A stretch of DNA of 64,000 bases from an uncultured Methanobrevibacter sp. (lineage in GTDB: Archaea > Methanobacteriota > Methanobacteria > Methanobacteriales > Methanobacteriaceae): NCBI RefSeq assembly GCF_902801725.1, contig NZ_CADCJB010000007.1, positions 1 to 64,000 of the forward strand, in the 5' to 3' direction. The translations under genes were made by a program, and so were the position numbers. This document shows, piece after piece, positions 1 to 64,000 of this stretch. The notes below the pieces were generated by a model. That model did no database searches. It worked only from the letters and a program-made list of their open reading frames with translations, and had not been told where the DNA came from. Position 1 is the first letter of the stretch. Every line of letters starts with the position of its first letter.

Positions 1-3000
1 TTCACCAACCTTATTAGCAGTTAATTTACCAGTATTCCTATCAACACTAACAATATTACTATTAGAACTGGTATAAACAAGACTACCCGCAACAGCAGGA
101 TCAAGCTTAGCACCAACATACGCTGACTCAGTAACATTCACACTGATAACATCAGAAGCAAGAATCTTAACAGGAACATCAACTACATTAACTTTGACAG
201 TTTTACTTGAAGATGCATATTGCCTATTTCCATTAAAATTGATTTTAACTGTGGTGCTTCCAACAGATTTACCTATGATTGCTCCATTTTCAAAGGTTGC
301 AATATTTGGATTTGCAATTATGAATTCAAGATTACCTGCTTCAGGATGGCTGAAAGAATAAACCAGTTTAGCATTTTCTGTTAAATTAACAGTGATTGAT
401 TCTTCTGCATCTATTTTTGTTGAAACAAGCAGAACGTTTACAACCACATTAGCACTACTTTCTTCGAATTTATTGTTATTCCTTTCAAGGTGAATTGAAA
501 TAGATGCTTTGCCTTTACCCACAGCAGTAATAATACCTTTTTCATCAATATTTACAACACTTGTATCATTACTAGTATAAATTAATCTGCCGGCATTTGA
601 AGGATTTAATACAGCACCAATATCTATTTTATCACATGCATATAATGTAATTGTTTTATTGACATTAATGCTTGTAGGAATGGAATCCTTGTAAACATTA
701 ACTTCCACTTCTTCAGTTGCAGGAGCATATTTCTCATCGCCAGCAAAGCTTATTGTGACTATAGACTTACCCAGACCCACAGCAGTGACCATACCTTCAG
801 AATCGATTATAACAACATTTTTATTGCTGCTTAAATAGGTCAATACGGCTGTTGGGTTAGGATTTAAATGAGCATTGATATTCTCCTTTTCATCCTTCAA
901 CAAGCTGAAAGTTTTTCCAACGTCTATTTTAGTTGGAACTCTTGTTACCTTAACTATTGCACGAGCGCTTGATTTAACATATTTTTTAGTTCCAGGATAA
1001 TTAATTGTAATTTCAGCAGTACCTACCTTATATGCAATAAGGGTTCCGTACCTGCTGACGCTTACAACACTTGTATCATTGCTTGAATATTGCAAGTCAT
1101 ATGAATTTCCATGGTCTAAAGTCGCATTGATTTTTGCTTGATTATCAACATGCAATTCAATTTCACTTTCAACAGTGATTTTAGTTGGAACCACTTTTAC
1201 GACAACTGTTGTGGTGATTTGTGAAGGAAGATACTTTTGATAACCTGTGAATGATATTAATATTGAAGCTTTACCCTGATTGACTCCTGTTATTCCACCG
1301 TTTGCATCAACTTCTGCAATATTTGTATTGTTACTTTGATATGTAATATATCCATAAGGAACGGATACCCTGTTTCCATCAATATCCTTTAATATAGCAT
1401 GAATTGAAGTGAAATCTGTAACATTAACCTCTATTGTAGAATTTACTTCAAATTGAGTTGCATAATCAATAACTTTTACAAGAAGTTTTGAAGATGACGG
1501 CAGATATTTGTCGTTTCCGGCAAAACTAACAGTAATATAGGCAAAACCTGAACCGACACCTATAATCCTAGTTCCTTCCACTATTGCAACATTTGGATTA
1601 CTGCTAGCGTAAGTCAATTCCACATCAGATGGAGTTGAAATTGCACCAATATAATAGTCATTTCCCTTGTCTATAGTGATATTTCCACTAGGAATAATTT
1701 CTATTGAACTTACTCTTTTAGAGACTTTTATGACATATGAAGCAGATGCCGGACGATATTTTTCATTTCCGGGATATGTTGCTGTAATTTTAACTACTCC
1801 TTCCTTAAGAGCACTTACAATTCCTGAATTGACTTTAGCAACACTTGTGTCATTGCTGCTGTAAGTTATTAATCCTGCATAAGGGTTTGTTGTGAGTATT
1901 AATTGTTCCTTGGAACCAACATAGATTACTTTAGGAACCTCATAGGATTCTTTAATTTCAACAGGAATGCGTGTTACATTAACCTTAACGGTAATGTTGC
2001 AAGGTTTATACATATCCCTACCCATCACATCATAACCATTGAATCTAATAGTGAGGGTAGTGACTCCTACTTTAAGACCTGTGATTTTGCCTGATGCTGC
2101 GCTAACTTTTGCAATACTTGAATTACCTATTTCATAGGTTATTCTTTGATTTGAAATCAAAAATGGCATGTAACTATATTCAAAAGGATGAAGCAACTCG
2201 TTAATGTATTGATTTTTAGTAACTTGAACTTCAATGGTTGAATTTAATTCAAACCATGTGTCTTTCTGGAATTTGAAAGGCATATTATAAACAACATCTT
2301 CATATCTTGCTATTAAATTTCCTTTATAATAATCTATTTCTGCAACAAATGTTTCATCAAGGGCGACAACTTTTTTATTGAGTGTTAAGTTTTGAGAGGA
2401 TAAATTTAAATCGAATGATTCCAAGTTACTGAAATCATACAGCTCAACAACATCATTATCACTATCATAGACCATTAACTCGAATTTTCCGCTGAAAGTT
2501 TCACCAGAATATTCAATATTGGTTAAATTTAGGAATAACCAATTGTTCATTTCTGCAAGGTTTGAAACAGAAGGAGTGTTTTTATAATTGGACCATACAT
2601 TACCATACCAATTATAATTGGCTTTTACACCACCCCATAAACTGGAAATAACATATCCTCCCAATTTCATATTATTGTTTAAAAATATTGAATCATAAAC
2701 ACTGCCATTATATAAGAAATATATAATTCCATTATACTCTCCTGTATTGTTTATGAATGATGATTTTTCAATATTCACATTATTAGAAGCCAATATGGCC
2801 GCACCGTTCTTTGCAAAATTTTCTCTGAATACTGTGTCAACTATTTCTATATCTCCACCGTAAATTGCACCTCCACCGCCAATATCATTGCTGTCATATG
2901 TTGCCTTGTTGGCTATGAAATTGGAGTCATAAATCCTTGTAGGATTATCTTCTCTTTTTAAATCATATATAGCACCACCATCCCTGGCAGTATTGTTCTT

Positions 3001-4776
3001 GAAGATACAGTTAGTTATGGTTGCGCCATCACGACCGATATATATCGCACCACCACGAACTTTAGCATAGTTGTTTTCAAATAGGGAGTTTTCAATGTTG
3101 AGACCCATCCCTTCAGAATATATTGCGCCACCTAGGATATAGTTATGTGCATTATTTATAAACTTACAATCTATTATTGTTGTGTTTTTACCAGCAAGAT
3201 AAAGTGCGGAACCACCTGTAGACCCATCAGCAACATTATTGATAAAAGTACAGTTAATGAATTTTGCATTCATGCCTTGACTTTTAACACCTGCACCGTC
3301 ATCATATCTTGCATTACCATTGCTAATTACGATATTTTTTAAGGTTATGTCCTTTGCCATCAAATTAAATACTCTTGATTTGCCAGCAGCATTGATGATA
3401 TAACCATTTCCATCAATTGTTAATGTTTTGGATATTGATATTCCGGTAACTGATTTGTCTATGCTCTGAGTATAAAAATAATCCTTTTGCAAAACTATTT
3501 CATCATCATGACTGTCAATAAGAGATTGTAATTCATTAAAGCTGCCGCTTTTAAACTTTTTAGATACAACCACATTTCCACAATTTGCAATAACTGTGAA
3601 ATCTCCTAAAACAGTATAATTAAATAAAGCTTTCCCAGTATTGCCCAAATTGATTTTATTTGGATCCAATGTGGCATTTACTCCTGTTAAATCCGCACCA
3701 ATTGAAGGCAATTTATTTGTTGAATATATGCTTTCTTTACCTGTTTGACTGTTATATAAATTATTAATGGAAACTGTTGCAGTTGATGAATCTAAACTAA
3801 TGGCTAAATCAAGATATAACCATGAATCCACATTTATTTGTGAAGTAACCCTCGGTTTAACTAATCTATTGTCTATGGTATTTCCCCACCAGTTATTGTT
3901 TGCAGTAAACATACGCCCCCATGAATAAACGAGTGTTTCGGGATTACTTCCTAAAATGATTGAATCAGTCAAATTGATTATTGCACTTATGTCATTGGAT
4001 ATTGCACTTCCTTCAGGAGCATTGTTGCCAGTGAAAAGGCAACCCCTGACATTTACGACATCATCATATGGATTTTCTGTTGTTCCGAGTTGTCCTCTAA
4101 TTAAAAGTGCTCCACCACTATCTGTTGCATGATTTGAAACGAAATTACAATAAAGCACATCCTGCCTAATACCGTGATATGTTACAAGGGCACCACCATA
4201 TTCTGCAGTATTATTTTTAAATGTGGAACGAACAAATACTGAGTAACTGTTCGGATGTGAGAAGATTGCTCCTCCCCAGGATGCCTTATTGTTTATGAAA
4301 GTACAGTCAAGAACTCTTAGACATTCCCCATTTCCATAAATTGCACCCCCGGATTTATCAAATGAATTACCATTTATAAAATTAATATTTTTCAAAGTCA
4401 CATTAGTGGAATTTACATAAAATATTCTTGATTTGCTATTAGCATCAATTGTGTGCCCTTTTCCATCAATAATCAGATCATTTTTATTGATTAAAATTCC
4501 TTCTTTAATTACATCGGAACTAGAATAAGTATAATCCTTAGTTAAATCAATGCTTTTTGAAGTTCCACTATTTATAGCAGTATTCAATTCAGCGAAACTT
4601 CCATCCCCCGTTTTACTTAAATTTTCATAATTTAAATCATTAATGTTTAAACTATTATCATCATTGGCTTTTTGTAAAATACTATTTGTATTATTATCTG
4701 CAGATGCTACAGCAGACATGGTGATGAATACAAATAAAATCAAACATATTACCAATGCCGTCCTTTTCAATTTCAA
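1..4776 (-). CDS. Adhesin-like surface protein, C-terminus outside window (partial)
   Basis: The frame is open from the window edge to a TTG start at 4774-4776. A strong AGGAGGAG Shine-Dalgarno lies just upstream, and the first downstream ATG would fall inside the signal peptide, so TTG is the likely start. About 1,592 codons are visible. Order seen: signal peptide (MKLKRTALVICLILFVFITM, ending near VASA); a long stretch of right-handed beta-helix repeats with recurring GGAI and N-N/F-N-N motifs, as in polymorphic outer-membrane-protein repeats; then from about base 2280 down to base 1 at least eight Ig-like (BID_2-type) domains, spaced about 250-270 bp, each with a T/I-S-N-x-x-V signature. 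This is a secreted or wall-associated adhesin by family knowledge; the ligand is unknown. The C-terminal anchor is not visible. Confidence 0.85.
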   Translation of the reverse strand, partial: MKLKRTALVICLILFVFITMSAVASADNNTNSILQKANDDNSLNINDLNYENLSKTGDGSFAELNTAINSGTSKSIDLTKDYTYSSSDVIKEGILINKNDLIIDGKGHTIDANSKSRIFYVNSTNVTLKNINFINGNSFDKSGGAIYGNGECLRVLDCTFINNKASWGGAIFSHPNSYSVFVRSTFKNNTAEYGGALVTYHGIRQDVLYCNFVSNHATDSGGALLIRGQLGTTENPYDDVVNVRGCLFTGNNAPEGSAISNDISAIINLTDSIILGSNPETLVYSWGRMFTANNNWWGNTIDNRLVKPRVTSQINVDSWLYLDLAISLDSSTATVSINNLYNSQTGKESIYSTNKLPSIGADLTGVNATLDPNKINLGNTGKALFNYTVLGDFTVIANCGNVVVSKKFKSGSFNELQSLIDSHDDEIVLQKDYFYTQSIDKSVTGISISKTLTIDGNGYIINAAGKSRVFNLMAKDITLKNIVISNGNARYDDGAGVKSQGMNAKFINCTFINNVADGSTGGSALYLAGKNTTIIDCKFINNAHNYILGGAIYSEGMGLNIENSLFENNYAKVRGGAIYIGRDGATITNCIFKNNTARDGGAIYDLKREDNPTRIYDSNFIANKATYDSNDIGGGGAIYGGDIEIVDTVFRENFAKNGAAILASNNVNIEKSSFINNTGEYNGIIYFLYNGSVYDSIFLNNNMKLGGYVISSLWGGVKANYNWYGNVWSNYKNTPSVSNLAEMNNWLFLNLTNIEYSGETFSGKFELMVYDSDNDVVELYDFSNLESFDLNLSSQNLTLNKKVVALDETFVAEIDYYKGNLIARYEDVVYNMPFKFQKDTWFELNSTIEVQVTKNQYINELLHPFEYSYMPFLISNQRITYEIGNSSIAKVSAASGKITGLKVGVTTLTIRFNGYDVMGRDMYKPCNITVKVNVTRIPVEIKESYEVPKVIYVGSKEQLILTTNPYAGLITYSSNDTSVAKVNSGIVSALKEGVVKITATYPGNEKYRPASASYVIKVSKRVSSIEIIPSGNITIDKGNDYYIGAISTPSDVELTYASSNPNVAIVEGTRIIGVGSGFAYITVSFAGNDKYLPSSSKLLVKVIDYATQFEVNSTIEVNVTDFTSIHAILKDIDGNRVSVPYGYITYQSNNTNIAEVDANGGITGVNQGKASILISFTGYQKYLPSQITTTVVVKVVPTKITVESEIELHVDNQAKINATLDHGNSYDLQYSSNDTSVVSVSRYGTLIAYKVGTAEITINYPGTKKYVKSSARAIVKVTRVPTKIDVGKTFSLLKDEKENINAHLNPNPTAVLTYLSSNKNVVIIDSEGMVTAVGLGKSIVTISFAGDEKYAPATEEVEVNVYKDSIPTSINVNKTITLYACDKIDIGAVLNPSNAGRLIYTSNDTSVVNIDEKGIITAVGKGKASISIHLERNNNKFEESSANVVVNVLLVSTKIDAEESITVNLTENAKLVYSFSHPEAGNLEFIIANPNIATFENGAIIGKSVGSTTVKINFNGNRQYASSSKTVKVNVVDVPVKILASDVISVNVTESAYVGAKLDPAVAGSLVYTSSNSNIVSVDRNTGKLTANKVGE

Positions 4777-4780
4777 AATA

Positions 4781-4830
4781 TTTCTCCTCCTAAATACTAA
4801 AAATTGTCGCTTATATAAAGTTATATATTG
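4781..4830 (-). promoter_or_regulatory. Promoter and Shine-Dalgarno of the first adhesin gene
   Basis: On the minus strand, AT-rich TATA-like boxes lie at 4811-4820 and 4821-4829. The ribosome site AGGAGGAG at about 4783-4790 lies 7-8 nt before the TTG start. The leader must be very short, about 10-25 nt, if transcription begins about 25 nt after the upstream box. The strong ribosome site is what decides for the TTG start. Confidence 0.55.
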
Positions 4831-4883
4831 CAGACATCATATTTATATTTGGTGAAAAAATCATTACATAAAAAAAGAAAAAA

Positions 4884-4904
4884 GTTATGTATTGAATACA
4901 TAAC
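4884..4904 (-). terminator. Hairpin plus U-tract terminator of the second adhesin gene
   Basis: A perfect 10-bp inverted repeat, GTTATGTATT and AATACATAAC, has a one-base loop. It lies 6 bp past the stop of the 4910-7681 gene. On the minus strand it is followed by a T-rich run, as expected for archaeal termination. Confidence 0.7.
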
Positions 4905-4909
4905 CAAAG

Positions 4910-7681
4910 TTATTTTTTACGTCTTAAAAATGTGACGTTTAAAGTTACTAATACCAATATCAAAGCAAACAATGGATTTCCTGTTGCATTCTTATCATAT
5001 CTAATTTTAGAAACTTTAGTTTTATTATGTGGCTTTTCATTAGGTTTTTTTGGTTTTTTATGTTTTTTAGGTTTTTTTGGTTTTTTATGTTTTTGTTTCT
5101 TTTCCTTGGTAACGTTGGTTTTATTAGTACTGTTAACCGTTTTGTTTGTTTGATTATTTCCCGCAATAACAGTATTGTTCTTTAAACCAGTTGTCTTAGC
5201 AAGGAAGAAAAGTGTAATATTTCTTTTTTCTCCAACCTTCAAAACACCGTTGAAAATCCATTTGCCGTCGCCAACATAATGCCAAAGGCCGGATGGATCA
5301 ACGAAATAATCATATACCAAGCCTTCAGTATAATCCCTATCAATAATATATAAGCCAGTAATATCATATTTACCAGTGTTTTCAACAACTACTGTAAAGC
5401 TAACAGACTGACCTACTTTAACTACTCTATTGTTAGATATTTTTCTTACAGACATTTCTGGGTTAGGTAAAGTTTTAGTAGTATTAGTTGAATTTGACAA
5501 TGTGTAATTTGCATAACCGGAAGTAACATTATTTCTTAAAACACCAAGTTCCCTGGTTTCAAACTCAACTATGAAACTTGCACTCTGCTTTATCATTAAT
5601 GCTTGGTTCAATACCCATTTTCCATGGTTATCGTATGTCCATTTGCCAACATCATTATGCCATTTTTTGTAAACTAATCCTTTACTGTATTGAATATCCT
5701 TTACGAATACATCATTTAAAATCATGTTTCCATTGTTTGTAACAGTGATTTTAAATTGAACATTTTCCCCAACTAGAACAGTAGTATTTATAGTATCTTT
5801 TCTAACTGTTTCGTTAAACCTTTCAACGAATGGAAAACTTTTAAACAAGACCATATTTTGCCTATCGGCGGGAGTCAGGAACAGTTTCATGTCATATTCC
5901 ATTTTATCACCATTAGGAAGAACATATGACATATTAGTCATATTCATTTCATCATAATGATTTCTATACTGGTTTATAACATCCCTTACAAGCCTGTCTC
6001 TTGAATTTAGATAATCTCCATCTGTAAATATCCATGTTACCGTTTGAATATCGCCTTCAGTATAATCATCATACCTTTCAGGATATGCATCAAGCAGATA
6101 GAACATTACTCGAAGATAATCCTCTACAGAAGATCTGTCTACTGAATTTACAATATATGACAAATCTTCAATCAACACACCTTCGGTATTTTCCGGACGG
6201 AACAAATGCTCCTCTACACAGTAAACTTGATAACCCGCAAATTCACCAGTCGGAATGTAGTGAGTATCACGGGAATGACCGTCAAGAATATCATGCAGAT
6301 AATCATGGACTTCATGCTGATTATATACGATTAAATCGCTATCGGCAATTTTTGTATAATCATCCTTTTCATATCCGTCGATAACTATAATATTTCGCCC
6401 TTCAGTTGCTACATTATTTTTTAATATGGACTTTGATATGTCAAAACTTAATGAAAATATTGCTCCAGCGTGCCTAGCTTTATTGGCATCAAATATACAA
6501 TTTGTTATATGTGAATGACTTGTAGATAAAGCACCGCCGTAGTTCAACGCTTCATTATTTGTGAAATTGGAATTTGCGAATATATTATTATTGCTTTTGA
6601 ATCCAGTATTGATAGCACCACCACCGTATCCAGTAGCATTGTTTCTGTCAAATACTGAATTGTCAACAGTAAGGTTATAATTCGAACAAATTGCCCCTGC
6701 ACTGTATGCAGTATTGTTATAGAACTTTGAATTATATATTTTCACAAAGTTTCTTGGAACCAACTCTGAATCATATGGAGAAATTGAAAATATTGCGCCA
6801 CCTTTAAACCCAATATTGTTCTCAAATATTGAATTGTCAACAGTTAATTGGTTGATGGATGCAACAGCACCTCCACCTTCATCAATTTGATATTCTCCAG
6901 GGTTGAATACTCTGTTATTTTTAAATATTGAACTGTTCAGAACAGAATAAGCAGCGAATATTGCACCGCCTAAACCTTTTTCTTCAAGTTGCAAGTGATT
7001 TTTTGAATACCTTGCCAATACCTTATTGGATTCGAATAAGGAATTATCGACAAGCAAGTTCCTAGCATATATAGATCCACCATTAAATTCCGCAATATTG
7101 CTACCAAATTTTGAATTGTAAATGTTTACATGAGTAGAACCTGATATAAGAGATACACCAATAGCACCACCATGTTTAGTAGCAGTATTTTTTTCAAATG
7201 TACAACGATTGACTGTTAAGTTACCTGAATTAATTAGGATCGCCCCACCGTTTGAATCGGAGGCTGAACGTCCATTTACAAATTTTATATCATTTAAAGT
7301 TACATGTCCACTGTATTGAGCAAAAATTCTTGCATTTCCACTTCCGTCAATGGTATGATTATTACCATTTATTGTTAATCTTGAAACGGGAATACCGTTT
7401 CTCAATGAATGGTCATTAATATAATCATATTTATAGTCTTTAGTTAAAGTTACAATACCGTCTTGAGCGTTCTCAATTTCTGTTTGCAAATCAGTGAATG
7501 TAGCTACGTCGCCATCTTCACTTAATATATCAACATCCGTATTTCCTTGATTTATAGATAACTGTTCATTTCCATTATTTACATCTGTGTCTGTTGGAAC
7601 ACTTTCACTTGCTGAAACCATCCCAATGGACATTATTAGTATTAAAAATACCAACAAAATCTTCAGTTTATTACATTTCAT
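4910..7681 (-). CDS. Adhesin-like protein with putative thioester domain and C-terminal membrane anchor
   Basis: I start this at ATG 7681 (923 aa), because GAGGG sits 6 nt upstream; a TTG eight codons earlier has no ribosome site. Order seen: signal peptide (residues 1 to about 25); beta-helix/Pmp repeats with GGAI motifs (about 45-420); a region with YCVEE (Cys488) and DIQTVTWIF (Gln546), 58 residues apart with an intervening LLDAYP, which matches the Cys/TQxA pattern of thioester-forming adhesion domains (TED); two DUF11-like repeats (about 625-850), each with GLVY followed by W-x-Y; a Lys/Pro-rich spacer; and a final hydrophobic segment ending FLRRKK. The spacer and membrane tail suggest anchoring through the pseudomurein wall. 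The thioester assignment is inference from motif and spacing. Expression is probably from an AT-rich promoter upstream of 7690. Confidence 0.85.
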   Translation of the reverse strand: MKCNKLKILLVFLILIMSIGMVSASESVPTDTDVNNGNEQLSINQGNTDVDILSEDGDVATFTDLQTEIENAQDGIVTLTKDYKYDYINDHSLRNGIPVSRLTINGNNHTIDGSGNARIFAQYSGHVTLNDIKFVNGRSASDSNGGAILINSGNLTVNRCTFEKNTATKHGGAIGVSLISGSTHVNIYNSKFGSNIAEFNGGSIYARNLLVDNSLFESNKVLARYSKNHLQLEEKGLGGAIFAAYSVLNSSIFKNNRVFNPGEYQIDEGGGAVASINQLTVDNSIFENNIGFKGGAIFSISPYDSELVPRNFVKIYNSKFYNNTAYSAGAICSNYNLTVDNSVFDRNNATGYGGGAINTGFKSNNNIFANSNFTNNEALNYGGALSTSHSHITNCIFDANKARHAGAIFSLSFDISKSILKNNVATEGRNIIVIDGYEKDDYTKIADSDLIVYNQHEVHDYLHDILDGHSRDTHYIPTGEFAGYQVYCVEEHLFRPENTEGVLIEDLSYIVNSVDRSSVEDYLRVMFYLLDAYPERYDDYTEGDIQTVTWIFTDGDYLNSRDRLVRDVINQYRNHYDEMNMTNMSYVLPNGDKMEYDMKLFLTPADRQNMVLFKSFPFVERFNETVRKDTINTTVLVGENVQFKITVTNNGNMILNDVFVKDIQYSKGLVYKKWHNDVGKWTYDNHGKWVLNQALMIKQSASFIVEFETRELGVLRNNVTSGYANYTLSNSTNTTKTLPNPEMSVRKISNNRVVKVGQSVSFTVVVENTGKYDITGLYIIDRDYTEGLVYDYFVDPSGLWHYVGDGKWIFNGVLKVGEKRNITLFFLAKTTGLKNNTVIAGNNQTNKTVNSTNKTNVTKEKKQKHKKPKKPKKHKKPKKPNEKPHNKTKVSKIRYDKNATGNPLFALILVLVTLNVTFLRRKK
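5042..5095 (-). repeat. In-frame 27-bp tandem repeat in the Lys/Pro-rich spacer
   Basis: Two copies of a 27-bp unit (5042-5068 and 5069-5095) match at 26 of 27 positions. The unit is a multiple of three and encodes KKHKKPKKP-like sequence, so copy-number change would lengthen or shorten the wall spacer without breaking the frame. Confidence 0.75.
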
Positions 7682-8368
7682 TATTTCCCTCAAAACGAGA
7701 GACAAACCAAATATGTATAAACTAAATCAAATTGCACAAATTTAATAATATAAATTCTTAAATTTATTTCAGTTAATTTAAACCCCTTACAAATAATATA
7801 ACCTAACCATAATAATGCTTTCAAAAACATAATATAACTAATCAAATTAATTATATCCATTAATTAAAACACTAGGCCAAAAAATACCAATCATAATAGT
7901 TAAAAATTAATTTAACGCATTTGATTTAAGTATTTTAATATAAGATTTGTTCTAACTCAATAAACATAATATTATATTATTTAAATCTCAGGAATACTAC
8001 AATTTATATGAATTCATATTCCGCATGGTAATTTATTTTGTCCATATAATATAAACATTTCTAAAAAATAATCATTAATTTAAACAAAAATATATAATCT
8101 GCAAATACATTTTTTAAACAAATACCAATATAATGTTAATCTATTAAAAAAAATACAATATTTTTGATTATTTATGAAAATTTGGATATAAAAGATAATA
8201 CTTCAAATTTTTAAGATTTTTAAAAATAATTAAATAATCTTTTTAAATTTTTTTATAAGTAATATTCAAAATTAATATAATAATATTGAACAAAAATATT
8301 ATTTAAAGAAAATCATTAAATGGTTAATAACATTTAAGATTTAAAATAAATAATTTAATAAAAAATCA
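7682..8368. other. Long AT-rich intergenic region
   Basis: About 690 bp with no credible gene on either strand. It should hold the promoter of the minus-strand adhesin, with TATA-like sequence in the first 100 bp upstream of its ATG, and the downstream region of the flavodoxin gene. No conserved RNA structure or repeat was recognised. Confidence 0.6.
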
Positions 8369-8875
8369 CTATTCCAAAATCCAAGCATCAACAGTATCCT
8401 TTACATCATAGACATCTGCACCCGGAATAGATAATCCTTTTTTGATTTCAGCACCTTCACACAATTTGGCCAGATCCTTTTGGCTTGAACCAAAACCTGA
8501 ACCTTCATGAGTGACAAATGGTTTAACGATTTTACCGTTGAAATCAAGCTGTTCCAGCTGTGTAAACATAGGCATTGGAAGAGTTCCCCACCAATTTGGA
8601 AAACCTATATATACTGTATCATACTCCGCAATATCATTTAAGGTTTCTTTGATTTCAGGTCTTGCGTCTGATTGCTGCTCTTTTTTGGCAACATCAATAC
8701 ATTCCATATAATCTGCAGGATATTCAGTAGCAGGTTCTACCTTAAACAAATCCGCCCCGTCTAATTCACGAATAAATTCAGCTATTACTTCAGTGTTTCC
8801 CTTTTCGATATTTTTAAGTTCTCCACCAAAATAATTTTCTCCACTTCTTGAAAAGTAAATCACTATACTTGACAT
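8369..8875 (-). CDS. Flavodoxin family protein
   Basis: 168 aa, the usual length for a single-domain flavodoxin. The N-terminus has the phosphate-binding pattern VIYFSRSGENY, and later YIGFPNWWGTLPMPMFTQLE and VTHEGSGFGSS line the FMN site, as in the flavodoxin_4 group. FMN binding and low-potential electron transfer are known for the family; the partner here is unknown. GGAGAT precedes the ATG. It lies downstream of fprA on the same strand but has its own promoter, with a palindrome at 8920-8936 touching the TATA box, so it is probably regulated separately. The same element precedes the aldo/keto reductase gene at 52964. Confidence 0.9.
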   Translation of the reverse strand: MSSIVIYFSRSGENYFGGELKNIEKGNTEVIAEFIRELDGADLFKVEPATEYPADYMECIDVAKKEQQSDARPEIKETLNDIAEYDTVYIGFPNWWGTLPMPMFTQLEQLDFNGKIVKPFVTHEGSGFGSSQKDLAKLCEGAEIKKGLSIPGADVYDVKDTVDAWILE

Positions 8876-8911
8876 GCAATCATCTCCAAAATCAATTTAA
8901 ATAAATCAAAG

Positions 8912-8936
8912 TATTTAAATGTTGCCGAATGCAACA
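8912..8936 (-). promoter_or_regulatory. TATA box with adjoining 17-bp palindromic operator (flavodoxin)
   Basis: On the forward strand TGTTGCCGAATGCAACA (8920-8936) is a 6-5-6 palindrome with perfect arms. On the minus strand it directly adjoins TTTAAATA (8912-8919), 37 nt before the flavodoxin ATG. The copy at 52903-52928 has the same palindrome, TATA box and spacing; 22 of 25 bases match. Its position next to or over the TFB recognition element fits either a repressor or an activator site. Confidence 0.7.
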
Positions 8937-8960
8937 AAGTAAAAAAAAATAAAAAAATAA

Positions 8961-8986
8961 AAAAGAATAGATGAGACTATTCTTTT
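8961..8986 (-). terminator. Terminator hairpin of fprA
   Basis: AAAAGAATAG and CTATTCTTTT form a perfect 10-bp stem with a 6-nt loop. It overlaps the fprA stop codon and is followed on the minus strand by a long T-rich run. Confidence 0.7.
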
Positions 8987-10200
8987 ATGGAACGGGCTAA
9001 TTCAGCACCTTTTTCAAATGCTTCAGCAAGCACCTCTTCATCAGGCACAAATAAAACATCCAATGTATCTGTTACATTAAATCCAGCAGTTTCCAATTCG
9101 GATTGAAGTTTTGCAATTGCACCTCCACCCCATCCTTTGGATGAGAATATTAAAGCATTTTTCTCACTGCCAGTTCCTTTGAAGTTAACGCAGTCAAGCC
9201 AGTACATCATGTTTCCAATCCTTGGGAATGGCTTGTTCATCATGGTTGGGGCACCAAGAGCAATTGCTTTGGAGTCCAAAATATCAGTAATGACATCATC
9301 AGGGCCATCCTCTTGCATGAAGTACATTTCCACTTCGACACCTTCACTCATAATACCTTCAGCGATTTGGTAAGCAAGCTTTTCAGTTGAGTGGTGCATT
9401 GTATCATAAATTACAGTAATCTTATCTTTGCATACACCAGATCCCCATTCTGTGTATTTTTCAACAATAGGTCCAGGATTTGTCCATATTTGACCATGAC
9501 ATGGAGCAATCATTTTTATTTCATTGATTAAACCATTGTCAGTTAATTCCTGCAATTTCATTCTAAGCATTGGGGAACCTAATGTTACGAGATTAGCATA
9601 GTATTTTTGAGCTTCCCTGAGCAGATAATCTAGTGAATAATCCTTATCCAATCTTTTGGAATGGCATACATGTTGACCAAATGCATCATTTGAAAACAAT
9701 ATTCCTTCTTCAGCCAAAAATGTGAACATGCTGTCTGGCCAGTGAAGCATTGGAGCGGAAATGAATTTTAAGGTTCTTCCACCAATATCTATTTCATCAC
9801 CAGTTTGAACAGTGTTGATTTCCAAATCTGAAAAATTATGATATTGCTGTTCTAGGAAATTTGCACAATTTGGAGAAGCGTAAATTTCAGCATCCGGATT
9901 GTATTTGTCGATAGTGTCTCTCAAATAGGTTGAATGGTCCATTTCAGAGTGGTTTTGGACAAACACATCAATCTTGATTTCTTTTCCTTCCTGTGCAAAT
10001 GCATCAGCAATTCTTGCATCCAATTGGTCTTGCAATCCTGTGTATGCATTATCTATCAAAACAGTTTTTTCTTCACCAAATACCAAATATGCGTTGTAAG
10101 TGGTTCCAGGAATTCCATATCCGTGGAAAGTTCTGCTGTTCCAATGGATAACACCTACCCAATACACGCCATCTGTAATTTTAAAAGCAGTAGCCTTCAT
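8977..10200 (-). CDS. fprA: Flavodiiron protein FprA (F420H2 oxidase)
   Basis: 407 aa, the normal length for this family. The N-terminal metallo-beta-lactamase domain carries the diiron motif HSEMDH (HxExDH) in NHSEMDHSTYL and further His ligands in APMLHWPDS and APCHGQIW. The C-terminal flavodoxin domain begins at about 260 with VIYDTMHHSTEK and includes SSKGWGGGA. In methanogens FprA reduces O2 to water with electrons from reduced F420, protecting the anaerobic cell. AGAGGT lies upstream of the ATG. It is divergent from the PHP gene at 10289 across an 88-bp promoter region and ends in a hairpin terminator. Confidence 0.95.
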   Translation of the reverse strand: MKATAFKITDGVYWVGVIHWNSRTFHGYGIPGTTYNAYLVFGEEKTVLIDNAYTGLQDQLDARIADAFAQEGKEIKIDVFVQNHSEMDHSTYLRDTIDKYNPDAEIYASPNCANFLEQQYHNFSDLEINTVQTGDEIDIGGRTLKFISAPMLHWPDSMFTFLAEEGILFSNDAFGQHVCHSKRLDKDYSLDYLLREAQKYYANLVTLGSPMLRMKLQELTDNGLINEIKMIAPCHGQIWTNPGPIVEKYTEWGSGVCKDKITVIYDTMHHSTEKLAYQIAEGIMSEGVEVEMYFMQEDGPDDVITDILDSKAIALGAPTMMNKPFPRIGNMMYWLDCVNFKGTGSEKNALIFSSKGWGGGAIAKLQSELETAGFNVTDTLDVLFVPDEEVLAEAFEKGAELARSIKE

Positions 10201-10288
10201 TTTAATACCTCTTAAATATTCAAGTTATATAAGTTTATATTAAATGTACTATATATAATATTATATTATATTTAAAAGAGGTCATATT

Positions 10289-10954
10289 TTGTCAAAAAGA
10301 ATCGATTTACATATGCACAGTTTGTTTAGTGATGGAGAATTATTGCCATCCGAGCTTGCAAGAAGAGCATTGAAATTAAACCACGAAGCAATAGCAATCA
10401 CAGACCATGTCGATTGGTCAAACGTAGATACAATACCAGCAATTCAGGATGCAATTGATGACATCAATTCCAACTGGGACATTACTGTAATTTTAGGTGC
10501 TGAAGTAACACATGCTCCTTGCGAATCAATTGACGGAATAGCTGAAAGGGCAAAAGAATTAGGTGCAAAAATTGTTGTTGTTCATGGTGAAACATTGAAT
10601 GAGCCTGTAACTCCAGGAACCAACCGAGCAGCTGTTGAATCTGAACATGTAGACATTTTAGGACACCCTGGATTGATAACAGTTGAAGAGGCTGAAATTG
10701 CAAAGGAAAATAATATCTACCTTGAAATTTCAGCACGTAAAGGACACTGCCTCGGAAACGGACATGTTGCAAACGTTGCTCGAGAAGTAGGAAATAAATT
10801 ACTTGTTGATACTGACACTCACGCACCGAGCGACTTGATTACTTTTGATAAATCATATGAAATTGCTTTAGGTGCGGGTTTAACTCACGAAGAAGCTATG
10901 AAAGCACTTGTTGACAATCCCCGTGAACTATTAAAAAGCAAAGGAATATTTTAA
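10289..10954 (+). CDS. PHP domain phosphoesterase
   Basis: 221 aa. The metal-binding PHP signature [12 protein letters not shown] is at the N-terminus, followed by [17 protein letters not shown] and DTDTHAPSD, the usual four PHP motifs, so all metal ligands appear present. The start is TTG at 10289 with GAGGT upstream; the next ATG would fall inside the first metal motif. Family members include histidinol phosphatase and nucleotide 3',5'-phosphatases; I cannot assign the substrate. It is divergent from fprA and convergent with arfC, with a shared hairpin between. Confidence 0.85.
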
Positions 10955-10967
10955 GTATTAAAAATAA

Positions 10968-10991
10968 GGGATTTTAAATATAAAAAATCCC
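10968..10991. terminator. Bidirectional terminator hairpin
   Basis: GGGATTTT and AAAATCCC form a perfect 8-bp stem around an 8-nt AT loop, between the convergent PHP and arfC genes. A/T runs lie on both sides. Confidence 0.6.
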
Positions 10992-11017
10992 CACACAATC
11001 AATTTTTAAAAAAAAAA

Positions 11018-11686
11018 TTATTTAATAACTTTATAAGTTAAAATTAAATCTTTATCCAACTCATAAGAGTCAACCAACTCTAATTTTTTAGCCAAATCCA
11101 TCAATGGATATCCATCCCCATCAAATAATGTTTTGGCATTTGCTCCGCCCACCACCATAGGCGCAACACACAATCTTATCTCATCAATCAAACCTGCTTT
11201 GATCATAGAAAAGTTTAGGGTAGCTCCCCCTTCAAGCATTAACTTTTCAATCCCTTCTTCATGCAGATAACTCATTAATGCAACAAGGTCCACCCTTTTA
11301 TCTCCACTCCAAAAGAAGTCGATTCCTCTTTTTGAAAATGAATCATATCTGTCAGAAACCAGAAAATCATATTTGTATTCATTTGCCCCTGCAATGATTG
11401 TTCTAGCGTCTTTGTTTGTTATTCTTGCAGCTATTGGAGTCCTGCATTTGCTGTCAACAACAACCCTTACAGGATTATCTTCAGGATTTGCATCAACTTT
11501 GTGAACTGTTAAACGTGGGTCATCAGCAAGCACAGTTCCGATTCCAACCATTATTGCATCGCATTCTTTTCTAAGTTCATGAACCCTTTCAAGGTCTTTT
11601 TCACCTGAAATATTTGAACTGCCTGTTTCTGTTGCTATTTTTCCATCCAATGTCATAGCGGCACTTAAAATTACATAAGGTCTCAT
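11018..11686 (-). CDS. arfC: 2,5-diamino-6-(ribosylamino)-4(3H)-pyrimidinone 5'-phosphate reductase
   Basis: 222 aa, matching the stand-alone archaeal RibD-reductase family. It starts MRPYVILSAAMTLDGKIAT, with SGEKDLERVHELR, the NADPH-site DAIMVGIGTVLADDPRLTV, and LEGGATLNFSMI near the C-terminus. The enzyme reduces the ribose ring of the first pyrimidine intermediate in archaeal riboflavin (and hence FAD, FMN and F420) synthesis. GGTGATATA precedes the ATG. It follows the glycosyltransferase gene by 8 bp, so the two are probably cotranscribed, without an obvious pathway link. Confidence 0.9.
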   Translation of the reverse strand: MRPYVILSAAMTLDGKIATETGSSNISGEKDLERVHELRKECDAIMVGIGTVLADDPRLTVHKVDANPEDNPVRVVVDSKCRTPIAARITNKDARTIIAGANEYKYDFLVSDRYDSFSKRGIDFFWSGDKRVDLVALMSYLHEEGIEKLMLEGGATLNFSMIKAGLIDEIRLCVAPMVVGGANAKTLFDGDGYPLMDLAKKLELVDSYELDKDLILTYKVIK

Positions 11687-11694
11687 TATATCAC

Positions 11695-12708
11695 CTAAAT
11701 ATGATAAAACATCTCTTTAATTTGTAAAAAGTTCATTAGAGTTTTACTTTCAAGCATTCCAGGCATTACCAATGCCACAACAATACCCAATATGCCAAAT
11801 AGGATTCCTATTGCCCAAATTATCTTAACCGCATCCTTTTCAGCGATAGGTTTTCTTAAGGTCAATCTGATTAATGATTTGAATCCCACATCAGGCCTTA
11901 CCAATTTACCTTCATCATTCAATTGTGTTGGTTTCTGCTGAGAACGATTCATTACGCCTGCGGAATAGAATTTCAATGCCGCATCAATAATATTTGGCAT
12001 CAATACTATGAGTGCAATCAGTTTTACCCTACCAATGAATGCAATACATACGATAGCCGCACCAATGATTAATGTACCAGTATCCCCGGGGAAAATTTTT
12101 GCAGGATATCTGTTGAAGTATAAGAATGCAAGCAATGCGCCCAGCATACTCATGGATATGATTGTTACATCATATTTTCCCAGAATTATACATGCAATTG
12201 TTAGTGATGCCATTGAAATAACACCTAAACCTGATTCAATACCGTTTAAACCTGCAAGCATGTTTGTTAGGTTTGATCCTATTGAAAGAGCTATCGGAAG
12301 TGAAATCAAGTACAATATTCCTACATTAGGAGGTGCTGCCCACATTAATGGAAGACCCGCAATGAAAAGCAAAAAGAATTTGGACTTTGATGAAAGCGCC
12401 AGCAAGTCATCCAAAATTCCAATCATTCCTACCAGCAGTATAACAACTAGAACAATTATTAACGGGAATGCTAGAATATCATGCATGTAGATTCCTGAAA
12501 ACATTCCAATTACAAATCCAAATATTATTCCAAAACCACCCATTTCCGCTACAACGGGTTTCCAGGATTTGTGAATGTCTTTTCCAACAATGTCTGCTTC
12601 TTCTAATTTTTGAATAATCTTCGGCATGAATAATCTGGTTACAGAAAAAGAAAGTAATCCGCAGATTATTGCTATCACATATAAAGGCATTTGTGGTAGA
12701 ATTATCAT
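11695..12708 (-). CDS. Glycosyltransferase family 4 (MraY/GPT-type) membrane protein
   Basis: 337 aa with about ten hydrophobic segments. MGGFGIIFGF near residue 56, the acidic loop ILDDLLALSSKSK, the NLTNMLAGLNGIESG motif and FPGDTGTLIIGA are signatures of polyprenyl-phosphate sugar-1-phosphate transferases. In pseudomurein-containing methanogens such an enzyme could load a sugar or glycopeptide precursor onto undecaprenyl phosphate; the archaeal alternative is GlcNAc-1-P transfer to a dolichol lipid for N-glycosylation. The sequence does not distinguish them. There is no clear ribosome site before the ATG. Confidence 0.85.
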   Translation of the reverse strand: MIILPQMPLYVIAIICGLLSFSVTRLFMPKIIQKLEEADIVGKDIHKSWKPVVAEMGGFGIIFGFVIGMFSGIYMHDILAFPLIIVLVVILLVGMIGILDDLLALSSKSKFFLLFIAGLPLMWAAPPNVGILYLISLPIALSIGSNLTNMLAGLNGIESGLGVISMASLTIACIILGKYDVTIISMSMLGALLAFLYFNRYPAKIFPGDTGTLIIGAAIVCIAFIGRVKLIALIVLMPNIIDAALKFYSAGVMNRSQQKPTQLNDEGKLVRPDVGFKSLIRLTLRKPIAEKDAVKIIWAIGILFGILGIVVALVMPGMLESKTLMNFLQIKEMFYHI

Positions 12709-12744
12709 AATTAATTATTTAAAACTCATTATTAAAAAAAGTAA

Positions 12745-13215
12745 TTATTTTTTATTTAATATATAATAAACAGTTCTAATCGGAATATCCAACTTTTGGG
12801 ATATTTCTTTTGGAGATAATCCGTCTTCCTTTAGGGATTTAACCTCACTGTGGTCATATTTTCTTCTATAATTATCAAATTTAACATTATCCTTGTTTTT
12901 TCTAAGCAAATAATAAACACGATTAAGTTTAATATTCAATTCTTCAGATATTTCACGAGCATTAAGACCCTTTTTTGCCAGATCCAAAACAATCTTTTCC
13001 TCACCATTGGTCTGGCTTTTTGCACCCCAGTTATACTTTTTATTAACTTCAATATCCAATTGCTCCAATGCATCAATATAATTTTTTGGAGTCCTTTCAT
13101 AAACACTTGGAGCGCAGGTTATCTCCCTTAAATTGGGATATTCATCCATCAAATCCATAATCAGTGAAGATGATAACGCTTCAGTTATATGAATAGTTGT
13201 CAAATCTTCATCCAT
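12745..13215 (-). CDS. Protein with two tandem HTH motifs, possible DUF1699-like N-terminus
   Basis: 156 aa. The C-terminal half has two similar resolvase/sigma-type helix-turn-helix units, GLNAREISEELNIKLNRVYY and GLSPKEISQKLDIPIRTVYY, about 45 residues apart; both keep the spacing of a DNA-reading helix. The N-terminal 65 residues (TTIHITEAL, YPNLREITCAPSVYERTPK) resemble the archaeal DUF1699 style, but that is from memory and uncertain. It begins 7 bp after the DUF530-type gene, in an apparent operon with metG. It could be a small transcription factor; its targets are unknown. Confidence 0.75.
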   Translation of the reverse strand: MDEDLTTIHITEALSSSLIMDLMDEYPNLREITCAPSVYERTPKNYIDALEQLDIEVNKKYNWGAKSQTNGEEKIVLDLAKKGLNAREISEELNIKLNRVYYLLRKNKDNVKFDNYRRKYDHSEVKSLKEDGLSPKEISQKLDIPIRTVYYILNKK

Positions 13216-13222
13216 ATTATCA

Positions 13223-14800
13223 CTATTTCTTAATCAAATCAAGGAATTTCTTAGATTTATCGCTTTTAGGATTTTTAATGTGTTCAATATTCTTTATTTC
13301 TTTTTTAATCTTTGATTCATTTATATTGAATGCATTACTTATCTCTTCAAGTCCAATACCTGAATTTTCACTAATCAGTGCTGCACCCAATGCAACATGG
13401 TTAAATTTAATATTTGAGTTTTTAATCTGTTTTTCAAACTTGAATTTTTCATACAACAGCAAATCCATTTCATAAACCGGAATAATCTTGATATCTGTAA
13501 ATTCGTTTAAAATTTTAATAACATTAGTATATGTAGTCTGGAAAACCTTACGCTGCTCACGGTCCAGCTCTACACGAATGTATGGGAAAGGTCCGCTTTC
13601 AATTTTACGGGAATTGTAGGAAGTGGTCAAATAATATCTGAACATATCCCACATTATCAGGCAGGATGCAATATTGACCAACGTGCTTTTATAAATATTG
13701 TCCCTAATTTTCAAGTCCCTCTTAAGAGACCGCACCATATTACCGAATTTATCCAAATAATTGAAGCTTTGAAGTTTATTTTCAATCTGTGAATTTCTCC
13801 AAACTTCGATTGCATCTACATCATACCTGTCTATAAAATCAGGGGTTTGATTTTCAAACTCGGAAATGATAGCATCATAATTCTTGATTCTTTTAAAGTC
13901 AGATAATTTCCTTTTGAGTATATCATCTTTGATATCATGTATTATCCGCTCGCAGTATCTGACATAAGCAATTGCAAGAGCAGTTCTCGCATGTTTATCA
14001 TCAATAATGGCCGGTTTGGTTCTGTGGAATCTCAAAGCCTCAATTCTAACACGGCTTCCATAGATTCTTCTGACTTCCTCCTCATAATTGTTCACATATT
14101 CAGAATCGAGAGTAACTGTTTTGCGAACCAACCTATTGTTTTCATCTTTAAATCTTATGACAAGAGAAATAGTTTTTACAACACCTTTACGTTCCTGTTT
14201 TAAAATATTTAAAACTTTTTTAAGTGATTCTCTTCCATAATTAGAGAATTGGCTCATCAATACCATATAATTTCCTGAAAGGGGTAGATATGGAATGATT
14301 TCTAACCTATGAGTTGCTTCCTTATTTATTTTAAATGTGAATGACTCACATCCGCAACTGCATTTGGCTTTCATGTTTCTATATTCCTCAATGGAATATT
14401 TTTTATAACATGAATCACATTTCACATATCCGAATTGCTTAAGATGTCCGATAGCAATTTTATGTGAATCAATAGCTGATTTAACCCTATCTAAAATATT
14501 TTTCTTGGCATTTGCCTTCATTCTAAAAATTTGATTGTGGCGACTGTTCTCACCGACTTCATCCAGTGCCACTTCCGCTACCGATTTAGTTCCATAGCGG
14601 CTTAAGGATGTAAAAGGAGTCGTATATCCTTGAGCATCCATATCCTCTTTTAAATCCTGTAAAAAGTTTAATCTGTCATCTAGTTTAAAGTAAAGAGTTT
14701 TGAAATTATCAAAATTGTCAATATCAGCAAGGCTGATTGACTCATTTGATATTTCTTTTAAATATTTCTCAGCTTTATTTACTAGGACAGATTCTTCCAT
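13223..14800 (-). CDS. DUF530-type conserved archaeal protein with zinc-finger motif
   Basis: 525 aa. The sequence and its place directly after metG fit the DUF530 family of methanogens, although I assign it by recollection rather than by search. Visible features: a likely zinc-binding CxxC...CxC region (KCDSCYKKYSIEEYRNMKAKCSCGC, given here only as its first residues KCDSCYKKYS and last residues KCSCGC) at about 127-150; basic charged helices; and a C-terminal HTH-like segment (LEEISNAFNINESKIKKEI). The gap to metG is 11 bp. Nucleic-acid binding is a reasonable guess; no function is established that I can name. Confidence 0.7.
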   Translation of the reverse strand: MEESVLVNKAEKYLKEISNESISLADIDNFDNFKTLYFKLDDRLNFLQDLKEDMDAQGYTTPFTSLSRYGTKSVAEVALDEVGENSRHNQIFRMKANAKKNILDRVKSAIDSHKIAIGHLKQFGYVKCDSCYKKYSIEEYRNMKAKCSCGCESFTFKINKEATHRLEIIPYLPLSGNYMVLMSQFSNYGRESLKKVLNILKQERKGVVKTISLVIRFKDENNRLVRKTVTLDSEYVNNYEEEVRRIYGSRVRIEALRFHRTKPAIIDDKHARTALAIAYVRYCERIIHDIKDDILKRKLSDFKRIKNYDAIISEFENQTPDFIDRYDVDAIEVWRNSQIENKLQSFNYLDKFGNMVRSLKRDLKIRDNIYKSTLVNIASCLIMWDMFRYYLTTSYNSRKIESGPFPYIRVELDREQRKVFQTTYTNVIKILNEFTDIKIIPVYEMDLLLYEKFKFEKQIKNSNIKFNHVALGAALISENSGIGLEEISNAFNINESKIKKEIKNIEHIKNPKSDKSKKFLDLIKK

Positions 14801-14811
14801 ACTGATCAGAT

Positions 14812-16803
14812 TTATTGAATTCTTTCGCCGATTTCGGCATTTTCATCAGGAGATAACAATGCTCCGCTTTCTCCTGTTGCCAAAATCATTCCTTCGGATA
14901 AAGTTCCGAATAATTTTGCTGGCTGTAAGTTAGCTACAACACATACTTTTCTGTCAATCAATTCTTCAGGGGAGTAGAATTTTGCAAGACCTGCAACGAT
15001 TTGTCTTGGTTTTTCTTCACCGATATCCACTTGCAATTTCAATAATTTATCAGACTTTTCTATTTTTTCCGCTTCTTTTACTTGTCCTATTTTAATTACT
15101 ACTTCATCAAAATCGTCTATACTAATTAAATCACTCATATTTTCATCCTCACTATTTTCTTTTAAGTTTTCAAGTAATTTTGCTTTTTCAGCATCAATCA
15201 CTTCATTATCAATCTTTTTAAATAAAGGTTTGGCTTTATTAATTTCATGTCCAACAGGCAGGAATACATTCGCTTCATTCCAATCGGACAAATCATCAAT
15301 ATTTAAAATTTTAGCTATTGCATCTGCTTTTGTCGGTAAATAAGGTTTTAATGTAAATGCAAGTGCTTTGGCTAATTGATTAGATAAATATAAACAGTTT
15401 GCTGCCTTTTGCATATCCTCTTTTACCGCTTTCCATGGTTCCTGATCGTTGAAATATTTATTTCCTTTTTTAGCTACTTTAAATATTTCAAGCAGTCCTT
15501 CTCTGAATTCAAAGTTTGAGATATATTCACCTGCTTTTGCTGGCAATTCTTCAATGGCCTTCTTGAATTCTTCATCTTCATCGGACGGATTTGCATATTC
15601 AGGGATTTTATTGTCAAAATATTTGCGTGTAAATGTAAATGTTCTGTGCAGGAAGTTTCCAATCACATCTGCAAGTTCATCGTTATTTCTTCTCTGGAAA
15701 TCATCCCATGAAAAGTCGGAATCCTTGTTTAGAGGAGCATTGATTGTAAGATAATATCTAAGTAAATCAGGGTCATAGTCTTTTACAAAATCGGCTATCC
15801 AGATAACCCAATTTTTACTTGTTGACATTTTTTCTCCTTCAAGAGACAGGAATTCACCTGCATAAATCATGTCAGGTAACTTGCATCCGTATGCCTTCAA
15901 TAGTCCCGGCCAGAAGATTGAGTGGTGGTAAATAATGTCCTTTCCAATAAAATGAACTACAAAGTCATTCCAGTATTCTTCCCATTTTTTACCTGATTTT
16001 TTAGACCACTGGCTGGCAGATGAGATGTAGCCTAAGAATGCTTCAATCCAAACGTACAATACTTTGCCTTGGGCTTCATCCAACGGTACTGGAATACCCC
16101 AATCCATATCACGGGTTAAAATCCAATCGTTCAATCCCTCTTTCAACCAGTTGGTTGCATAATTTTTAACGTTTGCAGGCAAGTTTTCATTGCTGGAGAT
16201 ATATTCCTTCAAATCGTCTTCCAAATCGGATAACTTGAATGCATACTGAAATGTATCTTTAATTATTGGAGTGGTTCCACAGGTTATGCAGTGTGGTTCA
16301 TCAAGTTCTGTCGGATCAAGAGCTTTTCCACATTTTTCACAGTGATCACCTCTTGCTTCAGAACCGCAAACAGGACATAATCCTTCAACATACCTATCAG
16401 GCAGGAATTTATTACAATTAGGACAATATAACTGTTGAATATCCTCTCTGTAAATATATCCTTCATCATATAATTTTTTGAAGAAGTTTTGAGCCAATTC
16501 ATAGTGGGCTTCATCAGTAGTTCTTGTAAAATTATCGAGTGATATGTTCATGGATTCTACATCACGAACAATCATGTCATGATATCTTTTAGAAATTTCT
16601 ATTGGTTTTTTATTCTCTTTATCAGCTTTAACTGCAATTGGAGTTCCATGCTCATCAGTTGCGCAAACCATCAGCACATCATTTCCTATCATTCTATTAT
16701 ACCTAGCATAAATATCTGCAGGAAGATAAGTTGAACGGATGTGTCCCAAATGACATGGTCCATTTGCATAAGGAAGTGCACATGAAATAAAAATCTTTGA
16801 CAT
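14812..16803 (-). CDS. metG: Methionyl-tRNA synthetase
   Basis: 663 aa. It has the class I signatures [13 protein letters not shown] (HIGH variant HLGH) near residue 12 and [11 protein letters not shown] (KMSKS variant KMSTS). A zinc-knuckle insert lies in between, with [20 protein letters not shown] and CITC. The anticodon-binding helical domain follows, then after about 555 a C-terminal EMAP/Trbp111-type tRNA-binding domain ([20 protein letters not shown], ending at [17 protein letters not shown]), which aids dimerisation and tRNA capture. GGGGATT precedes the ATG. It leads the minus-strand cluster that continues to arfC. Confidence 0.97.
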
Positions 16804-17138
16804 TTATCTAATCCCCTTATTTAATTTAAACATGATATAAATATGTAATTTCTTATATAATAAATTATATTTTTAACAGTGTTATAAAATGAAAAATTAG
16901 GTCATGCATCAATAATAACCAAGTAGTAATATTAGAATTAAAAAAAAATAAAAAACTATAAATGAAATTATTTTCTTTCGCCCCTTCATTAACAACCACA
17001 CCAGTTGATTAAAGTCAAAATTACATTTTTCAAAAAAAGTATCATCAATAGAATTAAAAGAAAAAACGATAATTTGAGAGTAATATTGATTTTAAAAATG
17101 AGTTATCTATTTAAAACATAAAAGAAAAAGTTAAAAAC
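16804..17138. other. Divergent intergenic region between metG and priL
   Basis: 335 bp, very AT-rich, with no credible ORF. It must hold the metG promoter and the priL promoter; a TATA-like TATTTAAAA lies about 30-35 nt before ATG 17139. No good Shine-Dalgarno precedes either possible priL start. Confidence 0.5.
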
Positions 17139-17160
17139 ATGGCTGAAGTTTCATTTATTA

Positions 17161-17204
17161 ATCCATTATCCGATGAAGGAAGATCCATTATCCGATGAAG
17201 GAAG
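17161..17204 (+). repeat. 22-bp perfect tandem duplication inside the 5' end of priL
   Basis: The 22 bases at 17161-17182 are repeated exactly at 17183-17204. Because 22 is not a multiple of three, the reading frame from ATG 17139 (MAEVSFINPLSDEGR...) is shifted and stops at TGA 17196-17198. Removing one copy restores MAEVSFINPLSDEGRGIIRK continuous with the long frame. Confidence 0.97.
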
Positions 17205-18492
17205 AGGAATTATACGAAAATACGGAGATTTAAACCAAATCTTTGAGGAAGATGAAAATCTCATTGAGATATGCACACATACCTTAAACCAGAAAATATC
17301 AGATGATTCCATGATTCCAAAATCATATGCTGATTTGGCAATGAAACGTATACAATGGGCAATCGAGAAAAAAAATAATAAGAACTATACCCAATCCGAA
17401 TTCGAATATCTTAACAATGATCAGCTATTCGAACAGGACGTTGTAACCTTCCATATACTATGCCAAGCCATTGCAAATCAATTTAATACAGGTTCACGTG
17501 AAACAAGACTTTTTATTGAATCACAGGGAATCTTGATTCAAGAAAGATTATCCAAAATACCTCCAATGTCAAGAGCGGAAATCATAGATGAAGTGTTGGA
17601 TGAGGTAAAAACCGATGGGGCAATTAAATGGAACTCTTTAAAAGAAGTGATAGCTTCTAAAAAACTCAAATTAACCGACCTTTTAATTGATGACGGAGAC
17701 ATTATCCTTCAGGAGGATGATTTTCTGGAGAGATTTTCAGACAAATTCCATGACAGAAGCCCCGACAGAATGTATAACCTTCTAATCGGAGACAGCGTAA
17801 AGGAACAGATTTTATCAAGATTGATAATGCAGAAAACAGAAGAATACATCAAAAGAATTAAGGAAATGTCTGCTCATGTTGAAATCCACCCCGCCATTTT
17901 GAAAATTGCAGAACAGCTAAAAGAATTTATTCCTGAAGAAACCAGCAAATATAACCAGTATTATGCAGGAAGCGGCGGAATATATGGTAGCGTTCAAGCA
18001 GGAAAATTAAATCCTGATGCATTTCCACCATGCATCAAAACAACTGTTGAAGGTGTGTCTTCAGGAGGTCGTAACGATGCCATTGTGCTTCTTTTAACTT
18101 CTTTTGCTTCATATGCACGATTATATCCAAGAATTTTCGCCTCAGAGGAAACAGTTAAAGTTTCAGATATGGATCCTGACCTGACAATAACAGAAAATGA
18201 AATTCTGCCATTGATTTTTGATGCTGCAGATAATTGTTCCCCACCACTGTTTGACGACCAACCCCAGGAAAAAATCAATATCATCTCAAAATTAGGTTTT
18301 GGAATGCATGAAACAGTTGATATTAACCATGAAGGCGAAACAAAATGGTACACTCCGATGAGCTGTGAAAAAATAAAAATTCATTTGCCACACTTATGCC
18401 ATCCGGACAAATCCTGCAAAGGAATCAACAATCCCCTATCATGTTACGGTCGTAAAAAATTCCAGCTTGACCGAGAACAGAATGATGAATAA
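17173..18492 (+). CDS. priL: DNA primase large subunit, N-terminus altered by duplication
   Basis: 439 aa from ATG 17173. PriL binds the catalytic PriS and the primer-template and carries a [4Fe-4S] cluster in its C-terminal domain. Cys355, Cys398, Cys409, Cys415 and Cys424 supply the candidates for the four ligands (MSCEK, HLCHPDKSCKG, LSCYG). The original start was probably ATG 17139, but the 22-bp duplication breaks that frame after 19 codons. An ATG inside the first repeat copy lies in the right frame and gives MKEDPLSDEGRG, so a nearly full product remains possible, with about eight N-terminal residues replaced by four. No ribosome site precedes 17173. The primase is expected to be essential, so this is either a tolerated lesion or an assembly error. 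Confidence 0.9.
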   Translation: MKEDPLSDEGRGIIRKYGDLNQIFEEDENLIEICTHTLNQKISDDSMIPKSYADLAMKRIQWAIEKKNNKNYTQSEFEYLNNDQLFEQDVVTFHILCQAIANQFNTGSRETRLFIESQGILIQERLSKIPPMSRAEIIDEVLDEVKTDGAIKWNSLKEVIASKKLKLTDLLIDDGDIILQEDDFLERFSDKFHDRSPDRMYNLLIGDSVKEQILSRLIMQKTEEYIKRIKEMSAHVEIHPAILKIAEQLKEFIPEETSKYNQYYAGSGGIYGSVQAGKLNPDAFPPCIKTTVEGVSSGGRNDAIVLLLTSFASYARLYPRIFASEETVKVSDMDPDLTITENEILPLIFDAADNCSPPLFDDQPQEKINIISKLGFGMHETVDINHEGETKWYTPMSCEKIKIHLPHLCHPDKSCKGINNPLSCYGRKKFQLDREQNDE

Positions 18493-18514
18493 TAAGTAAT
18501 CCTTTCTAATTAAT

Positions 18515-18554
18515 ATGTAATATTATTTATACTAGTTCCACTAAAATATTACAT
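18515..18554. repeat. 10-bp inverted repeat downstream of priL
   Basis: ATGTAATATT (18515-18524) and AATATTACAT (18545-18554) are perfect inverted arms around 20 nt. The stem is all A/T apart from one pair. It could be a weak terminator of priL or a protein site; no strong U-tract follows. Confidence 0.4.
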
Positions 18555-18726
18555 GATTTGATTATATTAATGGTTTTAACTGACTTAAAAGTGAAAATCA
18601 CAATGTAAAAACCTTTTTCAAAGAAATAAAAAGGAAAAATTGTTTATTTTTATTATATTGAAATTAACTAAATATAGTTTTTAATAATTAAATTATAATA
18701 ATATATGTACTTAAATGGTGGAATAA

Positions 18727-20463
18727 ATGAACATGAATAATAATATGAGAATTGGAATAATAACTGCTGTATCTGTAATAGCTCTTTTTGTATTATCATT
18801 ATTAATCACCCAAGCGCCTGCAAGTGATAATCCTGCAACAAGATTTGGTGTATTAACATTATTACCTCCAGTCGTAGCTATTGCATTGGCATTTATTACT
18901 AAAGAAACAATATTGTCATTGTTTTTTGGAGTTTTCATTGGGGAATTTATGCTCTGTGCAAATGATTTAAATATTGTAGGCAGTGCAGTCAATGCATTCT
19001 TAGCTATAGGACATGAAGTAATATCCTGTATGGCTGACCCCTGGAATGCTGGAATTATTCTTCAATGTTTACTTATTGGGGGAGTAATCCAGTTAATCAC
19101 TAAAATGGGCGGTGCAAAGGCTTTGGCAGATTCACTTGCTAAACGTGCCAACACTCCCAGAAAAGCACAACTTATTACTTGGTTTTTAGGATTATGTGTA
19201 TTTTTCGACGATTATGCAAATTCCTTGATTATAGGTCCAATTATGAGACCTGTAATGGATAAGCTTAAAGTATCCCGAGAAAAATTAGCATTCGTCGTAG
19301 ATGCAACTGCTGCACCTGTAGCAGGCATTGCAATTATTTCAACATGGATTGGATTGGAAATAAGTTTAATTGCAGCAGGTTTTAAAACAATCGGAATGAA
19401 TGTTAGTGGATTCGGAATATTTTTTCAAACCATCCCTTACAGATTCTATAACATCCTAATTTTAATTTTCGTTGTTATGTCATCCCTCACATTATATGAG
19501 TTTGGACCTATGAAAAAAGCAGAACAAAAAGCACGTGCCAGAAAAGATTCAGAATCTATACAAATTCCACAGGTTTCCAGTTTTGAGGAGATACAACCCG
19601 TTGAAGGAATCAAATTAACCGTTTGGAATGCAATCATCCCTATAGGAACCTTAATTATAGGGGCATTAATTGCATTTTATTGGAGCGGATACACTACAAT
19701 TTTAGCTGGAGATAATCAAACTCTCATCACTTTAATGAAAACTGCACCATTATCATTCAACGGTATTTTTGAAGCATTATCTGCTTCCGATGCATCCGTT
19801 GCATTATTCCAAGCCGCATTACTTGCATCCATTGTAGCCATATTAATGGCAGTTTTAGAAAGAATAATGACCATAAAACAAGCCCTCGACGAATGGGTTA
19901 GCGGTATGAAAGCTATTGCAGTTACTTGTGTAATATTATTACTTGCATGGTCCTTAGGAGGAGTCATCGGAAATGTTGGTACTGCCAATTATTTGGTAGG
20001 CATTCTAAAAGGAACCATTCCCTACTGGATTTTACCGTCATTGATTTTTGTACTTGGTGGAATAATCTCATTTGCAACTGGTACTGCATACGGCACAATG
20101 AGTATTTTAATGCCATTAACAATTCCTCTAGCCTGGGCTGTTTCACCAGACATGGGATTCGTCATTACTGCTACAAGTGGTGTTTTGACAGGAGCTATTT
20201 TTGGAGATCACTGTTCACCAATTTCAGATACAACAATCCTTTCAAGTATGGGTACCGGCTGTAACCATATTGACCACGTACAAACACAAATTTACTATGC
20301 CATATTTGTAGCAATTATTGCTATTTTATTCGGTTACATACCTGCAGGATTTGGAATTGCATGGTACATCTGCATACCAATTGCTGTTGTAGTGATGTAT
20401 GTGGGTTTAAAAGTGATTGGTGAAAAAGTAGACTTTGAAGAAATTGAAGAAGAAAGCTCTTAA
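18727..20463 (+). CDS. NhaC-type Na+/H+ antiporter family protein
   Basis: 578 aa with about 12-13 hydrophobic segments. Conserved family pieces include CVFFDDYANSLIIGPIMRP, DATAAPVAGIAIISTWIG, FATGTAYGTMSILMPL and GAIFGDHCSPISDTTILSS, the last being the typical NhaC polar loop. It should exchange sodium for protons, or a related substrate pair, at the membrane; some family members carry amino or organic acids instead, so the substrate is open. GGTGGAAT precedes the ATG. It stands alone with its own promoter region. Confidence 0.88.
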   Translation: MNMNNNMRIGIITAVSVIALFVLSLLITQAPASDNPATRFGVLTLLPPVVAIALAFITKETILSLFFGVFIGEFMLCANDLNIVGSAVNAFLAIGHEVISCMADPWNAGIILQCLLIGGVIQLITKMGGAKALADSLAKRANTPRKAQLITWFLGLCVFFDDYANSLIIGPIMRPVMDKLKVSREKLAFVVDATAAPVAGIAIISTWIGLEISLIAAGFKTIGMNVSGFGIFFQTIPYRFYNILILIFVVMSSLTLYEFGPMKKAEQKARARKDSESIQIPQVSSFEEIQPVEGIKLTVWNAIIPIGTLIIGALIAFYWSGYTTILAGDNQTLITLMKTAPLSFNGIFEALSASDASVALFQAALLASIVAILMAVLERIMTIKQALDEWVSGMKAIAVTCVILLLAWSLGGVIGNVGTANYLVGILKGTIPYWILPSLIFVLGGIISFATGTAYGTMSILMPLTIPLAWAVSPDMGFVITATSGVLTGAIFGDHCSPISDTTILSSMGTGCNHIDHVQTQIYYAIFVAIIAILFGYIPAGFGIAWYICIPIAVVVMYVGLKVIGEKVDFEEIEEESS

Positions 20464-20484
20464 CTTTCTTCATTTAATCTATTT

Positions 20485-21015
20485 TTAAATTGATGACTGT
20501 GAAAACTTAAACGGGTTATGGTCTTCATATATTGCATCATAATACTTATTTAAAATAGCTGATTCCCACATATTATAATTTGCTTGCTCATTTTTTTCAA
20601 AATTATAAGCTAAAAGACCTATTTTACGTCCATATTCATCAATATCATTTTTATCACAAAAATCGGTAATGATATCCGGAATATATTCACATGGATCATC
20701 GCTACTGAACTCGAGAAATTCCTCATATTCCTGCTTAGAGAACAGCTCTTCAGCATCGATTGGGTCTTCCCCGGCTTTTATTGTAAACAATTCAATATAA
20801 ATATTATCCGCTAAAGGCAACTGATTAAATTCTATTCCTAAACCATATACTCTGCCATTTTCCAGATTAAGTACTGTATGGCCGGTTCTTTGGCATGAAA
20901 TCCAATTATCAAATGCCGGTTTTACAATATCTTCAGGAGTCAGACCTGACAAAATGCTTTTTAAATGTTCCACTCCAATAACTTCGACTATTTCTTCCAT
21001 GTTTAAATATTTCAT
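20485..21015 (-). CDS. Hypothetical protein
   Basis: About 176 aa from ATG 21015; other possible starts are TTG 21039 and ATG 21000, none with a clear ribosome site. Acidic, soluble, with no signal peptide. Recognisable only in composition: an N-terminal helix pair (MEEIVEVIGVEHLKSILSG), a central WISCQRTGHTVLNLENGRV segment and an acidic EELFSKQEYEEFLEFSSDD stretch. I do not recognise the family. It is convergent with the antiporter, 21 bp away. Confidence 0.6.
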   Translation of the reverse strand: MKYLNMEEIVEVIGVEHLKSILSGLTPEDIVKPAFDNWISCQRTGHTVLNLENGRVYGLGIEFNQLPLADNIYIELFTIKAGEDPIDAEELFSKQEYEEFLEFSSDDPCEYIPDIITDFCDKNDIDEYGRKIGLLAYNFEKNEQANYNMWESAILNKYYDAIYEDHNPFKFSQSSI

Positions 21016-21189
21016 ACAACTATCTAATAAATATATCAATCAGAACGGATTAAATTGTACAACAACACCACTAACAATTTTTACATTATCATTTAAAGAA
21101 TAATTATTCTAATAACAAAATGAAAAATTTATAAATGAAAAAATATAAAATAAAATTTAGGTATGACTAAATTTTTATGGTGAGATATT

Positions 21190-21312
21190 ATGGATAATAT
21201 GGTAGAAGCAAGAAGAAAAATGCATGAGAGAGACAAAAAAATTGAGGCTGAAAAGAAATCAAAAACAAAAAAAATAAAGAATTTCTTTTTTGGATGCTGC
21301 AAAAACAAATAA
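21190..21312 (+). CDS. Small basic protein ending in a Cys-Cys motif (40 aa)
   Basis: A 40-codon ORF with GGTGA 5 nt before its ATG and a T-rich run just after its stop. The product starts MDNMVEARRKMHERDKK and ends KNFFFGCCKNK: a highly charged, mostly Lys/Glu helix, then three Phe and a Cys pair. It could sit at the membrane surface or bind a metal or nucleic acid, but no family is recognised. It lies in its own transcription unit between a hypothetical gene and priS. The good ribosome site and clean boundaries favour a real gene. Confidence 0.6.
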   Translation: MDNMVEARRKMHERDKKIEAEKKSKTKKIKNFFFGCCKNK

Positions 21313-21401
21313 CCTCCTTTTTTATTTTTAACACCACAACATTTTTGTGAAAAACCACACCTTCCGAAATAATATATACTTTAAAAAAGTAATTATTAAT
21401 C

Positions 21402-22379
21402 ATGTTTTCTAAAGCTACACTTAAAGAGCGAAGACAATACTATCGTGAAGAATGGTCTGAAAATGACTTACCAGACTTCATAGCTACAGATATCAAAAAA
21501 AGGGAATTTGGTTTTGACCACAACGGTACCGGACCGAATGACAGATACAAAGTTTTCAGAGGAAAAGAGTCTTTAAGAAAATTTTTAAGATACAAATCCC
21601 CTTTTGCAGCATATATTTCAGTAGCCTTTTACAATAATCCCAAAAGACGTGAAGACTGGCTAAAAGCAGAATATATCTTCGATGTAGATGCAAAAGATAT
21701 TCCTATCAGGTCATGCCAATGCGATAGCGTATGTGAAATATGTCTTGGCGAAGCTTTAGAAATAGTCAATGCCCTTATTGACACATTAAAATATGACCTG
21801 GGCCTTAAGAACATACATTTAATCTATTCAGGAAGAGGATATCACATCAGAATTTTAGATGAAGAAATGATGACTGCAAACAGCGAATTAAGGTCTGAAG
21901 TATTGAAGTATGTTGCAGGTGCAGAAGTTCCAAAATCCCAATTTGTCAATCCTGAAATATCAAATAAAAGCTTTAATTTTGAACATTTCTCAATTCCTGT
22001 CGGATATTCCAAAATATTTACCGACAAGGTGAAATTCAACATCCAGCATCTGGTAGGAAATGAAAAATTGGACGGAATAAACCCAAAGCTAATGAAGGAC
22101 ATCATGGCATCAAGACATCACCTTGAAAATGATGACTGGGGATACTTCAAAAGAGATATTGGCCCTAGAAGATACAAGAATCTGGTTGATGCCATGGCAC
22201 GCGTTAATCTTGCAACCATTGACGCTAAAGTAACCATTGACTTGAAAAGAATATTGAGGCTTCCATCCTCACTACACTCAAAAGTGAGCATGAAATGCAT
22301 GGAAGTTAAAAATAGGGAAACTTTTGACCCTTTCTCAAAAGCAGTGCCAAAATTCGTTTATGAAAGAAAAGGTGTTTAG
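21402..22379 (+). CDS. priS: DNA primase small (catalytic) subunit
   Basis: 325 aa, typical for archaeal PriS. It has the HNGTGPNDRY and FRYKSP-like basic N-terminus (seen as FLRYKSPFAAY), the catalytic acid motif YIFDVDAKD, a zinc-knuckle-like CQCDSVCEICLGEA, the SGRGYHIRI nucleotide-binding motif and later acidic and basic residues. The subunit synthesises primers with the large subunit encoded at 17173. The two genes are 2.9 kb apart and not in one operon. The next gene starts 2 bp after its stop, so the two are cotranscribed. Confidence 0.95.
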   Translation: MFSKATLKERRQYYREEWSENDLPDFIATDIKKREFGFDHNGTGPNDRYKVFRGKESLRKFLRYKSPFAAYISVAFYNNPKRREDWLKAEYIFDVDAKDIPIRSCQCDSVCEICLGEALEIVNALIDTLKYDLGLKNIHLIYSGRGYHIRILDEEMMTANSELRSEVLKYVAGAEVPKSQFVNPEISNKSFNFEHFSIPVGYSKIFTDKVKFNIQHLVGNEKLDGINPKLMKDIMASRHHLENDDWGYFKRDIGPRRYKNLVDAMARVNLATIDAKVTIDLKRILRLPSSLHSKVSMKCMEVKNRETFDPFSKAVPKFVYERKGV

Positions 22380-22381
22380 AT

Positions 22382-22639
22382 ATGGATAATGTTTTAAGAG
22401 AAATTTTAAGAAAAAACCAGTACTTCGAAGAAATTAATGAAAATAGATTCATTCCACAGTTTTTAGGCTTGATTGTTAATGGTGTTGTCGTTTATCATGT
22501 GAACTGGATTGACATTGTTGATAAGGAAGTAATATTCATGCACAAGGACATTCAGACCCATCCGATTGCTTCAATTTTCTTGGAAAACCTTAATTCATTG
22601 ATGATAATTAATGAAGATGGAATCCAAGAAGTATTATGA
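22382..22639 (+). CDS. Conserved-looking hypothetical protein downstream of priS
   Basis: 85 aa, starting 2 bp after priS. No signal peptide or transmembrane segment. The sequence is mixed alpha/beta (FIPQFLGLIVNGVVVYHVNW, then IVDKEVIFMHKDIQTHPI). I do not recognise the family. Tight coupling to priS suggests a replication-linked or purely positional role. Its end overlaps the end of the convergent tmk gene by 6 bp. Confidence 0.7.
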   Translation: MDNVLREILRKNQYFEEINENRFIPQFLGLIVNGVVVYHVNWIDIVDKEVIFMHKDIQTHPIASIFLENLNSLMIINEDGIQEVL

Positions 22640-23209
22640 ATCGCTTTCAAGACATTTTGCTATTATTTTTTGAGAAATTACCTCAGGAGCATCATCACCA
22701 GGAATTACATTCCAATTATACGTGAACTTTTGTGATTTTAATCGGCTTTCCCTAAGTGATTCTATATTTTCAAACATTTCAGTATCTTCATTACGTGAAC
22801 CTATTCTTCTAAGTGATTCTTCAGGAGATACATCCAAAAAGAACATGCAGTCTGAAGTCGGAAGGACGAATGCAACAATTTTATAAACAATTGTATTGAC
22901 TACATCCGGAAGATACATAACCGCCAGAATATATCTTGAAAATATCAAAACATCAACGTCATCATTATGAGCATATTTTCTAACTGACCTGATTGCATCC
23001 AGCCCGAAATAAACTGTAGCCTTAACATGATTTATTTTACCTGTTTTTAAAAGAGCCTGTTTTGATTTTCTGCCATATATATTGTCATCACATGGATGGG
23101 ATCTAATAGTTACATCACGACCTTGCTTTTTATACATTTCAGCCAATAAAAGTATTTGCGTATCCTTACCAGACCCATCTAAACCATCAATGACAATGAA
23201 CTTATTCAT
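22634..23209 (-). CDS. tmk: Thymidylate kinase
   Basis: 191 aa. P-loop GLDGSGKDTQ at residues 9-18, a DR-type region replaced here by VLIFSRYILAVMYLP, and a lid region SLRRIGSRNEDTEMFE. It phosphorylates dTMP to dTDP; closely related archaeal NMP kinases cannot be fully excluded. AGGTG lies upstream of its ATG, 12 bp after the cofH stop, so it is translated from the cofH transcript. Confidence 0.85.
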   Translation of the reverse strand: MNKFIVIDGLDGSGKDTQILLLAEMYKKQGRDVTIRSHPCDDNIYGRKSKQALLKTGKINHVKATVYFGLDAIRSVRKYAHNDDVDVLIFSRYILAVMYLPDVVNTIVYKIVAFVLPTSDCMFFLDVSPEESLRRIGSRNEDTEMFENIESLRESRLKSQKFTYNWNVIPGDDAPEVISQKIIAKCLESDS

Positions 23210-23221
23210 TCAAACACCTAA

Positions 23222-24340
23222 TTAATCAATCGGAAAAAATTCTGTGTATCTTGAATTTCTCTCAATTGGATTCCTTCCAAGGTCCCTTACCATGCGGGTT
23301 AATGTTTCTATGGATGCTTCAACTCCATCAGGAGCTCCGGAAGCTTCTGACAATTCATCTCCTCCCAAGGTTCCTCCCAAGTCATTTGCGCCTGCAGTCA
23401 ACACGACCTGTGCAAATCTGAAACCCATTTTTACCCAGGACACTTGAATGTTAGGGACTAAATCTCTAAGCATCAATCTTGAAACGGCGTATAACTTTAA
23501 ATCCTGTGTTCCGGTAGCACCGAGATTTGATTGTCCTTCCAAAAAGATTGGAGAGTATTCATGCATGAAAGTCATTGGAATGAATTCTGTGAATCCATGA
23601 GTGTCTTGCTGAATCTGTCTAATAATGTCAATATGATCTACCCTTTCCTCTAAAGTTTCCACATGCCCATACATTATTGTAGCTGAACCTGGTATTCCAA
23701 CTTCCTGGGCTGTCTTTACAGTATCTATCCATTCGGATACAGTGACCTTTTCAGGACAAATTATTTCCCTTGACCTGTCAGTCAAAATTTCAGCAGCAGT
23801 TCCAGGCAATGTATCAAGACCTGCGTTCTTGAGTATCTCAAAACCCTCGGCAATATCCATTTTAGATACTGCACAGGCATCCCTAATCATTGTTGGTGAA
23901 AATCCATGAATTGAAACATCAGGATAATTGTCTTTTAACAATGTAAGCAAATGTTCATAATATTCAATATCAGCATCAGGAAGGACTCCTCCCATCAAAG
24001 TAAATTCACGGGCACCATTTAAAACTGCCCCTTCCGCTTTGGCCAGAATGGCATCATCATCCAAAATGTATGCATCAGGGTCATCTGCATCCTTTCCAAA
24101 AGCACAAAATCCACATCTAACAGTACATATATTGGTAAAGTTGATATTGCAATTATTAATGAATGTTACGTCATCACCGACGATTTTATGTCTTAAATAA
24201 TCAGCTGTTGCTAGTAAAGGATACAATTCTGGTCCTTTAATATTCATTAAATGATTTGCTTCTTCTACAGAAATTGCTTCATCCAAAGATTTGGCCAATA
24301 TCCTTTCTGTTTTAGAAGAAATGGGTAATTCATCAAACAT
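23222..24340 (-). CDS. cofH: FO synthase subunit 2, CofH (radical SAM)
   Basis: 372 aa. The radical SAM cluster motif CTVRCGFC (CxxxCxxC) is in INFTNICTVRCGFCAFGK near residue 73, followed by EFTLMGGVLPD and the family's IHGFSPTMI, PGTAAEILTD and TMTFMHEYSP-like stretches. CofH joins tyrosine-derived hydroxybenzyl to 5-amino-6-ribitylaminouracil, ahead of CofG, in making the FO core of coenzyme F420. There is no ribosome site before the ATG and a TATA-like sequence lies close by, so the mRNA may be nearly leaderless. The cofG gene is not in the window. Confidence 0.95.
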   Translation of the reverse strand: MFDELPISSKTERILAKSLDEAISVEEANHLMNIKGPELYPLLATADYLRHKIVGDDVTFINNCNINFTNICTVRCGFCAFGKDADDPDAYILDDDAILAKAEGAVLNGAREFTLMGGVLPDADIEYYEHLLTLLKDNYPDVSIHGFSPTMIRDACAVSKMDIAEGFEILKNAGLDTLPGTAAEILTDRSREIICPEKVTVSEWIDTVKTAQEVGIPGSATIMYGHVETLEERVDHIDIIRQIQQDTHGFTEFIPMTFMHEYSPIFLEGQSNLGATGTQDLKLYAVSRLMLRDLVPNIQVSWVKMGFRFAQVVLTAGANDLGGTLGGDELSEASGAPDGVEASIETLTRMVRDLGRNPIERNSRYTEFFPID

Positions 24341-24542
24341 GGTTATATATTAATATTAAATTAAATAAAAAGTTTTCTATTAATTAAATTAAATGTATGA
24401 AAAGATACAATAATAAAAATTAAAATATTGTGTTAATATTGATATAAATTAAAAAATATTGAAAAAAAAGAACTAAAATAAAAAAAATAGCTTTTTAAAT
24501 GATGAATTATATAATTGTAGTATTATTAAAAGATGTGATATA

Positions 24543-25034
24543 ATGGATAGTAGTGAAGCTATTTATAACGGTTTGAAAGATGCCGGAATTGACTTTATCG
24601 TTAGCGTTCCATGCGCAAACCTATCAAAATTATTGGACATGATTGATGAGGATAATGACATAACCCATATTCCGGTTACACGCGAAGAGGAAGGAATTGG
24701 AATATGTGCAGGAGCATATCTTGGAGGCAAAAAAACCGCAATTCTAATGCAAAATTCAGGACTTGGAAACTCCATAAACGCTCTAAAATCACTTATGGAA
24801 CTATATGAATTTCCATTAATTATGATAATGAGTCACAGAGGAACTGAAGGCGAAAATATTTGCGGACAGGTCCCTATGGGAGAATCTACCCCAAGAATTT
24901 TGGAAGCTATGGATTTCAGATTTTTCAAGCCAGGCAATCCCGAAGCTGCATATGAAGCAATATTTGATTCATGGGATTTGTCAATTGAAGAGGGAAAACC
25001 CGTTTCAATACTATTAGAAATTAGTTATTGGTGA
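24543..25034 (+). CDS. comD: Sulfopyruvate decarboxylase, alpha subunit
   Basis: 163 aa. It corresponds to the N-terminal PYR domain of ThDP decarboxylases: [14 protein letters not shown], then [20 protein letters not shown] with the cofactor-activating Glu, [14 protein letters not shown] and [12 protein letters not shown]. Together with ComE it decarboxylates sulfopyruvate to sulfoacetaldehyde in coenzyme M synthesis. GTGATATA precedes the ATG, and comE follows by 4 bp. The substrate-forming comA lies about 13 kb away on the other strand. Confidence 0.93.
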
Positions 25035-25038
25035 TAAA

Positions 25039-25581
25039 ATGGCAAGAAGAGAAGCAATTGTTGATATAATGGATAAAATTGATGATGAAATTGTTGTATG
25101 TAATATCGGATTTCCATCAAGAGAATTGTATGACATTGACGACAGGGACAAAAACTTCTATATGATCGGTTCAATGGGTCTTGCATCATCAATCGGTTTT
25201 GGTCTTGCATTGGCACGCCCCGATAATGACGTTGTTGTTATTGATGGTGACGGATCACTTCTAATGAATATGGGTTCACTTGTAACAGTTTTTGCAAACA
25301 ATCCTAGAAACTTGACATGGATTGTGATAGACAATGGTGCTTACGGTTCAACAGGAAATCAGGACACATATGCTCAAGTAATTGACTTATGTGAAATTGC
25401 AAAAAGTGTAGGATTTAAAAATAGCTTTAAATTCGAAGAAATTGACTTGAGTGAAGTTATAAAAAGTGATGATGCAAGTTTCATAGTATATGATACAGAA
25501 CCCGGAAATTCAAAAGCACCAATCATTGATTTGGACCCACCCACAATTAAAAACAGATTTATGGATTCCATCAATTCTTAA
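25039..25581 (+). CDS. comE: Sulfopyruvate decarboxylase, beta subunit
   Basis: 180 aa. This is the ThDP-binding PP domain: FPSRELYDIDDRDKNFYMIG, GSMGLASSIGFGLALARP, and the diphosphate/Mg motif DGDGSLLMNMGSL followed about 25 residues later by DNGAYGSTGNQ. It pairs with ComD in an alpha/beta oligomer. GGTGATAAA precedes its ATG, overlapping the end of comD, so the two are translationally coupled. A 9-bp inverted repeat follows it at 25602-25632. Confidence 0.93.
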   Translation: MARREAIVDIMDKIDDEIVVCNIGFPSRELYDIDDRDKNFYMIGSMGLASSIGFGLALARPDNDVVVIDGDGSLLMNMGSLVTVFANNPRNLTWIVIDNGAYGSTGNQDTYAQVIDLCEIAKSVGFKNSFKFEEIDLSEVIKSDDASFIVYDTEPGNSKAPIIDLDPPTIKNRFMDSINS

Positions 25582-25601
25582 ATCTGCCCTTTCTTTTTTT
25601 A

Positions 25602-25632
25602 AATATTGATGTTATTAATAATAATCAATATT
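25602..25632. repeat. Inverted repeat upstream of the first wHTH gene
   Basis: AATATTGAT (25602-25610) and ATCAATATT (25624-25632) are perfect 9-bp arms 13 nt apart. It follows a T-run after comE, so it may be a terminator. The same core arms recur with an 11-nt spacer at 26057-26083, on the other side of the regulator gene, which suggests a binding site instead. Confidence 0.45.
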
Positions 25633-25715
25633 ATGTTTAGATTATGTTTAAAAAAATATAAAACAACATAAATGATATATAAAGATTTGTTATTTAATTT
25701 AAAAAAAGTATATTC

Positions 25716-25976
25716 ATGGAAGAGACTAAATTATATGAACTTATCGGATATGTGAAAGTATCACCATATAGAACAAATACGTTGAAATCTTTAGGCAACG
25801 AAGTAAAAATGCCTTCAGAAATTGCCAGGTCAATCAATATTGAAACCAGCCAAGTGTCTGCAGCATTATCAGACTTGAAAAAACAGAACCTTGTAGTCTG
25901 CATCAATGAAACAGTTCGCAAAGGAAGATTGTACAAATGTACTGAACTGGGATTGGAATTGCTTAACTACATTTAA
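25716..25976 (+). CDS. Small winged-helix (ArsR-like) transcription regulator
   Basis: 86 aa, one winged-helix domain. KMPSEIARSINIETSQVSAAL is the helix-turn-helix, followed by the wing KGRLYKCTELGLELLNYI. It is paralogous to the 86-aa protein at 41289-41549: both share GYV-x-x-S-x-YRT, the HTH spacing and the KGRLYK-TELG-E-L-YI ending. No ligand-binding domain or cysteine sensor pattern is present beyond two Cys. Inverted repeats flank the gene, which suggests self-regulation. The target genes are unknown; comDE is the nearest upstream operon. Confidence 0.85.
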   Translation: MEETKLYELIGYVKVSPYRTNTLKSLGNEVKMPSEIARSINIETSQVSAALSDLKKQNLVVCINETVRKGRLYKCTELGLELLNYI

Positions 25977-26056
25977 CAAACATCACCAAAATCTCTTCTC
26001 TTAAATCAGTTACCATCAACATTTTTCAGTCGATTAAAACGAATATCCCTACACTG

Positions 26057-26083
26057 ATATTGATACTATACTGTCATCAATAT
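26057..26083. repeat. Inverted repeat downstream of the first wHTH gene
   Basis: ATATTGAT (26057-26064) and ATCAATAT (26076-26083) are perfect 8-bp arms 11 nt apart, the same half-sites as at 25602-25632. The rest of 25977-26176 shows no gene. Confidence 0.4.
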
Positions 26084-26179
26084 GAAATAATTGTGCGAAA
26101 AAACAATAATAATAAAGTACATGATCGAACATGACATTCGACACTGCAAAATCCCATATGCAATAAAAAAAATAAGGAA

Positions 26180-26198
26180 AGTAGAAAGATTTTCTACT
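26180..26198 (-). terminator. Terminator hairpin of the papain-adhesin gene
   Basis: AGTAGAAA and TTTCTACT form an 8-bp stem with a 3-nt loop, overlapping the stop codon. On the minus strand a T-rich tract follows. Confidence 0.65.
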
Positions 26199-29100
26199 AT
26201 ACAACCCTGATTTTTACGTTTTTGGACACACCATTATAATAAGCATTACCACCATATCTAATTTTAGCCGCATAAGTGCCTTTTTTATTTAATTTGGTAA
26301 TTTTAAATGTTGCCTTACCATAATTATTTGTTTTTGTACTATAGGTTATACGACCAATCTTTAAAGTGACTTTGGTTCTTTTCATTGCCTTATTTAAGTT
26401 ATTTTTCAATGTAATAACATATTTTTTAGGTTTAACCTTTAATTTAAAGGATTTAGATGAAGCATATAATTTTGTAGCTGCTTTTTTGACAACCACTTTT
26501 GCTTTAATGTTTTTGCATGAACTACTTGAAATAACAACACTGTATGTTTTTGCAGGGAAATTACATGCCAGTTTAGCTTCACCATTGGCATTGGTTGTCA
26601 ATGTGTAATAATTGAATTTTACTCCATTGCTTGCAACAACATTAGCATATACCTTAGCATTCTTTATAGGATTGCCCTTATAGTCTACTAACTTTATAAT
26701 TAAACGTTTAGAATCGCCATAAACCTTATTAACACTATTTGCAGACAGGACAGGAGATTCATCAATCACATTTACATTAACTCTAGTTGAATAGGAATTG
26801 AAATTATTGTCTCCGCTGTATTTTACAGGTATCAAATAGGTGCCTTTAGTAACCGGCGGAATATTGAAACGGGACTCACCATTTACAATTTGTTCTGGAT
26901 AATCTTTACCTTCAAATGTGAAGATTATTTTACCGGTAGCTTTGGCTGATGATAATTTAGCAATCAATATTTTACCATTATCATCAGTTAGAAATTCTAT
27001 TTTAGGAGTCTTTTTTGATACAGTTAATTTGAACTGTTTAAATTCATTTGTAGCAGGGTTGGTTACTTCCACATTATAATTGCCAGCACCCAATAAAACG
27101 GAAGTGGATGCAACACCTTTGCTATCAGTTACCCCTTTATAGTTAACATCATTAATTTTAAATGCCACATTAGCATTTGAAATTGCTTTGCCTTCGCTAT
27201 CGATGAAAGTTGCCTTGACATATGAATCTTCATAGACGTAGCTTAAGTTATCGGCGGTAACTGTTGTTTTGACAATGATTTTAGATGAACCTGAAATGTC
27301 CTTATACTGATATTTGATTTCATATATTCCAGGACCTAAAGGTATTTTAATGGAAGCTACACCATCACTGCCAGTAGTGGCGGCATAAACATCCCCCTGA
27401 AATATGAAATTAACCTCAGCACCGCTTAAAGGCTTGTCATTATCTGTTATGTAAACCTTGAAACTTTCGGGATTTCCGTAATATTTTTCCAAATCAGATG
27501 CTGAAACCACTACATTAGAAGTTACATCAAATTTTTCGGATGCAGTAAAACCGTTCATATTTGCATCGCCGGCATATGATATTGAATAATTATAGGAACC
27601 GGATTTCAAATCAGTTATTATCAAAGAAGCGTTTCCCTCATGGATTGAAGATGGGTAATCCTCTTGTTCGAATGTGAAAACTATATTTCCTGTTGCTGTA
27701 GACGGATTCAAACTTACAGTTATTGTAACTGAATCTTCAATTTGACTGGTGAATATTGAAACATCCGGAGAGGATTTTGTAATTGTGAGTTTGAACTGTT
27801 TTTCCTCTTTGGTTGCCTGATTAACAGCAATGACATTATAGCTACCCACATTTAAATCGATTTTGGCAGTTGCAACACCATTATTATTGGTTGTTGCTTT
27901 AAATTCCATATTATTGATTTTGAATGTGACTTCTTTTCCTGCAAGTGGCTGTCCATTAGCATTTAGGAATGTTCCACTTGCTTTTGCATTGAAATAACTT
28001 CCTGTCACATCACGGACAGCAATTGTTGATTTGATTGTAACTTTTGACGCCTTGGAATCACGGCCATAAACTGTTGTAACATCATAGATTCCAACGGCCT
28101 GATTCAAATCAATGCTTGCCTGACCTGCAGTATTAGTTTTTACACTATACGACTTACCATTTATATTGATTGTTACGTAATCTTCAACCAACGGCTTACC
28201 GTTTTTCATGACTGTTGCAGTGAATTTTTCAGGTCCTCCATAATACTTGGAAACATCGGGAGCTGAAATGGATATGACAGGTTTGATTACATTAAAATTG
28301 AATTTGACAACATTGGATTTATAAATATTATTTTTATACTCTGCAGATAATGAGTAAGTTCCGGTTTCATTGAAAGTTACTTTTAAACAGGCTTGGCCAT
28401 TTTTGACATATGCATAATAGTTCTTATTATTTATAGTAATTGCTACAGTGCCGCCATTTATTTGACTGTTACTGAGTTTAACATTGATGCTTATCTCTTT
28501 ATATGCTTCAACTTCAGTTAATTTATCAACAGTGATTGTTACATCTTTTAATTCCAATGGAGTTGTAAATGCCTTAATGCAAGCTACATAACATCCAGAT
28601 TTATAATCATATAAATCCTGCCAATAATCACAAGTTTGATTATATATAAATGAAACATTATCTGCGAAGGTCACTTTGTTAATTCTTGAAGCATCACAAA
28701 GTGGAATACTATTATTTCCACTATTATAATTTTTAATGACAATAGTAAATTTGGTTCCTGAAGCCAATTTTATTGGAGAATTAAATGGAATTGTATAATA
28801 ACCGGCAGGAGAATATCCTTTTTGAGTCAGAACCAAATTATTACCCACATAGACTGAAACTTCATAGTTAGTCGGATCGATGAAAAATGTTGAAAATGCA
28901 GACAATTTTTCATCACCAAATGAAGTGAATGTGTTTTTGTAAGATGCACTGCCATTGAAGATAATAATATAATTTGGTCCTCCAAAGTCATACTGGTAAT
29001 TTCTTGTATAACCTTCAGTATCGTTGAATATGAATGTGTAGACAAAATTAGATAAAGGTGATTCAATTTCATTTTTAAATTGTTTCTGATAAGACATATG

Positions 29101-31047
29101 GCAGAAACCATCTTCCAAAACGGTACCCCAACTGTTTTTAACTATCCATGCGCCTTTAGCATAATTTCCGAAAACATCCTTACCATTATAATTGTCATCC
29201 CATCCTATAAGTGAAATGGTGTGATAGGTATTAATCCAATATACCGAAGCGGTAACAGCACCATAGTCCATAATAGCCCGTTTTATAGCATCATTATCAT
29301 CAGTATTTTTACGGACAGGCAAACAGTAAATATTTTGAACATGGACCAAAGGACTGAAGACTTCAGACAATCCAGAATAATCATCATATTCATCAAGGCT
29401 GTCATTTACTGGACCTAACCAACTTGCAAAGTAACTCATTGCCATACTATCAACCCCTCCTTCATTCGGCTCATAAGTTCTGCCGAAAAGGGAATAGTAT
29501 GACATTAAATTTTTAACATTTTCTTCGGAAAGGTCATATGATATTCCTGTCGCTTTCTTAAGGCATGCTTCCAGTGTAGCAATTGACCCGAATGACCAAC
29601 AATTAGCACCGCTAAACTGATTTTTAATTGGACTGATATAACCGTAATCCCTTGAGTCATAATATGACGGAACATTTGTCTGTGATTCAGGAACATAATT
29701 GATTAATGGTACAGCCTGATTAGAATTGAGATCATAAATTGTATTGTTTTCTCTGAAAACAGTATGTCCAAAATTGTCTTCTGAGTTATAAAAGGTAGTA
29801 TTGGTTAATGTTACTGAATCAGAAATTCTTGAATAGATTGCACCCCCACTATTGGCATGGGAATATTGAAAATGAGAGTTTTTAGAATAAATATTTCCCC
29901 TGTCGTTAAAAATAACACCACCCATAAAAGTTGCCGCATTATTATCAAAAATAATATTATTAATTATTAGATTTGAATTTAGATTACATATTGCACCGCC
30001 AAAATCAGATTTTCCATTACGAAAGACTCCATTCACGATGCTTAAACTGCAATTTTCATCATAAAATGTTCCACCACCATCACTTAAAGCAATATTATCT
30101 GAAAAATAACAATCATTGGAAGTTACAGTACTTGACTTAACTGCCATAACCCCTCCAAAACTGGAAGATTGTGAATAAAAAAATCTGGAATTTAACAAAT
30201 CAACATAATTATCTTCCGCATATATCACACCACCATATTTGGCGGAATTAAGATTGAATTCAGAATTGAAAATTCTTAGAACTGATTTCAAACTATATAT
30301 TGCTCCTCCTAAACGACGAGATGTAGAGTTATAAAAATATGAATTATTAATTAACACATTTGAATTATAAGCATCAATAACTGCTCCTGATTCACCTGAA
30401 TTACTTTGAAAAATACAATTATTTAATGTTATATTAGTCCTCGAATCTTTAGGGGAATCACAAACTATTACACCACCATAGCTATCATAAACATCTCCAT
30501 TATAATCTAAAGAACTTAAAGAAGTTTCATAAGAATCAGTAGAATAAAAAATAACATTATTTGCTTCCAAGTTTCCCTGATTAAGAATATTAATCTTATA
30601 GAATGTCAAGTCTTTTAATTCCAGAGATGAACCTTTTAGAATTTTGAAGTCGAAGTCAAATGAATTAGAAATAATATTGGTGGGGTTTTCATTTTCACCC
30701 ACAAATGTTATCTTTTGTGAAGCTGATGAAATTTTTATTAACTCATCCAATTCATAATTACCATTTGCAAAATAAGCAGTTCCCACATTGGTCAATTTAT
30801 TGGAACTTAAATATTTATATGGTTTTTCTTTTGATCCGTCTCCATCGACACTTGCCGATGCATCAAAATAAACTGTTTGTCCGCTTTCCAGGACATCTGA
30901 TTGTACTTCTGTAAGTTGTGTTTCATTCTGTGAAAATGCATCCAAAGCAACATCACCCGATTGGGTTGAATTGACATCACTTGCACTAACAACAGAAATT
31001 GCAAAGAGCAATATAATTATGGCAAATACTGATTTTTTATTAAACAT
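26197..31047 (-). CDS. Adhesin-like protein with embedded papain-type (C1A) cysteine protease
   Basis: 1,616 aa. Signal peptide (FAIIILLFAISVVSA); beta-helix/Pmp repeats with GGAI motifs (about 90-440); then a papain-like domain (about 455-690) with oxyanion Gln477, catalytic Cys483 in QFSGANCWSF, His609 in YHTISLIGWDD and Asn638 in VKNSWGT, so the catalytic set is complete. A beta-rich segment (about 700-830) follows, then repeated Ig-like/Big domains (about 840-1500) and a Lys-rich C-terminal domain ending NVKIRVV without a transmembrane anchor. Similar protease-adhesin fusions are known among methanogen adhesin-like proteins. It may cleave peptides of wall, host or neighbouring microbes, or process itself; the substrate is unknown. 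It is divergent from the symporter across 122 bp. Confidence 0.9.
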   Translation of the reverse strand: MFNKKSVFAIIILLFAISVVSASDVNSTQSGDVALDAFSQNETQLTEVQSDVLESGQTVYFDASASVDGDGSKEKPYKYLSSNKLTNVGTAYFANGNYELDELIKISSASQKITFVGENENPTNIISNSFDFDFKILKGSSLELKDLTFYKINILNQGNLEANNVIFYSTDSYETSLSSLDYNGDVYDSYGGVIVCDSPKDSRTNITLNNCIFQSNSGESGAVIDAYNSNVLINNSYFYNSTSRRLGGAIYSLKSVLRIFNSEFNLNSAKYGGVIYAEDNYVDLLNSRFFYSQSSSFGGVMAVKSSTVTSNDCYFSDNIALSDGGGTFYDENCSLSIVNGVFRNGKSDFGGAICNLNSNLIINNIIFDNNAATFMGGVIFNDRGNIYSKNSHFQYSHANSGGAIYSRISDSVTLTNTTFYNSEDNFGHTVFRENNTIYDLNSNQAVPLINYVPESQTNVPSYYDSRDYGYISPIKNQFSGANCWSFGSIATLEACLKKATGISYDLSEENVKNLMSYYSLFGRTYEPNEGGVDSMAMSYFASWLGPVNDSLDEYDDYSGLSEVFSPLVHVQNIYCLPVRKNTDDNDAIKRAIMDYGAVTASVYWINTYHTISLIGWDDNYNGKDVFGNYAKGAWIVKNSWGTVLEDGFCHMSYQKQFKNEIESPLSNFVYTFIFNDTEGYTRNYQYDFGGPNYIIIFNGSASYKNTFTSFGDEKLSAFSTFFIDPTNYEVSVYVGNNLVLTQKGYSPAGYYTIPFNSPIKLASGTKFTIVIKNYNSGNNSIPLCDASRINKVTFADNVSFIYNQTCDYWQDLYDYKSGCYVACIKAFTTPLELKDVTITVDKLTEVEAYKEISINVKLSNSQINGGTVAITINNKNYYAYVKNGQACLKVTFNETGTYSLSAEYKNNIYKSNVVKFNFNVIKPVISISAPDVSKYYGGPEKFTATVMKNGKPLVEDYVTININGKSYSVKTNTAGQASIDLNQAVGIYDVTTVYGRDSKASKVTIKSTIAVRDVTGSYFNAKASGTFLNANGQPLAGKEVTFKINNMEFKATTNNNGVATAKIDLNVGSYNVIAVNQATKEEKQFKLTITKSSPDVSIFTSQIEDSVTITVSLNPSTATGNIVFTFEQEDYPSSIHEGNASLIITDLKSGSYNYSISYAGDANMNGFTASEKFDVTSNVVVSASDLEKYYGNPESFKVYITDNDKPLSGAEVNFIFQGDVYAATTGSDGVASIKIPLGPGIYEIKYQYKDISGSSKIIVKTTVTADNLSYVYEDSYVKATFIDSEGKAISNANVAFKINDVNYKGVTDSKGVASTSVLLGAGNYNVEVTNPATNEFKQFKLTVSKKTPKIEFLTDDNGKILIAKLSSAKATGKIIFTFEGKDYPEQIVNGESRFNIPPVTKGTYLIPVKYSGDNNFNSYSTRVNVNVIDESPVLSANSVNKVYGDSKRLIIKLVDYKGNPIKNAKVYANVVASNGVKFNYYTLTTNANGEAKLACNFPAKTYSVVISSSSCKNIKAKVVVKKAATKLYASSKSFKLKVKPKKYVITLKNNLNKAMKRTKVTLKIGRITYSTKTNNYGKATFKITKLNKKGTYAAKIRYGGNAYYNGVSKNVKIRVV

Positions 31048-31169
31048 AACAATATTATGTGTTTAATTAAATATAAATGTTATAAAGATACAGCTTTCAT
31101 TAGCAAAAAAAAACAACATTTATAAAATTTATAAAATATATATTATATTGTAAATTTTTGGAGTAAAAA

Positions 31170-32465
31170 ATGTTAAATAAACTAAAAAAGATAAGCTTAA
31201 GTAATTGGATATTAATCGGAATGATTTTAGGTATCCTTGTTGGCTTTATTTTGAATTTTTGGGTTACAGATCCTTTTATAAAAAACATTATACTGATGGA
31301 CAATGTTTTCTACTTTGGAGGTACAGGATTTATCCGCCTCATGAAAATGTTGGTCGTGCCTCTTGTTTTTTGTTCGATTATTGTGGGAGTTTCATCAATT
31401 TCAGATATTAGAAAAATTGGTTCAATTGGTGGAACTACTGTACTGCTCTATCTCTTAACTACTGCCCTAGCTGTTTCCATTGCTCTTTTAATAGCTGGAA
31501 TAATAAAACCAGGAGTGGGATTGCATATGGCCAGTTTAATTGAGCAATCAAATGTCACTGTTAATCAAACAATGACAGATACACTATTGAACATGATTCC
31601 GGAAAACCCAATTAATTCCTTAGCTTCAGGAGATATGCTGCCGGTAATTATCTTTGGAGTACTCATAGGTATAATCTTAGCAAAATTAAAAAATGAAACC
31701 CAAACATTTAACAAACTTTTTTCAGAAGGAAATACTATCATGATGGAAATGACCTCAATTGTAATGAAGTTTGCACCTATTGGTGTATTCTGTTTGATGG
31801 CTCGGACTTTTGCAGGACTTGGTGTTGATGGTTTACTTCCATTAAGCAAATATATCCTATGCGTCCTTATAGGTTTAGCAATACAGGGATTTATCGTATA
31901 TCCAACATTACTTGTCATATTTACACGTTTAAATCCATTGAAATTCTTTAGGAAGTTTACTTCAGTAATGTTTTTTGCATTTTCATCATCAACTTCGAAT
32001 GCAACAATTCCTCTGAATTTAGAAAAACTGTCTGAATTGGGAGTTTCACGTGACGTTTCATCATTTACAATCCCATTAGGCGCCACCATCAACATGGATG
32101 GAACCGCTATCATGCAAGGTTGTGCGGTAATGTTTGCTGCACAGGCTTACGGTATAGATTTAACTACAAGTGCTCTTTTAACAGTAGTTTTCACTGCGGT
32201 GATGGCATCCATTGGAACAGCAGGTGTTCCTTCAGTTGGACTCATTACATTAACCATGGTATTTAATTCAATTGGACTTCCGGTAGATGCTATTGGAATA
32301 ATAATGGGAATAGACCATATCCTTGATATGTTCAGAACTGCAGTAAATGTAACCGGAGACGCCATTTGTACAATTATTGTTTCATTCAGAAGCAAGTCGA
32401 TAGATTTAGATGTGTTTAACGGTGAAAAAGAAATTGAAAAAACTGAAATTGAATATTTCGACTAA
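31170..32465 (+). CDS. Dicarboxylate/amino acid:cation symporter (DAACS family)
   Basis: 431 aa with about eight membrane spans. The re-entrant, serine-rich SSSTSNATIPLNLE and the substrate-site GATINMDGTAIMQG are diagnostic of the GltPh/DctA family, as is SIGTAGVPSVGLITL near the second hairpin. It should import glutamate, aspartate or C4-dicarboxylates with Na+ or H+; the sequence alone does not decide. TTTTGGAG precedes the ATG. It has its own terminator at 32452-32480. Confidence 0.93.
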   Translation: MLNKLKKISLSNWILIGMILGILVGFILNFWVTDPFIKNIILMDNVFYFGGTGFIRLMKMLVVPLVFCSIIVGVSSISDIRKIGSIGGTTVLLYLLTTALAVSIALLIAGIIKPGVGLHMASLIEQSNVTVNQTMTDTLLNMIPENPINSLASGDMLPVIIFGVLIGIILAKLKNETQTFNKLFSEGNTIMMEMTSIVMKFAPIGVFCLMARTFAGLGVDGLLPLSKYILCVLIGLAIQGFIVYPTLLVIFTRLNPLKFFRKFTSVMFFAFSSSTSNATIPLNLEKLSELGVSRDVSSFTIPLGATINMDGTAIMQGCAVMFAAQAYGIDLTTSALLTVVFTAVMASIGTAGVPSVGLITLTMVFNSIGLPVDAIGIIMGIDHILDMFRTAVNVTGDAICTIIVSFRSKSIDLDVFNGEKEIEKTEIEYFD

Positions 32466-32490
32466 AATAGCCGAAATATTTTTATCTTTT
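32452..32490 (+). terminator. Terminator of the symporter gene
   Basis: AATATTTCG (32452-32460) and CGAAATATT (32472-32480) form a perfect 9-bp stem spanning the stop codon, followed by a run rich in T. Confidence 0.65.
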
Positions 32491-32503
32491 TTTGAAAAAT
32501 TAA

Positions 32504-34810
32504 TTATTTGGCTTCGTTTAATTCTAAAATCTTATTATCGAAGTCTGTTAATTTGCGGGCGAGTCCTGTAAAGTATGGAATATAGACTTTTGAAAAGGTA
32601 ACCCTTTCCGGATTGTGACCCATCTCGGCAATGCATTCTTTAACCATTCCGATTTTACGTTCCACTTCATCATACATTAAATCGCCAGGGAATTCACCTA
32701 TGAATATTCCATCCGCACCGTTTTCAAGTGCATATCTTATATGTCTCGGCCTTACACGGTTTACAGAAATTACCTTGATAATGTGTATCGATTCAGGGTA
32801 GGACAATCTGTTGACCCCAATATTGTCTGCAGCAGTATAACCAATGTTATCTAAAAAGACCAGAATCATACGTTCGCCTTCACGTTTTTTAGACAATACC
32901 CCATTGATTGTGGCAACAATCTTTTCATCAACATTGCCGTTTACTGTAATTGCCCTCTGCTTACAGTCCACAAGGCATTTTCCACATCCGGTACAGCTCA
33001 TCGGATCAATGTAAATTTCATCATCCTGTATGCTCATTGATTTGTATTTGCATCTGGAAATACACTCTCCGCAAACAGTACATTTTTCCTTATCAATTTC
33101 AGCAATGAACGGTTCAATTTCAACACCACCATAGTTATATTCAGAAACTTTGGCTGCTGCTGCAGTCGCCTGCATAATTGAATCGGTTATGTCCTTTGGG
33201 TCCTGTGCTGTTCCACAAACATATATTCCCTGCACATCAGTCGCAACCGGCTTGATTTTCGGATGTGACTCCTTAATAAATCCGTCTTCGGTTGTTCCGA
33301 TATTCAATGTTTCAGCAATTTCCCGAGTACCCATTGACGGCTCCATTGCAGTAGACAATACCACCATATCAGCTTCAATCTCTACGAATTCACCTTTAAT
33401 AGTATCTTCTGTTCTTACAATGAAATTATCTCCTTTTTTAACAACTTCGCCAGGACGTCCCCTTAAAAATCTCACTTCATTTTCCTGAGTGTGTTTGTAA
33501 TACTTTTCAAACATTCCAGGAGTTCTAACATCAGTATAGCATATCAAAACATCAGTATCAGGATATTTATGTTTAATGATATTGGCATTCTTCAGGGCTA
33601 CGGTACAGCATATCTTTGAACAGTATCTATGGCCGTCCGGTTTTTCATCCCTGGAACCTACACATTGTATCATCACAACACGCTTTGGAACTTCCCCATT
33701 TGATTTCAGGAGCTTTCCTTTAGTAGGTCCGTTTACACCAGTGATACGTCCAAGTTCAGACTGGGTTATTACATCAGCATATCTGGTGTATCCGTATTCT
33801 GGCCTTTTTTCCATGTCAAATAACTTATGGCCTGTTGCAACTATAATCGATCCGACCTGAAGCAATGACTTTTCAGGCTTTTGCCTTAATTTAATGGCTC
33901 TCATATTACATGTTCTAAAGCAATCCCCACATTTTGAACAGTTGTCCATATCTATTACATAGCTTTCAGGATAAGACTGTCCAAATGGCCTGTAAATTGC
34001 TTTTCTCATTGACAGATTGTCATTCCAGTCATTTGGAACTTCCACTTCACATACTTCTGCACATTTTCCGCATGCAATACATTTTTCCGTATCGACATAT
34101 CTTGGAGACTGTTCCACAATCAGATTGTATGTTCCTGCCCTTCTTTCAGATTCAATTACTTTCGCATTAGTTAAAACTTCAATATTTTCATTCCAGACAA
34201 GTTCATTCAAAATAGGATTCAAAAGGCACATTCCACATTCCTCAGCAATTTTGACAGGTGAAAATACCTTACCTATCTTCGCCATATGCCCTCCGATTGA
34301 AGGTGACTGTTCTATGATTGTGACTTTGGTTCCCTGCTTTGCAAGAGACAATGCAGCATTCATTCCTGCAATCCCCCCACCTATTACCGCCACTTCATCA
34401 GGAGTCTGGCAATATATTGGATCAACCGCATCGGACTGCTTCACTTTCTCGATAGATGCATTGATTAATGTAATGGCCTTATGGGTTGCCCTTTCACTGT
34501 CATCATGAACCCATGAACACTGTTCCCTGATGTTGGCCATGTCCATAAGATAAGGATTCAGAGGTTTTACATAATCCTGGAATGTTTTTTCGTGGCTTAT
34601 CGGTGAGCATGCAGCAACTACAACCCTGTCAAGGTTATGGTCGAATATGGCATCACGAATAATTTTACGACCGTTAAGAGAACATAGGTTTTCAAACTGT
34701 CCGATAAATTCAACATCTAAAGAGTCTCTCACTTCATCCAAATCAATAACATCTGCAATATTTCCTCCACATTCACATAAAAACACGCCAACTTTTAAAT
34801 CATCCCTCAT
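32504..34810 (-). CDS. hdrA: HdrA-like protein fused to a cysteine-less MvhD-like domain
   Basis: 768 aa. The HdrA body has an N-terminal VGVFLCECGGNI segment, the FAD motif VAVIGGGIAGMNAALSLAKQ (about 145), SIGGHMAKIGK with ECGMCLLNP, and four ferredoxin motifs (CIACGKCAEVC, CSKCGDCFRTC, CTVCGECISRC, CTGCGKCLVDC). From about 648 an MvhD-like domain follows (ILVFLDNIGYTAADN, RVRPRHIRYALENGADGIFI, FPGDLMYDE). MvhD normally binds a [2Fe-2S] cluster through Cys clusters at three places; here all are replaced (FLDNIGY, SVNRVRP, GEFPGDLMY). No cysteine remains in this domain. ATGA overlap with hdrB. Flavin-based electron transfer is likely, but input from a hydrogenase through MvhD is doubtful. 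Confidence 0.9.
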   Translation of the reverse strand: MRDDLKVGVFLCECGGNIADVIDLDEVRDSLDVEFIGQFENLCSLNGRKIIRDAIFDHNLDRVVVAACSPISHEKTFQDYVKPLNPYLMDMANIREQCSWVHDDSERATHKAITLINASIEKVKQSDAVDPIYCQTPDEVAVIGGGIAGMNAALSLAKQGTKVTIIEQSPSIGGHMAKIGKVFSPVKIAEECGMCLLNPILNELVWNENIEVLTNAKVIESERRAGTYNLIVEQSPRYVDTEKCIACGKCAEVCEVEVPNDWNDNLSMRKAIYRPFGQSYPESYVIDMDNCSKCGDCFRTCNMRAIKLRQKPEKSLLQVGSIIVATGHKLFDMEKRPEYGYTRYADVITQSELGRITGVNGPTKGKLLKSNGEVPKRVVMIQCVGSRDEKPDGHRYCSKICCTVALKNANIIKHKYPDTDVLICYTDVRTPGMFEKYYKHTQENEVRFLRGRPGEVVKKGDNFIVRTEDTIKGEFVEIEADMVVLSTAMEPSMGTREIAETLNIGTTEDGFIKESHPKIKPVATDVQGIYVCGTAQDPKDITDSIMQATAAAAKVSEYNYGGVEIEPFIAEIDKEKCTVCGECISRCKYKSMSIQDDEIYIDPMSCTGCGKCLVDCKQRAITVNGNVDEKIVATINGVLSKKREGERMILVFLDNIGYTAADNIGVNRLSYPESIHIIKVISVNRVRPRHIRYALENGADGIFIGEFPGDLMYDEVERKIGMVKECIAEMGHNPERVTFSKVYIPYFTGLARKLTDFDNKILELNEAK

Positions 34811-35751
34811 TTTTCAACCTCCTTCAAATCTTTAATAACAGAATCAATTGGTACGGTATGGGCTTTAGCACCTATTACCTTATCTAAATCACCACCCATA
34901 GCCAATGCTACAAACTGAGCAATATTCAAATGGATTGCCCTGAATTTCCTTTTTTCCCTATCTGCAATCAGATGCTGATATCTGTCGAACTGAATATGGC
35001 AATTAGGACACAAATGCACCATGATATCCACATCCTCATCACATATTGCATTCATCTTATCGGCAGTCGCACTGAATGACAGCTCTGGATTTGAATATCT
35101 CTGTCTGAATCCTGTTCCACATGTGGCTCTTTTGTGGTCATACCAACCGATGGTTTCACAACCGCAAGCTCCAATTATATCATCCAATATATGGGGATCC
35201 CTTACACCCCCGACAGTATCTTCATAATGCACTTTGCAATAGTGGCATCCGTGGTGAGTGGCTATTGTATAATCGCTTAAATCATACTTTATCTTATCAG
35301 GAATTTCATCAATTTTATTATATAATATATCAACAACATGAAAAATATTTTCAGTAGGCTTCAATTCATCCTTTTCATACTTCAAATGACCCAATCCATT
35401 TTCATCGAATAGATTATTGATTTTTTCCCTCAATTCATCCTTATTATTCAATAGCTTTACTGATTTCTTATTTATCGCGTAGCATGTTGCACACATCATT
35501 ACAAGATTGGGCCTGTCTAAATCCTTAGCTATTCTGAAATTACGGGCCCCAATGGCAGATGTGGAAAGCTGGTCAAAGACATCAGAGTAATGTCCAAGCC
35601 CAGTACAGCATGTTTGCTTTTCAGAAATTGCATAGTCAACTCCAAGCTTATCGAATACGAATTTAGTGGATGCTTCAACACCAGGATATTCGACACTGAC
35701 AAGGCAGCTTCTAAAAAGAAGTATGTTTTTATCCGGAATTTCTTTCATCAT
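34807..35751 (-). CDS. hdrB: HdrB-like protein with altered second CCG motif
   Basis: 314 aa. The two cysteine-rich (CCG) domains of HdrB normally each bind a noncubane [4Fe-4S] cluster. The first is intact: Cys16, Cys48-Cys49 and Cys87-x2-Cys90. The second reads HHGC...KRATCGTG...CPNC, so the CC pair is Thr-Cys and the usual GG following is changed to TGF. Extra cysteines (HYC, GACGC) lie nearby. Overlap of 4 bp with hdrC and hdrA. Active-site cluster chemistry at the second site may be altered, which argues for a substrate other than CoM-S-S-CoB. Confidence 0.88.
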   Translation of the reverse strand: MMKEIPDKNILLFRSCLVSVEYPGVEASTKFVFDKLGVDYAISEKQTCCTGLGHYSDVFDQLSTSAIGARNFRIAKDLDRPNLVMMCATCYAINKKSVKLLNNKDELREKINNLFDENGLGHLKYEKDELKPTENIFHVVDILYNKIDEIPDKIKYDLSDYTIATHHGCHYCKVHYEDTVGGVRDPHILDDIIGACGCETIGWYDHKRATCGTGFRQRYSNPELSFSATADKMNAICDEDVDIMVHLCPNCHIQFDRYQHLIADREKRKFRAIHLNIAQFVALAMGGDLDKVIGAKAHTVPIDSVIKDLKEVEK

Positions 35752-36344
35752 TCTTCCTCCTGAGATTGCCTTATCTTTTCAATTCTGTCCTTGAAACCTG
35801 TGATTGTCAATATTGTACTGACTTCATCAATAACTTCCTCTGGAGGCATTAACGGCGGGTTCAACTCAAGTTCATCTCTTATATCGCCCAAGTTTTGCCT
35901 GAATTCCCACCAGCCAGGAACATCTCTCCTGATGTCCTCAAAGAATATTTCAGGAATTGCTCCGATAGCAGCTGTAAAATAACTGTCTGCAAATCCCATA
36001 TATTCATATAGCTTATCATAACCTATTCCATTATTAATTGCAAACTGCTTGAGGATTTGATTAACTTCGCATACACTGTTTCCAACAGGACATACGCTAT
36101 GACAAGTATAGCAATAAAAGCAATTCCAGATATTGTCATCTTCCATAATTGTCATGTCACCCTCCAAAACCCTTTCTATAATGTCACGGGGATTATAGTC
36201 AGAATGACGGGCTGCAGGGCATGTTGATGTGCACATTCCACATTGAACACATTTCAATACACCATCCTCCTTTGAATTTTTAACATCAAGAATGATGTCC
36301 TCAGCAAAGTCTATTGGTGAATCAGTTATTTTTTGAGTAGTCAT
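35748..36344 (-). CDS. hdrC: HdrC-like iron-sulfur protein
   Basis: I start this at ATG 36344 (MTTQKITDSP, 198 aa), because GGTGATT lies 5 nt upstream; a longer frame from 36380 would overlap the preceding gene by 26 bp. Two [4Fe-4S] motifs are present, CVQCGMCTSTCP and CFYCYTCHSVCP, with the HdrC-type spacing. HdrC passes electrons from HdrA to HdrB. The second motif is followed by VGNSVCEVNQILKQFAI, as in the family. It is the first of hdrCBA and follows the COG1900 gene by 10 bp. Confidence 0.9.
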   Translation of the reverse strand: MTTQKITDSPIDFAEDIILDVKNSKEDGVLKCVQCGMCTSTCPAARHSDYNPRDIIERVLEGDMTIMEDDNIWNCFYCYTCHSVCPVGNSVCEVNQILKQFAINNGIGYDKLYEYMGFADSYFTAAIGAIPEIFFEDIRRDVPGWWEFRQNLGDIRDELELNPPLMPPEEVIDEVSTILTITGFKDRIEKIRQSQEEE

Positions 36345-36354
36345 ATAATCACCA

Positions 36355-37605
36355 CTATAATTTAAATTCCTTATTTTCAATCATTTTCTTTAATTTTAAA
36401 GATAATTTATTGGCTCTCAGCCTATCTGATTGTCTGCATATAATAGGAACGTTGACATTTCTTCCGTCAATTTCCAAATCAACATCTCCAGTGTTCATGT
36501 CAAATGCATCATGTTTGCAGTAATGTGCACACATTCCGCATCCGAAACAGTATGCTGGATTTAATCTTTCATTTTTAAATGCATTTGTAGGACATACTTC
36601 CTCTACACGACAGCTTTCGCAATTTTCACATTCTAATCTGTTGAATTGAGGCCTTAAGTCATATTCACCCCACATTTCCCTGTAATTGGTATTGGTAAGT
36701 GGCAAGTGGCGTCCTTTGATATCTGCCACAGGCAAGTCAATGTCTTCATCCCTGACAAGTAAATTGTTGTATATTTCTTCTGTCAATACGGGAATTGGAA
36801 TTGCCACAGTATCATAGACCTCTCCGCCCTGACCTGTCTTGAATCCTCCAAGATAATATGGATCCATTTTGCATAAATCTGCTGACAACATCAGATTTGG
36901 CTTTTCAGGACTTGACCTTGTACCGTCTCCCAATATATAACCTTCAGCACCATTAATCAAAACCTTCTTGCCCTGCCTAATTACATTGTGAGGAATGTCA
37001 TTTTGAAGAGGATTCAAATCACCGCATCCTGAAAATGTCAAACCGGACAGATTACCTTCAAGAGGAACTGCTGCAAATATTGATGAAATGGCTTCTTTAT
37101 TCGGATTTGTAAATGCAGTGTAGTTTTTGAATGCCATACGAGTTCCGATAATCTGACCTCTTGTAATATCTTTCATTGTTATGGTGTTTTCAATTGTTTT
37201 TCCCTCTGCAGTTTCAATTCTGACATCAATTTCTTTTCCTTCCAGAAGTTCCTTCAGCAAGAATCCTCCACCATAATTTCCATCATGAATAGAATGGGCA
37301 GTTCCATGAAGAATTGCATCAACCGAACCAAGCCACTCATTCGGACAAGGCCCAGCATATGCCGGAACACCATTCAGGTAAACTTCATTTGCCCTTATGA
37401 ATTCACCTGGGGCGGAAACTATGAAGTTTAGTATGGCTGCCGTACCGCTCATTACGCCACATGTTCCTGTTGTTATGACATCCACATCTTCAAAAGCCGG
37501 TGCCTCATCATTTTTAACAAGTTTTTTAAATTCTTCTGCAGTATATATTTTAGCTTCACCGTCATCAATTTTCCTGTTGATTTGGTCAATGCTTTTAGTT
37601 TTCAA
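36355..37605 (-). CDS. COG1900 (DUF39) sulfurtransferase with C-terminal 2x[4Fe-4S] domain
   Basis: 416 aa. The N-terminal part carries the family signatures TGTCGVMSGTAAIL (with a conserved Cys), AGPCPNEWLG, NYGGGFLLKELLEG and GCGDLNPLQND. The C-terminal part has two ferredoxin motifs, CENCESCRVEEVCP and CFGCGMCAHYCK. In Methanosarcina the COG1900 protein with its separate ferredoxin partner converts aspartate semialdehyde to homocysteine (Rauch and Perona work). Here the ferredoxin is fused. It lies between comA and hdrC in one operon. The first ferredoxin motif has five rather than three residues before its last Cys. Confidence 0.88.
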   Translation of the reverse strand: MKTKSIDQINRKIDDGEAKIYTAEEFKKLVKNDEAPAFEDVDVITTGTCGVMSGTAAILNFIVSAPGEFIRANEVYLNGVPAYAGPCPNEWLGSVDAILHGTAHSIHDGNYGGGFLLKELLEGKEIDVRIETAEGKTIENTITMKDITRGQIIGTRMAFKNYTAFTNPNKEAISSIFAAVPLEGNLSGLTFSGCGDLNPLQNDIPHNVIRQGKKVLINGAEGYILGDGTRSSPEKPNLMLSADLCKMDPYYLGGFKTGQGGEVYDTVAIPIPVLTEEIYNNLLVRDEDIDLPVADIKGRHLPLTNTNYREMWGEYDLRPQFNRLECENCESCRVEEVCPTNAFKNERLNPAYCFGCGMCAHYCKHDAFDMNTGDVDLEIDGRNVNVPIICRQSDRLRANKLSLKLKKMIENKEFKL

Positions 37606-37632
37606 TTTAACTACCTTCTTTACGTTTTTAGA

Positions 37633-38412
37633 TTAGATTTTACCTACTGTATCTCCTCTTAATCCTCTTCTTAAAGTTTCAAGAGAAGTAATGTCATCAC
37701 TTGAAATGTTTCCCAGATTAACTGAGTTTCCCAATTTCAATATGAAAAATACTTGCTGATCCTTATTTGGAGCTTCCCAAAGGATTTTATCTCCATCAAA
37801 ATTATCCAGAATATAGTCTATTTCATCTTCCTTTGCATTTCCGGATTTATCAAATATGCCTATGTTCTTTCCCCCTTCCCTTGCTTCAACAATTATCAGA
37901 GAGGACCCGGCATTCAATTCTTCATGCATATATTCAATTCTCTTATCGAGGGACAATTCTTTATCCAGATTAGGGTCTTTTTTGCCTACTTCAGACAATA
38001 CTTCAAATCCATTTTCCTTTGCAAGGGCTATGCATTCCACCTTATCATCATGAGGAATATTGACTGATCCGTCTGAAATCTCAATCGCCGGAAAGCCCAA
38101 ATCATGAGCTTCACTAAAAAACTCCTCCAGTTTATTCGATTTATATGCCAGCTCAAACAGTGTTCCACCAGTGTATGGAGTAATCTGATGTGACTTGTAC
38201 ATCTCGACTTTGGATTTAATTATGTCCTGTTCATGCACAATGGAAGTTCCCCAACCAAATTTCAGATAGTCAACGTAGTCTCCGGAAATTTCCATTAGGC
38301 TTTTTGCGGTTTCAAGACCTAAACCTTTGTCCAAGACCATTGTTATTCCACACTTTCTTGGCTTTTCTTCTCTTGGAATAGATAAAAATTCAAATGATTT
38401 CACAATTATCAC
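37633..38412 (-). CDS. comA: Phosphosulfolactate synthase
   Basis: 259 aa. Conserved TIM-barrel pieces: ITMVLDKGLGLETAK, DYVDYLKFGWGTS, YTGGTLFELAYKSNK, GFPAIEISDGSVNIP and ILWEAPNKDQQVFFI. ComA adds sulfite to phosphoenolpyruvate, the first step of coenzyme M synthesis in this order. The ATG at 38412 lies about 165 bp from the divergent COG2122 gene. It heads an operon of comA, COG1900-ferredoxin and hdrCBA, tying CoM synthesis to homocysteine formation. Confidence 0.95.
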   Translation of the reverse strand: MIIVKSFEFLSIPREEKPRKCGITMVLDKGLGLETAKSLMEISGDYVDYLKFGWGTSIVHEQDIIKSKVEMYKSHQITPYTGGTLFELAYKSNKLEEFFSEAHDLGFPAIEISDGSVNIPHDDKVECIALAKENGFEVLSEVGKKDPNLDKELSLDKRIEYMHEELNAGSSLIIVEAREGGKNIGIFDKSGNAKEDEIDYILDNFDGDKILWEAPNKDQQVFFILKLGNSVNLGNISSDDITSLETLRRGLRGDTVGKI

Positions 38413-38578
38413 ACGTGTTAAGTTAATTTTCTAAATTATAAATAATTAAAGATTATATATAAATGTTTTTAATACTTTGCTTTAAAATACAAATATAAGG
38501 CTGTTATGACAATGTAATGAAAAAATAACATATAATATAAGGGAATTTTTTAATAGTAAAACCCCTAAAATAAAAAAT

Positions 38579-39295
38579 ATGCCCTATCAAGAAATTAACT
38601 TAGGTGAAACCCACATCAGGCTGAAAACAGATTTGGAAAATCACCACCTGAAGGAATACATATACACAATTAGGTCAGATTTGAAAAACTACATTTCAAA
38701 AAATCAGGACTTTCTACTTTCAATGGAACCTCTTAAGCTAAATGATGAATCGCTGCCATTAATAGTAAAAACAATGGATGAATCATCAAAAATTTGTGAT
38801 ATCGGACCAATGGCATGCGTTGCAGGTACAATATCACAATTATCACTTGATTATCTAATTGAAAACAACTCCAAACATTCAATCGTTGAAAATGGAGGAG
38901 ACATTGCATTAATGAATAATGAAACCGCATTATGCGGAATATATTCCAACAATGAAGTTCTGGGAAATGAAATAGCCTTTAAAATTAAGCCCAGAAAAAA
39001 GCCTTTAGGAATTTGCACCTCCTCAGGCAAAATTGGTCATTCAATCAGTTTCGGCAGTTCCGACAGCGTAACAATCATCAGCAGGAGCCCTTCAATAGCT
39101 GACGGACTTGCAACCAGAATTGCAAATGATGTTAATGGAAACACTTCAGAAGACAAGATTTCCAATGCTCTGGAAACTGCAGAAAACTACAGAAAACATT
39201 TTGAAGGAATTTTAATTATCAGCGATACGAACGTAGGAACAATTGGAAAATTGCCCAAAATTGTTGAAACTAACGAATTCAATGTTAAAATCTAA
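38579..39295 (+). CDS. UPF0280/COG2122 family protein (ApbE-related)
   Basis: 238 aa. Typical features: [39 protein letters not shown] and [15 protein letters not shown], which resemble the flavin-transferase ApbE fold. In Methanosarcina acetivorans the COG2122 protein was linked genetically to homocysteine biosynthesis with COG1900; its chemistry is not settled. It is divergent from the comA operon, so the two could share a promoter region. TATA-like sequence lies about 40 nt before the ATG and no good ribosome site is seen, so the message may have a short leader. Confidence 0.88.
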
Positions 39296-39516
39296 AAATA
39301 AACAATAATCTTAAAATAAACGCTGACATCAAAGAAATTTGATATTATTTGAAATTTTGCTTGATAAATATAAAATCTAATTGATTAATTGATGGAATAT
39401 TTAAATATGATTAGTTAACAATATATAATTATTAAAAAAAATGAGTAATAAATTATTATTTGATATAATTTATCTTTTAACTAACAGAATAGTTAATTTT
39501 TATAGGTTAGATAGTT

Positions 39517-39804
39517 ATGTATAAGGACGAAATGATTCAATTACATCAATTTTTAGTATATGTTTTAAAATACTTAGCGGAAGATGATCAAATCACTAAC
39601 GACTGTAGCGAATACATTACACTAAAAATAAGCCCACATCATATCCATAAGACAAAGGCAGAACATAAACATGCGATTTTTGTTCTTTGTAAAATTATCT
39701 CACAAGTTATTGCAGATAAGGAAGGAAATTCAATTCCTGAAAATGTACGCAATTCCCTATCAGATTTGGTTGCACGTTCTGAAAAAGAACTTAAAGCAGC
39801 TTAA
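39517..39804 (+). CDS. UPF0058 family protein
   Basis: 95 aa. It matches the small methanogen UPF0058 family: MYKDEMIQLHQFLVYVLKYL at the start, KISPHHIHKTKAEHKHAIFVL in the middle, all helical. Function unknown. The 221-bp region upstream has no gene and presumably holds its promoter. It is on the same strand as cpgS with a 63-bp T-rich gap between, so it may be a separate unit. Confidence 0.85.
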   Translation: MYKDEMIQLHQFLVYVLKYLAEDDQITNDCSEYITLKISPHHIHKTKAEHKHAIFVLCKIISQVIADKEGNSIPENVRNSLSDLVARSEKELKAA

Positions 39805-39867
39805 TCTTTTACCTTTTTTTGCTTTTTTTAAATATTTTTAATAATAATAACTTTCATATTAATAATT

Positions 39868-41241
39868 ATGAAAGGCCTTAACAAGATGCTTTGTTTAGTT
39901 GACGGAGAACATTACTTGCCAGTCACTAAAGAAGCAATAGATACATTAAACAAGTTAGAACACATAGACATAGCTGCTGCTGTTTTTATAGGTGGAACTG
40001 AAAAGTTGAGAGACGATTCAGAAGAGTCCTACTCTGAAAAATTAGGAACACCCGTTCAATTTGCAAAGGATAATGATATCCCTTACGACATCATAGTCGA
40101 CATGATAAGAAAATACGACATTGATACAGTAATGGATTTGAGTGACGAACCAATTCTCGATTATCCCAAAAGATTTAAAATAGCCTGTAAAGTTTTAAAC
40201 GAAGGAATAACCTATAAAGGGCCTGATTTTAAATTTGAACCGACATCACAATACGAAATAATGGAAAAACCTTCACTCACCATCCTCGGAACAGGCAAAC
40301 GTATCGGAAAAACAGCAGTTTCAGGATTTGTATCAAGACTAATTGATAAAAATGGATACAACCCATGCGTAATAGCCATGGGGAGAGGAGGACCTGAAGA
40401 GCCCGAAATAGTTCATGGCGAAGAACTCGAAATAAATGCCGAATTTTTACTTGAACAGTCTGAAAAAGGAGTTCACGCAGCAAGTGATCATTGGGAAGAT
40501 GCGTTAATGAGCAGAATATTAACCATAGGCTGCAGACGTTGCGGAGGCGGAATGGCAGGTGAAGTGTTCTTAACAAATATGAAAAAAGGAGCAAAATTAG
40601 CCAATGAAGTCGATTCAGAATTTGCAATATTCGAAGGAAGCGGAGCAGCAATCCCCCCAATCAAAACAGATAAAAAAATAGTGCTTATCGGAGCCAACCA
40701 GCCAATTGAAAATTTAACTACATATTTTGGACCATATAGAGTTGGCCTGGGAGACCTGGTTATATTAACAATGTGTGAAGAACCTATGGCCGATGAGACA
40801 AAAATCAAAAAAATAGAAGAATTCGTGGCTGAAGTGAATCCTAATGCAACTGTAATCTCAACTGTGTTCAGACCTAAGCCATTAGGAGATTTAACAAATA
40901 AAAAAGTATTATTTGCAACAACAGCACCCGAATCCGTTAAATATAAATTAGTAGATTATTTAGAAGATAGCTATGGCTGCGAAGTCGTTGGCACAACTGC
41001 CCATTTATCCAATAGACCTTTATTACGCCAAGATATGGAAAAGTATATGGATAAAGTGGACGTCATGCTGACTGAGCTTAAAGCTGCTGCCGTGGATGTC
41101 GCCACTAAAGACGCAATAGCCCACGGCCTGGAAGTTGTCTACTGCGACAACATTCCCGTTGCAATAAGCGACACCTATCCTGATTTAACTAAATCAGTAA
41201 TCGAAATAGTTGACTCTGCCATTGACAGCTTCAACTGTTGA
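39868..41241 (+). CDS. cpgS: Cyclic 2,3-diphosphoglycerate synthetase
   Basis: 457 aa. [14 protein letters not shown] at the start, then a P-loop in [16 protein letters not shown] (about 142), [21 protein letters not shown]-like [15 protein letters not shown] and [12 protein letters not shown]. The enzyme makes cyclic 2,3-diphosphoglycerate from 2,3-diphosphoglycerate with ATP; the product is an abundant solute in Methanobacteriales. Start could also be the Met at codon 7 (39886); I keep the longer form. A T-rich terminator follows. Confidence 0.92.
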
Positions 41242-41258
41242 AATCCAGAAAGAATAAC

Positions 41259-41278
41259 TTTTTTCTTTTTCTTTTTTT
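41259..41278 (+). terminator. T-rich terminator after cpgS
   Basis: Twenty bases that are nearly all T, starting 17 nt past the cpgS stop, without a strong hairpin. This is the typical archaeal form. It precedes the convergent wHTH gene. Confidence 0.5.
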
Positions 41279-41288
41279 AGAAAACTTT

Positions 41289-41549
41289 TTAGATATATTT
41301 CAAGATTTCAATACCTAACTCAGTATTTTTATATAGGCGTCCTTTTTTAGCATCTTCATTCAGACATTCAACAATGCCTTCATCTTTCAGTTCCTTTAAA
41401 ACATTGGATACATGATTAGTTCTAAGACCAACTTCATCGGCAATAACCGATGGAATTTTAATATCGTTTCCAACACATTTTACAATTTCAGTTCTGTAAT
41501 GTGATGCAACAACATATCCTACCAGTTTGTAAACATTTTTTTGAAACAT
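41289..41549 (-). CDS. Small winged-helix (ArsR-like) regulator, second copy
   Basis: 86 aa, a paralogue of the protein at 25716: KIPSVIADEVGLRTNHVSNVL is the HTH, followed by the wing KGRLYKNTELGIEILKYI. The recognition helix differs (RTNHVSNVLKEL against ETSQVSAALSDL), so its DNA site should differ. Upstream of its start, TATATCA (41585-41591) and TGATATA (41600-41606) form a 7-bp inverted repeat that could be a self-operator. Targets unknown. It is convergent with cpgS. Confidence 0.85.
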   Translation of the reverse strand: MFQKNVYKLVGYVVASHYRTEIVKCVGNDIKIPSVIADEVGLRTNHVSNVLKELKDEGIVECLNEDAKKGRLYKNTELGIEILKYI

Positions 41550-41835
41550 AATATAATATTAATACCTCACTTAACAAATGTCTATATATCAAAAATATAT
41601 GATATACAACACAGATATGTCCAATTTATGCATTTTTAATAACAAGATATAACAATTTTAAAAAAAAAGATTAACTTGATAACAAGGGAAAATTTTTGCA
41701 AAAAAAGTTAACCATCAAAAAAGCAACATTCATAATTGATGCAATTAATCTATGATTTAATGAAGTCTATGTACCATCATATTTTTAAGATAAAGAAAAA
41801 CTTAATTATATAATGAATTATAAATATTTAAACTA

Positions 41836-42552
41836 ATGAAACGAATAGCTATTGGTGTTGGAAAAAATGAAAATATAATACAAGCATGCCATATTTTCAA
41901 AGAAAAGCACCCAAAAACAGATGTAATCTTGATATACAGTGATGAAGACTTAATTAAGGCAGTATTGGATAAAAAGATAGATGCTGTGATTCGCGGGTCA
42001 CTTCCGGCCTCTAATATAATATCAAAATTAAAGGAACAGTACCCCACCCTATCAAGAGCAACCTATGTTAATAATGGTGAGACCGAATTCTTGTTAACTC
42101 CGGTTGGAATTGATGAAGGTAACAGTGTTGAAGACAGATTTAGAATGACAATGAACTGTGTCGATTTTCTAAAACAAGTTGATAAAACTCCTAAAATTGC
42201 CATTCTGGCTGAAGGAAGAAAAGATGATTTTGGAAGAGATAGTATCGTATCCAATTCAATCAAAGAAAGCAGAAAATTAACAAAACTCATTGAAGAAAAT
42301 ACTGACGAAGATGTTACAAACTACCACATCCTGATTGAAAAAGCAATTCAGGATAAATGCAACATCATCATTGCTCCGAACGGAAGAGTTGGAAATATCA
42401 TATTCAGAACTATGGTTTTACTTAATTCTTGGCCAAGTTACGGTGCGGTGACATTTGGAATGGACAGAGTTTACATTGACACAAGTCGAGATCAAAGTAT
42501 TGAAGGATATATTAGAAGTTTGATTTTAGCTGAAGAATTAATTGAACAATAA
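41836..42552 (+). CDS. mtxX: MtxX, methanogenesis marker protein 4
   Basis: 238 aa. GVGKNENIIQA at the start, AVIRGSLPASNII, YVNNGETEFLLTPVGIDEG and NIIIAPNGRVGNIIFRTM are characteristic of the MtxX family, which resembles phosphate acyltransferases and is found in methanogens. It has been called a methyltransferase-related protein, but its reaction is not established. A TATA-like element lies about 25 nt before the ATG, with no ribosome site, so the transcript may be leaderless. It is 39 bp upstream of uppS. Confidence 0.85.
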   Translation: MKRIAIGVGKNENIIQACHIFKEKHPKTDVILIYSDEDLIKAVLDKKIDAVIRGSLPASNIISKLKEQYPTLSRATYVNNGETEFLLTPVGIDEGNSVEDRFRMTMNCVDFLKQVDKTPKIAILAEGRKDDFGRDSIVSNSIKESRKLTKLIEENTDEDVTNYHILIEKAIQDKCNIIIAPNGRVGNIIFRTMVLLNSWPSYGAVTFGMDRVYIDTSRDQSIEGYIRSLILAEELIEQ

Positions 42553-42591
42553 TACTGAATCTATTACATAATTTGTTATTAAGTGATTTGA

Positions 42592-43356
42592 ATGGCAGAA
42601 AATTTCCTATATAGAATATATGAATGGTATATATCCCGTGGTTTAAAACCAGAAAAAATGCCAAAACATGTTGCCATTATTATGGATGGTAATAGAAGAT
42701 TCTCTAAACTCCAAGGTAATATGGATGTTGTCAAAGGACATGAAATTGGAGTTGATACTCTTGAAAAAGTTCTTGATTGGAGTATAGAACTTGGAATCGA
42801 AATTATTACCGCTTATGCCTTTTCAACTGAAAATTTCAATAGACCCCAACATGAAGTCGAAGGGCTGATGAACCTGTTCGTCATTAACTTCAAACGACTA
42901 GTAACTCACGAAAAAATACACAAAAACGAAGTAAAAGTAAAAGTGGTAGGTAGAACTGAATTACTTCCGGATAATGTAAAGGAAGCAATTTTAGAAGCTG
43001 AAGAAGCAACTAAACATTATAAAAAACGTTTATTCAATATAGCTATCGGCTATGATGGACGTTTAGAAATCATAGATTCATTTAAGAAAATCATTAAAGA
43101 TGTACAGGATGGAAAAATTTCTATTGATGATGTAAATGAAGATTTAGTGAGCAAAAACCTCTACACTGAAGGATTGGATGATCCAAACTTAATTATCAGA
43201 ACCAGTGGAGAAGAGCGTTTAAGCGGATTTTTACTTTGGCAATCCTCATATTCAGAGCTATATTTCTGCGAAACATTATGGCCTGAACTGAGAAAAGTTG
43301 ATTTTATTAGAGCTATTCGATCATACCAAGCAAGAGACAGAAGATTTGGAGTTTAA
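42592..43356 (+). CDS. uppS: Cis-prenyltransferase (polyprenyl diphosphate synthase)
   Basis: 254 aa. The signature [14 protein letters not shown] is at residues 25-38, followed by [40 protein letters not shown] and the closing [20 protein letters not shown] with [10 protein letters not shown]. It makes the long-chain polyprenyl lipid that carries sugars for wall and glycoprotein synthesis, the substrate of the GT4 enzyme at 11695. It is followed 3 bp later by tatD. Confidence 0.95.
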
Positions 43357-43359
43357 ACG

Positions 43360-44121
43360 ATGATTGATACCCACTGCCACATCGATTTTAAAGATTATGA
43401 TGATGACCGTGAAGAGGTTATTAAGCGTGCGAAAGACAAACTGGATTTTGTTATTGCATCAGGATTCAATAAACAGAGCAATCAAAATGTTTTAGAATTA
43501 TCAAGAGAATATGAAGGTTTCATTTATCCTACTTTTGGTTTTCATCCGGTAAGTTCGCAAAATTCAACAGATGAAGAATTGAAAGATGCTCAAAATCATC
43601 TTATTGACAATCTTTCAGACATTGTGGCCATAGGCGAAGTGGGAATGGACTATTTTTATGTCACTGACAAAACTTTAAGAGAAAGACAGCAAGAGATTTT
43701 CACAAGCTTTTTAAATCTTGCAAATGAATATGAAGTCCCTATTGTAATGCATGTAAGGGACTGTGAGAAAAAAGCTGTAAACATTATAGAAGAATATAAC
43801 GACATCCCCTATTTTGTTTTCCATTGTTATGGAGGCAGCTTAAAGACAGCCAAAAGGATTATGAACAAGGACAACTGTTTCATGAGCTTTTCCACAATGC
43901 TGTGCTATTCCAAACATCACCAAGATTTAATTGAAAAAATAGATTTGGATTATGTTTTAACTGAAACAGACAGTCCCTATCTGGCAATGACAAAAGAAGA
44001 GAGAAATGAACCTGTAAATGTCGTTAATGCCGTTGAAAAAATAGCAGAAATAAAAGATATGGATTTGAGCACTGTTGATGAGATTACATCAGCAAATGCC
44101 CGAAAAATTTTTAAAATCTAA
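43360..44121 (+). CDS. tatD: TatD family metal-dependent hydrolase
   Basis: 253 aa. MIDTHCHIDF at the start (metal motif), TFGFHPV, AIGEVGMDYFY, VMHVRDCEKKAV, FHCYGGSLKTA and LTETDSPYLAM complete the family's metal ligands. TatD enzymes are DNases or related phosphodiesterases acting in DNA repair and turnover. GGAGTTTAAACG leads into the ATG, overlapping the uppS end. Its stop overlaps the convergent hypothetical gene by 4 bp. Confidence 0.92.
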   Translation: MIDTHCHIDFKDYDDDREEVIKRAKDKLDFVIASGFNKQSNQNVLELSREYEGFIYPTFGFHPVSSQNSTDEELKDAQNHLIDNLSDIVAIGEVGMDYFYVTDKTLRERQQEIFTSFLNLANEYEVPIVMHVRDCEKKAVNIIEEYNDIPYFVFHCYGGSLKTAKRIMNKDNCFMSFSTMLCYSKHHQDLIEKIDLDYVLTETDSPYLAMTKEERNEPVNVVNAVEKIAEIKDMDLSTVDEITSANARKIFKI

Positions 44122-44486
44122 AAGTGATAAGTGAAATTTAGATTAATCAATACATCATTATTTTCTTTTACAGCTTCAACCACCAGTTCAAAATCTGTAA
44201 AATCATCCATTACCAATTTTATTAAATCCCATTCCAAAATGGAATCATTCAAATAAATGATAAACTGATTTTCATCAATTTTAACAGATTTTCTGCAAAA
44301 CAATTTGAAAGCATAGAAATATAGTTCCAATCTAAGAATCAAATCTTCGCTATCACCCACACCATTAGAGAAGAATTCTTTTAAATCCTCCTGCAAGACT
44401 TTACCTTCATCACCTACATCCGCTTTAAATGTTTCCATTTCGACTAAATCATCCATCAGTTGTCTTTTTTCATCATCACTATACAT
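44118..44486 (-). CDS. Hypothetical protein, related to its upstream neighbour
   Basis: 122 aa, acidic. Its ATG follows the neighbour's TGA directly. The C-terminal 70 residues (ELYFYAFKLFCRKSVKIDEN, then FIIYLNDSILEWDLIKLV and DDFTDFELVVEAVKEN) repeat the pattern of the adjacent 110-aa protein: a Y-rich helix, a beta strand with F-I-I, an L-x-x-D-x-I-K-L helix, then FxxFE and NxV. This suggests an ancient tandem duplication with an added N-terminus here. No known family recognised. Confidence 0.65.
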   Translation of the reverse strand: MYSDDEKRQLMDDLVEMETFKADVGDEGKVLQEDLKEFFSNGVGDSEDLILRLELYFYAFKLFCRKSVKIDENQFIIYLNDSILEWDLIKLVMDDFTDFELVVEAVKENNDVLINLNFTYHF

Positions 44487-44819
44487 TCAATCACACAACA
44501 AAAATTTCAATTTGATAACATTAAATGAATTCGGCAGAAATATGATTTCAAACCTATCAAAAACATCATTTAATTTAGTTAATTCATCCAATTTCAAATT
44601 ATCAGGGATTACATGAATAACAAATCCATCGTCAACAATTTCTATTTCCATTTCTTCAAACAAAGGAATTTTCAACTCTGAAATGAAAACATATTTGTAA
44701 ACTATCAGCTCATACTCATTGATTTGCTTGCCGTTTTTGATTATGTCAATTAACTCTTCCTGTAACTTGCGAGCTACAACATCAAATGTTTCTTCAGTAA
44801 TTGGAATCCCCCAGATTAT
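44487..44819 (-). CDS. Hypothetical protein with a non-canonical start (possible ATA)
   Basis: 110 aa if read from ATA 44817-44819. The frame is open to there and the sequence looks coding throughout (IIWGIPITEETFDVVARKLQ). The first canonical start inside, TTG 44675, would drop 48 residues that belong to the same fold as in the neighbour. The ATA overlaps the preceding stop as ATAA; a usual ATGA overlap changed by one G-to-A would give exactly this, keeping a stop and spoiling the start. Its function is unknown; the C-terminal half resembles the 122-aa neighbour. Confidence 0.5.
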   Translation of the reverse strand: MIWGIPITEETFDVVARKLQEELIDIIKNGKQINEYELIVYKYVFISELKIPLFEEMEIEIVDDGFVIHVIPDNLKLDELTKLNDVFDRFEIIFLPNSFNVIKLKFLLCD

Positions 44820-45187
44820 AATAAGTTTTTATCGGCAAATACTTCTTTTGCAGCCATAGCTCCATTAATAGCCTTTGGAAAACCTGCATATGCACTCATC
44901 TGCATTATAATTTCAACAATTTCTTTGGGACTATTCCCCACATTCAATGCAGCATTAATATGATCCTTAAGCTGAGGAATTGTTCCTATAGCAGTCAGTG
45001 CTGCAACTGTACACAGTTCTCTTGTTTTTAAATCGACTTCGCTTCTGGTATATATTTCAGAATAAGGAAATTCAATGACAAATCTTGACAAATCAGGTGC
45101 AATATCCTCCAGATCCTTGAATATTTCTTCAACAGGCATATTCTGAATACCTTCCAAACACTCTTTTCCTTTTTCATACCTATCCAT
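44816..45187 (-). CDS. Carboxymuconolactone decarboxylase-like (AhpD-type fold) protein
   Basis: About 123 aa from ATG 45187, with GGTGAT 4 nt upstream; a longer frame from 45223 has no ribosome site and would overlap the pilin-like gene. It has the family signature YTRSEVDLKTRELCTVAALT followed by LKDHINAALNVG, with one catalytic Cys and the His. AhpD proper has a CxxC, which is missing, so a peroxidase-reductant role is uncertain. In methanogens such small proteins often accompany redox genes. It is placed between the pilin-like genes and the two small hypothetical proteins. Confidence 0.85.
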   Translation of the reverse strand: MDRYEKGKECLEGIQNMPVEEIFKDLEDIAPDLSRFVIEFPYSEIYTRSEVDLKTRELCTVAALTAIGTIPQLKDHINAALNVGNSPKEIVEIIMQMSAYAGFPKAINGAMAAKEVFADKNLL

Positions 45188-45213
45188 TATAATCACCAAT
45201 ATTATTTTTTGAG

Positions 45214-45711
45214 CTATACCCATTTAATATTAGCTGTTGTATAAACATAATGCGGTGAAAAAACCGGATTGTATAATTTATTCGTGGACGAAGTTGAATT
45301 GAAAGATATCGCAATCGATTTTCTTAAGTTATAATTAATCCTGTCTCCAATTGAATCACGTTCTTTTTTGGTGAATTTGTCGGATGCTTTAGCATAGACT
45401 CTAAATTGAATCTTTTTCTTATTGTAATTATTGTCCATTCCCAATTCGTAATACGAAATGTTGACAACTTCTACGGAATAGGGTTGCATCAGATTACTTT
45501 GCGAATCTGAATATTCATTGTATGTATCTATTGGATATAATGCCGCCGAAGACGTTCCAATTCCCTCAATTACACCGTTTCTAGCTGCTCCCATTGCAAT
45601 ATTCAATTCATTTTCACCAACTACAAATATTATCGATAATATCAATACAATTATCAATACGCCCATCAAAAGCAAATACTCTGCACTGATTTGACCCTTC
45701 TCATCATTCAT
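45214..45711 (-). CDS. Class III signal peptide protein (pilin-like), downstream copy
   Basis: 165 aa. The N-terminus, KGQISAEYLLLMGVLIIVLI, is a textbook class III signal (cleaved after KG, before QISAEY), as processed by the archaeal EppA peptidase, followed by the hydrophobic assembly helix. The rest is extracellular, Asn-rich and beta-like, with no other motif. ATGA overlap of 4 bp with the upstream pilin-like gene. Likely a pilus or surface subunit; whether it forms filaments is inference. Confidence 0.85.
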   Translation of the reverse strand: MNDEKGQISAEYLLLMGVLIIVLILSIIFVVGENELNIAMGAARNGVIEGIGTSSAALYPIDTYNEYSDSQSNLMQPYSVEVVNISYYELGMDNNYNKKKIQFRVYAKASDKFTKKERDSIGDRINYNLRKSIAISFNSTSSTNKLYNPVFSPHYVYTTANIKWV

Positions 45712-46103
45712 TTTATCACAATTTTTCCATCATTCTGTTTTGTAACCAAATAGCTTTTTCCGCTATGCAGCTTGTATTTTGAATCTATTTTTAAAGGAAG
45801 CACAATCGTTTGACCTTTTCTATTTAAAGATTCAATTGTCAATTTATTCTTTTCGACCGTTATCATGTAAAATCCGGGTTTTGAATCCAAGTGAAGATAA
45901 ATCGAATAGCCGTTGCCGTTTGAATTGACCTGATTTATGATACTCGCCACATGGTCCAAAATCAATCTATACTGGACATTATTTTCAATATTTTTACTTG
46001 ACTCTATTGATGCCGATGTGAAAAATAATAATCCAAGAGCAATTATAAGTAAAATAAAGATTGAAAATAAATATTCTATTGAAATAAAACCTTTTTTATC
46101 CAT
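45708..46103 (-). CDS. Class III signal peptide protein (pilin-like), upstream copy
   Basis: 131 aa. MDKKGFISIEYLFSIFILLI has the KKG-x-x-x-x-EY layout of a class III signal, though with Phe in place of the usual Gln at the first mature residue. A hydrophobic helix of about 20 residues follows, then a short globular tail. It starts 98 bp from the divergent cbiF. Together with the next gene it looks like a pseudopilin pair. There is no ribosome site before the ATG. Confidence 0.8.
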   Translation of the reverse strand: MDKKGFISIEYLFSIFILLIIALGLLFFTSASIESSKNIENNVQYRLILDHVASIINQVNSNGNGYSIYLHLDSKPGFYMITVEKNKLTIESLNRKGQTIVLPLKIDSKYKLHSGKSYLVTKQNDGKIVIK

Positions 46104-46201
46104 ATTTTTTAATTATTTTAGATATTAATAAAGTTTATTAAAATTTAAAGTCAATCTTAATACATAATAATTAAATAATATTTGAACTAAAAGATAATAC
46201 C

Positions 46202-46954
46202 ATGAAAGGAAAAGTAATTTTCATTGGTGCAGGACCTGGAGACCCAGACTTAATAACTGTCAAAGGCCGAAACGTAATCGAAAAAGCAGATGTTATTATT
46301 TATGCAGGCTCACTTGTTAATAAAGAAGTTCTAAATCCTGCAAAAGAAGATTGTGAAATTCACAATAGCGCATATTTGAATCTAGAAGAAACTGATGCAA
46401 TAATAACTGAAGCAGTTAACGATGGCAAATTGGTAGCTCGTGTACACACAGGCGATCCTTCAATTTACGGTGCTATCGGTGAGCAAATCCGAGAACTTAA
46501 AAAACATGACATAGAATATGAAATCATTCCAGGAGTAAGTTCACTGTTTGGTACTGCCAGTGTTCTAGAAGCTGAGCTGACCTTGCCTGAAATTTCACAG
46601 AGCGTTATTATCACCCGCCCTGAAGGAAGAACACCAAAACCTGCAGGCGAAAGTATTGCCAGTTTTTCAAAACACCATGCAACAATGTGCATATTCCTTG
46701 GAATAGGCATGATTGACAAAGTAGTTGAAGAACTGTTGGTAGGGTATGAAAAAGATACCCCAATTGCAGTTGTGAAAAAGGCCACTTGGAAAGACCAAGA
46801 AATAATTAAAGGAACCCTCGATAATATTGCACAAAAAGTAAAAGATGCCAATATAACAAAGACTGCAATGATTGTGGTGGGAGATGTGTTAGACCCTGGG
46901 GACTTTAACCCATCTAAGCTATATGATAAAAACTTTAAACATGAATATAGATAA
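46202..46954 (+). CDS. cbiF: Cobalt-precorrin-4 methyltransferase
   Basis: 250 aa. The S-adenosylmethionine-binding FIGAGPGDPDLITVKGRN is at the N-terminus, then IIYAGSLVN, ARVHTGDPSIYGAIGEQI and GVSSLFGTASVLEAELTLPE, the CbiF/CobM pattern. It methylates C-11 of the corrin ring in the anaerobic pathway to cobamides, cofactors of the methyltransferase complex Mtr and of core MetE-type chemistry. It is a single gene with a terminator hairpin directly after it. Confidence 0.93.
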   Translation: MKGKVIFIGAGPGDPDLITVKGRNVIEKADVIIYAGSLVNKEVLNPAKEDCEIHNSAYLNLEETDAIITEAVNDGKLVARVHTGDPSIYGAIGEQIRELKKHDIEYEIIPGVSSLFGTASVLEAELTLPEISQSVIITRPEGRTPKPAGESIASFSKHHATMCIFLGIGMIDKVVEELLVGYEKDTPIAVVKKATWKDQEIIKGTLDNIAQKVKDANITKTAMIVVGDVLDPGDFNPSKLYDKNFKHEYR

Positions 46955-46955
46955 C

Positions 46956-46978
46956 TTAGGAAATATCACATTTCCTAA
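46956..46978 (+). terminator. Terminator hairpin of cbiF
   Basis: TTAGGAAA and TTTCCTAA form an 8-bp stem with a 7-nt loop, starting 1 nt past the stop and followed by a T-run. It lies between convergent genes and may serve both. Confidence 0.65.
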
Positions 46979-46989
46979 AAAACTCTTTT

Positions 46990-47694
46990 TTAAAACAAAT
47001 CATCAGTGAACTTCAAAATTTCATCCGCTGTTTTATTTTGCTGATTTTCCGGAGTGATATTGGCTATGCCATCACCTGTCTGACTTCCATAGTAGGCAAA
47101 TTGCTCATGGTTTCCGCCAGGAATGATAATTTCAGTTAAATTACTCATCAATGTTTTTGACTCATTATAGGCTTTTCCATTCAATACACCATCATTAGAA
47201 CCATAAATAGATAAGACAGGCACGTTCACTTTGTTTTTAGGATAAGCCGCCAACAGGATTACTGCATCACCTTTAGCAGAATTGTTTTGAAATTCAGCAG
47301 CCGTAAGACCGCCCAAGGAGTGTCCTGCCAGAATATAATTAGAATAATTGGTTGAATTCATTATCGAACCTGCAGCATCTTTACCGAAAAATGCGATATT
47401 TAGTGGCATTTCAACCAAAGCGACATCAATACCTCCGTCAGCAAGTTCAACCAACAATGGAAGATAAGAAGTATATTCAACTTTAGCTCCCGGATAAAAA
47501 ATCATTAAAGTATCATTACCCATTCCATTGACAAATAAACCATAATCCTCTTTAACTACAGAAACATTTTCAGTTCCATTCAACAGGGATTTTGCTGTAC
47601 TTTCAGCTTCAGAATAATCAGTCAAATAAAAAATAGCATAAGCCAAAGCCAGCAGTAAAACAATTACAATAACAATTTTAAGCTTTTTGTCCAT
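46990..47694 (-). CDS. Alpha/beta hydrolase with N-terminal membrane segment
   Basis: 234 aa. One hydrophobic segment near the start (IVIVIVLLLALAYAIFYLT) probably anchors the protein or serves as an uncleaved signal. The hydrolase nucleophile elbow is AGHSLGGLTAA (GHSLG), with an acid in YGSNDGVL and a His in PGGNHEQFAYYG, so a catalytic triad is plausible outside the membrane. Substrate unknown. It is 9 bp from metE on the same strand. Confidence 0.85.
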   Translation of the reverse strand: MDKKLKIVIVIVLLLALAYAIFYLTDYSEAESTAKSLLNGTENVSVVKEDYGLFVNGMGNDTLMIFYPGAKVEYTSYLPLLVELADGGIDVALVEMPLNIAFFGKDAAGSIMNSTNYSNYILAGHSLGGLTAAEFQNNSAKGDAVILLAAYPKNKVNVPVLSIYGSNDGVLNGKAYNESKTLMSNLTEIIIPGGNHEQFAYYGSQTGDGIANITPENQQNKTADEILKFTDDLF

Positions 47695-47703
47695 AATACC
47701 AGA

Positions 47704-48648
47704 TTAACTGTATTTGTCCTTAATTTGATTCATTAATCTTAATTTTTCAAAAGCGACGTCTTTTGGTGCTCTTCTTAAACCGCAATCAGGATCTAAAAGC
47801 AGATTATCCTTACCTACAATATCAACTGCCTTTGAAACCAAATAATCAATATCCGAAATATCATCAACTTCATTTACTGATGAGTCAACACATCCAAAAC
47901 CAATCTTTTTATTATTAATCAAATTAGCATTTTTTTCAAGAACATCCAAATTAACATCATTTCCGGCAAATTCAAAATCCAATATGTCCACATTGAATTT
48001 AGAAATATCCTTAAACGCATCATTCAAAAGACCACAGACATGCATTGCTAATGGAACCTCCAATCCATCATGCAGGATATCAATAGCTTCACGAGCCACT
48101 TTCATATCTACCATCCCAGTTGATAAAAACGGTTCATCAATTTGAATATACACAGGCTTGACCTTTTTTGCTATTGCATCAACTTCATGTTTAAGAGAAT
48201 GTGCCAAATCAATGATTGCATCCTCTTTGTTTTTGTAAAAAAACTGGATTCTTGAAGAATGTACAATAGTATTCGGTCCGGTAATAATTCCCTTAATACC
48301 TTTGCCTTCAGGAATGTTGCCACCATAATAATCCTTCATTACCTTTTTTGCATACTGCAAGTCTTTGACAGAAATTTCTTGAGAAGGATTTCTAATTTTA
48401 GAAACGATTACAGTATTACCATCCTCAATTTTCATTCCAGGAATATAACTTGTAAAAATAGAAACCATGTCACCCCTCACCTGACCGTCTGAAATGATAT
48501 CCACTCCAGCATCAAGTTGAGCGACAACACTACTTTTAATAGCTTCTTTAAAAGGGTCATGTGCTCCAAATGCACTTAATAATTTATCTTTTGTTGAAGA
48601 AGGCTCTTTCACTTCAACTGGAAAACTTCCAACAACTGTTGACTTCAT
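47704..48648 (-). CDS. metE: Methylcobamide:homocysteine methyltransferase (core MetE)
   Basis: 314 aa, the size of the short archaeal MetE (C-terminal half only). VVGSFPVE at the start, SDGQVRGDMV, PVYIQIDEPFLST, MHVCGLL (His-x-Cys zinc site), IGFGCVDSS and DPDCGLRR, with the last cysteine closing the zinc site. In Methanothermobacter this protein makes methionine from homocysteine using methylcobamide rather than folate. ATGA overlap with DUF22 upstream. Its substrate homocysteine would come from the COG1900 operon elsewhere in the window. Confidence 0.93.
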   Translation of the reverse strand: MKSTVVGSFPVEVKEPSSTKDKLLSAFGAHDPFKEAIKSSVVAQLDAGVDIISDGQVRGDMVSIFTSYIPGMKIEDGNTVIVSKIRNPSQEISVKDLQYAKKVMKDYYGGNIPEGKGIKGIITGPNTIVHSSRIQFFYKNKEDAIIDLAHSLKHEVDAIAKKVKPVYIQIDEPFLSTGMVDMKVAREAIDILHDGLEVPLAMHVCGLLNDAFKDISKFNVDILDFEFAGNDVNLDVLEKNANLINNKKIGFGCVDSSVNEVDDISDIDYLVSKAVDIVGKDNLLLDPDCGLRRAPKDVAFEKLRLMNQIKDKYS

Positions 48649-48959
48649 TTTTTATTCCCAGTGTCTAATTTTCTTATATTTTCAACTTCTTCTTCATCTA
48701 TTGGCAATTCAACAACAGATGTTCCATGACATGGCTTTGTATACGGAAGAAAAACAGTTCCTTTTTTATGGTCAAAACCGATTGGTATTGGTGGAATTCC
48801 AATAACTCTTACACCCAGGACTTCATCTCCAGGTTTTATATATACCACATCATCGGCCTTGAATCTAATAATCATTGCACAGTCTTTGAATCCTGCCTTT
48901 GAAGCATGGATTTCATAGTTATCAGACTGTTGAAGGTAGGTATCTAAACAAAAAGACAT
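48645..48959 (-). CDS. DUF22 family protein
   Basis: About 104 aa from ATG 48959, with AGGAG 10 nt upstream; a TTG at 48968 sits too close to that site. Features: AGFKDCAMIIRFKADDVVYI, PGDEVLGVRVIGIPPIP, and KPCHGTSVVELPI, a beta-rich small protein. The order DUF1890, DUF22, metE matches my recollection of the Methanothermobacter MTH775-777 neighbourhood. Function unknown; the tight coupling hints at a role in methionine or cobamide metabolism. Confidence 0.8.
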   Translation of the reverse strand: MSFCLDTYLQQSDNYEIHASKAGFKDCAMIIRFKADDVVYIKPGDEVLGVRVIGIPPIPIGFDHKKGTVFLPYTKPCHGTSVVELPIDEEEVENIRKLDTGNKK

Positions 48960-48960
48960 T

Positions 48961-49419
48961 CTATTCAAACTCCTTTATCGCTTTATCGAATTTTACTTTA
49001 ATTGGTGACGGATTATGGAATGCTCTGACAGCCTGAATATTAGCATTGCTTCCACTTTCCTCTATCATATTGACAAATTCTTCAACCTCATCCATATCCC
49101 TTGAAAATACCAGTGCAAGGGATTTGGTGTTCAGGATTTGATCAAAGGTAACAAAGAATGAAGCAGCAGCATCTTTATGTACAAAACCAACCAATAAATC
49201 ATAATCTCCTTCATTAATTTCGCCTAAAGTTCTTTCCAAATCTACTAACTTAAGCTCATAATATCCTTCAGGGTCGGAGACTTTAACCAATTTAGAAGCA
49301 GCTGGATTTGCCGCAATTGTAGTATCATATCCCATTTTTTTCAATTTATTGAAAACATAAACTGCCATCGGAGTTTGTGATGGAGTTTCAGGACATCCAA
49401 GTAATATTAATGCTTTCAT
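48961..49419 (-). CDS. DUF1890 family protein (MTH777-like)
   Basis: About 152 aa from ATG 49419, with GGGAG upstream; the longer frame overlaps the preceding membrane gene. MKALILLGCPETPSQTPMAV at the start is diagnostic of the MTH777-type protein, with a Rossmann-like pattern and GLY-free loop; DYDLLVGFVHKDAAASFFVT follows. A structure is known for the Methanothermobacter homologue but no reaction. It lies between an integral membrane gene and DUF22-metE. Confidence 0.85.
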   Translation of the reverse strand: MKALILLGCPETPSQTPMAVYVFNKLKKMGYDTTIAANPAASKLVKVSDPEGYYELKLVDLERTLGEINEGDYDLLVGFVHKDAAASFFVTFDQILNTKSLALVFSRDMDEVEEFVNMIEESGSNANIQAVRAFHNPSPIKVKFDKAIKEFE

Positions 49420-49429
49420 ATAACTCCCC

Positions 49430-50512
49430 CTAAGCTCTTGATTTAAGTGTGACCACATTAGCCAAAATGAATGTGCCTATGAAAATGAATGTTAATAATG
49501 CCATACCATTGATTGTTCTGTTAAATACAAATACACCAATTAAAGACTGAGCACAAAATGCAGCTAACGCACCAGTTAACAATACTTCCCTACCAAGGTA
49601 CTTCTTATTGTTTTTCTCTCTTTTTTCTCTGTACATGGTTAAAACTTTAAGGCCTATTACAATAGTTCCTAATGTGAATATCATCAATCCGACCAGACCT
49701 AAATATCCAAAGTCAAAACCATACCCGAAAAGACCAGGAAGCATATAATCGATTGTATCTTTTTGGTTTACCAATATACCGAAAAACATTGGGAACGGCA
49801 ATCCGAAGAATAAAACAAACTGCATTGGCAATGTAATATAACCTTCAGCGAAGGCTGTTCCTTCAATACCCCAGTAAGAAGCCTTACCGCTATGTCCTAT
49901 TAATTGAATATTATTTAATACAGTTTTAATACTTGAAAGTGAGTATTGCTCAATCCTACCCAATCTTAAAAGCGGAGAGAAAATTGTCATTCCAGTTAAT
50001 CTGGATAACAATTCAAGTGAAATCAAACCTAATATTGCAGCTCCTGCAAACATGAAGACTCGTTTACTGGTCAATACTGTTTTTTCTCTGAAAGATTTTG
50101 AAATTATTAAATAACCTAAGAATAAACCTAAAATCCATAAAATCAAGAAAGATCTGTGCATCAATCCACCAAATACTGTGATACCTATAGTGAATAATAT
50201 TACAAATCTTCTAAGGGGCCTTATATCTACACCCGATTCCTTCATTACTTTTAGCGAAGCAAATGCGGCTACGGTTCCAAGTAATGCTATTGGCCCAAAT
50301 GGGTGAGTAAATTCTGCCTGACTTGATGATAATACCAGCAATGCAATGTCCGCACCGAAAAGAAGTGTAAAACCACCCATCAAGAATAATGATAAAAAAG
50401 TTACCACACTAAGGGATAATGGAATCAAATTAAGGGTAAAGACCCATATAACAAATAGCATTATTGCAACTTCTACAATCAATTGTAAATGATTTTGAGC
50501 AATTAATAACAT
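49430..50512 (-). CDS. Multi-pass membrane protein, unrecognised
   Basis: 360 aa with about nine hydrophobic segments, starting VEVAIMLFVIWVFTLNLIPL. GTGATTAGAAT precedes the ATG. Charged loops (REKTVLTSKRV, MYREKREKNNKKYLGRE) separate the spans. I do not recognise a family; in related methanogens a membrane protein of this kind sits next to DUF1890. A transporter or wall-related polymerase is possible but unsupported. Confidence 0.75.
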   Translation of the reverse strand: MLLIAQNHLQLIVEVAIMLFVIWVFTLNLIPLSLSVVTFLSLFLMGGFTLLFGADIALLVLSSSQAEFTHPFGPIALLGTVAAFASLKVMKESGVDIRPLRRFVILFTIGITVFGGLMHRSFLILWILGLFLGYLIISKSFREKTVLTSKRVFMFAGAAILGLISLELLSRLTGMTIFSPLLRLGRIEQYSLSSIKTVLNNIQLIGHSGKASYWGIEGTAFAEGYITLPMQFVLFFGLPFPMFFGILVNQKDTIDYMLPGLFGYGFDFGYLGLVGLMIFTLGTIVIGLKVLTMYREKREKNNKKYLGREVLLTGALAAFCAQSLIGVFVFNRTINGMALLTFIFIGTFILANVVTLKSRA

Positions 50513-50550
50513 ATTCTAATCACAATCTTTATTTATTTTTAAAATATAAA

Positions 50551-50623
<73 letters not shown>

Positions 50624-50676
50624 AAAAAATTAAAATTAAGTATAATATACTATATTGAAAGTATTACTATAAATAA

Positions 50677-51708
50677 TTATTTACCATTCTTTGCCAAATC
50701 ATAAAGATTATCAATAATTATTTGGAATAAATCATCAGTTTTTACGTCAATCTTTTCATGAGGATTGACAATAAAATCAAGTGCCCTATTAATAACATCT
50801 TCAGAATCATTAGACCTATACATCAAACCTTTATTGATATAATATTGATCAACAGACAATGTTTCCCCAGGATAACAGGAAATAACTGGAGTCTGCAAGA
50901 TTGCAGCTTCCCTATTCATTGTACCTCCAGCACCAATCACCAAATCAGATTTTTTAATAATGCTTGATGTGTCAACCGGTGGCTTCAATATTGAAACATT
51001 CTCAATACCTTCAAATATTTCAGCCTGTTCCTTGAATCTTGGAAGAATTAAAATATTGGCAACATTTTTCAATTCATCCACAATAGGGGACAAGACTGAT
51101 TTTCTGCAGTCGGCATCCAAATATGAAGCAAGAGACGGTTCTGGCCTCATAAGTATTGTTTTAGGATGTTTCAAATCAAGGTCCAAATCATTGAAAACAT
51201 TATCATTATATTCAAAACTTTTAAAGTGCATCAACTCGGAAGTTCCATCATAGGATATGATAGTGTTTGGATCAGCTCCAAATTTCATCAGTTTCCACAT
51301 GTCAATTATATTCGGAGTGATGATTCTGTCACATAATGGAAGGGTTAGCTTATTGGCTGCCAGTGCATGCTCATTGTCTAAAACGTACAAACTTGGAATT
51401 CCTAAACCGAATGAGATTCTAGGAAGTTCAATGGAATGCTTGCTAAGGGCGACATCCACCTTTTCATCATGAATAACATCAACAAGATTATAGACTCTTG
51501 ATGTGCTTTCCCTCAATTTGTCATATAAACTTACGCCATGCTTTCCGACTGATATAAAATCAATATCATACATGTCCATTAATTTATGAATATCCCCAAA
51601 TTGTCTTGCGGTAACTATTACATCCTCACCTTCAGCTTCAAGATATTTTATTACATCCTTGAAAAATCTTACATGAGGAGCATTTGATATATCTATCCAT
51701 ACTTTCAT
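50677..51708 (-). CDS. DUF354 family protein (glycosyltransferase-like)
   Basis: 343 aa. MKVWIDISNAPHVRFFKDVI at the start, IVTARQFGDIHKLM, VALSKHSIELPRISFGLGIP, and DLVIGAGGTMNREAAIL with VISCYPGETLSVDQYYI, which together mark DUF354 and resemble GT-B glycosyltransferases such as UDP-GlcNAc 2-epimerase relatives. A role in surface glycan synthesis is inferred. It is 23 bp downstream of hypB on the same strand. Confidence 0.88.
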   Translation of the reverse strand: MKVWIDISNAPHVRFFKDVIKYLEAEGEDVIVTARQFGDIHKLMDMYDIDFISVGKHGVSLYDKLRESTSRVYNLVDVIHDEKVDVALSKHSIELPRISFGLGIPSLYVLDNEHALAANKLTLPLCDRIITPNIIDMWKLMKFGADPNTIISYDGTSELMHFKSFEYNDNVFNDLDLDLKHPKTILMRPEPSLASYLDADCRKSVLSPIVDELKNVANILILPRFKEQAEIFEGIENVSILKPPVDTSSIIKKSDLVIGAGGTMNREAAILQTPVISCYPGETLSVDQYYINKGLMYRSNDSEDVINRALDFIVNPHEKIDVKTDDLFQIIIDNLYDLAKNGK

Positions 51709-51731
51709 GAAACCACCGCTTTTAAGTTAAC

Positions 51732-52388
51732 TTATAAACTATTTTTCTTTTCATCAATAGCTTTGATAATTTCATCCAATCCAGTGCCCTCTTTAAGGCT
51801 GGACTTGATAATTTTTACATTAGGATTTAATTTTTTGGCATCTGCAACCATTTTATCGGCATCTGCACCTACAGCTTCTGCCAAATCAACTTTATTAATA
51901 ACAACTGCATCTGATGTCTGGAATATCAATGGGTGTTTTTCTACTGTGTCATCACCTTCGGTAACGCTTACAACAACGATTCTCATGTGTGAACCTAATT
52001 CAAAGTCAACAGGACAAATTAGATTGCCCACATTTTCAATGATAATAATGTCAAGGTCATCCAACGGCAAATCATGAAGTCCGTGACCTACAAGGTGTGC
52101 ATCCAAATGACATTCCTTGCCAGTGTTCAAACCAACTACAGGCACATCATGCTTTTCAATACGTCCTGCATCAAACTCGGAGATTACATCCCCTGCAAGA
52201 ACGCCTATATTATAATCAGTATTGTCAATAATTTCTTCAATAAGTGTTGTCTTACCGGAACCGATTGCTCCAACAAAATCAACACAGAAAATTTCCTTAT
52301 CTTCTAAATTTTTTAAATTTTTATCAGCTAATCTTTTATTAGCATCCATAATATTTTTTGCAACTTCTACATCAGCTACTTGATGCAT
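51732..52388 (-). CDS. hypB: Hydrogenase nickel-insertion GTPase HypB
   Basis: 218 aa. P-loop GAIGSGKTTL near residue 40, the nickel/zinc site GKECHLDAHLVGH, IIENVGNLICPVDFELG and NKVDLAE, all diagnostic. HypB is the GTPase that, with HypA, loads nickel into hydrogenase precursors (Frh, Mvh and Eha/Ehb in such methanogens). The N-terminal CxxCGC metal tail of bacterial HypB is absent, as is usual in archaea. It starts 18 bp after hypA. Confidence 0.95.
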   Translation of the reverse strand: MHQVADVEVAKNIMDANKRLADKNLKNLEDKEIFCVDFVGAIGSGKTTLIEEIIDNTDYNIGVLAGDVISEFDAGRIEKHDVPVVGLNTGKECHLDAHLVGHGLHDLPLDDLDIIIIENVGNLICPVDFELGSHMRIVVVSVTEGDDTVEKHPLIFQTSDAVVINKVDLAEAVGADADKMVADAKKLNPNVKIIKSSLKEGTGLDEIIKAIDEKKNSL

Positions 52389-52406
52389 ATTTACACCTCT
52401 ATCTGT

Positions 52407-52784
52407 TTAATTATCATCAGGTTTTTCTATAACAATATTTTTAACAACAATATCTCGTCCATTAAGGATTTCAACTGCAAGACTATCACATTCCGGACAT
52501 CTTACCATAGGAGCATAATGGTCTTTATCATCGAGTATTGCATCTCCATGGAATCCACATTCGGAGCATTTCACTTCAACTGGAATGTCTTCAAATTTAA
52601 TTTCAGCATCTTCCACAATAGTGTTTTCAACAAGAACTCCCAAAATAAATTTGAGCTGTTCCGGATTTACCATAGCCAATCTGCCAAGTTCGATAGTAAC
52701 TTCATTAACTTCAGTTGCATTATTACTTTCAGCAGTGTCGATTACTGCATTGATAATGCCTTGAGCCATTGATAATTCATGCAT
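52407..52784 (-). CDS. hypA: Hydrogenase nickel-incorporation protein HypA
   Basis: 125 aa. MHELSMAQGIINAVIDTAES (nickel-binding Met-His-Glu start) and the zinc ribbon CSECGFHG...CPECDS. It delivers nickel to hydrogenase maturation with HypB. The gene leads the hypA-hypB unit and is divergent from the aldo/keto reductase across about 180 bp. Confidence 0.95.
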   Translation of the reverse strand: MHELSMAQGIINAVIDTAESNNATEVNEVTIELGRLAMVNPEQLKFILGVLVENTIVEDAEIKFEDIPVEVKCSECGFHGDAILDDKDHYAPMVRCPECDSLAVEILNGRDIVVKNIVIEKPDDN

Positions 52785-52902
52785 TTTGTATCTCCTAATA
52801 ATATAATATTAATATGTTAAATTTAGTTTTGTTTATTTATAAACCTATTTAATATTGAAGCAATAACCAAGTAATAATTGATTTTATAAAGAAATAATTT
52901 TA

Positions 52903-52930
52903 TGTTGCATCTGACAACATTTAAATATAT
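52903..52930 (+). promoter_or_regulatory. TATA box with adjoining 17-bp palindromic operator (aldo/keto reductase)
   Basis: TGTTGCATCTGACAACA (52903-52919) is a 17-bp palindrome with one unmatched pair in the 6-bp arms. It directly adjoins TTTAAATATAT (52920-52930), about 36 nt before ATG 52964. The flavodoxin promoter at 8912-8936 has the same arrangement: 22 of 25 bases match over the palindrome and TATA box. A single regulator acting on both is inferred. Confidence 0.7.
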
Positions 52931-52963
52931 TGGAACAAAAAGTATTAACTAGGAGAGATGCTA

Positions 52964-54106
52964 ATGACTTACAAATCTAAATTTGGTTTCGGATGCATGA
53001 GACTTCCTCAAACCGATGAAAATGACCCAACATCAATAAATCAGGAATTATTCAATCAGATGGTAGACATCTATATGGAAAAAGGATTTAACTACTTCGA
53101 TACATCCTATGCTTATCATAATGGTGCCAGTGAAATCGCCATTAAAAAGGCAGTAGTTGAAAGATATCCTAGAGAATCCTATAAGATATGTGACAAGATG
53201 CCGACATGGGCACTGACCTCAAGCGAAGACAACGACAAATACGTTAATGAAATGCTTGATAGATTGGGAATCGATTACTTTGATGTATTTTTCATGCATA
53301 ATATTAATGTCCCTTGGCTTAAACTGGCCGAAGAGCACAACGGATTTGAATATATCAAAAAAATGAAAGAGGACGGAAAAGCTAAAAAAATTGGATTCAG
53401 TTTTCACGACAATGCCAATCTTCTCAAAGAGTTGCTTGACAAATATGGTGATTTTCTAGATATCGTCCAATTGGAGCTCAACTTTCTCGACTGGGAAGAC
53501 CGAAACATCCAAGCTCATGAATGCTATGATTTATGTGTGGAACATGGTCTTGATGTTTATGTAATGGAACCATTAAAAGGAGGAGTAATCGTAAACGTCA
53601 GCGATGAAATTAAAAATGATTTTAAAGAATTCAACCCAGACAAATCAATAGCAAGTCTTGCAATAAGATTCTGCGCATCACTTGAAAACGTTAAAATGGT
53701 TTTAAGCGGCATGAGCAAAATGAGCGATTTGCTGGACAATTGCGACACCTATGAAAATTTCGAACCTATAACCAGTGAAGAACGTGAATTCCTTTCCGAA
53801 ATGGCCAATAAACTTTATTCAACACTTGCCGTTCCATGCAGTGAATGCGGATATTGCATAAAAGAATGTCCATCCGAAATTCCAATTTCAAAGTACTTCC
53901 ACGTATACAATTCAAGTAAAAATCAGCCCCAATCCAACATTTACAGATTGTACTATGATAAATTATGTGATGAAGAAGTGCCTGCTGACGACTGCACATA
54001 TTGCGAAACCTGCATTGACTTCTGTACACAAAAAATAGATATTCCAACTGAACTTGAAAACGTCAGAAACCACTTTGAAGAAGGTTTCAGCCCTTATGGA
54101 AAATAA
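52964..54106 (+). CDS. Aldo/keto reductase with C-terminal [4Fe-4S] domain
   Basis: 380 aa. I start it at ATG 52964, as AGGAG lies 8 nt upstream; an ATG at 52958 is too close. The barrel shows FGFGCMRLP, FDTSYAYHNGASE (catalytic Asp/Tyr), CDKMPTW (Lys), MHNINVPWL and the NADP-type end region VLSGMSKMSD. Two C-terminal ferredoxin motifs follow, CSECGYCIKECP and CTYCETCIDFC. Such fused reductases occur in anaerobes; substrates are mostly unknown. It shares its operator with the flavodoxin gene, which could be its electron partner. Its end lies 2 bp from the convergent helicase. Confidence 0.9.
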   Translation: MTYKSKFGFGCMRLPQTDENDPTSINQELFNQMVDIYMEKGFNYFDTSYAYHNGASEIAIKKAVVERYPRESYKICDKMPTWALTSSEDNDKYVNEMLDRLGIDYFDVFFMHNINVPWLKLAEEHNGFEYIKKMKEDGKAKKIGFSFHDNANLLKELLDKYGDFLDIVQLELNFLDWEDRNIQAHECYDLCVEHGLDVYVMEPLKGGVIVNVSDEIKNDFKEFNPDKSIASLAIRFCASLENVKMVLSGMSKMSDLLDNCDTYENFEPITSEEREFLSEMANKLYSTLAVPCSECGYCIKECPSEIPISKYFHVYNSSKNQPQSNIYRLYYDKLCDEEVPADDCTYCETCIDFCTQKIDIPTELENVRNHFEEGFSPYGK

Positions 54107-54108
54107 TC

Positions 54109-56997
54109 CTAATACACCCTCATCTTTAGTTCTTTAACCATTTCACCATTCTTATTTATTTTATACGCTTTTTTAAAGTATTCGACAGCTTTCGGATATA
54201 TTCCTGAATGATAATATATAAGGCCCATCAAGGCCAACGCTTCTGAGTTTTTGCTGTCAAAATCCAGAAGCTTTTCCAAGATTTCAGATGCAGTATCCAA
54301 ATCTCCCTGCTCATATAAATCATAGGCTTCTTCATATAAAACTTCCTCATCATCTACAGTACTTATTTCAACATGTACTTCATGACTAATGCTTGGTTGC
54401 CTATTATTCAATAATACATCAAGCTCATTTGCCATTTCATTTGCCTTATCAATAGCCAACGCCCTTTTTACAAACATTCTTGATATATCCTTCTGGTCCT
54501 GAAGGTATAATATCTGAGCCATCAGCGCAATGGAATCCACATGATTTTTATTGGAAATCAGAATATTATTCAATATATCCTTTGCTTGGGAGAAATCATT
54601 CTGGTTGTACAAATCCAATGCATCATTAAATTGCGCATCATCTTCATTTACCTGTTTTTTATTGCTTATTTCTTCATTGACTTCTTCTTTTTTGGCAACA
54701 GTCTCATTGGATATTAATTTACACATGTATTCCAAAATATATTTGGTTGCGTTCTTATGAAGTGGCTTGTTGTCATTGCCGCATTTAGGTGAGTATATGC
54801 AGGCAGGACAACCGCTTTGACAACTGCAATTATTAAGCAGATCCAAAGTGGATTTCAGCAAATCGACAAAGACGTCAGATGCCTTTTCACATATTCCTAT
54901 TCCTCCCTCATACCCATCATAAATGAAAATTGTCGCTTCCTGAGTATCTTCGTGATAGTTTGTTGACAATCCACCAATATCAAATCTATCACACATAGTA
55001 TGCAACGGGAAAAGTTCTATCAAAGCATGTTCGACCCCATGAAGGCCTCCGGCAAAAACTTCCTCCTCATTTGGAAACATGTCTTCAAGAGTATCTTTGA
55101 CACTTTTTGGAATTGTAAACCATAATCCCTTCGTATTGAATTTCAAAGGAGGCAAATCCAACGGATAAGTTCCAACAGATTTTGAGAATTGCATTTTTTT
55201 ATATTTGAAGTAATCTTCACTTACTGTCAGCTCACCGAAATGAATCGTGAGATTTCCATATCTTGTCTTGGACAATTTCTTCCTAATGTTAATGTCCGTT
55301 TTGTTTAGAACCATCGTATGGTAATCAACCGTTTTTTGGTTAACATTAACAAAGCCCCTCGATAAACTTACGCTGTTTACGACATAAGTATCCCCCTTGT
55401 TGATTAAAATTGCACCTTCATGAGCTTCCCTATAAACCTGAGACCTCTCCATCGTTTCAAGCAAGGTCCCATTGTTCATTATCTTAAATTCCTGACCTGA
55501 AATTTGATCTAGAGAGTGGTCCATTGCAGGATTGTCATCATATGGATACATATAATCCCCTCGGGCATTAATGTGCAAATCTTTTTTGGACACCAATTCC
55601 TCGAGTATCTCATCGCTGATTTTGAAGTATTTTTCAACTTCCCCATACTTTATCGGCAATTCCTTAGCTGCGCACAGCAAATGGGCCTCCTGCAAAATAG
55701 GATTGGTCAAATCAATGATTGCATTTTCATGAGGCTTATCAAAGAAGAATTTCGGATTGTTCATGAAATACTGGTCAAGCTGATTTTCAAAAGCGATTAA
55801 AATGGCCAGTGCCTTCTGGGAACTTCTGCCTGCTCTTCCTGCCTGCTGCCATGTGGAAATCATGGTTCCAGGATATCCTGAAATTATAACAGCATCAAGA
55901 GACCCTATGTCAATTCCCAACTCCAATGCATTGGTACATGTAACGCCCAAATATTTTCCGCTTTTAAGGCCGTCTTCTATTTCACGCCTCTCTTCCGGTC
56001 TGTATCCTGCCCGATAAGCTGCAATCCTATGGGCCAGTTTTCCCTTAATCTGGGTCATGTCCTTTTTAGCCCACATTGCAATCAGTTCAGTTGTTTTTCT
56101 TGAAACAGTGAAACATAACGTTTGAATCTCTTTAAGCATCATATAGAGAAATATGTTTTCAGTTTCCATATGCACTGAAGGGGCATTTTGCATATTGACC
56201 TTATTTCTCCGGTAATTTTTAAAGGGATTATACAAAATAAAATCTTTTTCACCGCTTGGAGAGGTGTCATTGTCAACCAACTTAAATTCTTCACCGGTCA
56301 ATCTATTGGCAAGTTCCAAAGGATTTGCAAGAGTGGCGGAAGATAAGATAAACTGAGGATAGGAACCGTAAAAGTTGGCTATTCTTTTCAGCCTCTTAAT
56401 CAAAAATGCCACATTGGATCCGAAAACACCTTTATAATAATGTGATTCGTCAATTACAATATACCTTAAATTTCTGTAAAATCGTGACCATTGATGATGC
56501 CAGGACAATATTAGGTGCAGCTGATATGGATTTGTCAATACAATGCGTGACTTTTCACGAATTCCCCTTTTGTCTTCTCTTGGAGTGTCCCCATCGTAAG
56601 TTCGCGGATTGATTTTTATGTCCAGTTCCCGTTCAAGATTTTCCAAAACATGGAGCTGATCATTAGAAAGGGCTTTAGCAGGGTAGATATACAATGCTGT
56701 AGCGTCATTATCTTCAATCATTGTCTCCATAATAGGCAAATTAAAAGCCAAAGTCTTTCCCGAAGCAGTTGGAGTTGTAATGATTACATGTTCCCCTTCC
56801 TTAATTGCTTCGTATGTATCGGCCTGATGCTCATATAATTTCATGTCTTTGGATTCAAGATAGTCAACAATCTTATCATTCAAATTGTCTATCTTCTTAA
56901 AACTAGCATTTTTAGCAGGAATAGTCTCCACATGAGCTATATTATCCCTAAAGCGAACATCATTTTTGAACATATCAATATTATTAGAATCCGACAT
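54109..56997 (-). CDS. MrfA/YprA-like DEAD-box helicase with C-terminal TPR repeats
   Basis: 962 aa. TTPTASGKTLAFNLP (P-loop, about 80), VIDESHYYKG (DESH box), ILSSATLANP (motif III), and GIDIGSLDAVIISGYPGT with QQAGRAGRSSQ (motif VI). After this come the family's DUF1998-type domain and a zinc site CSCQSGCPACIYSPKC (about 740-757). From about 795 to the end are TPR-like helical repeats (DALDLYNQNDFSQAKDILNN; EAYDLYEQGDLDTASEILEK; ALALMGLIYYHSGIYPKAVE). MrfA proteins repair mitomycin-type lesions; the TPR tail is an unusual addition. GGGAAATT precedes the ATG. Confidence 0.88.
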   Translation of the reverse strand: MSDSNNIDMFKNDVRFRDNIAHVETIPAKNASFKKIDNLNDKIVDYLESKDMKLYEHQADTYEAIKEGEHVIITTPTASGKTLAFNLPIMETMIEDNDATALYIYPAKALSNDQLHVLENLERELDIKINPRTYDGDTPREDKRGIREKSRIVLTNPYQLHLILSWHHQWSRFYRNLRYIVIDESHYYKGVFGSNVAFLIKRLKRIANFYGSYPQFILSSATLANPLELANRLTGEEFKLVDNDTSPSGEKDFILYNPFKNYRRNKVNMQNAPSVHMETENIFLYMMLKEIQTLCFTVSRKTTELIAMWAKKDMTQIKGKLAHRIAAYRAGYRPEERREIEDGLKSGKYLGVTCTNALELGIDIGSLDAVIISGYPGTMISTWQQAGRAGRSSQKALAILIAFENQLDQYFMNNPKFFFDKPHENAIIDLTNPILQEAHLLCAAKELPIKYGEVEKYFKISDEILEELVSKKDLHINARGDYMYPYDDNPAMDHSLDQISGQEFKIMNNGTLLETMERSQVYREAHEGAILINKGDTYVVNSVSLSRGFVNVNQKTVDYHTMVLNKTDINIRKKLSKTRYGNLTIHFGELTVSEDYFKYKKMQFSKSVGTYPLDLPPLKFNTKGLWFTIPKSVKDTLEDMFPNEEEVFAGGLHGVEHALIELFPLHTMCDRFDIGGLSTNYHEDTQEATIFIYDGYEGGIGICEKASDVFVDLLKSTLDLLNNCSCQSGCPACIYSPKCGNDNKPLHKNATKYILEYMCKLISNETVAKKEEVNEEISNKKQVNEDDAQFNDALDLYNQNDFSQAKDILNNILISNKNHVDSIALMAQILYLQDQKDISRMFVKRALAIDKANEMANELDVLLNNRQPSISHEVHVEISTVDDEEVLYEEAYDLYEQGDLDTASEILEKLLDFDSKNSEALALMGLIYYHSGIYPKAVEYFKKAYKINKNGEMVKELKMRVY

Positions 56998-57474
56998 AAT
57001 TTCCCACTAAAAACAACGAAATTTATATTCCTTAAATTTTAAAAAATCAAATCTTTAGACATTGAGATTACCTCCTCACTGTAAATTCACTCAAATGAGC
57101 AGAACCTCAATAAATTCAATAATCCTAAAGATTCAGACAACAATGTTGATTTATCCTTTTTGTTAAATCACAGTCATTTATTATTATATTTATTTTATAT
57201 AATTTAAAGATAATCAGAGAGCATTTGAACACTATTGAAGATTAAAAAACAGAAAAAAAAGTTAGAAGAAAAAATCCCCTAACTTTAATATGCATATTAT
57301 GGAAGGTTAAAACCTTCACACACTTATATTTCAAAATTATAAAATAAAAACTTATCGAAAAAAAATTTCATACAGATATTATTAAATTCCATGAATACTT
57401 TTCAAATGCTCTCTCACTTACTATATTAATAACATAATGATATAAATTAATAATTATAGATTACGGGGGAAAAA
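56998..57474. other. Intergenic region with a 14-bp inverted-repeat pair and two hairpins
   Basis: 477 bp with no credible ORF, between divergent helicase genes. AGAGAGCATTTGAA (57216-57229) is repeated inverted at 57401-57414. Between lie an 8-bp hairpin (AAAGTTAG/CTAACTTT) and a 7-bp hairpin (GAAGGTT/AACCTTC). The whole could be a small mobile remnant, a small RNA gene or a regulatory loop. Confidence 0.55.
57216..57414. repeat. 199-bp element bounded by perfect 14-bp inverted repeats
   Basis: The terminal arms are exact over 14 bp, and several flanking inner bases also match. Chance pairing of a 14-mer within 200 bp is unlikely even in AT-rich DNA, since the arms contain five G/C bases. 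There is no clear target-site duplication at its edges and no ORF inside. Confidence 0.6.
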
Positions 57475-59946
57475 ATGATTTCATATGATGAATTTGAGGA
57501 TGTCATTGTAAATATACTTAAAAGAGACATTTCTTCAAACAGACAACAAAAGAAAGCAATCTTATCTCAAGCCGACAAATCCCTTTTTATAGTTGCAGGA
57601 CCAGGATCCGGAAAAACGACAGTAATGGTATTGAAAATATTGAAATACATTTTTGTTGATGATGTGAATCCTTCAGAGATTTTAGCTACAACATTTACAA
57701 AAAAAGCGGCAGATGAATTGTATTCAAGAATTTTAGGATGGGGAGACCAAATAAAAAAGCATCTCGAGGAGAAATACCTTGATGACAGTTTTGAGTCCAG
57801 TGAAAAAATTGCAAAAATAGAAAGAATCGATTTTAACCAGATAATAATCGGAACAACAGACAGCATAGCTGAAGAGCTGCTTAGAGAAAACAAAAAACCC
57901 GGAGAAAACCAATCGATTGTTATTGAAGAATTTGTCGCAAACTCAGCAATGATTAAAATTCTCATTAAAGATGAAAAGTATCTTAATGCAAATCTTGTTG
58001 AATACTTAAAAGAGCTGAGCGGCAAACCCAAACTTGAAGAACCTTCCAAAATGAGCGAAATATTAATGGAAATGAAAAATAGGCTCTTTTATGACCAAGT
58101 CGATATTGAGGAATTATATGATGAAACACAGGAAAACAGCGGATTGAGATTGGCTCTTGACTGCATTAAAGAATATGAAACAACCCTTAAAAATAGAAAC
58201 ACAATAGATTTTGCAATGCTTGAATCCGAATTCCTTAAAAAACTAAAAGGAGGAGAATTGGATTTATTTTTAGATGAAATTAAGATTGTCCTTATAGATG
58301 AATATCAGGACACAAATCTAATTCAAGAAGACATCTACTTTACAATAGCCAAATCTGCACTGGAAAATGACGGAAACATTACTGTGGTTGGGGACGATGA
58401 CCAATCACTTTATAGATTTAGAGGAGCAACCGTTGACTTATTCACAAACTACAAAACACGAGTAAAAGAAAGATTGGGAATTGATGTAGATGAAATCAAC
58501 CTAACAACAAATTACAGGTCAACAGAAAATATTATAAACCATTGCAATCAATTTGCAGAGCTTGACCACGAATATCAACATGCAAGAGTGGAAAACAAAC
58601 CGAAAATTATTGCCCCTGACTTCGATAGAGATAAGATGCCCATTTTAGGAATGTTTAGAAACAATCCTGAAATGTTAGCCCGAGACTTGTCACGGCTAAT
58701 AGACAATTTAGTCAACAAAGGAGAAAGCGAAATAAAGGTCTTGCAAGTTTTAAATGAGGAATACTATAGAAAAGTAAATGGTGCAATCAATATCGCAAAT
58801 CTGCAAAAAATTAAACATGAATCCATAAAAGCCGGCAAAAAGGAAAAGAAAATAAAACTTAAATTGGATGGCGATTACGGATCCGCTTCAGACATAGCAA
58901 TTTTATCATATTCACCAAAAGAGATGCAATACGGAAATCGTTCATTTCTTCATCACCTTAGAAAAAATCTAAAAAGACTTAGAAATCCTATTGAAATGTT
59001 TAATCCAAGAGGAATTGACCTGCAAGATATAGATTCCGTTGGAATATTCTGCGGACTTATTCTAGAATGTATTGACCCTGAGGGAAGCATTCAAAACTCA
59101 GACAAAACAATTCCTAATCTGGCAAAAAGAAACATGCTACGATGGAGATATAAAGCAAAGGATTACATCAAATTAAATCCCCAACCACATGAACCGGTTT
59201 CACTAAATGATTTTGTAACACGCTGGCAGCTTAGAAGACCTTATCCCGAAACAGTCAATGGAGTGGAACAGCACTGGCCAAAAAGTGCAAGCCTGATGGA
59301 ACTTGCATACAAGCTGACAACCTGGATTGAAGAGCTGCAGGACGATGTGGAAGGAATAGTATATCTTGAAGCCATTACCAAATCGATTACACAAACAGGA
59401 TTCTTCAATGATTACCATTCCACAATTTCATTTAAATCACCTCATCAAGAACGGGCATCAGTTCTTGAAGCCATCTGGAATATATTCATACCACTTTCAA
59501 CAGGAGGAGTGAGCATTGATGAATCACTTTTGGAAACATTGCCTGACAATAGGGTGAATGTCTTATCGATTCACCAGTCAAAAGGATTGGAGTTTCCGCT
59601 TGTCATTGTGGATGTAGGATCCAGATTTAAAACGAATGACATCAGAACACAACGTCTGAGATTTCCGAAATCACTTCCAGACAGAACAACAATCGAAGAT
59701 ACTGTAAGACAGCACAGCATACTGGGCGAAAATACAAGAAGTGAAAAGGACAGGTCATTTGATGATGTGACAAGACTTTATTTTGTTGCATTTTCAAGAG
59801 CAGAGAGCGTATTATTATTAGTCGGTCTTAACCAGGCGATAGAAGGTTATAACAAGAAAAATGACCATTTTGACATACCAAATATCGCTCTTGGCTGGAG
59901 CAGAGATGAAAAATATATTGGATTTAAAGAAATTTACCTGATATAG
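57475..59946 (+). CDS. UvrD/Rep-type (SF1) DNA helicase
   Basis: 823 aa. P-loop VAGPGSGKTTVM (about 38-49), TFTKKAADEL (Ia), LIDEYQDTN (II), VGDDDQSLYRFRGA (III), TTNYRST (IV), LSIHQSKGLEFPLVIVDVGS (V) and FVAFSRAESVLLL (VI) are all intact. It is a 3'-5' DNA translocase or helicase. GGGGGAAAAA precedes the ATG. The nuclease gene starts 10 bp after its stop, so the two probably form an AddAB- or RecB-like helicase-nuclease. An insertion of about 150 residues between motifs IV and V (EYYRKVNGAINIANLQKIKH, KEKKIKLKLDGDYGS) is basic. Confidence 0.92.
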   Translation: MISYDEFEDVIVNILKRDISSNRQQKKAILSQADKSLFIVAGPGSGKTTVMVLKILKYIFVDDVNPSEILATTFTKKAADELYSRILGWGDQIKKHLEEKYLDDSFESSEKIAKIERIDFNQIIIGTTDSIAEELLRENKKPGENQSIVIEEFVANSAMIKILIKDEKYLNANLVEYLKELSGKPKLEEPSKMSEILMEMKNRLFYDQVDIEELYDETQENSGLRLALDCIKEYETTLKNRNTIDFAMLESEFLKKLKGGELDLFLDEIKIVLIDEYQDTNLIQEDIYFTIAKSALENDGNITVVGDDDQSLYRFRGATVDLFTNYKTRVKERLGIDVDEINLTTNYRSTENIINHCNQFAELDHEYQHARVENKPKIIAPDFDRDKMPILGMFRNNPEMLARDLSRLIDNLVNKGESEIKVLQVLNEEYYRKVNGAINIANLQKIKHESIKAGKKEKKIKLKLDGDYGSASDIAILSYSPKEMQYGNRSFLHHLRKNLKRLRNPIEMFNPRGIDLQDIDSVGIFCGLILECIDPEGSIQNSDKTIPNLAKRNMLRWRYKAKDYIKLNPQPHEPVSLNDFVTRWQLRRPYPETVNGVEQHWPKSASLMELAYKLTTWIEELQDDVEGIVYLEAITKSITQTGFFNDYHSTISFKSPHQERASVLEAIWNIFIPLSTGGVSIDESLLETLPDNRVNVLSIHQSKGLEFPLVIVDVGSRFKTNDIRTQRLRFPKSLPDRTTIEDTVRQHSILGENTRSEKDRSFDDVTRLYFVAFSRAESVLLLVGLNQAIEGYNKKNDHFDIPNIALGWSRDEKYIGFKEIYLI

Positions 59947-59956
59947 GAGATTAATT

Positions 59957-61183
59957 ATGAAATTACCTTCAAGATCAAAAGCATATATGATTCCGGAATA
60001 CAGCTTAACAGGAGATTTGTTGTCATTCCTAACATGCAATCTCCAATACAGATACCAGAATAAGGGAACTTTACCTCCATCAAAGCCAGTTCAAAGATGG
60101 TTTGGAGAATTTATTCATGGAGTAATGGAAGAAGCGTTCATCCGATGGAAACAGGAAAAAACAGAATTCCCCTGGAACTGGCTTGATGACATCAGACCTA
60201 TTGAAGAGCAAATAGACTTGAGACTGCAGGCAAGAGGACTTTATCCTCACGACGAAGACCTGTTTTTCAGCACAACCAACCATGACATTGAAAATCTGAA
60301 TGAACATGACCATAAAAAACTGGCCAGTGCAAGAGCTGAAAAGGCCATCAACATCTGGGGAAAACATTTATTCCCTTTGATTGACTCTTCAGAGCTTCTA
60401 ATTAAAGGAATAAGAAACATGCCCAAATATGATGAAAAAAGAAGCAGGTCCAATTATTATGGAATCAACGGTGTTGTTGACGTGTTGACATCCATGAAAA
60501 TTAATAAAACCCTCGAACAAAGCAATTTGGATAACTACAACAATATGATTATCGAAATTTTAAAGAAAAATAAGGATTTTCAAGAGAGAATAAGAAATTC
60601 CAATGGAGATGATGACTACGAGATAATAATTGATTACAAAGGCATGAAAAGGCCTCCCATAGAAGTGGACAACCCCAAAGCAGAAAATAAATGGGAAAGC
60701 CACAAACAGCAGATACTAACATATTCATGGCTCAGGTCACAGCAAGAGGATGCCAATTCCATCTTCGCAGGAATCATATTTTATCTAAATGAACTTGTTC
60801 CATCAAAAGAAGACCTGATGCTAATTAAAGATGAAGTGAAAAATGGCCTGATTGATGATGAAACACTTGAAAAGTACAGGGATGACTTTGAATTAATCGA
60901 CAGATGGCAGGAAGATGACAAGGCCCCTGAATTAAGCAATGAATTTAAATTGGACAGATCAATTCGGATTATAAATATTGATTCTACAGAAATTAACAAA
61001 TCACTTGAAAAATTCGATGAAGTCGTTTATAATATTGAAGAGTCAATGATTAACGAAATGAAAGGGTGCAAAATTCAGGATGCATGGAAAGCCGAAGCTG
61101 ACGATAGAACCTGTACAGCATGCGATTTTAGAACATTCTGTAAAAACAATGATAATAAAACAAAAGACTTTAAAATTCCTTAA
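59957..61183 (+). CDS. RecB/AddB/Cas4-type PD-(D/E)XK nuclease with Fe-S staple
   Basis: 408 aa. All core nuclease motifs are visible: GEFIHGVMEEAF (helix with His), YGINGVVDVL (metal Asp), EIIIDYKGMK (the D-x-K), and QQILTYSWL (QxxxY). A first Cys near the start (LSFLTCNLQYRYQNK) and CTACDFRTFC at the end give the four-cysteine [4Fe-4S] staple typical of AddB and Cas4 nucleases. It works with the upstream UvrD helicase, 10 bp before. GGAGATTAATT precedes the ATG. Repair of double-strand breaks or defence against foreign DNA are both possible. Confidence 0.9.
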   Translation: MKLPSRSKAYMIPEYSLTGDLLSFLTCNLQYRYQNKGTLPPSKPVQRWFGEFIHGVMEEAFIRWKQEKTEFPWNWLDDIRPIEEQIDLRLQARGLYPHDEDLFFSTTNHDIENLNEHDHKKLASARAEKAINIWGKHLFPLIDSSELLIKGIRNMPKYDEKRSRSNYYGINGVVDVLTSMKINKTLEQSNLDNYNNMIIEILKKNKDFQERIRNSNGDDDYEIIIDYKGMKRPPIEVDNPKAENKWESHKQQILTYSWLRSQQEDANSIFAGIIFYLNELVPSKEDLMLIKDEVKNGLIDDETLEKYRDDFELIDRWQEDDKAPELSNEFKLDRSIRIINIDSTEINKSLEKFDEVVYNIEESMINEMKGCKIQDAWKAEADDRTCTACDFRTFCKNNDNKTKDFKIP

Positions 61184-61208
61184 TGCAATATAATAATAGG
61201 TGTTATCT

Positions 61209-61883
61209 ATGACTAATTTAGAGAAAAATCAAAAATATTGCGAGGTTATCGAAAGCAAAATTAAATTAGATGCAAAACCTGTTGCAATGAAATTAATCAA
61301 AACCGAAGACGACCTTTTAGAAGGTTATGACTTGATTGATGAAAAAATAAGACACTGCGAAATGGTTAGAAAAGCATCCTTAGGCAGCAAATTTTACTCC
61401 ACCCTAGAAGAGCAAATGTGTTTAGGTGGAGCAGGAGCCATTGGACTGAGGGATATGCCACCAAAATTGGCAAACGGTGAAAAATATTTCTCTTTAGGAA
61501 GATTTCAAGATTTAGAAACTGCTAAAAAACTCACAAGCCAGCTTTCAATCATTGAAGATGAACACTGGGGAATTGTTTACGCACCTTTAGACGAAGCAGA
61601 TTTTGAAGCTGACGTGATTCAAATCATAACAGAACCTGTTGGCGGAATGAAACTTGCGCAAAGTATTGTCTATAAAACAGGTGAAAAAATCACTCCTTCC
61701 TTTGCGGGAATTCAATCATTATGTGGAGATGCATTTTCAAACCCTTATCTTTCAGACGGAGTTAACTTCACACTAGGATGTGACGGTTCAAGAAAAGCAG
61801 CAGACATTAAAGATAATGAAATGACTGTTGGAATCAGCGCAGCCAAAATAGAAGAAGTTATATCAGGTTTAGAATCAATCTAG
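61209..61883 (+). CDS. DUF169 family protein
   Basis: 224 aa from ATG 61209, with GGTG upstream. LDAKPVAMKLI, ALGS-type KASLGSKFYSTLEEQMCLGGAGAIGL (first residues KASLGSKFY), PVGGMKLAQSIVYKTG and GIQSLCGDAFSNPYL are typical. DUF169 proteins occur in methanogens and other anaerobes with no settled function; the conserved Cys residues (HCEMVR, EQMCLGG, SLCGD) suggest metal or thiol chemistry. Its last bases overlap the convergent gene by 9 bp. Confidence 0.88.
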   Translation: MTNLEKNQKYCEVIESKIKLDAKPVAMKLIKTEDDLLEGYDLIDEKIRHCEMVRKASLGSKFYSTLEEQMCLGGAGAIGLRDMPPKLANGEKYFSLGRFQDLETAKKLTSQLSIIEDEHWGIVYAPLDEADFEADVIQIITEPVGGMKLAQSIVYKTGEKITPSFAGIQSLCGDAFSNPYLSDGVNFTLGCDGSRKAADIKDNEMTVGISAAKIEEVISGLESI

Positions 61884-62528
61884 GAGATTTAAATAATCTT
61901 CATAATGATTAATATTTAACAATTCTTTTTCATTTTTTTCTTTTATTCCATAAAACACATAACCGTCAGCAAATATCTTTCTGAGAATAGGATTTAAATT
62001 GTCATCCTCATTTTCCAAATAACCCATTAAATTTTTTCTATGAGCTACAAATGGCATGCCCAGTCCTTCTGCAGTATCAAGCAATCCTGTTTTTCTTCTT
62101 CTTAAAATTGATATTGTTTTTTCAGGATTTTGCGCATTTTGACTAGTTTCAATCATTTTATTAAAAGTTTCAGTCGATACTGTAGGTTGGTCTCCTGTTA
62201 TGCACAGTGAATAATCACAGTTAGAATTTGACAGACCATTAAAAAGAGATTTAGATAAACCTACATCAACAGGATTATTTTCAACAAATTTGACACGACC
62301 TTCATAATTATCGCCAAGTGCTTCTTTTATTTCACTAGCATAATGACCAAGTACCACAATACATTCATCAGTATTTGCAGATAATGCATTGTCAATTGTT
62401 GTCTCCAAAACGGTTTTATTGTTGAATGGTAAAATAAGTTTATTCTTTAAATCAAGGTTGCGGGAAATCTGATCTTTTCTCATACGGGAATTCTTTCCGG
62501 CAGCCGTAATAATTGTTGAAATTGACAT
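61875..62528 (-). CDS. MobA-like nucleotidyltransferase
   Basis: 217 aa. The N-terminal nucleotide-binding ITAAGKNSRM, PFNNKTVLETTIDNAL, VVLGHYASEI and CITGDQPTVS match the MobA/MocA NTP-transferase group, which load a nucleotide onto molybdopterin or sugars. AAGxSxRM is intact, while the usual K of the LPFxxK motif is shifted (KLILPFNNK). The actual substrate is uncertain. It is convergent with the DUF169 gene. Confidence 0.82.
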   Translation of the reverse strand: MSISTIITAAGKNSRMRKDQISRNLDLKNKLILPFNNKTVLETTIDNALSANTDECIVVLGHYASEIKEALGDNYEGRVKFVENNPVDVGLSKSLFNGLSNSNCDYSLCITGDQPTVSTETFNKMIETSQNAQNPEKTISILRRRKTGLLDTAEGLGMPFVAHRKNLMGYLENEDDNLNPILRKIFADGYVFYGIKEKNEKELLNINHYEDYLNLLD

Positions 62529-62554
62529 AAAATAAAAAAAAATAGAAGATATAT

Positions 62555-63742
62555 TTATTTTGGAATATATCTTGTAAAGCTACAGTAAATACCCATACCT
62601 ACGCCTTCACCTTCAGTCCACATGTTAATTTTAACAGGATAATCATGAGTATTAGTTACAGTAACACCGCTTGCCGGATTGTAACCAAATAATAGTGCAC
62701 TCTCATCTGAAGTAAGACCTACAGGCATTTCAAATCCTTCAGCTAATGCTGCATCTCTTAAAGCTCTTGCAGGAGGACATACACCGTGTGCCGCACTTCC
62801 ACCTGGAGCTGAAGCATCATTTGCGGATTCAAAATAAACATAATCCTTACCACTGCTTGTGGAATTTGGTGGTATGACAGTTCCGTTCCATGCTTCTACA
62901 AATTGATGTGCATTAACTTCCCTAATTGCATCCCCATATTCAGGGTGTGAATCAAAAGTAGTTGATCCTTGTCCACCAGTTTGTTCTGTGTAATTACCAG
63001 AATACAACAAGATCGGTGAACCTGTTGGGTATTCAGAAGCATAGTCTACAACATCTTGTCCGAAAATACGAGGAACATCACTGGCATTAATGTCTTTTCT
63101 TCCATCTGAAAATCCTGCCATACCTTTATCAATAGTAAAATTGTCCCCTACTTGAGCATCATAATTATACCAGCTTACAATAGTGTCATTATTGAAATAC
63201 TCACTTGAGAAATTTAAATTTTTAATTTCTTTGGCAGGAATAGATTTTAAAACTTTACCGTCTTCAACTAAATCAACACCTGAAGAGGTTTTAGTTAAAA
63301 CTTTTGATGGTGCACTATATCCCCAAACATAATCATCTGGTCCTTTAACAGCCAATTTATCTCCTTCAAAAGTAATATATCCCGGTCCATCGATACCTAC
63401 AGCTTTTCCATACGAATCAATTCCTTCACTTGACACAGTTGTAAAATCAAATGGAACTACACCAGTTGAAAGAGACATGAGAATCCCATGAAGATCAAAT
63501 GCCATAATCTGATGGCCTATAAAACCTATATTAGATAGGAATGGAACTCCAATAGTTTGGTTTTCACCCAAGATAGATTCTCCAGTAAAGATGGATTGCC
63601 CAACAGTTATATCATAAGTTTCGGCAATGGATTGACCAGTGTAAGGAGTACTATTTACAAATGTGAATGCAAATAAAAGAATACAAACAGAAAACAATAC
63701 GAAAAATATTGTTATTGATTTACTTCTCCAACTTTTACTCAT
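62555..63742 (-). CDS. Unrecognised secreted protein with N-terminal membrane segment
   Basis: About 395 aa from ATG 63742, with GGTGT upstream; the longer frame from 63769 starts with an unlikely leader. SITIFFVLFSVCILLFAFTF is a signal or anchor. The outer part has no family I know: GQSIAETYDITVGQSIFTGE, then SGVDLVEDGKVLKSIPAKE and, near the end, HGVCPPARALRDAALAEGFE and MWTEGEGVGMGIYCSFTRYI. Cysteines are few. It may belong to an extracellular system of these methanogens. It lies 26 bp from the MobA-like gene on the same strand. Confidence 0.7.
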   Translation of the reverse strand: MSKSWRSKSITIFFVLFSVCILLFAFTFVNSTPYTGQSIAETYDITVGQSIFTGESILGENQTIGVPFLSNIGFIGHQIMAFDLHGILMSLSTGVVPFDFTTVSSEGIDSYGKAVGIDGPGYITFEGDKLAVKGPDDYVWGYSAPSKVLTKTSSGVDLVEDGKVLKSIPAKEIKNLNFSSEYFNNDTIVSWYNYDAQVGDNFTIDKGMAGFSDGRKDINASDVPRIFGQDVVDYASEYPTGSPILLYSGNYTEQTGGQGSTTFDSHPEYGDAIREVNAHQFVEAWNGTVIPPNSTSSGKDYVYFESANDASAPGGSAAHGVCPPARALRDAALAEGFEMPVGLTSDESALLFGYNPASGVTVTNTHDYPVKINMWTEGEGVGMGIYCSFTRYIPK

Positions 63743-63809
63743 TATAATACACCATAAATTAAATAACATTACTTTTTATATTTTACATAATATATATACA
63801 TTGTCCTTT

Positions 63810-64000
63810 TTATGACAATTTTTCAGAAATTAATTTAATTCTTTCTTGAATGTCAATTATGACATCCTGCCCGTTGCCCCCTATGAGAATTGCATCCTCA
63901 TGAGAATATTCGGCAACAAGTTCTATAATCTCATCAAGAGAATTGACTGTGATGATATTCCCTTCATAACCTAAAGAATTTAATCTATAAATAGCAATAT
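63810..64000 (-). CDS. Partial CDS, C-terminal end of an unrecognised protein
   Basis: The minus strand is open from the window edge to TAA 63810-63812, giving about 63 residues: AIYRLNSLGYEGNIITVNSL, DEIIELVAEYSHEDAILIGG, NGQDVIIDIQERIKLISEKL. The pattern of strand, helix, then ILIGGNGQD suggests a Rossmann-like nucleotide-binding C-terminus, possibly a Mur-ligase-like protein, but this is a guess. Confidence 0.45.
   Translation of the reverse strand, partial: IAIYRLNSLGYEGNIITVNSLDEIIELVAEYSHEDAILIGGNGQDVIIDIQERIKLISEKLS

Follow-up and report, generated by a model that had tools for sequence, protein, structure and literature searches.

The window, the whole 64,000-nucleotide stretch of Methanobrevibacter DNA analysed here, carries on its minus strand a gene for an adhesin-like protein of 923 amino acids (4910..7681, ATG start), as defined by the ORF listing and its translation. 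The longest listed frame with the same stop (end at 4910, minus strand) has 931 residues and a TTG start at 7705; the ATG at 7681 is preferred because it yields a canonical signal peptide, and it also agrees with the residue numbering of the preliminary description of this DNA. Reading of the sequence places a predicted signal peptide at residues 1-25 (MKCNKLKILLVFLILIMSIGMVSAS; 7607..7681), followed by a right-handed beta-helix of Chlamydia PMP repeats (PF02415, E = 1.3e-7, above cut-off) that probably extends over residues ~60-435 (6377..7504). The next region, residues ~460-625 (5807..6304), resembles the thioester domains (TEDs) of bacterial adhesins and was delimited with a family alignment and hhalign. 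Behind it come two DUF11/CLIPPER domains, at 5483..5806 (PF01345, E = 1.1e-14) and at 5162..5452 (a second PF01345 stretch), then a stalk that is rich in Asn/Thr and further on in Lys/Pro (residues ~846-899; 4985..5146) and a C-terminal tail (4913..4984), both assigned by sequence reading. The tail, in which TGNPL precedes a hydrophobic helix and RRKK, would serve for membrane anchoring or sorting; Pfam sorting models gave no match to it. All of these features lie on the minus strand.

The nearest named relatives of the adhesin are from Methanobrevibacter, and the neighbouring genes, judged by eye, are methanogen-like. Adjoining it on the same strand is a second adhesin-like gene (1-4776), which runs off the window and encodes at least 1592 amino acids, with a PMP-type beta-helix followed by many Big-like repeats; the two genes possibly form a tandem adhesin locus. 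In another adhesin-like protein of the window (26197-31047, minus strand) a beta-helix is followed by a segment like that of papain-type cysteine proteases (GANCWSFGS) and by a series of Ig-like domains.

The two DUF11 domains of the 923-residue protein exceed the Pfam cut-off, with PF01345 scoring 55.2 bits against 24.6. In a crystal structure of a DUF11 domain, Lys715 and Asn806 are joined by an isopeptide bond with Asp748 nearby (PMC12617251), and the corresponding Lys/Asp/Asn triads are found here as K628, D662 and N717 in the first domain and as K747, D781 and N836 in the second, with a spacing of 34/89 in both, compared with 33/91 in 9IFR. In seven relatives the first triad is invariant, as are K747 and N836 of the second, with Asp or Glu at position 781. 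Both domains carry an isopeptide triad, and the bonds themselves are predicted.

Within the TED-like region, counting from the ATG at 7681 confirms the positions given in the preliminary description, namely Cys488 in YCVEE (motif 6223-6209, Cys codon 6218..6220), LLDAYP (6097-6080) and Gln546 in DIQTVTWIF (motif 6052-6026, Gln codon 6044..6046), all on the minus strand. The direct models for such a domain were silent: the window protein matched neither PF08341 nor TIGR03934 (the TQXA domain of NCBIfam) even at E <= 10, so that it reached the curated cut-off of neither model, and a PF08341 scan of its genome also returned no match. Taken alone, this lack of similarity to the two models with which the preliminary description proposed to compare the segment speaks, on the HMM side, against a thioester domain. 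Other family members, however, reach or approach the PF08341 cut-off, and one short-type relative scored 17.1 bits with TIGR03934, for which the cut-off is 30.4.

The family was represented by three alignments, one of 29 diverse members (A1), one of the subfamily to which the window protein belongs (A3) and one of 10 short-type members of about 300 amino acids (A4); the pattern scan of genome contigs used a narrower alignment, the broad one being too variable. All ten short-type members matched PF08341 at E <= 1, the best at 3.9e-5, and against the family profile the short-type proteins reach about 1e-25. Several other proteins of the genus exceed the PF08341 curated cut-off, while members of the window-type subfamily are absent from the list of PF08341 matches in the genus. 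Comparison of the window-type and short-type alignments with hhalign gave a probability of 97.7% and E = 2.2e-12; the columns of the Cys, the TQ motif and QN coincide in this alignment. When the archaeal family was compared with a bacterial TED profile built from 20 bacterial loci collected with PF08341, the alignment had E = 1.4e-7 and a score of 52, as against 11.4 +/- 2.0 for 100 column-shuffled controls (maximum 17) and 12 for the reversed profile; the window-type subfamily alone gave E = 3.3e-6 and a score of 44 (100 shuffles, 12.5 +/- 2.2). This profile alignment places YCVEE opposite a bacterial YC/FC motif and DIQTVTWIFTDG opposite ATQTLVWEFVTG, and the three published TED motifs are all present in the same order. 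The domain is, with high confidence, a genuine and divergent archaeal relative of the TEDs. The earlier proposal that a methanogen adhesin contains a thioester domain is accordingly supported, both by the comparison of profiles and by transitive homology with archaeal proteins that PF08341 recognizes, although not by direct matching to PF08341 or TIGR03934, nor by the fold search.

Homologues of the domain segment form a family in Methanobacteriaceae and were found in 37 of 120 relatives. Of 152 Methanobacteriota genomes, 69 have the domain according to the A1 profile, frequently in several copies, and 17 according to PF08341. Searches of viral contigs and plasmids, and of 295 other bacterial genomes, returned no relatives. 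The sole bacterial match (L083/L159) lies on a contig of a genome binned as Firmicutes (G187) and closely resembles Methanobrevibacter copies; this contig is probably mis-binned. Two copies of the domain (L117 and L119) share one 5674-aa frame in genome G136, and genome G134 has three matches of identical E-value in 1154-aa frames on contigs C4, C15 and C29, which may stem from recent duplication or from a repeat in the assembly.

AlphaFold models of the domain, made from 13 and 15 sequences, are of moderate confidence (pLDDT 69 and 77), too low to reveal a TED fold or a Cys-Gln contact, and have the expected order of secondary structure: a strand with the Cys, central helices and strands around Gln608. 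When both models were compared with the PDB by Foldseek, none of the solved TEDs came up at E <= 0.001; the best of them, the TIE protein of B. anthracis, was listed twice in the first run (ranks 7 and 14, TMq 0.35) and was missing from the second. A PDB search with the profile of the short-type archaeal TEDs matched no chain.

The residue that would pair with Cys488 can be judged from conservation, counted over 85 members at 90% non-redundancy. Cys488, the predicted thioester Cys, lies in a [YFL]C-Phi-zeta motif (YCVE); its conservation goes far beyond chance, with Cys in 76 of the 82 aligned members and Tyr, Phe or Leu before it in 81 of 82. The preliminary description had joined it to Gln546, a residue that does exist and that stands within a TQxA-like motif. 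This Gln is found in 47 of 83 members, being replaced in the other 36, most of which still have the Cys, by Ser, His, Thr, Ala, Lys or Asn in most cases. It occupies a TQxxPhiW motif (here IQTVTWIFT, in a predicted helix, with the Trp in 59 of 83) and aligns with the bacterial ATQ, which identifies it as the TQ-motif Gln of the central helix. In bacterial TEDs both the Gln and the Trp of TQxxPhiW are dispensable for the bond, the thioester residues being located in the [YFL]C-Phi-zeta and Phi-Q-zeta-Phi-Phi motifs (Walden et al., PMC4450167). Losses of Cys488 and Gln546 do not co-vary (P = 0.69, from few sequences and uncorrected for phylogeny). With Gln546 poorly conserved and in the wrong motif, we reject the Cys488-Gln546 bond as highly improbable.

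A better candidate is Gln608 in RQNMV (5858..5860, minus strand), which the preliminary description overlooked because this codon falls outside the coordinates it covered. Gln608 is retained in 75 of 80 members, so that Cys488 and Gln608 are each 93-94% conserved, and in the A1 alignment it is one of two invariant columns, the other being F552; Gln546 is not among them. Both residues of the pair are kept in 71 of 77 comparable relatives and tend to be lost together (71/1/2/3, Fisher P = 5e-4, again from few sequences and uncorrected for phylogeny). RQNMV conforms to Phi-Q-zeta-Phi-Phi except that the leading hydrophobic position is Arg, and this motif is weak in bacterial TEDs too (PMC4450167). 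The local alignment to the bacterial TEDs ends before the Gln608 region, and the equivalence of Gln608 therefore rests on family conservation, co-loss and a weak alignment to Cpa. The last of these came from a PDB profile search, in which the Cys, TQ-motif and QN columns were co-linear on the Cpa chain 4c0z, at an E-value (1.1) that is not significant alone. In that match the Cys and the last Gln are 149 residues apart in the chain. Cys426-Gln575 is a known pair in Cpa (PMC4282584); since 4c0z is labelled as Cpa's N-terminal domain, we assign no residue numbers to the match. Conservation and co-loss together make Gln608 the most likely thioester partner of Cys488, and formation of the Cys488-Gln608 thioester in the window domain is predicted as a probable outcome. 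At four loci (L067, L116, L129 and L125) Phe, Ala or Ser stands in for the Cys, and Lys or Gly usually for Gln608; these are possibly inactivated thioester domains that could be useful as controls.

Other readings of the region accommodate some of these observations. It might be an unrelated, methanogen-specific domain that resembles a TED by chance, as the lack of a direct HMM match or a fold match would allow; yet the profile scores lie 14-20 standard deviations above the shuffles (14.5-20 in the finer figure) with the reversed control at background, and the transitive link runs through members above the PF08341 cut-off, so that coincidence is very improbable. The one conserved Cys might instead belong to a Cys-dependent enzyme of the papain or transglutaminase type, domains known from methanogen adhesin-like proteins (PMC11532034), and a papain-like segment is present in the window itself, in the adhesin at 26197-31047. 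Against this, the family has no conserved His or Asp, which argues against a Cys-His-Asp enzyme, and peptidase and transglutaminase Pfam models found no match in the window protein; an enzyme of this type is rejected as exceedingly improbable.

More weight, while still unlikely, attaches to the reading in which the TED fold is present and the thioester is unformed or unreactive here, so that the domain would have a structural role or bind non-covalently. Relatives that lack the Cys, the Gln or both (F/Q, F/K, A/K and S/G at the two positions) indicate that the fold can outlast the bond. In the window copy, in contrast, neither residue and none of the three motifs has been lost, and 71 of 77 comparable relatives share the pair. 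The explanation that we favour as a whole, likely on present evidence, is that of a divergent archaeal TED with a Cys488-Gln608 thioester that would mediate covalent attachment.

According to this proposal, the TED (residues ~460-625) would be held between the beta-helix head and an isopeptide stalk of two DUF11 domains in a surface protein anchored to the membrane. As the protein folds, Cys488 and Gln608 would react through their side chains, releasing ammonia and leaving a buried thioester; once the domain had docked on its target, an amine of the latter, for example of a Lys, would attack the Gln608 carbonyl, leaving the adhesin covalently attached. SfbI, FbaB and Cpa serve as the analogues from which we infer the bond, its reactivity and its target. 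Use of the domain in covalent adhesion is plausible, with the chances about even.

The archaeal domain shares with the bacterial TEDs (PF08341; SfbI, FbaB, Cpa, CpTIE) the motif order [YFL]C-Phi-zeta, TQxxPhiW, Phi-Q-zeta-Phi-Phi, the modelled succession of strand, central helices and strands, and the surface adhesin context, and its Cys-Gln spacing of 120 compares with 129 in CpTIE (Cys138-Gln267; PMC4450167). It differs in being below the detection limits of Pfam and TIGR03934 and in having a bond that is only predicted; furthermore, bacterial TEDs are usually, if not obligatorily, N-terminal and LPXTG-anchored, whereas the archaeal domain is internal, following a beta-helix, in a protein lacking LPXTG. 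As in the Gram-positive TIE (thioester, isopeptide, ester) proteins, a thioester-like domain sits on a stalk with isopeptide triads, but here the stalk is DUF11/CLIPPER, anchoring falls to a membrane or sorting tail at the C-terminus and a beta-helix precedes the TED. The stalk itself resembles the characterized DUF11/CLIPPER domain (PF01345, 9IFR) in having two domains over the cut-off with Lys, Asp and Asn in place, features known here from sequence. A signal peptide, a PMP/right-handed beta-helix and a membrane-anchoring helix are shared with the adhesin-like proteins of Methanobrevibacter smithii and M. ruminantium. In combining a thioester-like domain with an isopeptide stalk, the protein may be an archaeal counterpart of the thioester-isopeptide adhesins of bacteria.

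A survey in 2015 described TEDs as exclusive to Gram-positive bacteria (PMC4450167), and a 2024 inventory of adhesin-like proteins from M. smithii and Methanosphaera stadtmanae lists none (PMC11532034). Our literature search, of partial coverage, turned up no report of TEDs in archaea. Automatic annotation of the few PF08341-positive archaeal members probably exists, since some of them pass the Pfam cut-off; the extent of the clade, its architecture and the assigned residue pair look new. Gut methanogens could, with roughly equal odds for and against, possess a covalent-adhesin clade of their own that bonds to partner microbes, food particles or host glycoproteins. If true, this would extend covalent adhesion beyond the Gram-positive bacteria, and both its targets and its domain plan would be unprecedented; a widespread archaeal clade, mostly missed by Pfam, would offer a chemical hypothesis for the attachment of Methanobrevibacter to its hydrogen-producing partners.

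Follow-up and report, generated by a model that had tools for sequence, protein, structure and literature searches.

The window analysed here, a stretch of 64,000 nucleotides from an uncultured, gut-type Methanobrevibacter sp., carries a minus-strand operon which, according to its ORF list, runs in the order comA, a COG1900-ferredoxin gene (comF), hdrC, hdrB and hdrA, with a COG2122 gene divergent from it. All six proteins of this locus (32504-39295) scored above an NCBIfam cut-off (TIGR03849, TIGR03287, NF041890, NF041780, NF041891 and NF003321, the last of which we take to be COG2122). The comD and comE genes (24543-25581, plus strand) share the window, with an adhesin-like gene and a symporter gene between comDE and hdrA. 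The features are:

24543..25034, plus strand: comD, sulfopyruvate decarboxylase alpha (ORF with TPP_enzyme_N, adjoining comE; named by context)
25039..25581, plus strand: comE, sulfopyruvate decarboxylase beta (TIGR03846, 240.9 bits, cut-off 221.5)
32504..34810, minus strand: hdrA of the Hdr1 set, with C-terminal MvhD-like domain (NF041891, 1399.6 bits, cut-off 1300)
32519..32866, minus strand: MvhD-like (FlpD) domain of HdrA without [2Fe-2S] cysteines (PF02662, 93.6 bits, residues 649-764)
34807..35751, minus strand: hdrB of the Hdr1 set (NF041780, 536 bits, cut-off 450)
35122..35124, minus strand: codon of HdrB Thr210, standing in place of a Cys in the C-terminal CCG motif
35748..36344, minus strand: hdrC of the Hdr1 set, ATG start (NF041890, 328.9 bits, cut-off 270)
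36355..37605, minus strand: comF/MMP16, predicted COG1900-type CoM synthase with inserted ferredoxin domain (TIGR03287, 543.5 bits, cut-off 363.95)
36493..36657, minus strand: ferredoxin-like stretch within ComF, residues about 317-371 (PorD/KorD-like match 317-371)
37633..38412, minus strand: comA, phosphosulfolactate synthase, first step of CoM synthesis (TIGR03849, 328.8 bits, cut-off 280; PF02679)
38579..39295, plus strand: COG2122 gene (MA1715-type family), divergent (NF003321, 266.4 bits, cut-off 262; relative of PDB 2o34)

The ORF coordinates and NCBIfam matches bear out the operon described in an earlier note on this DNA, including the 4-bp overlaps at the hdrC/hdrB and hdrB/hdrA junctions and the 166 bp separating the COG2122 gene from comA. 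The gap between comA and comF is 27 bp. The first listed start of hdrC is a TTG at 36380, overlapping the COG1900 gene; translation more likely begins at the in-frame ATG at 36344. We read the locus as a CoM-biosynthesis cluster; comE directly adjoins hdrA in four relatives (L102, L133, L134 and L135).

By sequence family, the COG1900 gene belongs to methanogenesis marker 16 (MMP16), also called ComF, the CoM synthase, and the same activity is predicted here. MMP16 was shown in vivo to be the primary CoM synthase of M. acetivorans (PMC12068725). Like MMP16/ComF (MJ1681, MA3299), the window protein exceeds the TIGR03287 cut-off and has ferredoxin-type matches inside the HcyBio match (PF01837, residues 18-416), which in Pfam are an LdpA match at 335-370 and a weak, sub-threshold Fer4 match at 349-368. 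A difference from the described system is that no Hdr genes are mentioned next to MMP16 in the main text of PMC12068725. The gene gave the only PF01837 match found in this 94%-complete genome, and no second COG1900 gene was found there. L-ASST of the homocysteine route (MA1821/MA1822) also has a COG1900 domain, a ferredoxin and COG2122 as a helper, but it carries a C-terminal CBS domain and works with a separate NIL-ferredoxin; no CBS family occurs among the Pfam matches of the window protein, and no COG1900 protein of the L-ASST kind was found in the genome.

The earlier note had suggested that the COG1900-ferredoxin protein turns aspartate semialdehyde into homocysteine, HdrCBA supplying the electrons. 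Family and context led us to reject this as the main role of the gene, and we consider the reading very improbable: the protein belongs to the MMP16 subfamily, has comA and comDE as neighbours and lacks a CBS match, and genomes without ComF are also without ComA, like M. ruminantium, a CoM auxotroph lacking ComA (PMC12068725). In its favour, this is the sole COG1900 protein found in the genome, a double role is possible, and COG2122 is reported as a homocysteine-pathway gene in Desulfovibrio (PMC5764234). CoM thiol formation, which the earlier note had added in brackets as a second target of sulfur transfer, is the better half of its proposal. Its link between COG2122 and homocysteine holds elsewhere (PMC5764234, PMC12068725); here the gene adjoins CoM genes and is missing together with them from seven near-complete genomes.

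Judged from family models and phylogeny, the window Hdr set belongs to a distinct family, Hdr1, the same as HdrA1C1B1 of Methanosarcina. HdrB falls below the TIGR03288 cut-off (174.5 vs 345.15), and HdrA is below the cut-offs of both NF041778 (788, cut-off 1400) and NF040770 (753 bits, cut-off 1100). The HdrB tree was built from 30 of 59 Methanobacteriales and 20 of 32 Methanosarcinia HdrB rows, the window protein, one PDB chain, outgroups and rows from L101, L109, L113, L116 and L131 where these had not already been drawn; window HdrB groups in it with Methanosarcinia HdrB1 (clade support 99/97, the bootstrap not having settled). HdrA1C1B1 of M. acetivorans (MA3126-MA3128) shares both the HdrB family NF041780 and this clade. 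It differs in gene order (A-C-B instead of C-B-A), in being regarded as an energy-metabolism enzyme and, in Methanosarcinia genome G282, in lying 189 kb from comF rather than in the same operon and in an HdrA that exceeds NF041778 rather than NF041891.

The Hdr1 proteins have lost specific cysteines. Position 210 in the second CCG motif of HdrB is Thr in 90 of 93 rows, Ser in two and Cys only in the outgroup L100, whereas the PDB chain 8rvu_b has Cys at the matching position; window HdrB thus does not possess two complete CCG motifs of five Cys each. At the MvhD cluster-Cys columns, defined from the MvhD-like proteins L005 and L006 of the same genome, window HdrA has no Cys, and in four other HdrA rows one of these columns holds a single Cys (66 rows, with outgroup L100 and some genes represented twice among them). 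Methanosarcinia Hdr1 (L272) shares both traits: its MvhD-like domain has no cluster Cys, and its second CCG motif carries Thr. The other sites are conserved: 26 of the 28 Cys of 8rvu_a are kept in at least 55 of 56 different HdrA rows, the exceptions (Cys 91 and 293) both lying outside CxxC-type motifs, the FAD-site Lys (417 as counted on 8rvu_a) is present in 56/56, and the eight cluster Cys of HdrC are kept in 88/88 rows. The canonical HdrABC-MvhAGD complex (PDB 5odc, 8rvu) is homologous in HdrA, HdrB and HdrC, but has a separate MvhD with cluster Cys and an HdrB with both CCG motifs complete. HdrA2B2C2 of M. acetivorans resembles the window set in its HdrA-MvhD fusion and differs by the NF040770 model, below whose cut-off window HdrA remains.

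These features bear on whether Hdr1 is a genuine ferredoxin-fed reductase of CoM-S-S-CoB or CoM disulfide that keeps CoM as the free thiol, its genes merely travelling with those of CoM synthesis. Such a role would agree with the matched family names in NCBIfam (ferredoxin:CoB-CoM heterodisulfide reductase), with the conserved HdrA and HdrC cysteines and with the earlier proposal of HdrA1B1C1 as a methylotrophic heterodisulfide reductase (PMC6019823, PMC9963511), as well as with Methanosarcinia genome G194, which has a Hdr1-like hdrC-hdrB-hdrA set (HdrB 418 bits, below cut-off) and no ComF match. We nevertheless regard it as unlikely, in view of the Cys missing from the second CCG motif of HdrB1 in 92 of 93 rows and of the gene losses and mutant data discussed below. 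That HdrCBA could be the only Hdr of the genome, which would have counted against the earlier note's proposal, is ruled out by a second HdrA at two contig ends (C1 and C34). A scan of genome contigs with the extra HdrA of G138 found no relative.

The gene order is kept in relatives. In genera g1, g3, g6 and g9, comF and hdrB lie less than 4 kb apart on one strand in all 68 genomes with both genes (gene fragments at contig ends included), and all 71 comF-bearing genomes have comA no more than 2.5 kb from comF. The linkage of comF and hdrB is not due to chance and, together with the second HdrA, supports the earlier suggestion that sulfur insertion has an Hdr-type module built for it. Other genera show other arrangements: comDE/COG2122/hdrABC/divergent comF in g5 (L125), hdrCBA-comD-comE-COG2122 in g10 (L126), comA-COG2122-comDE-hdrA in g7 (L127) and hdrC-hdrB-comF without adjacent comA in two genomes of g8 (L101, L131). 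In Methanosarcinia genome G310, cs-comDE-comF stands beside hdrA1-hdrB1. G059 has a second comF-hdrC-hdrB-hdrA unit on the same contig (L111); in G054, G058 and G083 (L128-L130) such a unit sits on short contigs and could be contamination (8, 3 and 4%). Each of these four genomes has one comA. In L107, the 898-residue protein encoded next to comF was a candidate for a different redox module but turned out to be alanyl-tRNA synthetase; ThiI lies on the other side.

The arrangements also concern a sHdr-like function, in which Hdr1 would oxidize bound sulfane sulfur and so provide the sulfite that ComA and cysteate synthase use. Clusters of sHdr contain a lipoate-binding protein and a second HdrB/HdrC; no second HdrB or HdrC is in the ORF list of the window operon. 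Sulfite is reported to be used in both CoM routes (PMC3087415, PMC12713407), and Hdr1 lies beside comA in the window and near cysteate synthase in L282. However, the repeated units carry comF and not comA, and comA is not adjacent in g8. In addition, CoB, which holds no sulfonate, also falls in the reported hdrA1C1B1 mutant, and we consider this function improbable.

Before counting, we dropped L-ASST-type rows (1-289 matches, about 140-150 bits), G018:C59 (many stops) and G003 and G004 (below cut-off); the phylum search sample was the order plus one genome from the same class. The family of the window has 82 genomes that are at least 90% complete; ComF and HdrB1 occur together in 71 of them, both are missing from eight, ComF alone is present in two and HdrB1 alone in one (Fisher 1e-8, kinship ignored). 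One of the eight, G062, is a contig-end artefact, and its absences and those of G031 were discarded as evidence because the contigs end inside the cluster. In all seven family genomes of this completeness without ComA and ComF, Hdr1 and COG2122 are missing as well, while an HdrA match at the canonical level remains. Since a CoM auxotroph has to go on reducing CoM-S-S-CoB, the lack of Hdr1 in these near-complete genomes argues against the disulfide reductase role. G071 and G029 have ComF and Hdr1 and no COG2122 match. In Methanosarcinia, HdrB1 was above cut-off in 41 genomes, 41 of which have ComF, compared with 136 of 192 overall. Not every ComF-bearing genome needs Hdr1: HdrB1 is missing from 19 of 123 ComF-bearing Methanobacteriales (11 in f2/f3, G136, G141 and six less than 90% complete) and 95 of 136 ComF-bearing Methanosarcinia; HdrB1 without a ComF match was seen in G008, G031 and G107, whose genomes are fragmented or incomplete.

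The joint loss of linked genes can be explained by one block deletion. Counted by genus labels alone, there were at least three losses (g1, g6 and g9). In G063 and G103, nothing of the block is found between comDE and UPF0058. Genes dispensable when CoM is available from the environment might gather and vanish together without shared chemistry, Hdr1 being a passenger. The observed losses are indeed block deletions, and g12, g13, g15 and g16 have the genes widely separated or on different contigs (in g12, four and 15 cases, respectively). We give this explanation little probability, since differently ordered clusters occur in g5, g7, g10, g8 and G310, the comF-hdrCBA unit is repeated, and the comDE, cofH, HTH and UPF0058 genes remain where the block is gone.

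We infer, at slightly better than an even chance, that Hdr1 is a dedicated reductant of thiol formation in the synthesis of CoM and perhaps CoB. As it is absent from relatives that lost CoM synthesis, it probably helps to build CoM rather than to run methane-forming energy metabolism. The pathway would be started by ComA, ComDE would yield sulfoacetaldehyde, and ComF would swap its aldehyde for a thiol, the reaction to which HdrCBA would be dedicated. Electrons, most likely from reduced ferredoxin, would be taken up by HdrA at its ferredoxin-type clusters, since the cysteines of the [2Fe-2S] cluster, the normal feed point for hydrogenase or formate dehydrogenase, are gone from the fused MvhD domain. 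They may pass through FAD and HdrC to HdrB1, with its second noncubane-cluster site one Cys short, which would reduce a thioaldehyde, persulfide or mixed disulfide intermediate of ComF, either directly or via the inserted ferredoxin. COG2122 may aid sulfur delivery. Against this reading stand the many ComF-bearing genomes without Hdr1, the Hdr1-like set of G194 and the M. acetivorans mutant, in which CoM is still formed. ComF needs two electrons when sulfide is the sulfur source or four from sulfane sulfur; the sulfur species and electron number of this last step were stated to be unclear, and hdrABC was induced in an MMP16 deletion strain without CoM (PMC12068725).

Deletion of hdrA1C1B1 slowed doubling by 19% with sulfide and by 81% with cysteine as the sole sulfur source, and with CoM plus acetate doubling matched that of the parent (PMC9963511). 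In M. acetivorans, according to PMC12713407, the deletion strain was no CoM auxotroph and still made CoM, was slightly slower without added sulfide (10.71 vs 9.64 h) and was not rescued by CoM alone; total CoM was 41% less and CoB below detection, the CoM pool was more reduced, and a com+ plasmid raised free CoM. The authors ascribed the phenotype to energy metabolism. The more reduced pool reported there is the opposite of what would be expected for a lost disulfide reductase. The hdrB1 gene lies less than 6 kb from a homoaconitase-family gene in 15 of 20 mapped Methanosarcinia loci, which, with the reported loss of CoB, would point to a possible role in CoB synthesis as well. It is conceivable, though doubtful, that the whole HdrA1B1C1 family of Methanobacteriales and Methanosarcinia is a ferredoxin-driven biosynthetic reductase for CoM (through ComF) and probably CoB thiols, and not a heterodisulfide reductase of energy metabolism.

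The locus joins two open questions, the sulfur species and electron number of the last CoM step and the role of HdrA1B1C1, which has been called in need of validation (PMC6019823). A complex so far read as energy-conserving may be the reductant of cofactor thiolation. If so, this would help to explain why both CoM and CoB fell in the M. acetivorans deletion strain while its CoM pool was reportedly more reduced, and why CoM-importing methanogens discarded Hdr1. CoM synthesis is also relevant to methane mitigation in ruminants.

The operon of the window appeared in the ORF map with the gene order, the overlaps and the divergent COG2122 gene that the earlier note had described:

37633-38412, minus strand: comA, over the cut-off of a curated NCBIfam model
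36355-37605, minus strand: COG1900-ferredoxin gene (comF), over the TIGR03287 cut-off
down to 32504, minus strand: hdrC, hdrB and hdrA, each over the cut-off of a curated NCBIfam model
38579-39295, divergent, 166 bp away: COG2122 gene, over the cut-off of a curated NCBIfam model
24543-25581, plus strand: comD and comE, on the far side of hdrA

Both the hdrC/hdrB and hdrB/hdrA junctions are 4-bp overlaps. The comDE genes, which were not mentioned earlier, are parted from hdrA by a sodium:dicarboxylate symporter gene (31170-32465, plus strand) and, beyond it, an adhesin-like gene (26197-31047, minus strand) with Ig-like repeats, a papain-family peptidase and a lectin-like domain. In several relatives (locus maps L102, L133, L134 and L135), comDE adjoin hdrA directly and are convergent to it. 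An adhesin-like gene with Ig-like repeats also adjoins hdrA on the comDE side in genome G043 (L139 11595-17999); no ORF in the locus maps of related genomes was labelled as such a symporter.

The COG1900 protein scored 543.5 bits against TIGR03287 (methanogenesis marker 16, MMP16; cut-off 363.95). Its ferredoxin-type matches (residues 317-371) lie within the HcyBio match, no CBS domain was matched by Pfam, and a PF01837 profile search of the 94%-complete genome returned this single gene. MMP16, or ComF (the name given to MJ1681 in the literature), was described as the primary coenzyme M (CoM) synthase of M. acetivorans, the sulfur species and electron number of the reaction being stated as unclear (PMC12068725). 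The locus therefore has the first (ComA), the sulfopyruvate decarboxylase (ComDE) and the last (ComF) steps of CoM synthesis. Homocysteine had been proposed as the product of the COG1900 protein; the MMP16 family, the missing CBS match and the CoM-synthesis neighbours speak against this, and it was rejected as the main role of the operon.

By its sequence, the Hdr set of the window is a distinct family, named Hdr1. Its HdrB (HdrB1) scored 536 bits against NF041780 (cut-off 450) and 174.5 bits against the canonical TIGR03288, below the cut-off of 345.15. Among 14 control genomes, the NF041780 cut-off was exceeded solely in M. acetivorans; it was also exceeded in 41 of 192 genomes of the class of a Methanosarcinaceae genome, one of which (G282, L272) has the order hdrA-hdrC-hdrB. 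The hdrA1C1B1 genes of M. acetivorans are MA3126-MA3128 (PMC9963511). In the HdrB tree, in which the bootstrap had not settled, the window and the other Methanobacteriales and Methanosarcinia HdrB1 formed one clade (99/97), with canonical HdrB (8rvu_b) outside it. A further divergent HdrA-HdrB-HdrC set (42, 29 and 37% to the window), whose HdrA has an MvhD-like end, was seen in G138 (L100 8421-12517).

The C-terminus of the window's HdrA is an MvhD-like domain (PF02662, residues 649-764). The five Cys columns common to the genome's own MvhD-like proteins (L005, L006) hold other residues or gaps in 67 aligned HdrA C-termini (the window and 66 from loci, outgroup L100 and some duplicate genes included), the exceptions being four rows, which have a single Cys at one column. 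The MvhD extension is said to be absent from M. acetivorans HdrA1, unlike HdrA2 (PMC6019823), whereas Pfam detected a degenerate MvhD-like domain in the L272 HdrA (60.6 bits). The other cluster sites are conserved: at least 55 of 56 HdrA rows have 26 of the 28 Cys of canonical HdrA (8rvu_a), those not kept being Cys 91 and 293, both outside CxxC-type motifs; the FAD-site Lys is present in 56/56 rows and the eight HdrC Cys in 88/88. The first CCG motif of HdrB is complete, and in the second, where 8rvu_b has Cys, 93 rows have Thr (90), Ser (2) or Cys (1, outgroup L100).

Profile searches of 150 Methanobacteriales genomes for each of ComF and HdrB1 found both in 104. The comF and hdrB genes lie less than 4 kb apart on one strand in genera g1 (58/58), g3 (2/2), g6 (3/3), g9 (5/5) and g8 (2/4), and 4 kb apart and divergent in g5; the remaining 31 genomes have them far apart or split between contigs. 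Within the linked genera, 56/66 genomes have COG2122 less than 10 kb from comF (different contigs in the other ten) and 47/69 have comE less than 20 kb from it (different contigs in 21; 21.5 kb in G043). Gene orders vary by genus (g5 L125, g10 L126, g7 L127, g8 L101 and L131). G059 (L111) repeats the unit: another comF-hdrC-hdrB-hdrA set follows the first on the same contig, with a DUF169 (COG2043) gene (9076-10101) between the two and no additional comA. Extra comF-hdrCBA units in G054, G058 and G083 (L128-L130) are on short contigs starting inside comF, the one comA of each genome being next to the other comF; contamination (8, 3 and 4%) could account for them. In the g8 genomes G016 and G017 (L101 6707-10099; L131 6569-9948), a second ComF is accompanied by its own hdrC-hdrB but not by an adjacent hdrA; both genomes carry hdrABC elsewhere. 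Of the 41 HdrB1-bearing Methanosarcinia genomes, one has comF next to Hdr1: in G310 (L282), a group made up of cysteate synthase, comDE and comF adjoins an MreA-type regulator with hdrA1 and hdrB1. Its near relative G312, which has both halves of the cluster, each at a contig end, would make it two; in the rest, the genes are separated by at least 66 kb or do not share a contig.

In the 82 genomes of the window's family that reach 90% completeness, ComF and HdrB1 occur together in 71, neither occurs in eight, ComF alone in two (G136, G141) and HdrB1 alone in one (G008, in 490 contigs); the Fisher value of 1e-8 takes no account of kinship. Absence in one of the eight, G062 (L106), was rejected as a contig-end artefact. 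The other seven (G063, G103, G012, G022, G023, G027, G033) lack ComA, ComF, Hdr1-type HdrA, HdrB1 and COG2122; the single HdrA match in each is at the canonical level. They span three genera, which would mean three losses or more, provided that the genera are sound. In G063 and G103, near relatives (80-85% DNA identity), comD-comE and one short ORF are followed by the HTH, UPF0058 and 457-residue-type genes; the com-hdr block lies between those same flanks in relatives such as L118. ComE was over the cut-off in G063 and G012 and a weak match in G103, with no ComE-level match in the other four. The remaining comDE ORFs (G063 L104 8387-9428; G103 L105 8394-9408; G012 L103 1696-2753) suggest that the loss is recent or that sulfopyruvate decarboxylase has another use. 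A known CoM auxotroph, M. ruminantium, lacks both comADE (PMC10658910) and MMP16 (PMC12068725). Since heterodisulfide reduction is still needed in CoM auxotrophs, the loss of Hdr1 there favours a biosynthetic role.

HdrB1 is absent from 19 of 123 ComF-bearing Methanobacteriales (11 in families f2 and f3, G136, G141 and six less than 90% complete) and, over the cut-off, from 95 of 136 ComF-bearing Methanosarcinia. Hdr1 is therefore one solution, not the sole one. An L-ASST-type COG1900 protein is listed for the f2/f3 ComF genomes and G141; a second COG1900 match was counted in G136, though not among the matches listed. In the f3 genome G147 (L107 11118-16318), comF lies between alaS and the sulfurtransferase gene thiI, without Hdr. 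HdrB1 without a ComF match was found in G008, G031 and G107, which are fragmented or incomplete. A counter-example is the Methanosarcinia genome G194 (L277 6905-10808): it has no ComF match, yet its Hdr1-like genes run hdrC-hdrB-hdrA as in the window; its HdrB (418 bits, under the NF041780 cut-off) has the Thr of the second CCG motif. No COG2122 match was found in G071 and G029 despite ComF and Hdr1.

Published mutants bear on the role of Hdr1. The MMP16 deletion was a CoM auxotroph without sulfide, and hdrABC, cs and comDE were induced in it without CoM (PMC12068725). With sulfide, the hdrA1C1B1 deletion doubled 19% slower, and with cysteine as sole sulfur source 81% slower; growth was parent-like with CoM plus acetate, but not with CoM alone (PMC9963511). 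Its total CoM was 16.66 vs 28.16 nmol/mg, CoM-SH/total 92.6% vs 82.3%, and coenzyme B (CoB) below detection (PMC12713407). Three results of that study count against a role in thiolation: the deletion was only slightly slower without added sulfide (10.71 vs 9.64 h), the com+ plasmid raised free CoM from 15.35 to 19.58, and com-gene overexpression did not restore the growth rate. The parts of the study consulted propose no direct thiolation role for HdrA1C1B1; its authors concluded that CoB synthesis was lowered. A homoaconitase-family large-subunit gene lies less than 6 kb from hdrB1 in 15 of 20 mapped Methanosarcinia loci (L273-L276, L279-L283, L286, L287, L291, L292, L294, L296), and two of the other five stop at a contig end. 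The eight of these genes that were scored fell just under the HacA_Meth cut-off, and this neighbour is a possible link of hdrB1 to CoB synthesis.

None of the literature matches listed tied an Hdr set to ComF or reported the operon, although a neighbourhood figure in the PMC12068725 supplement may show it; CoM biosynthesis, MMP16 and Methanobrevibacter go unmentioned in the consulted parts of the HdrA survey PMC12054007. The gene content of the operon and its association with CoM synthesis are solid. Hdr1 is probably dedicated to CoM synthesis in these genera, and chances are about even, leaning slightly in favour, that it delivers electrons to the ComF reaction.
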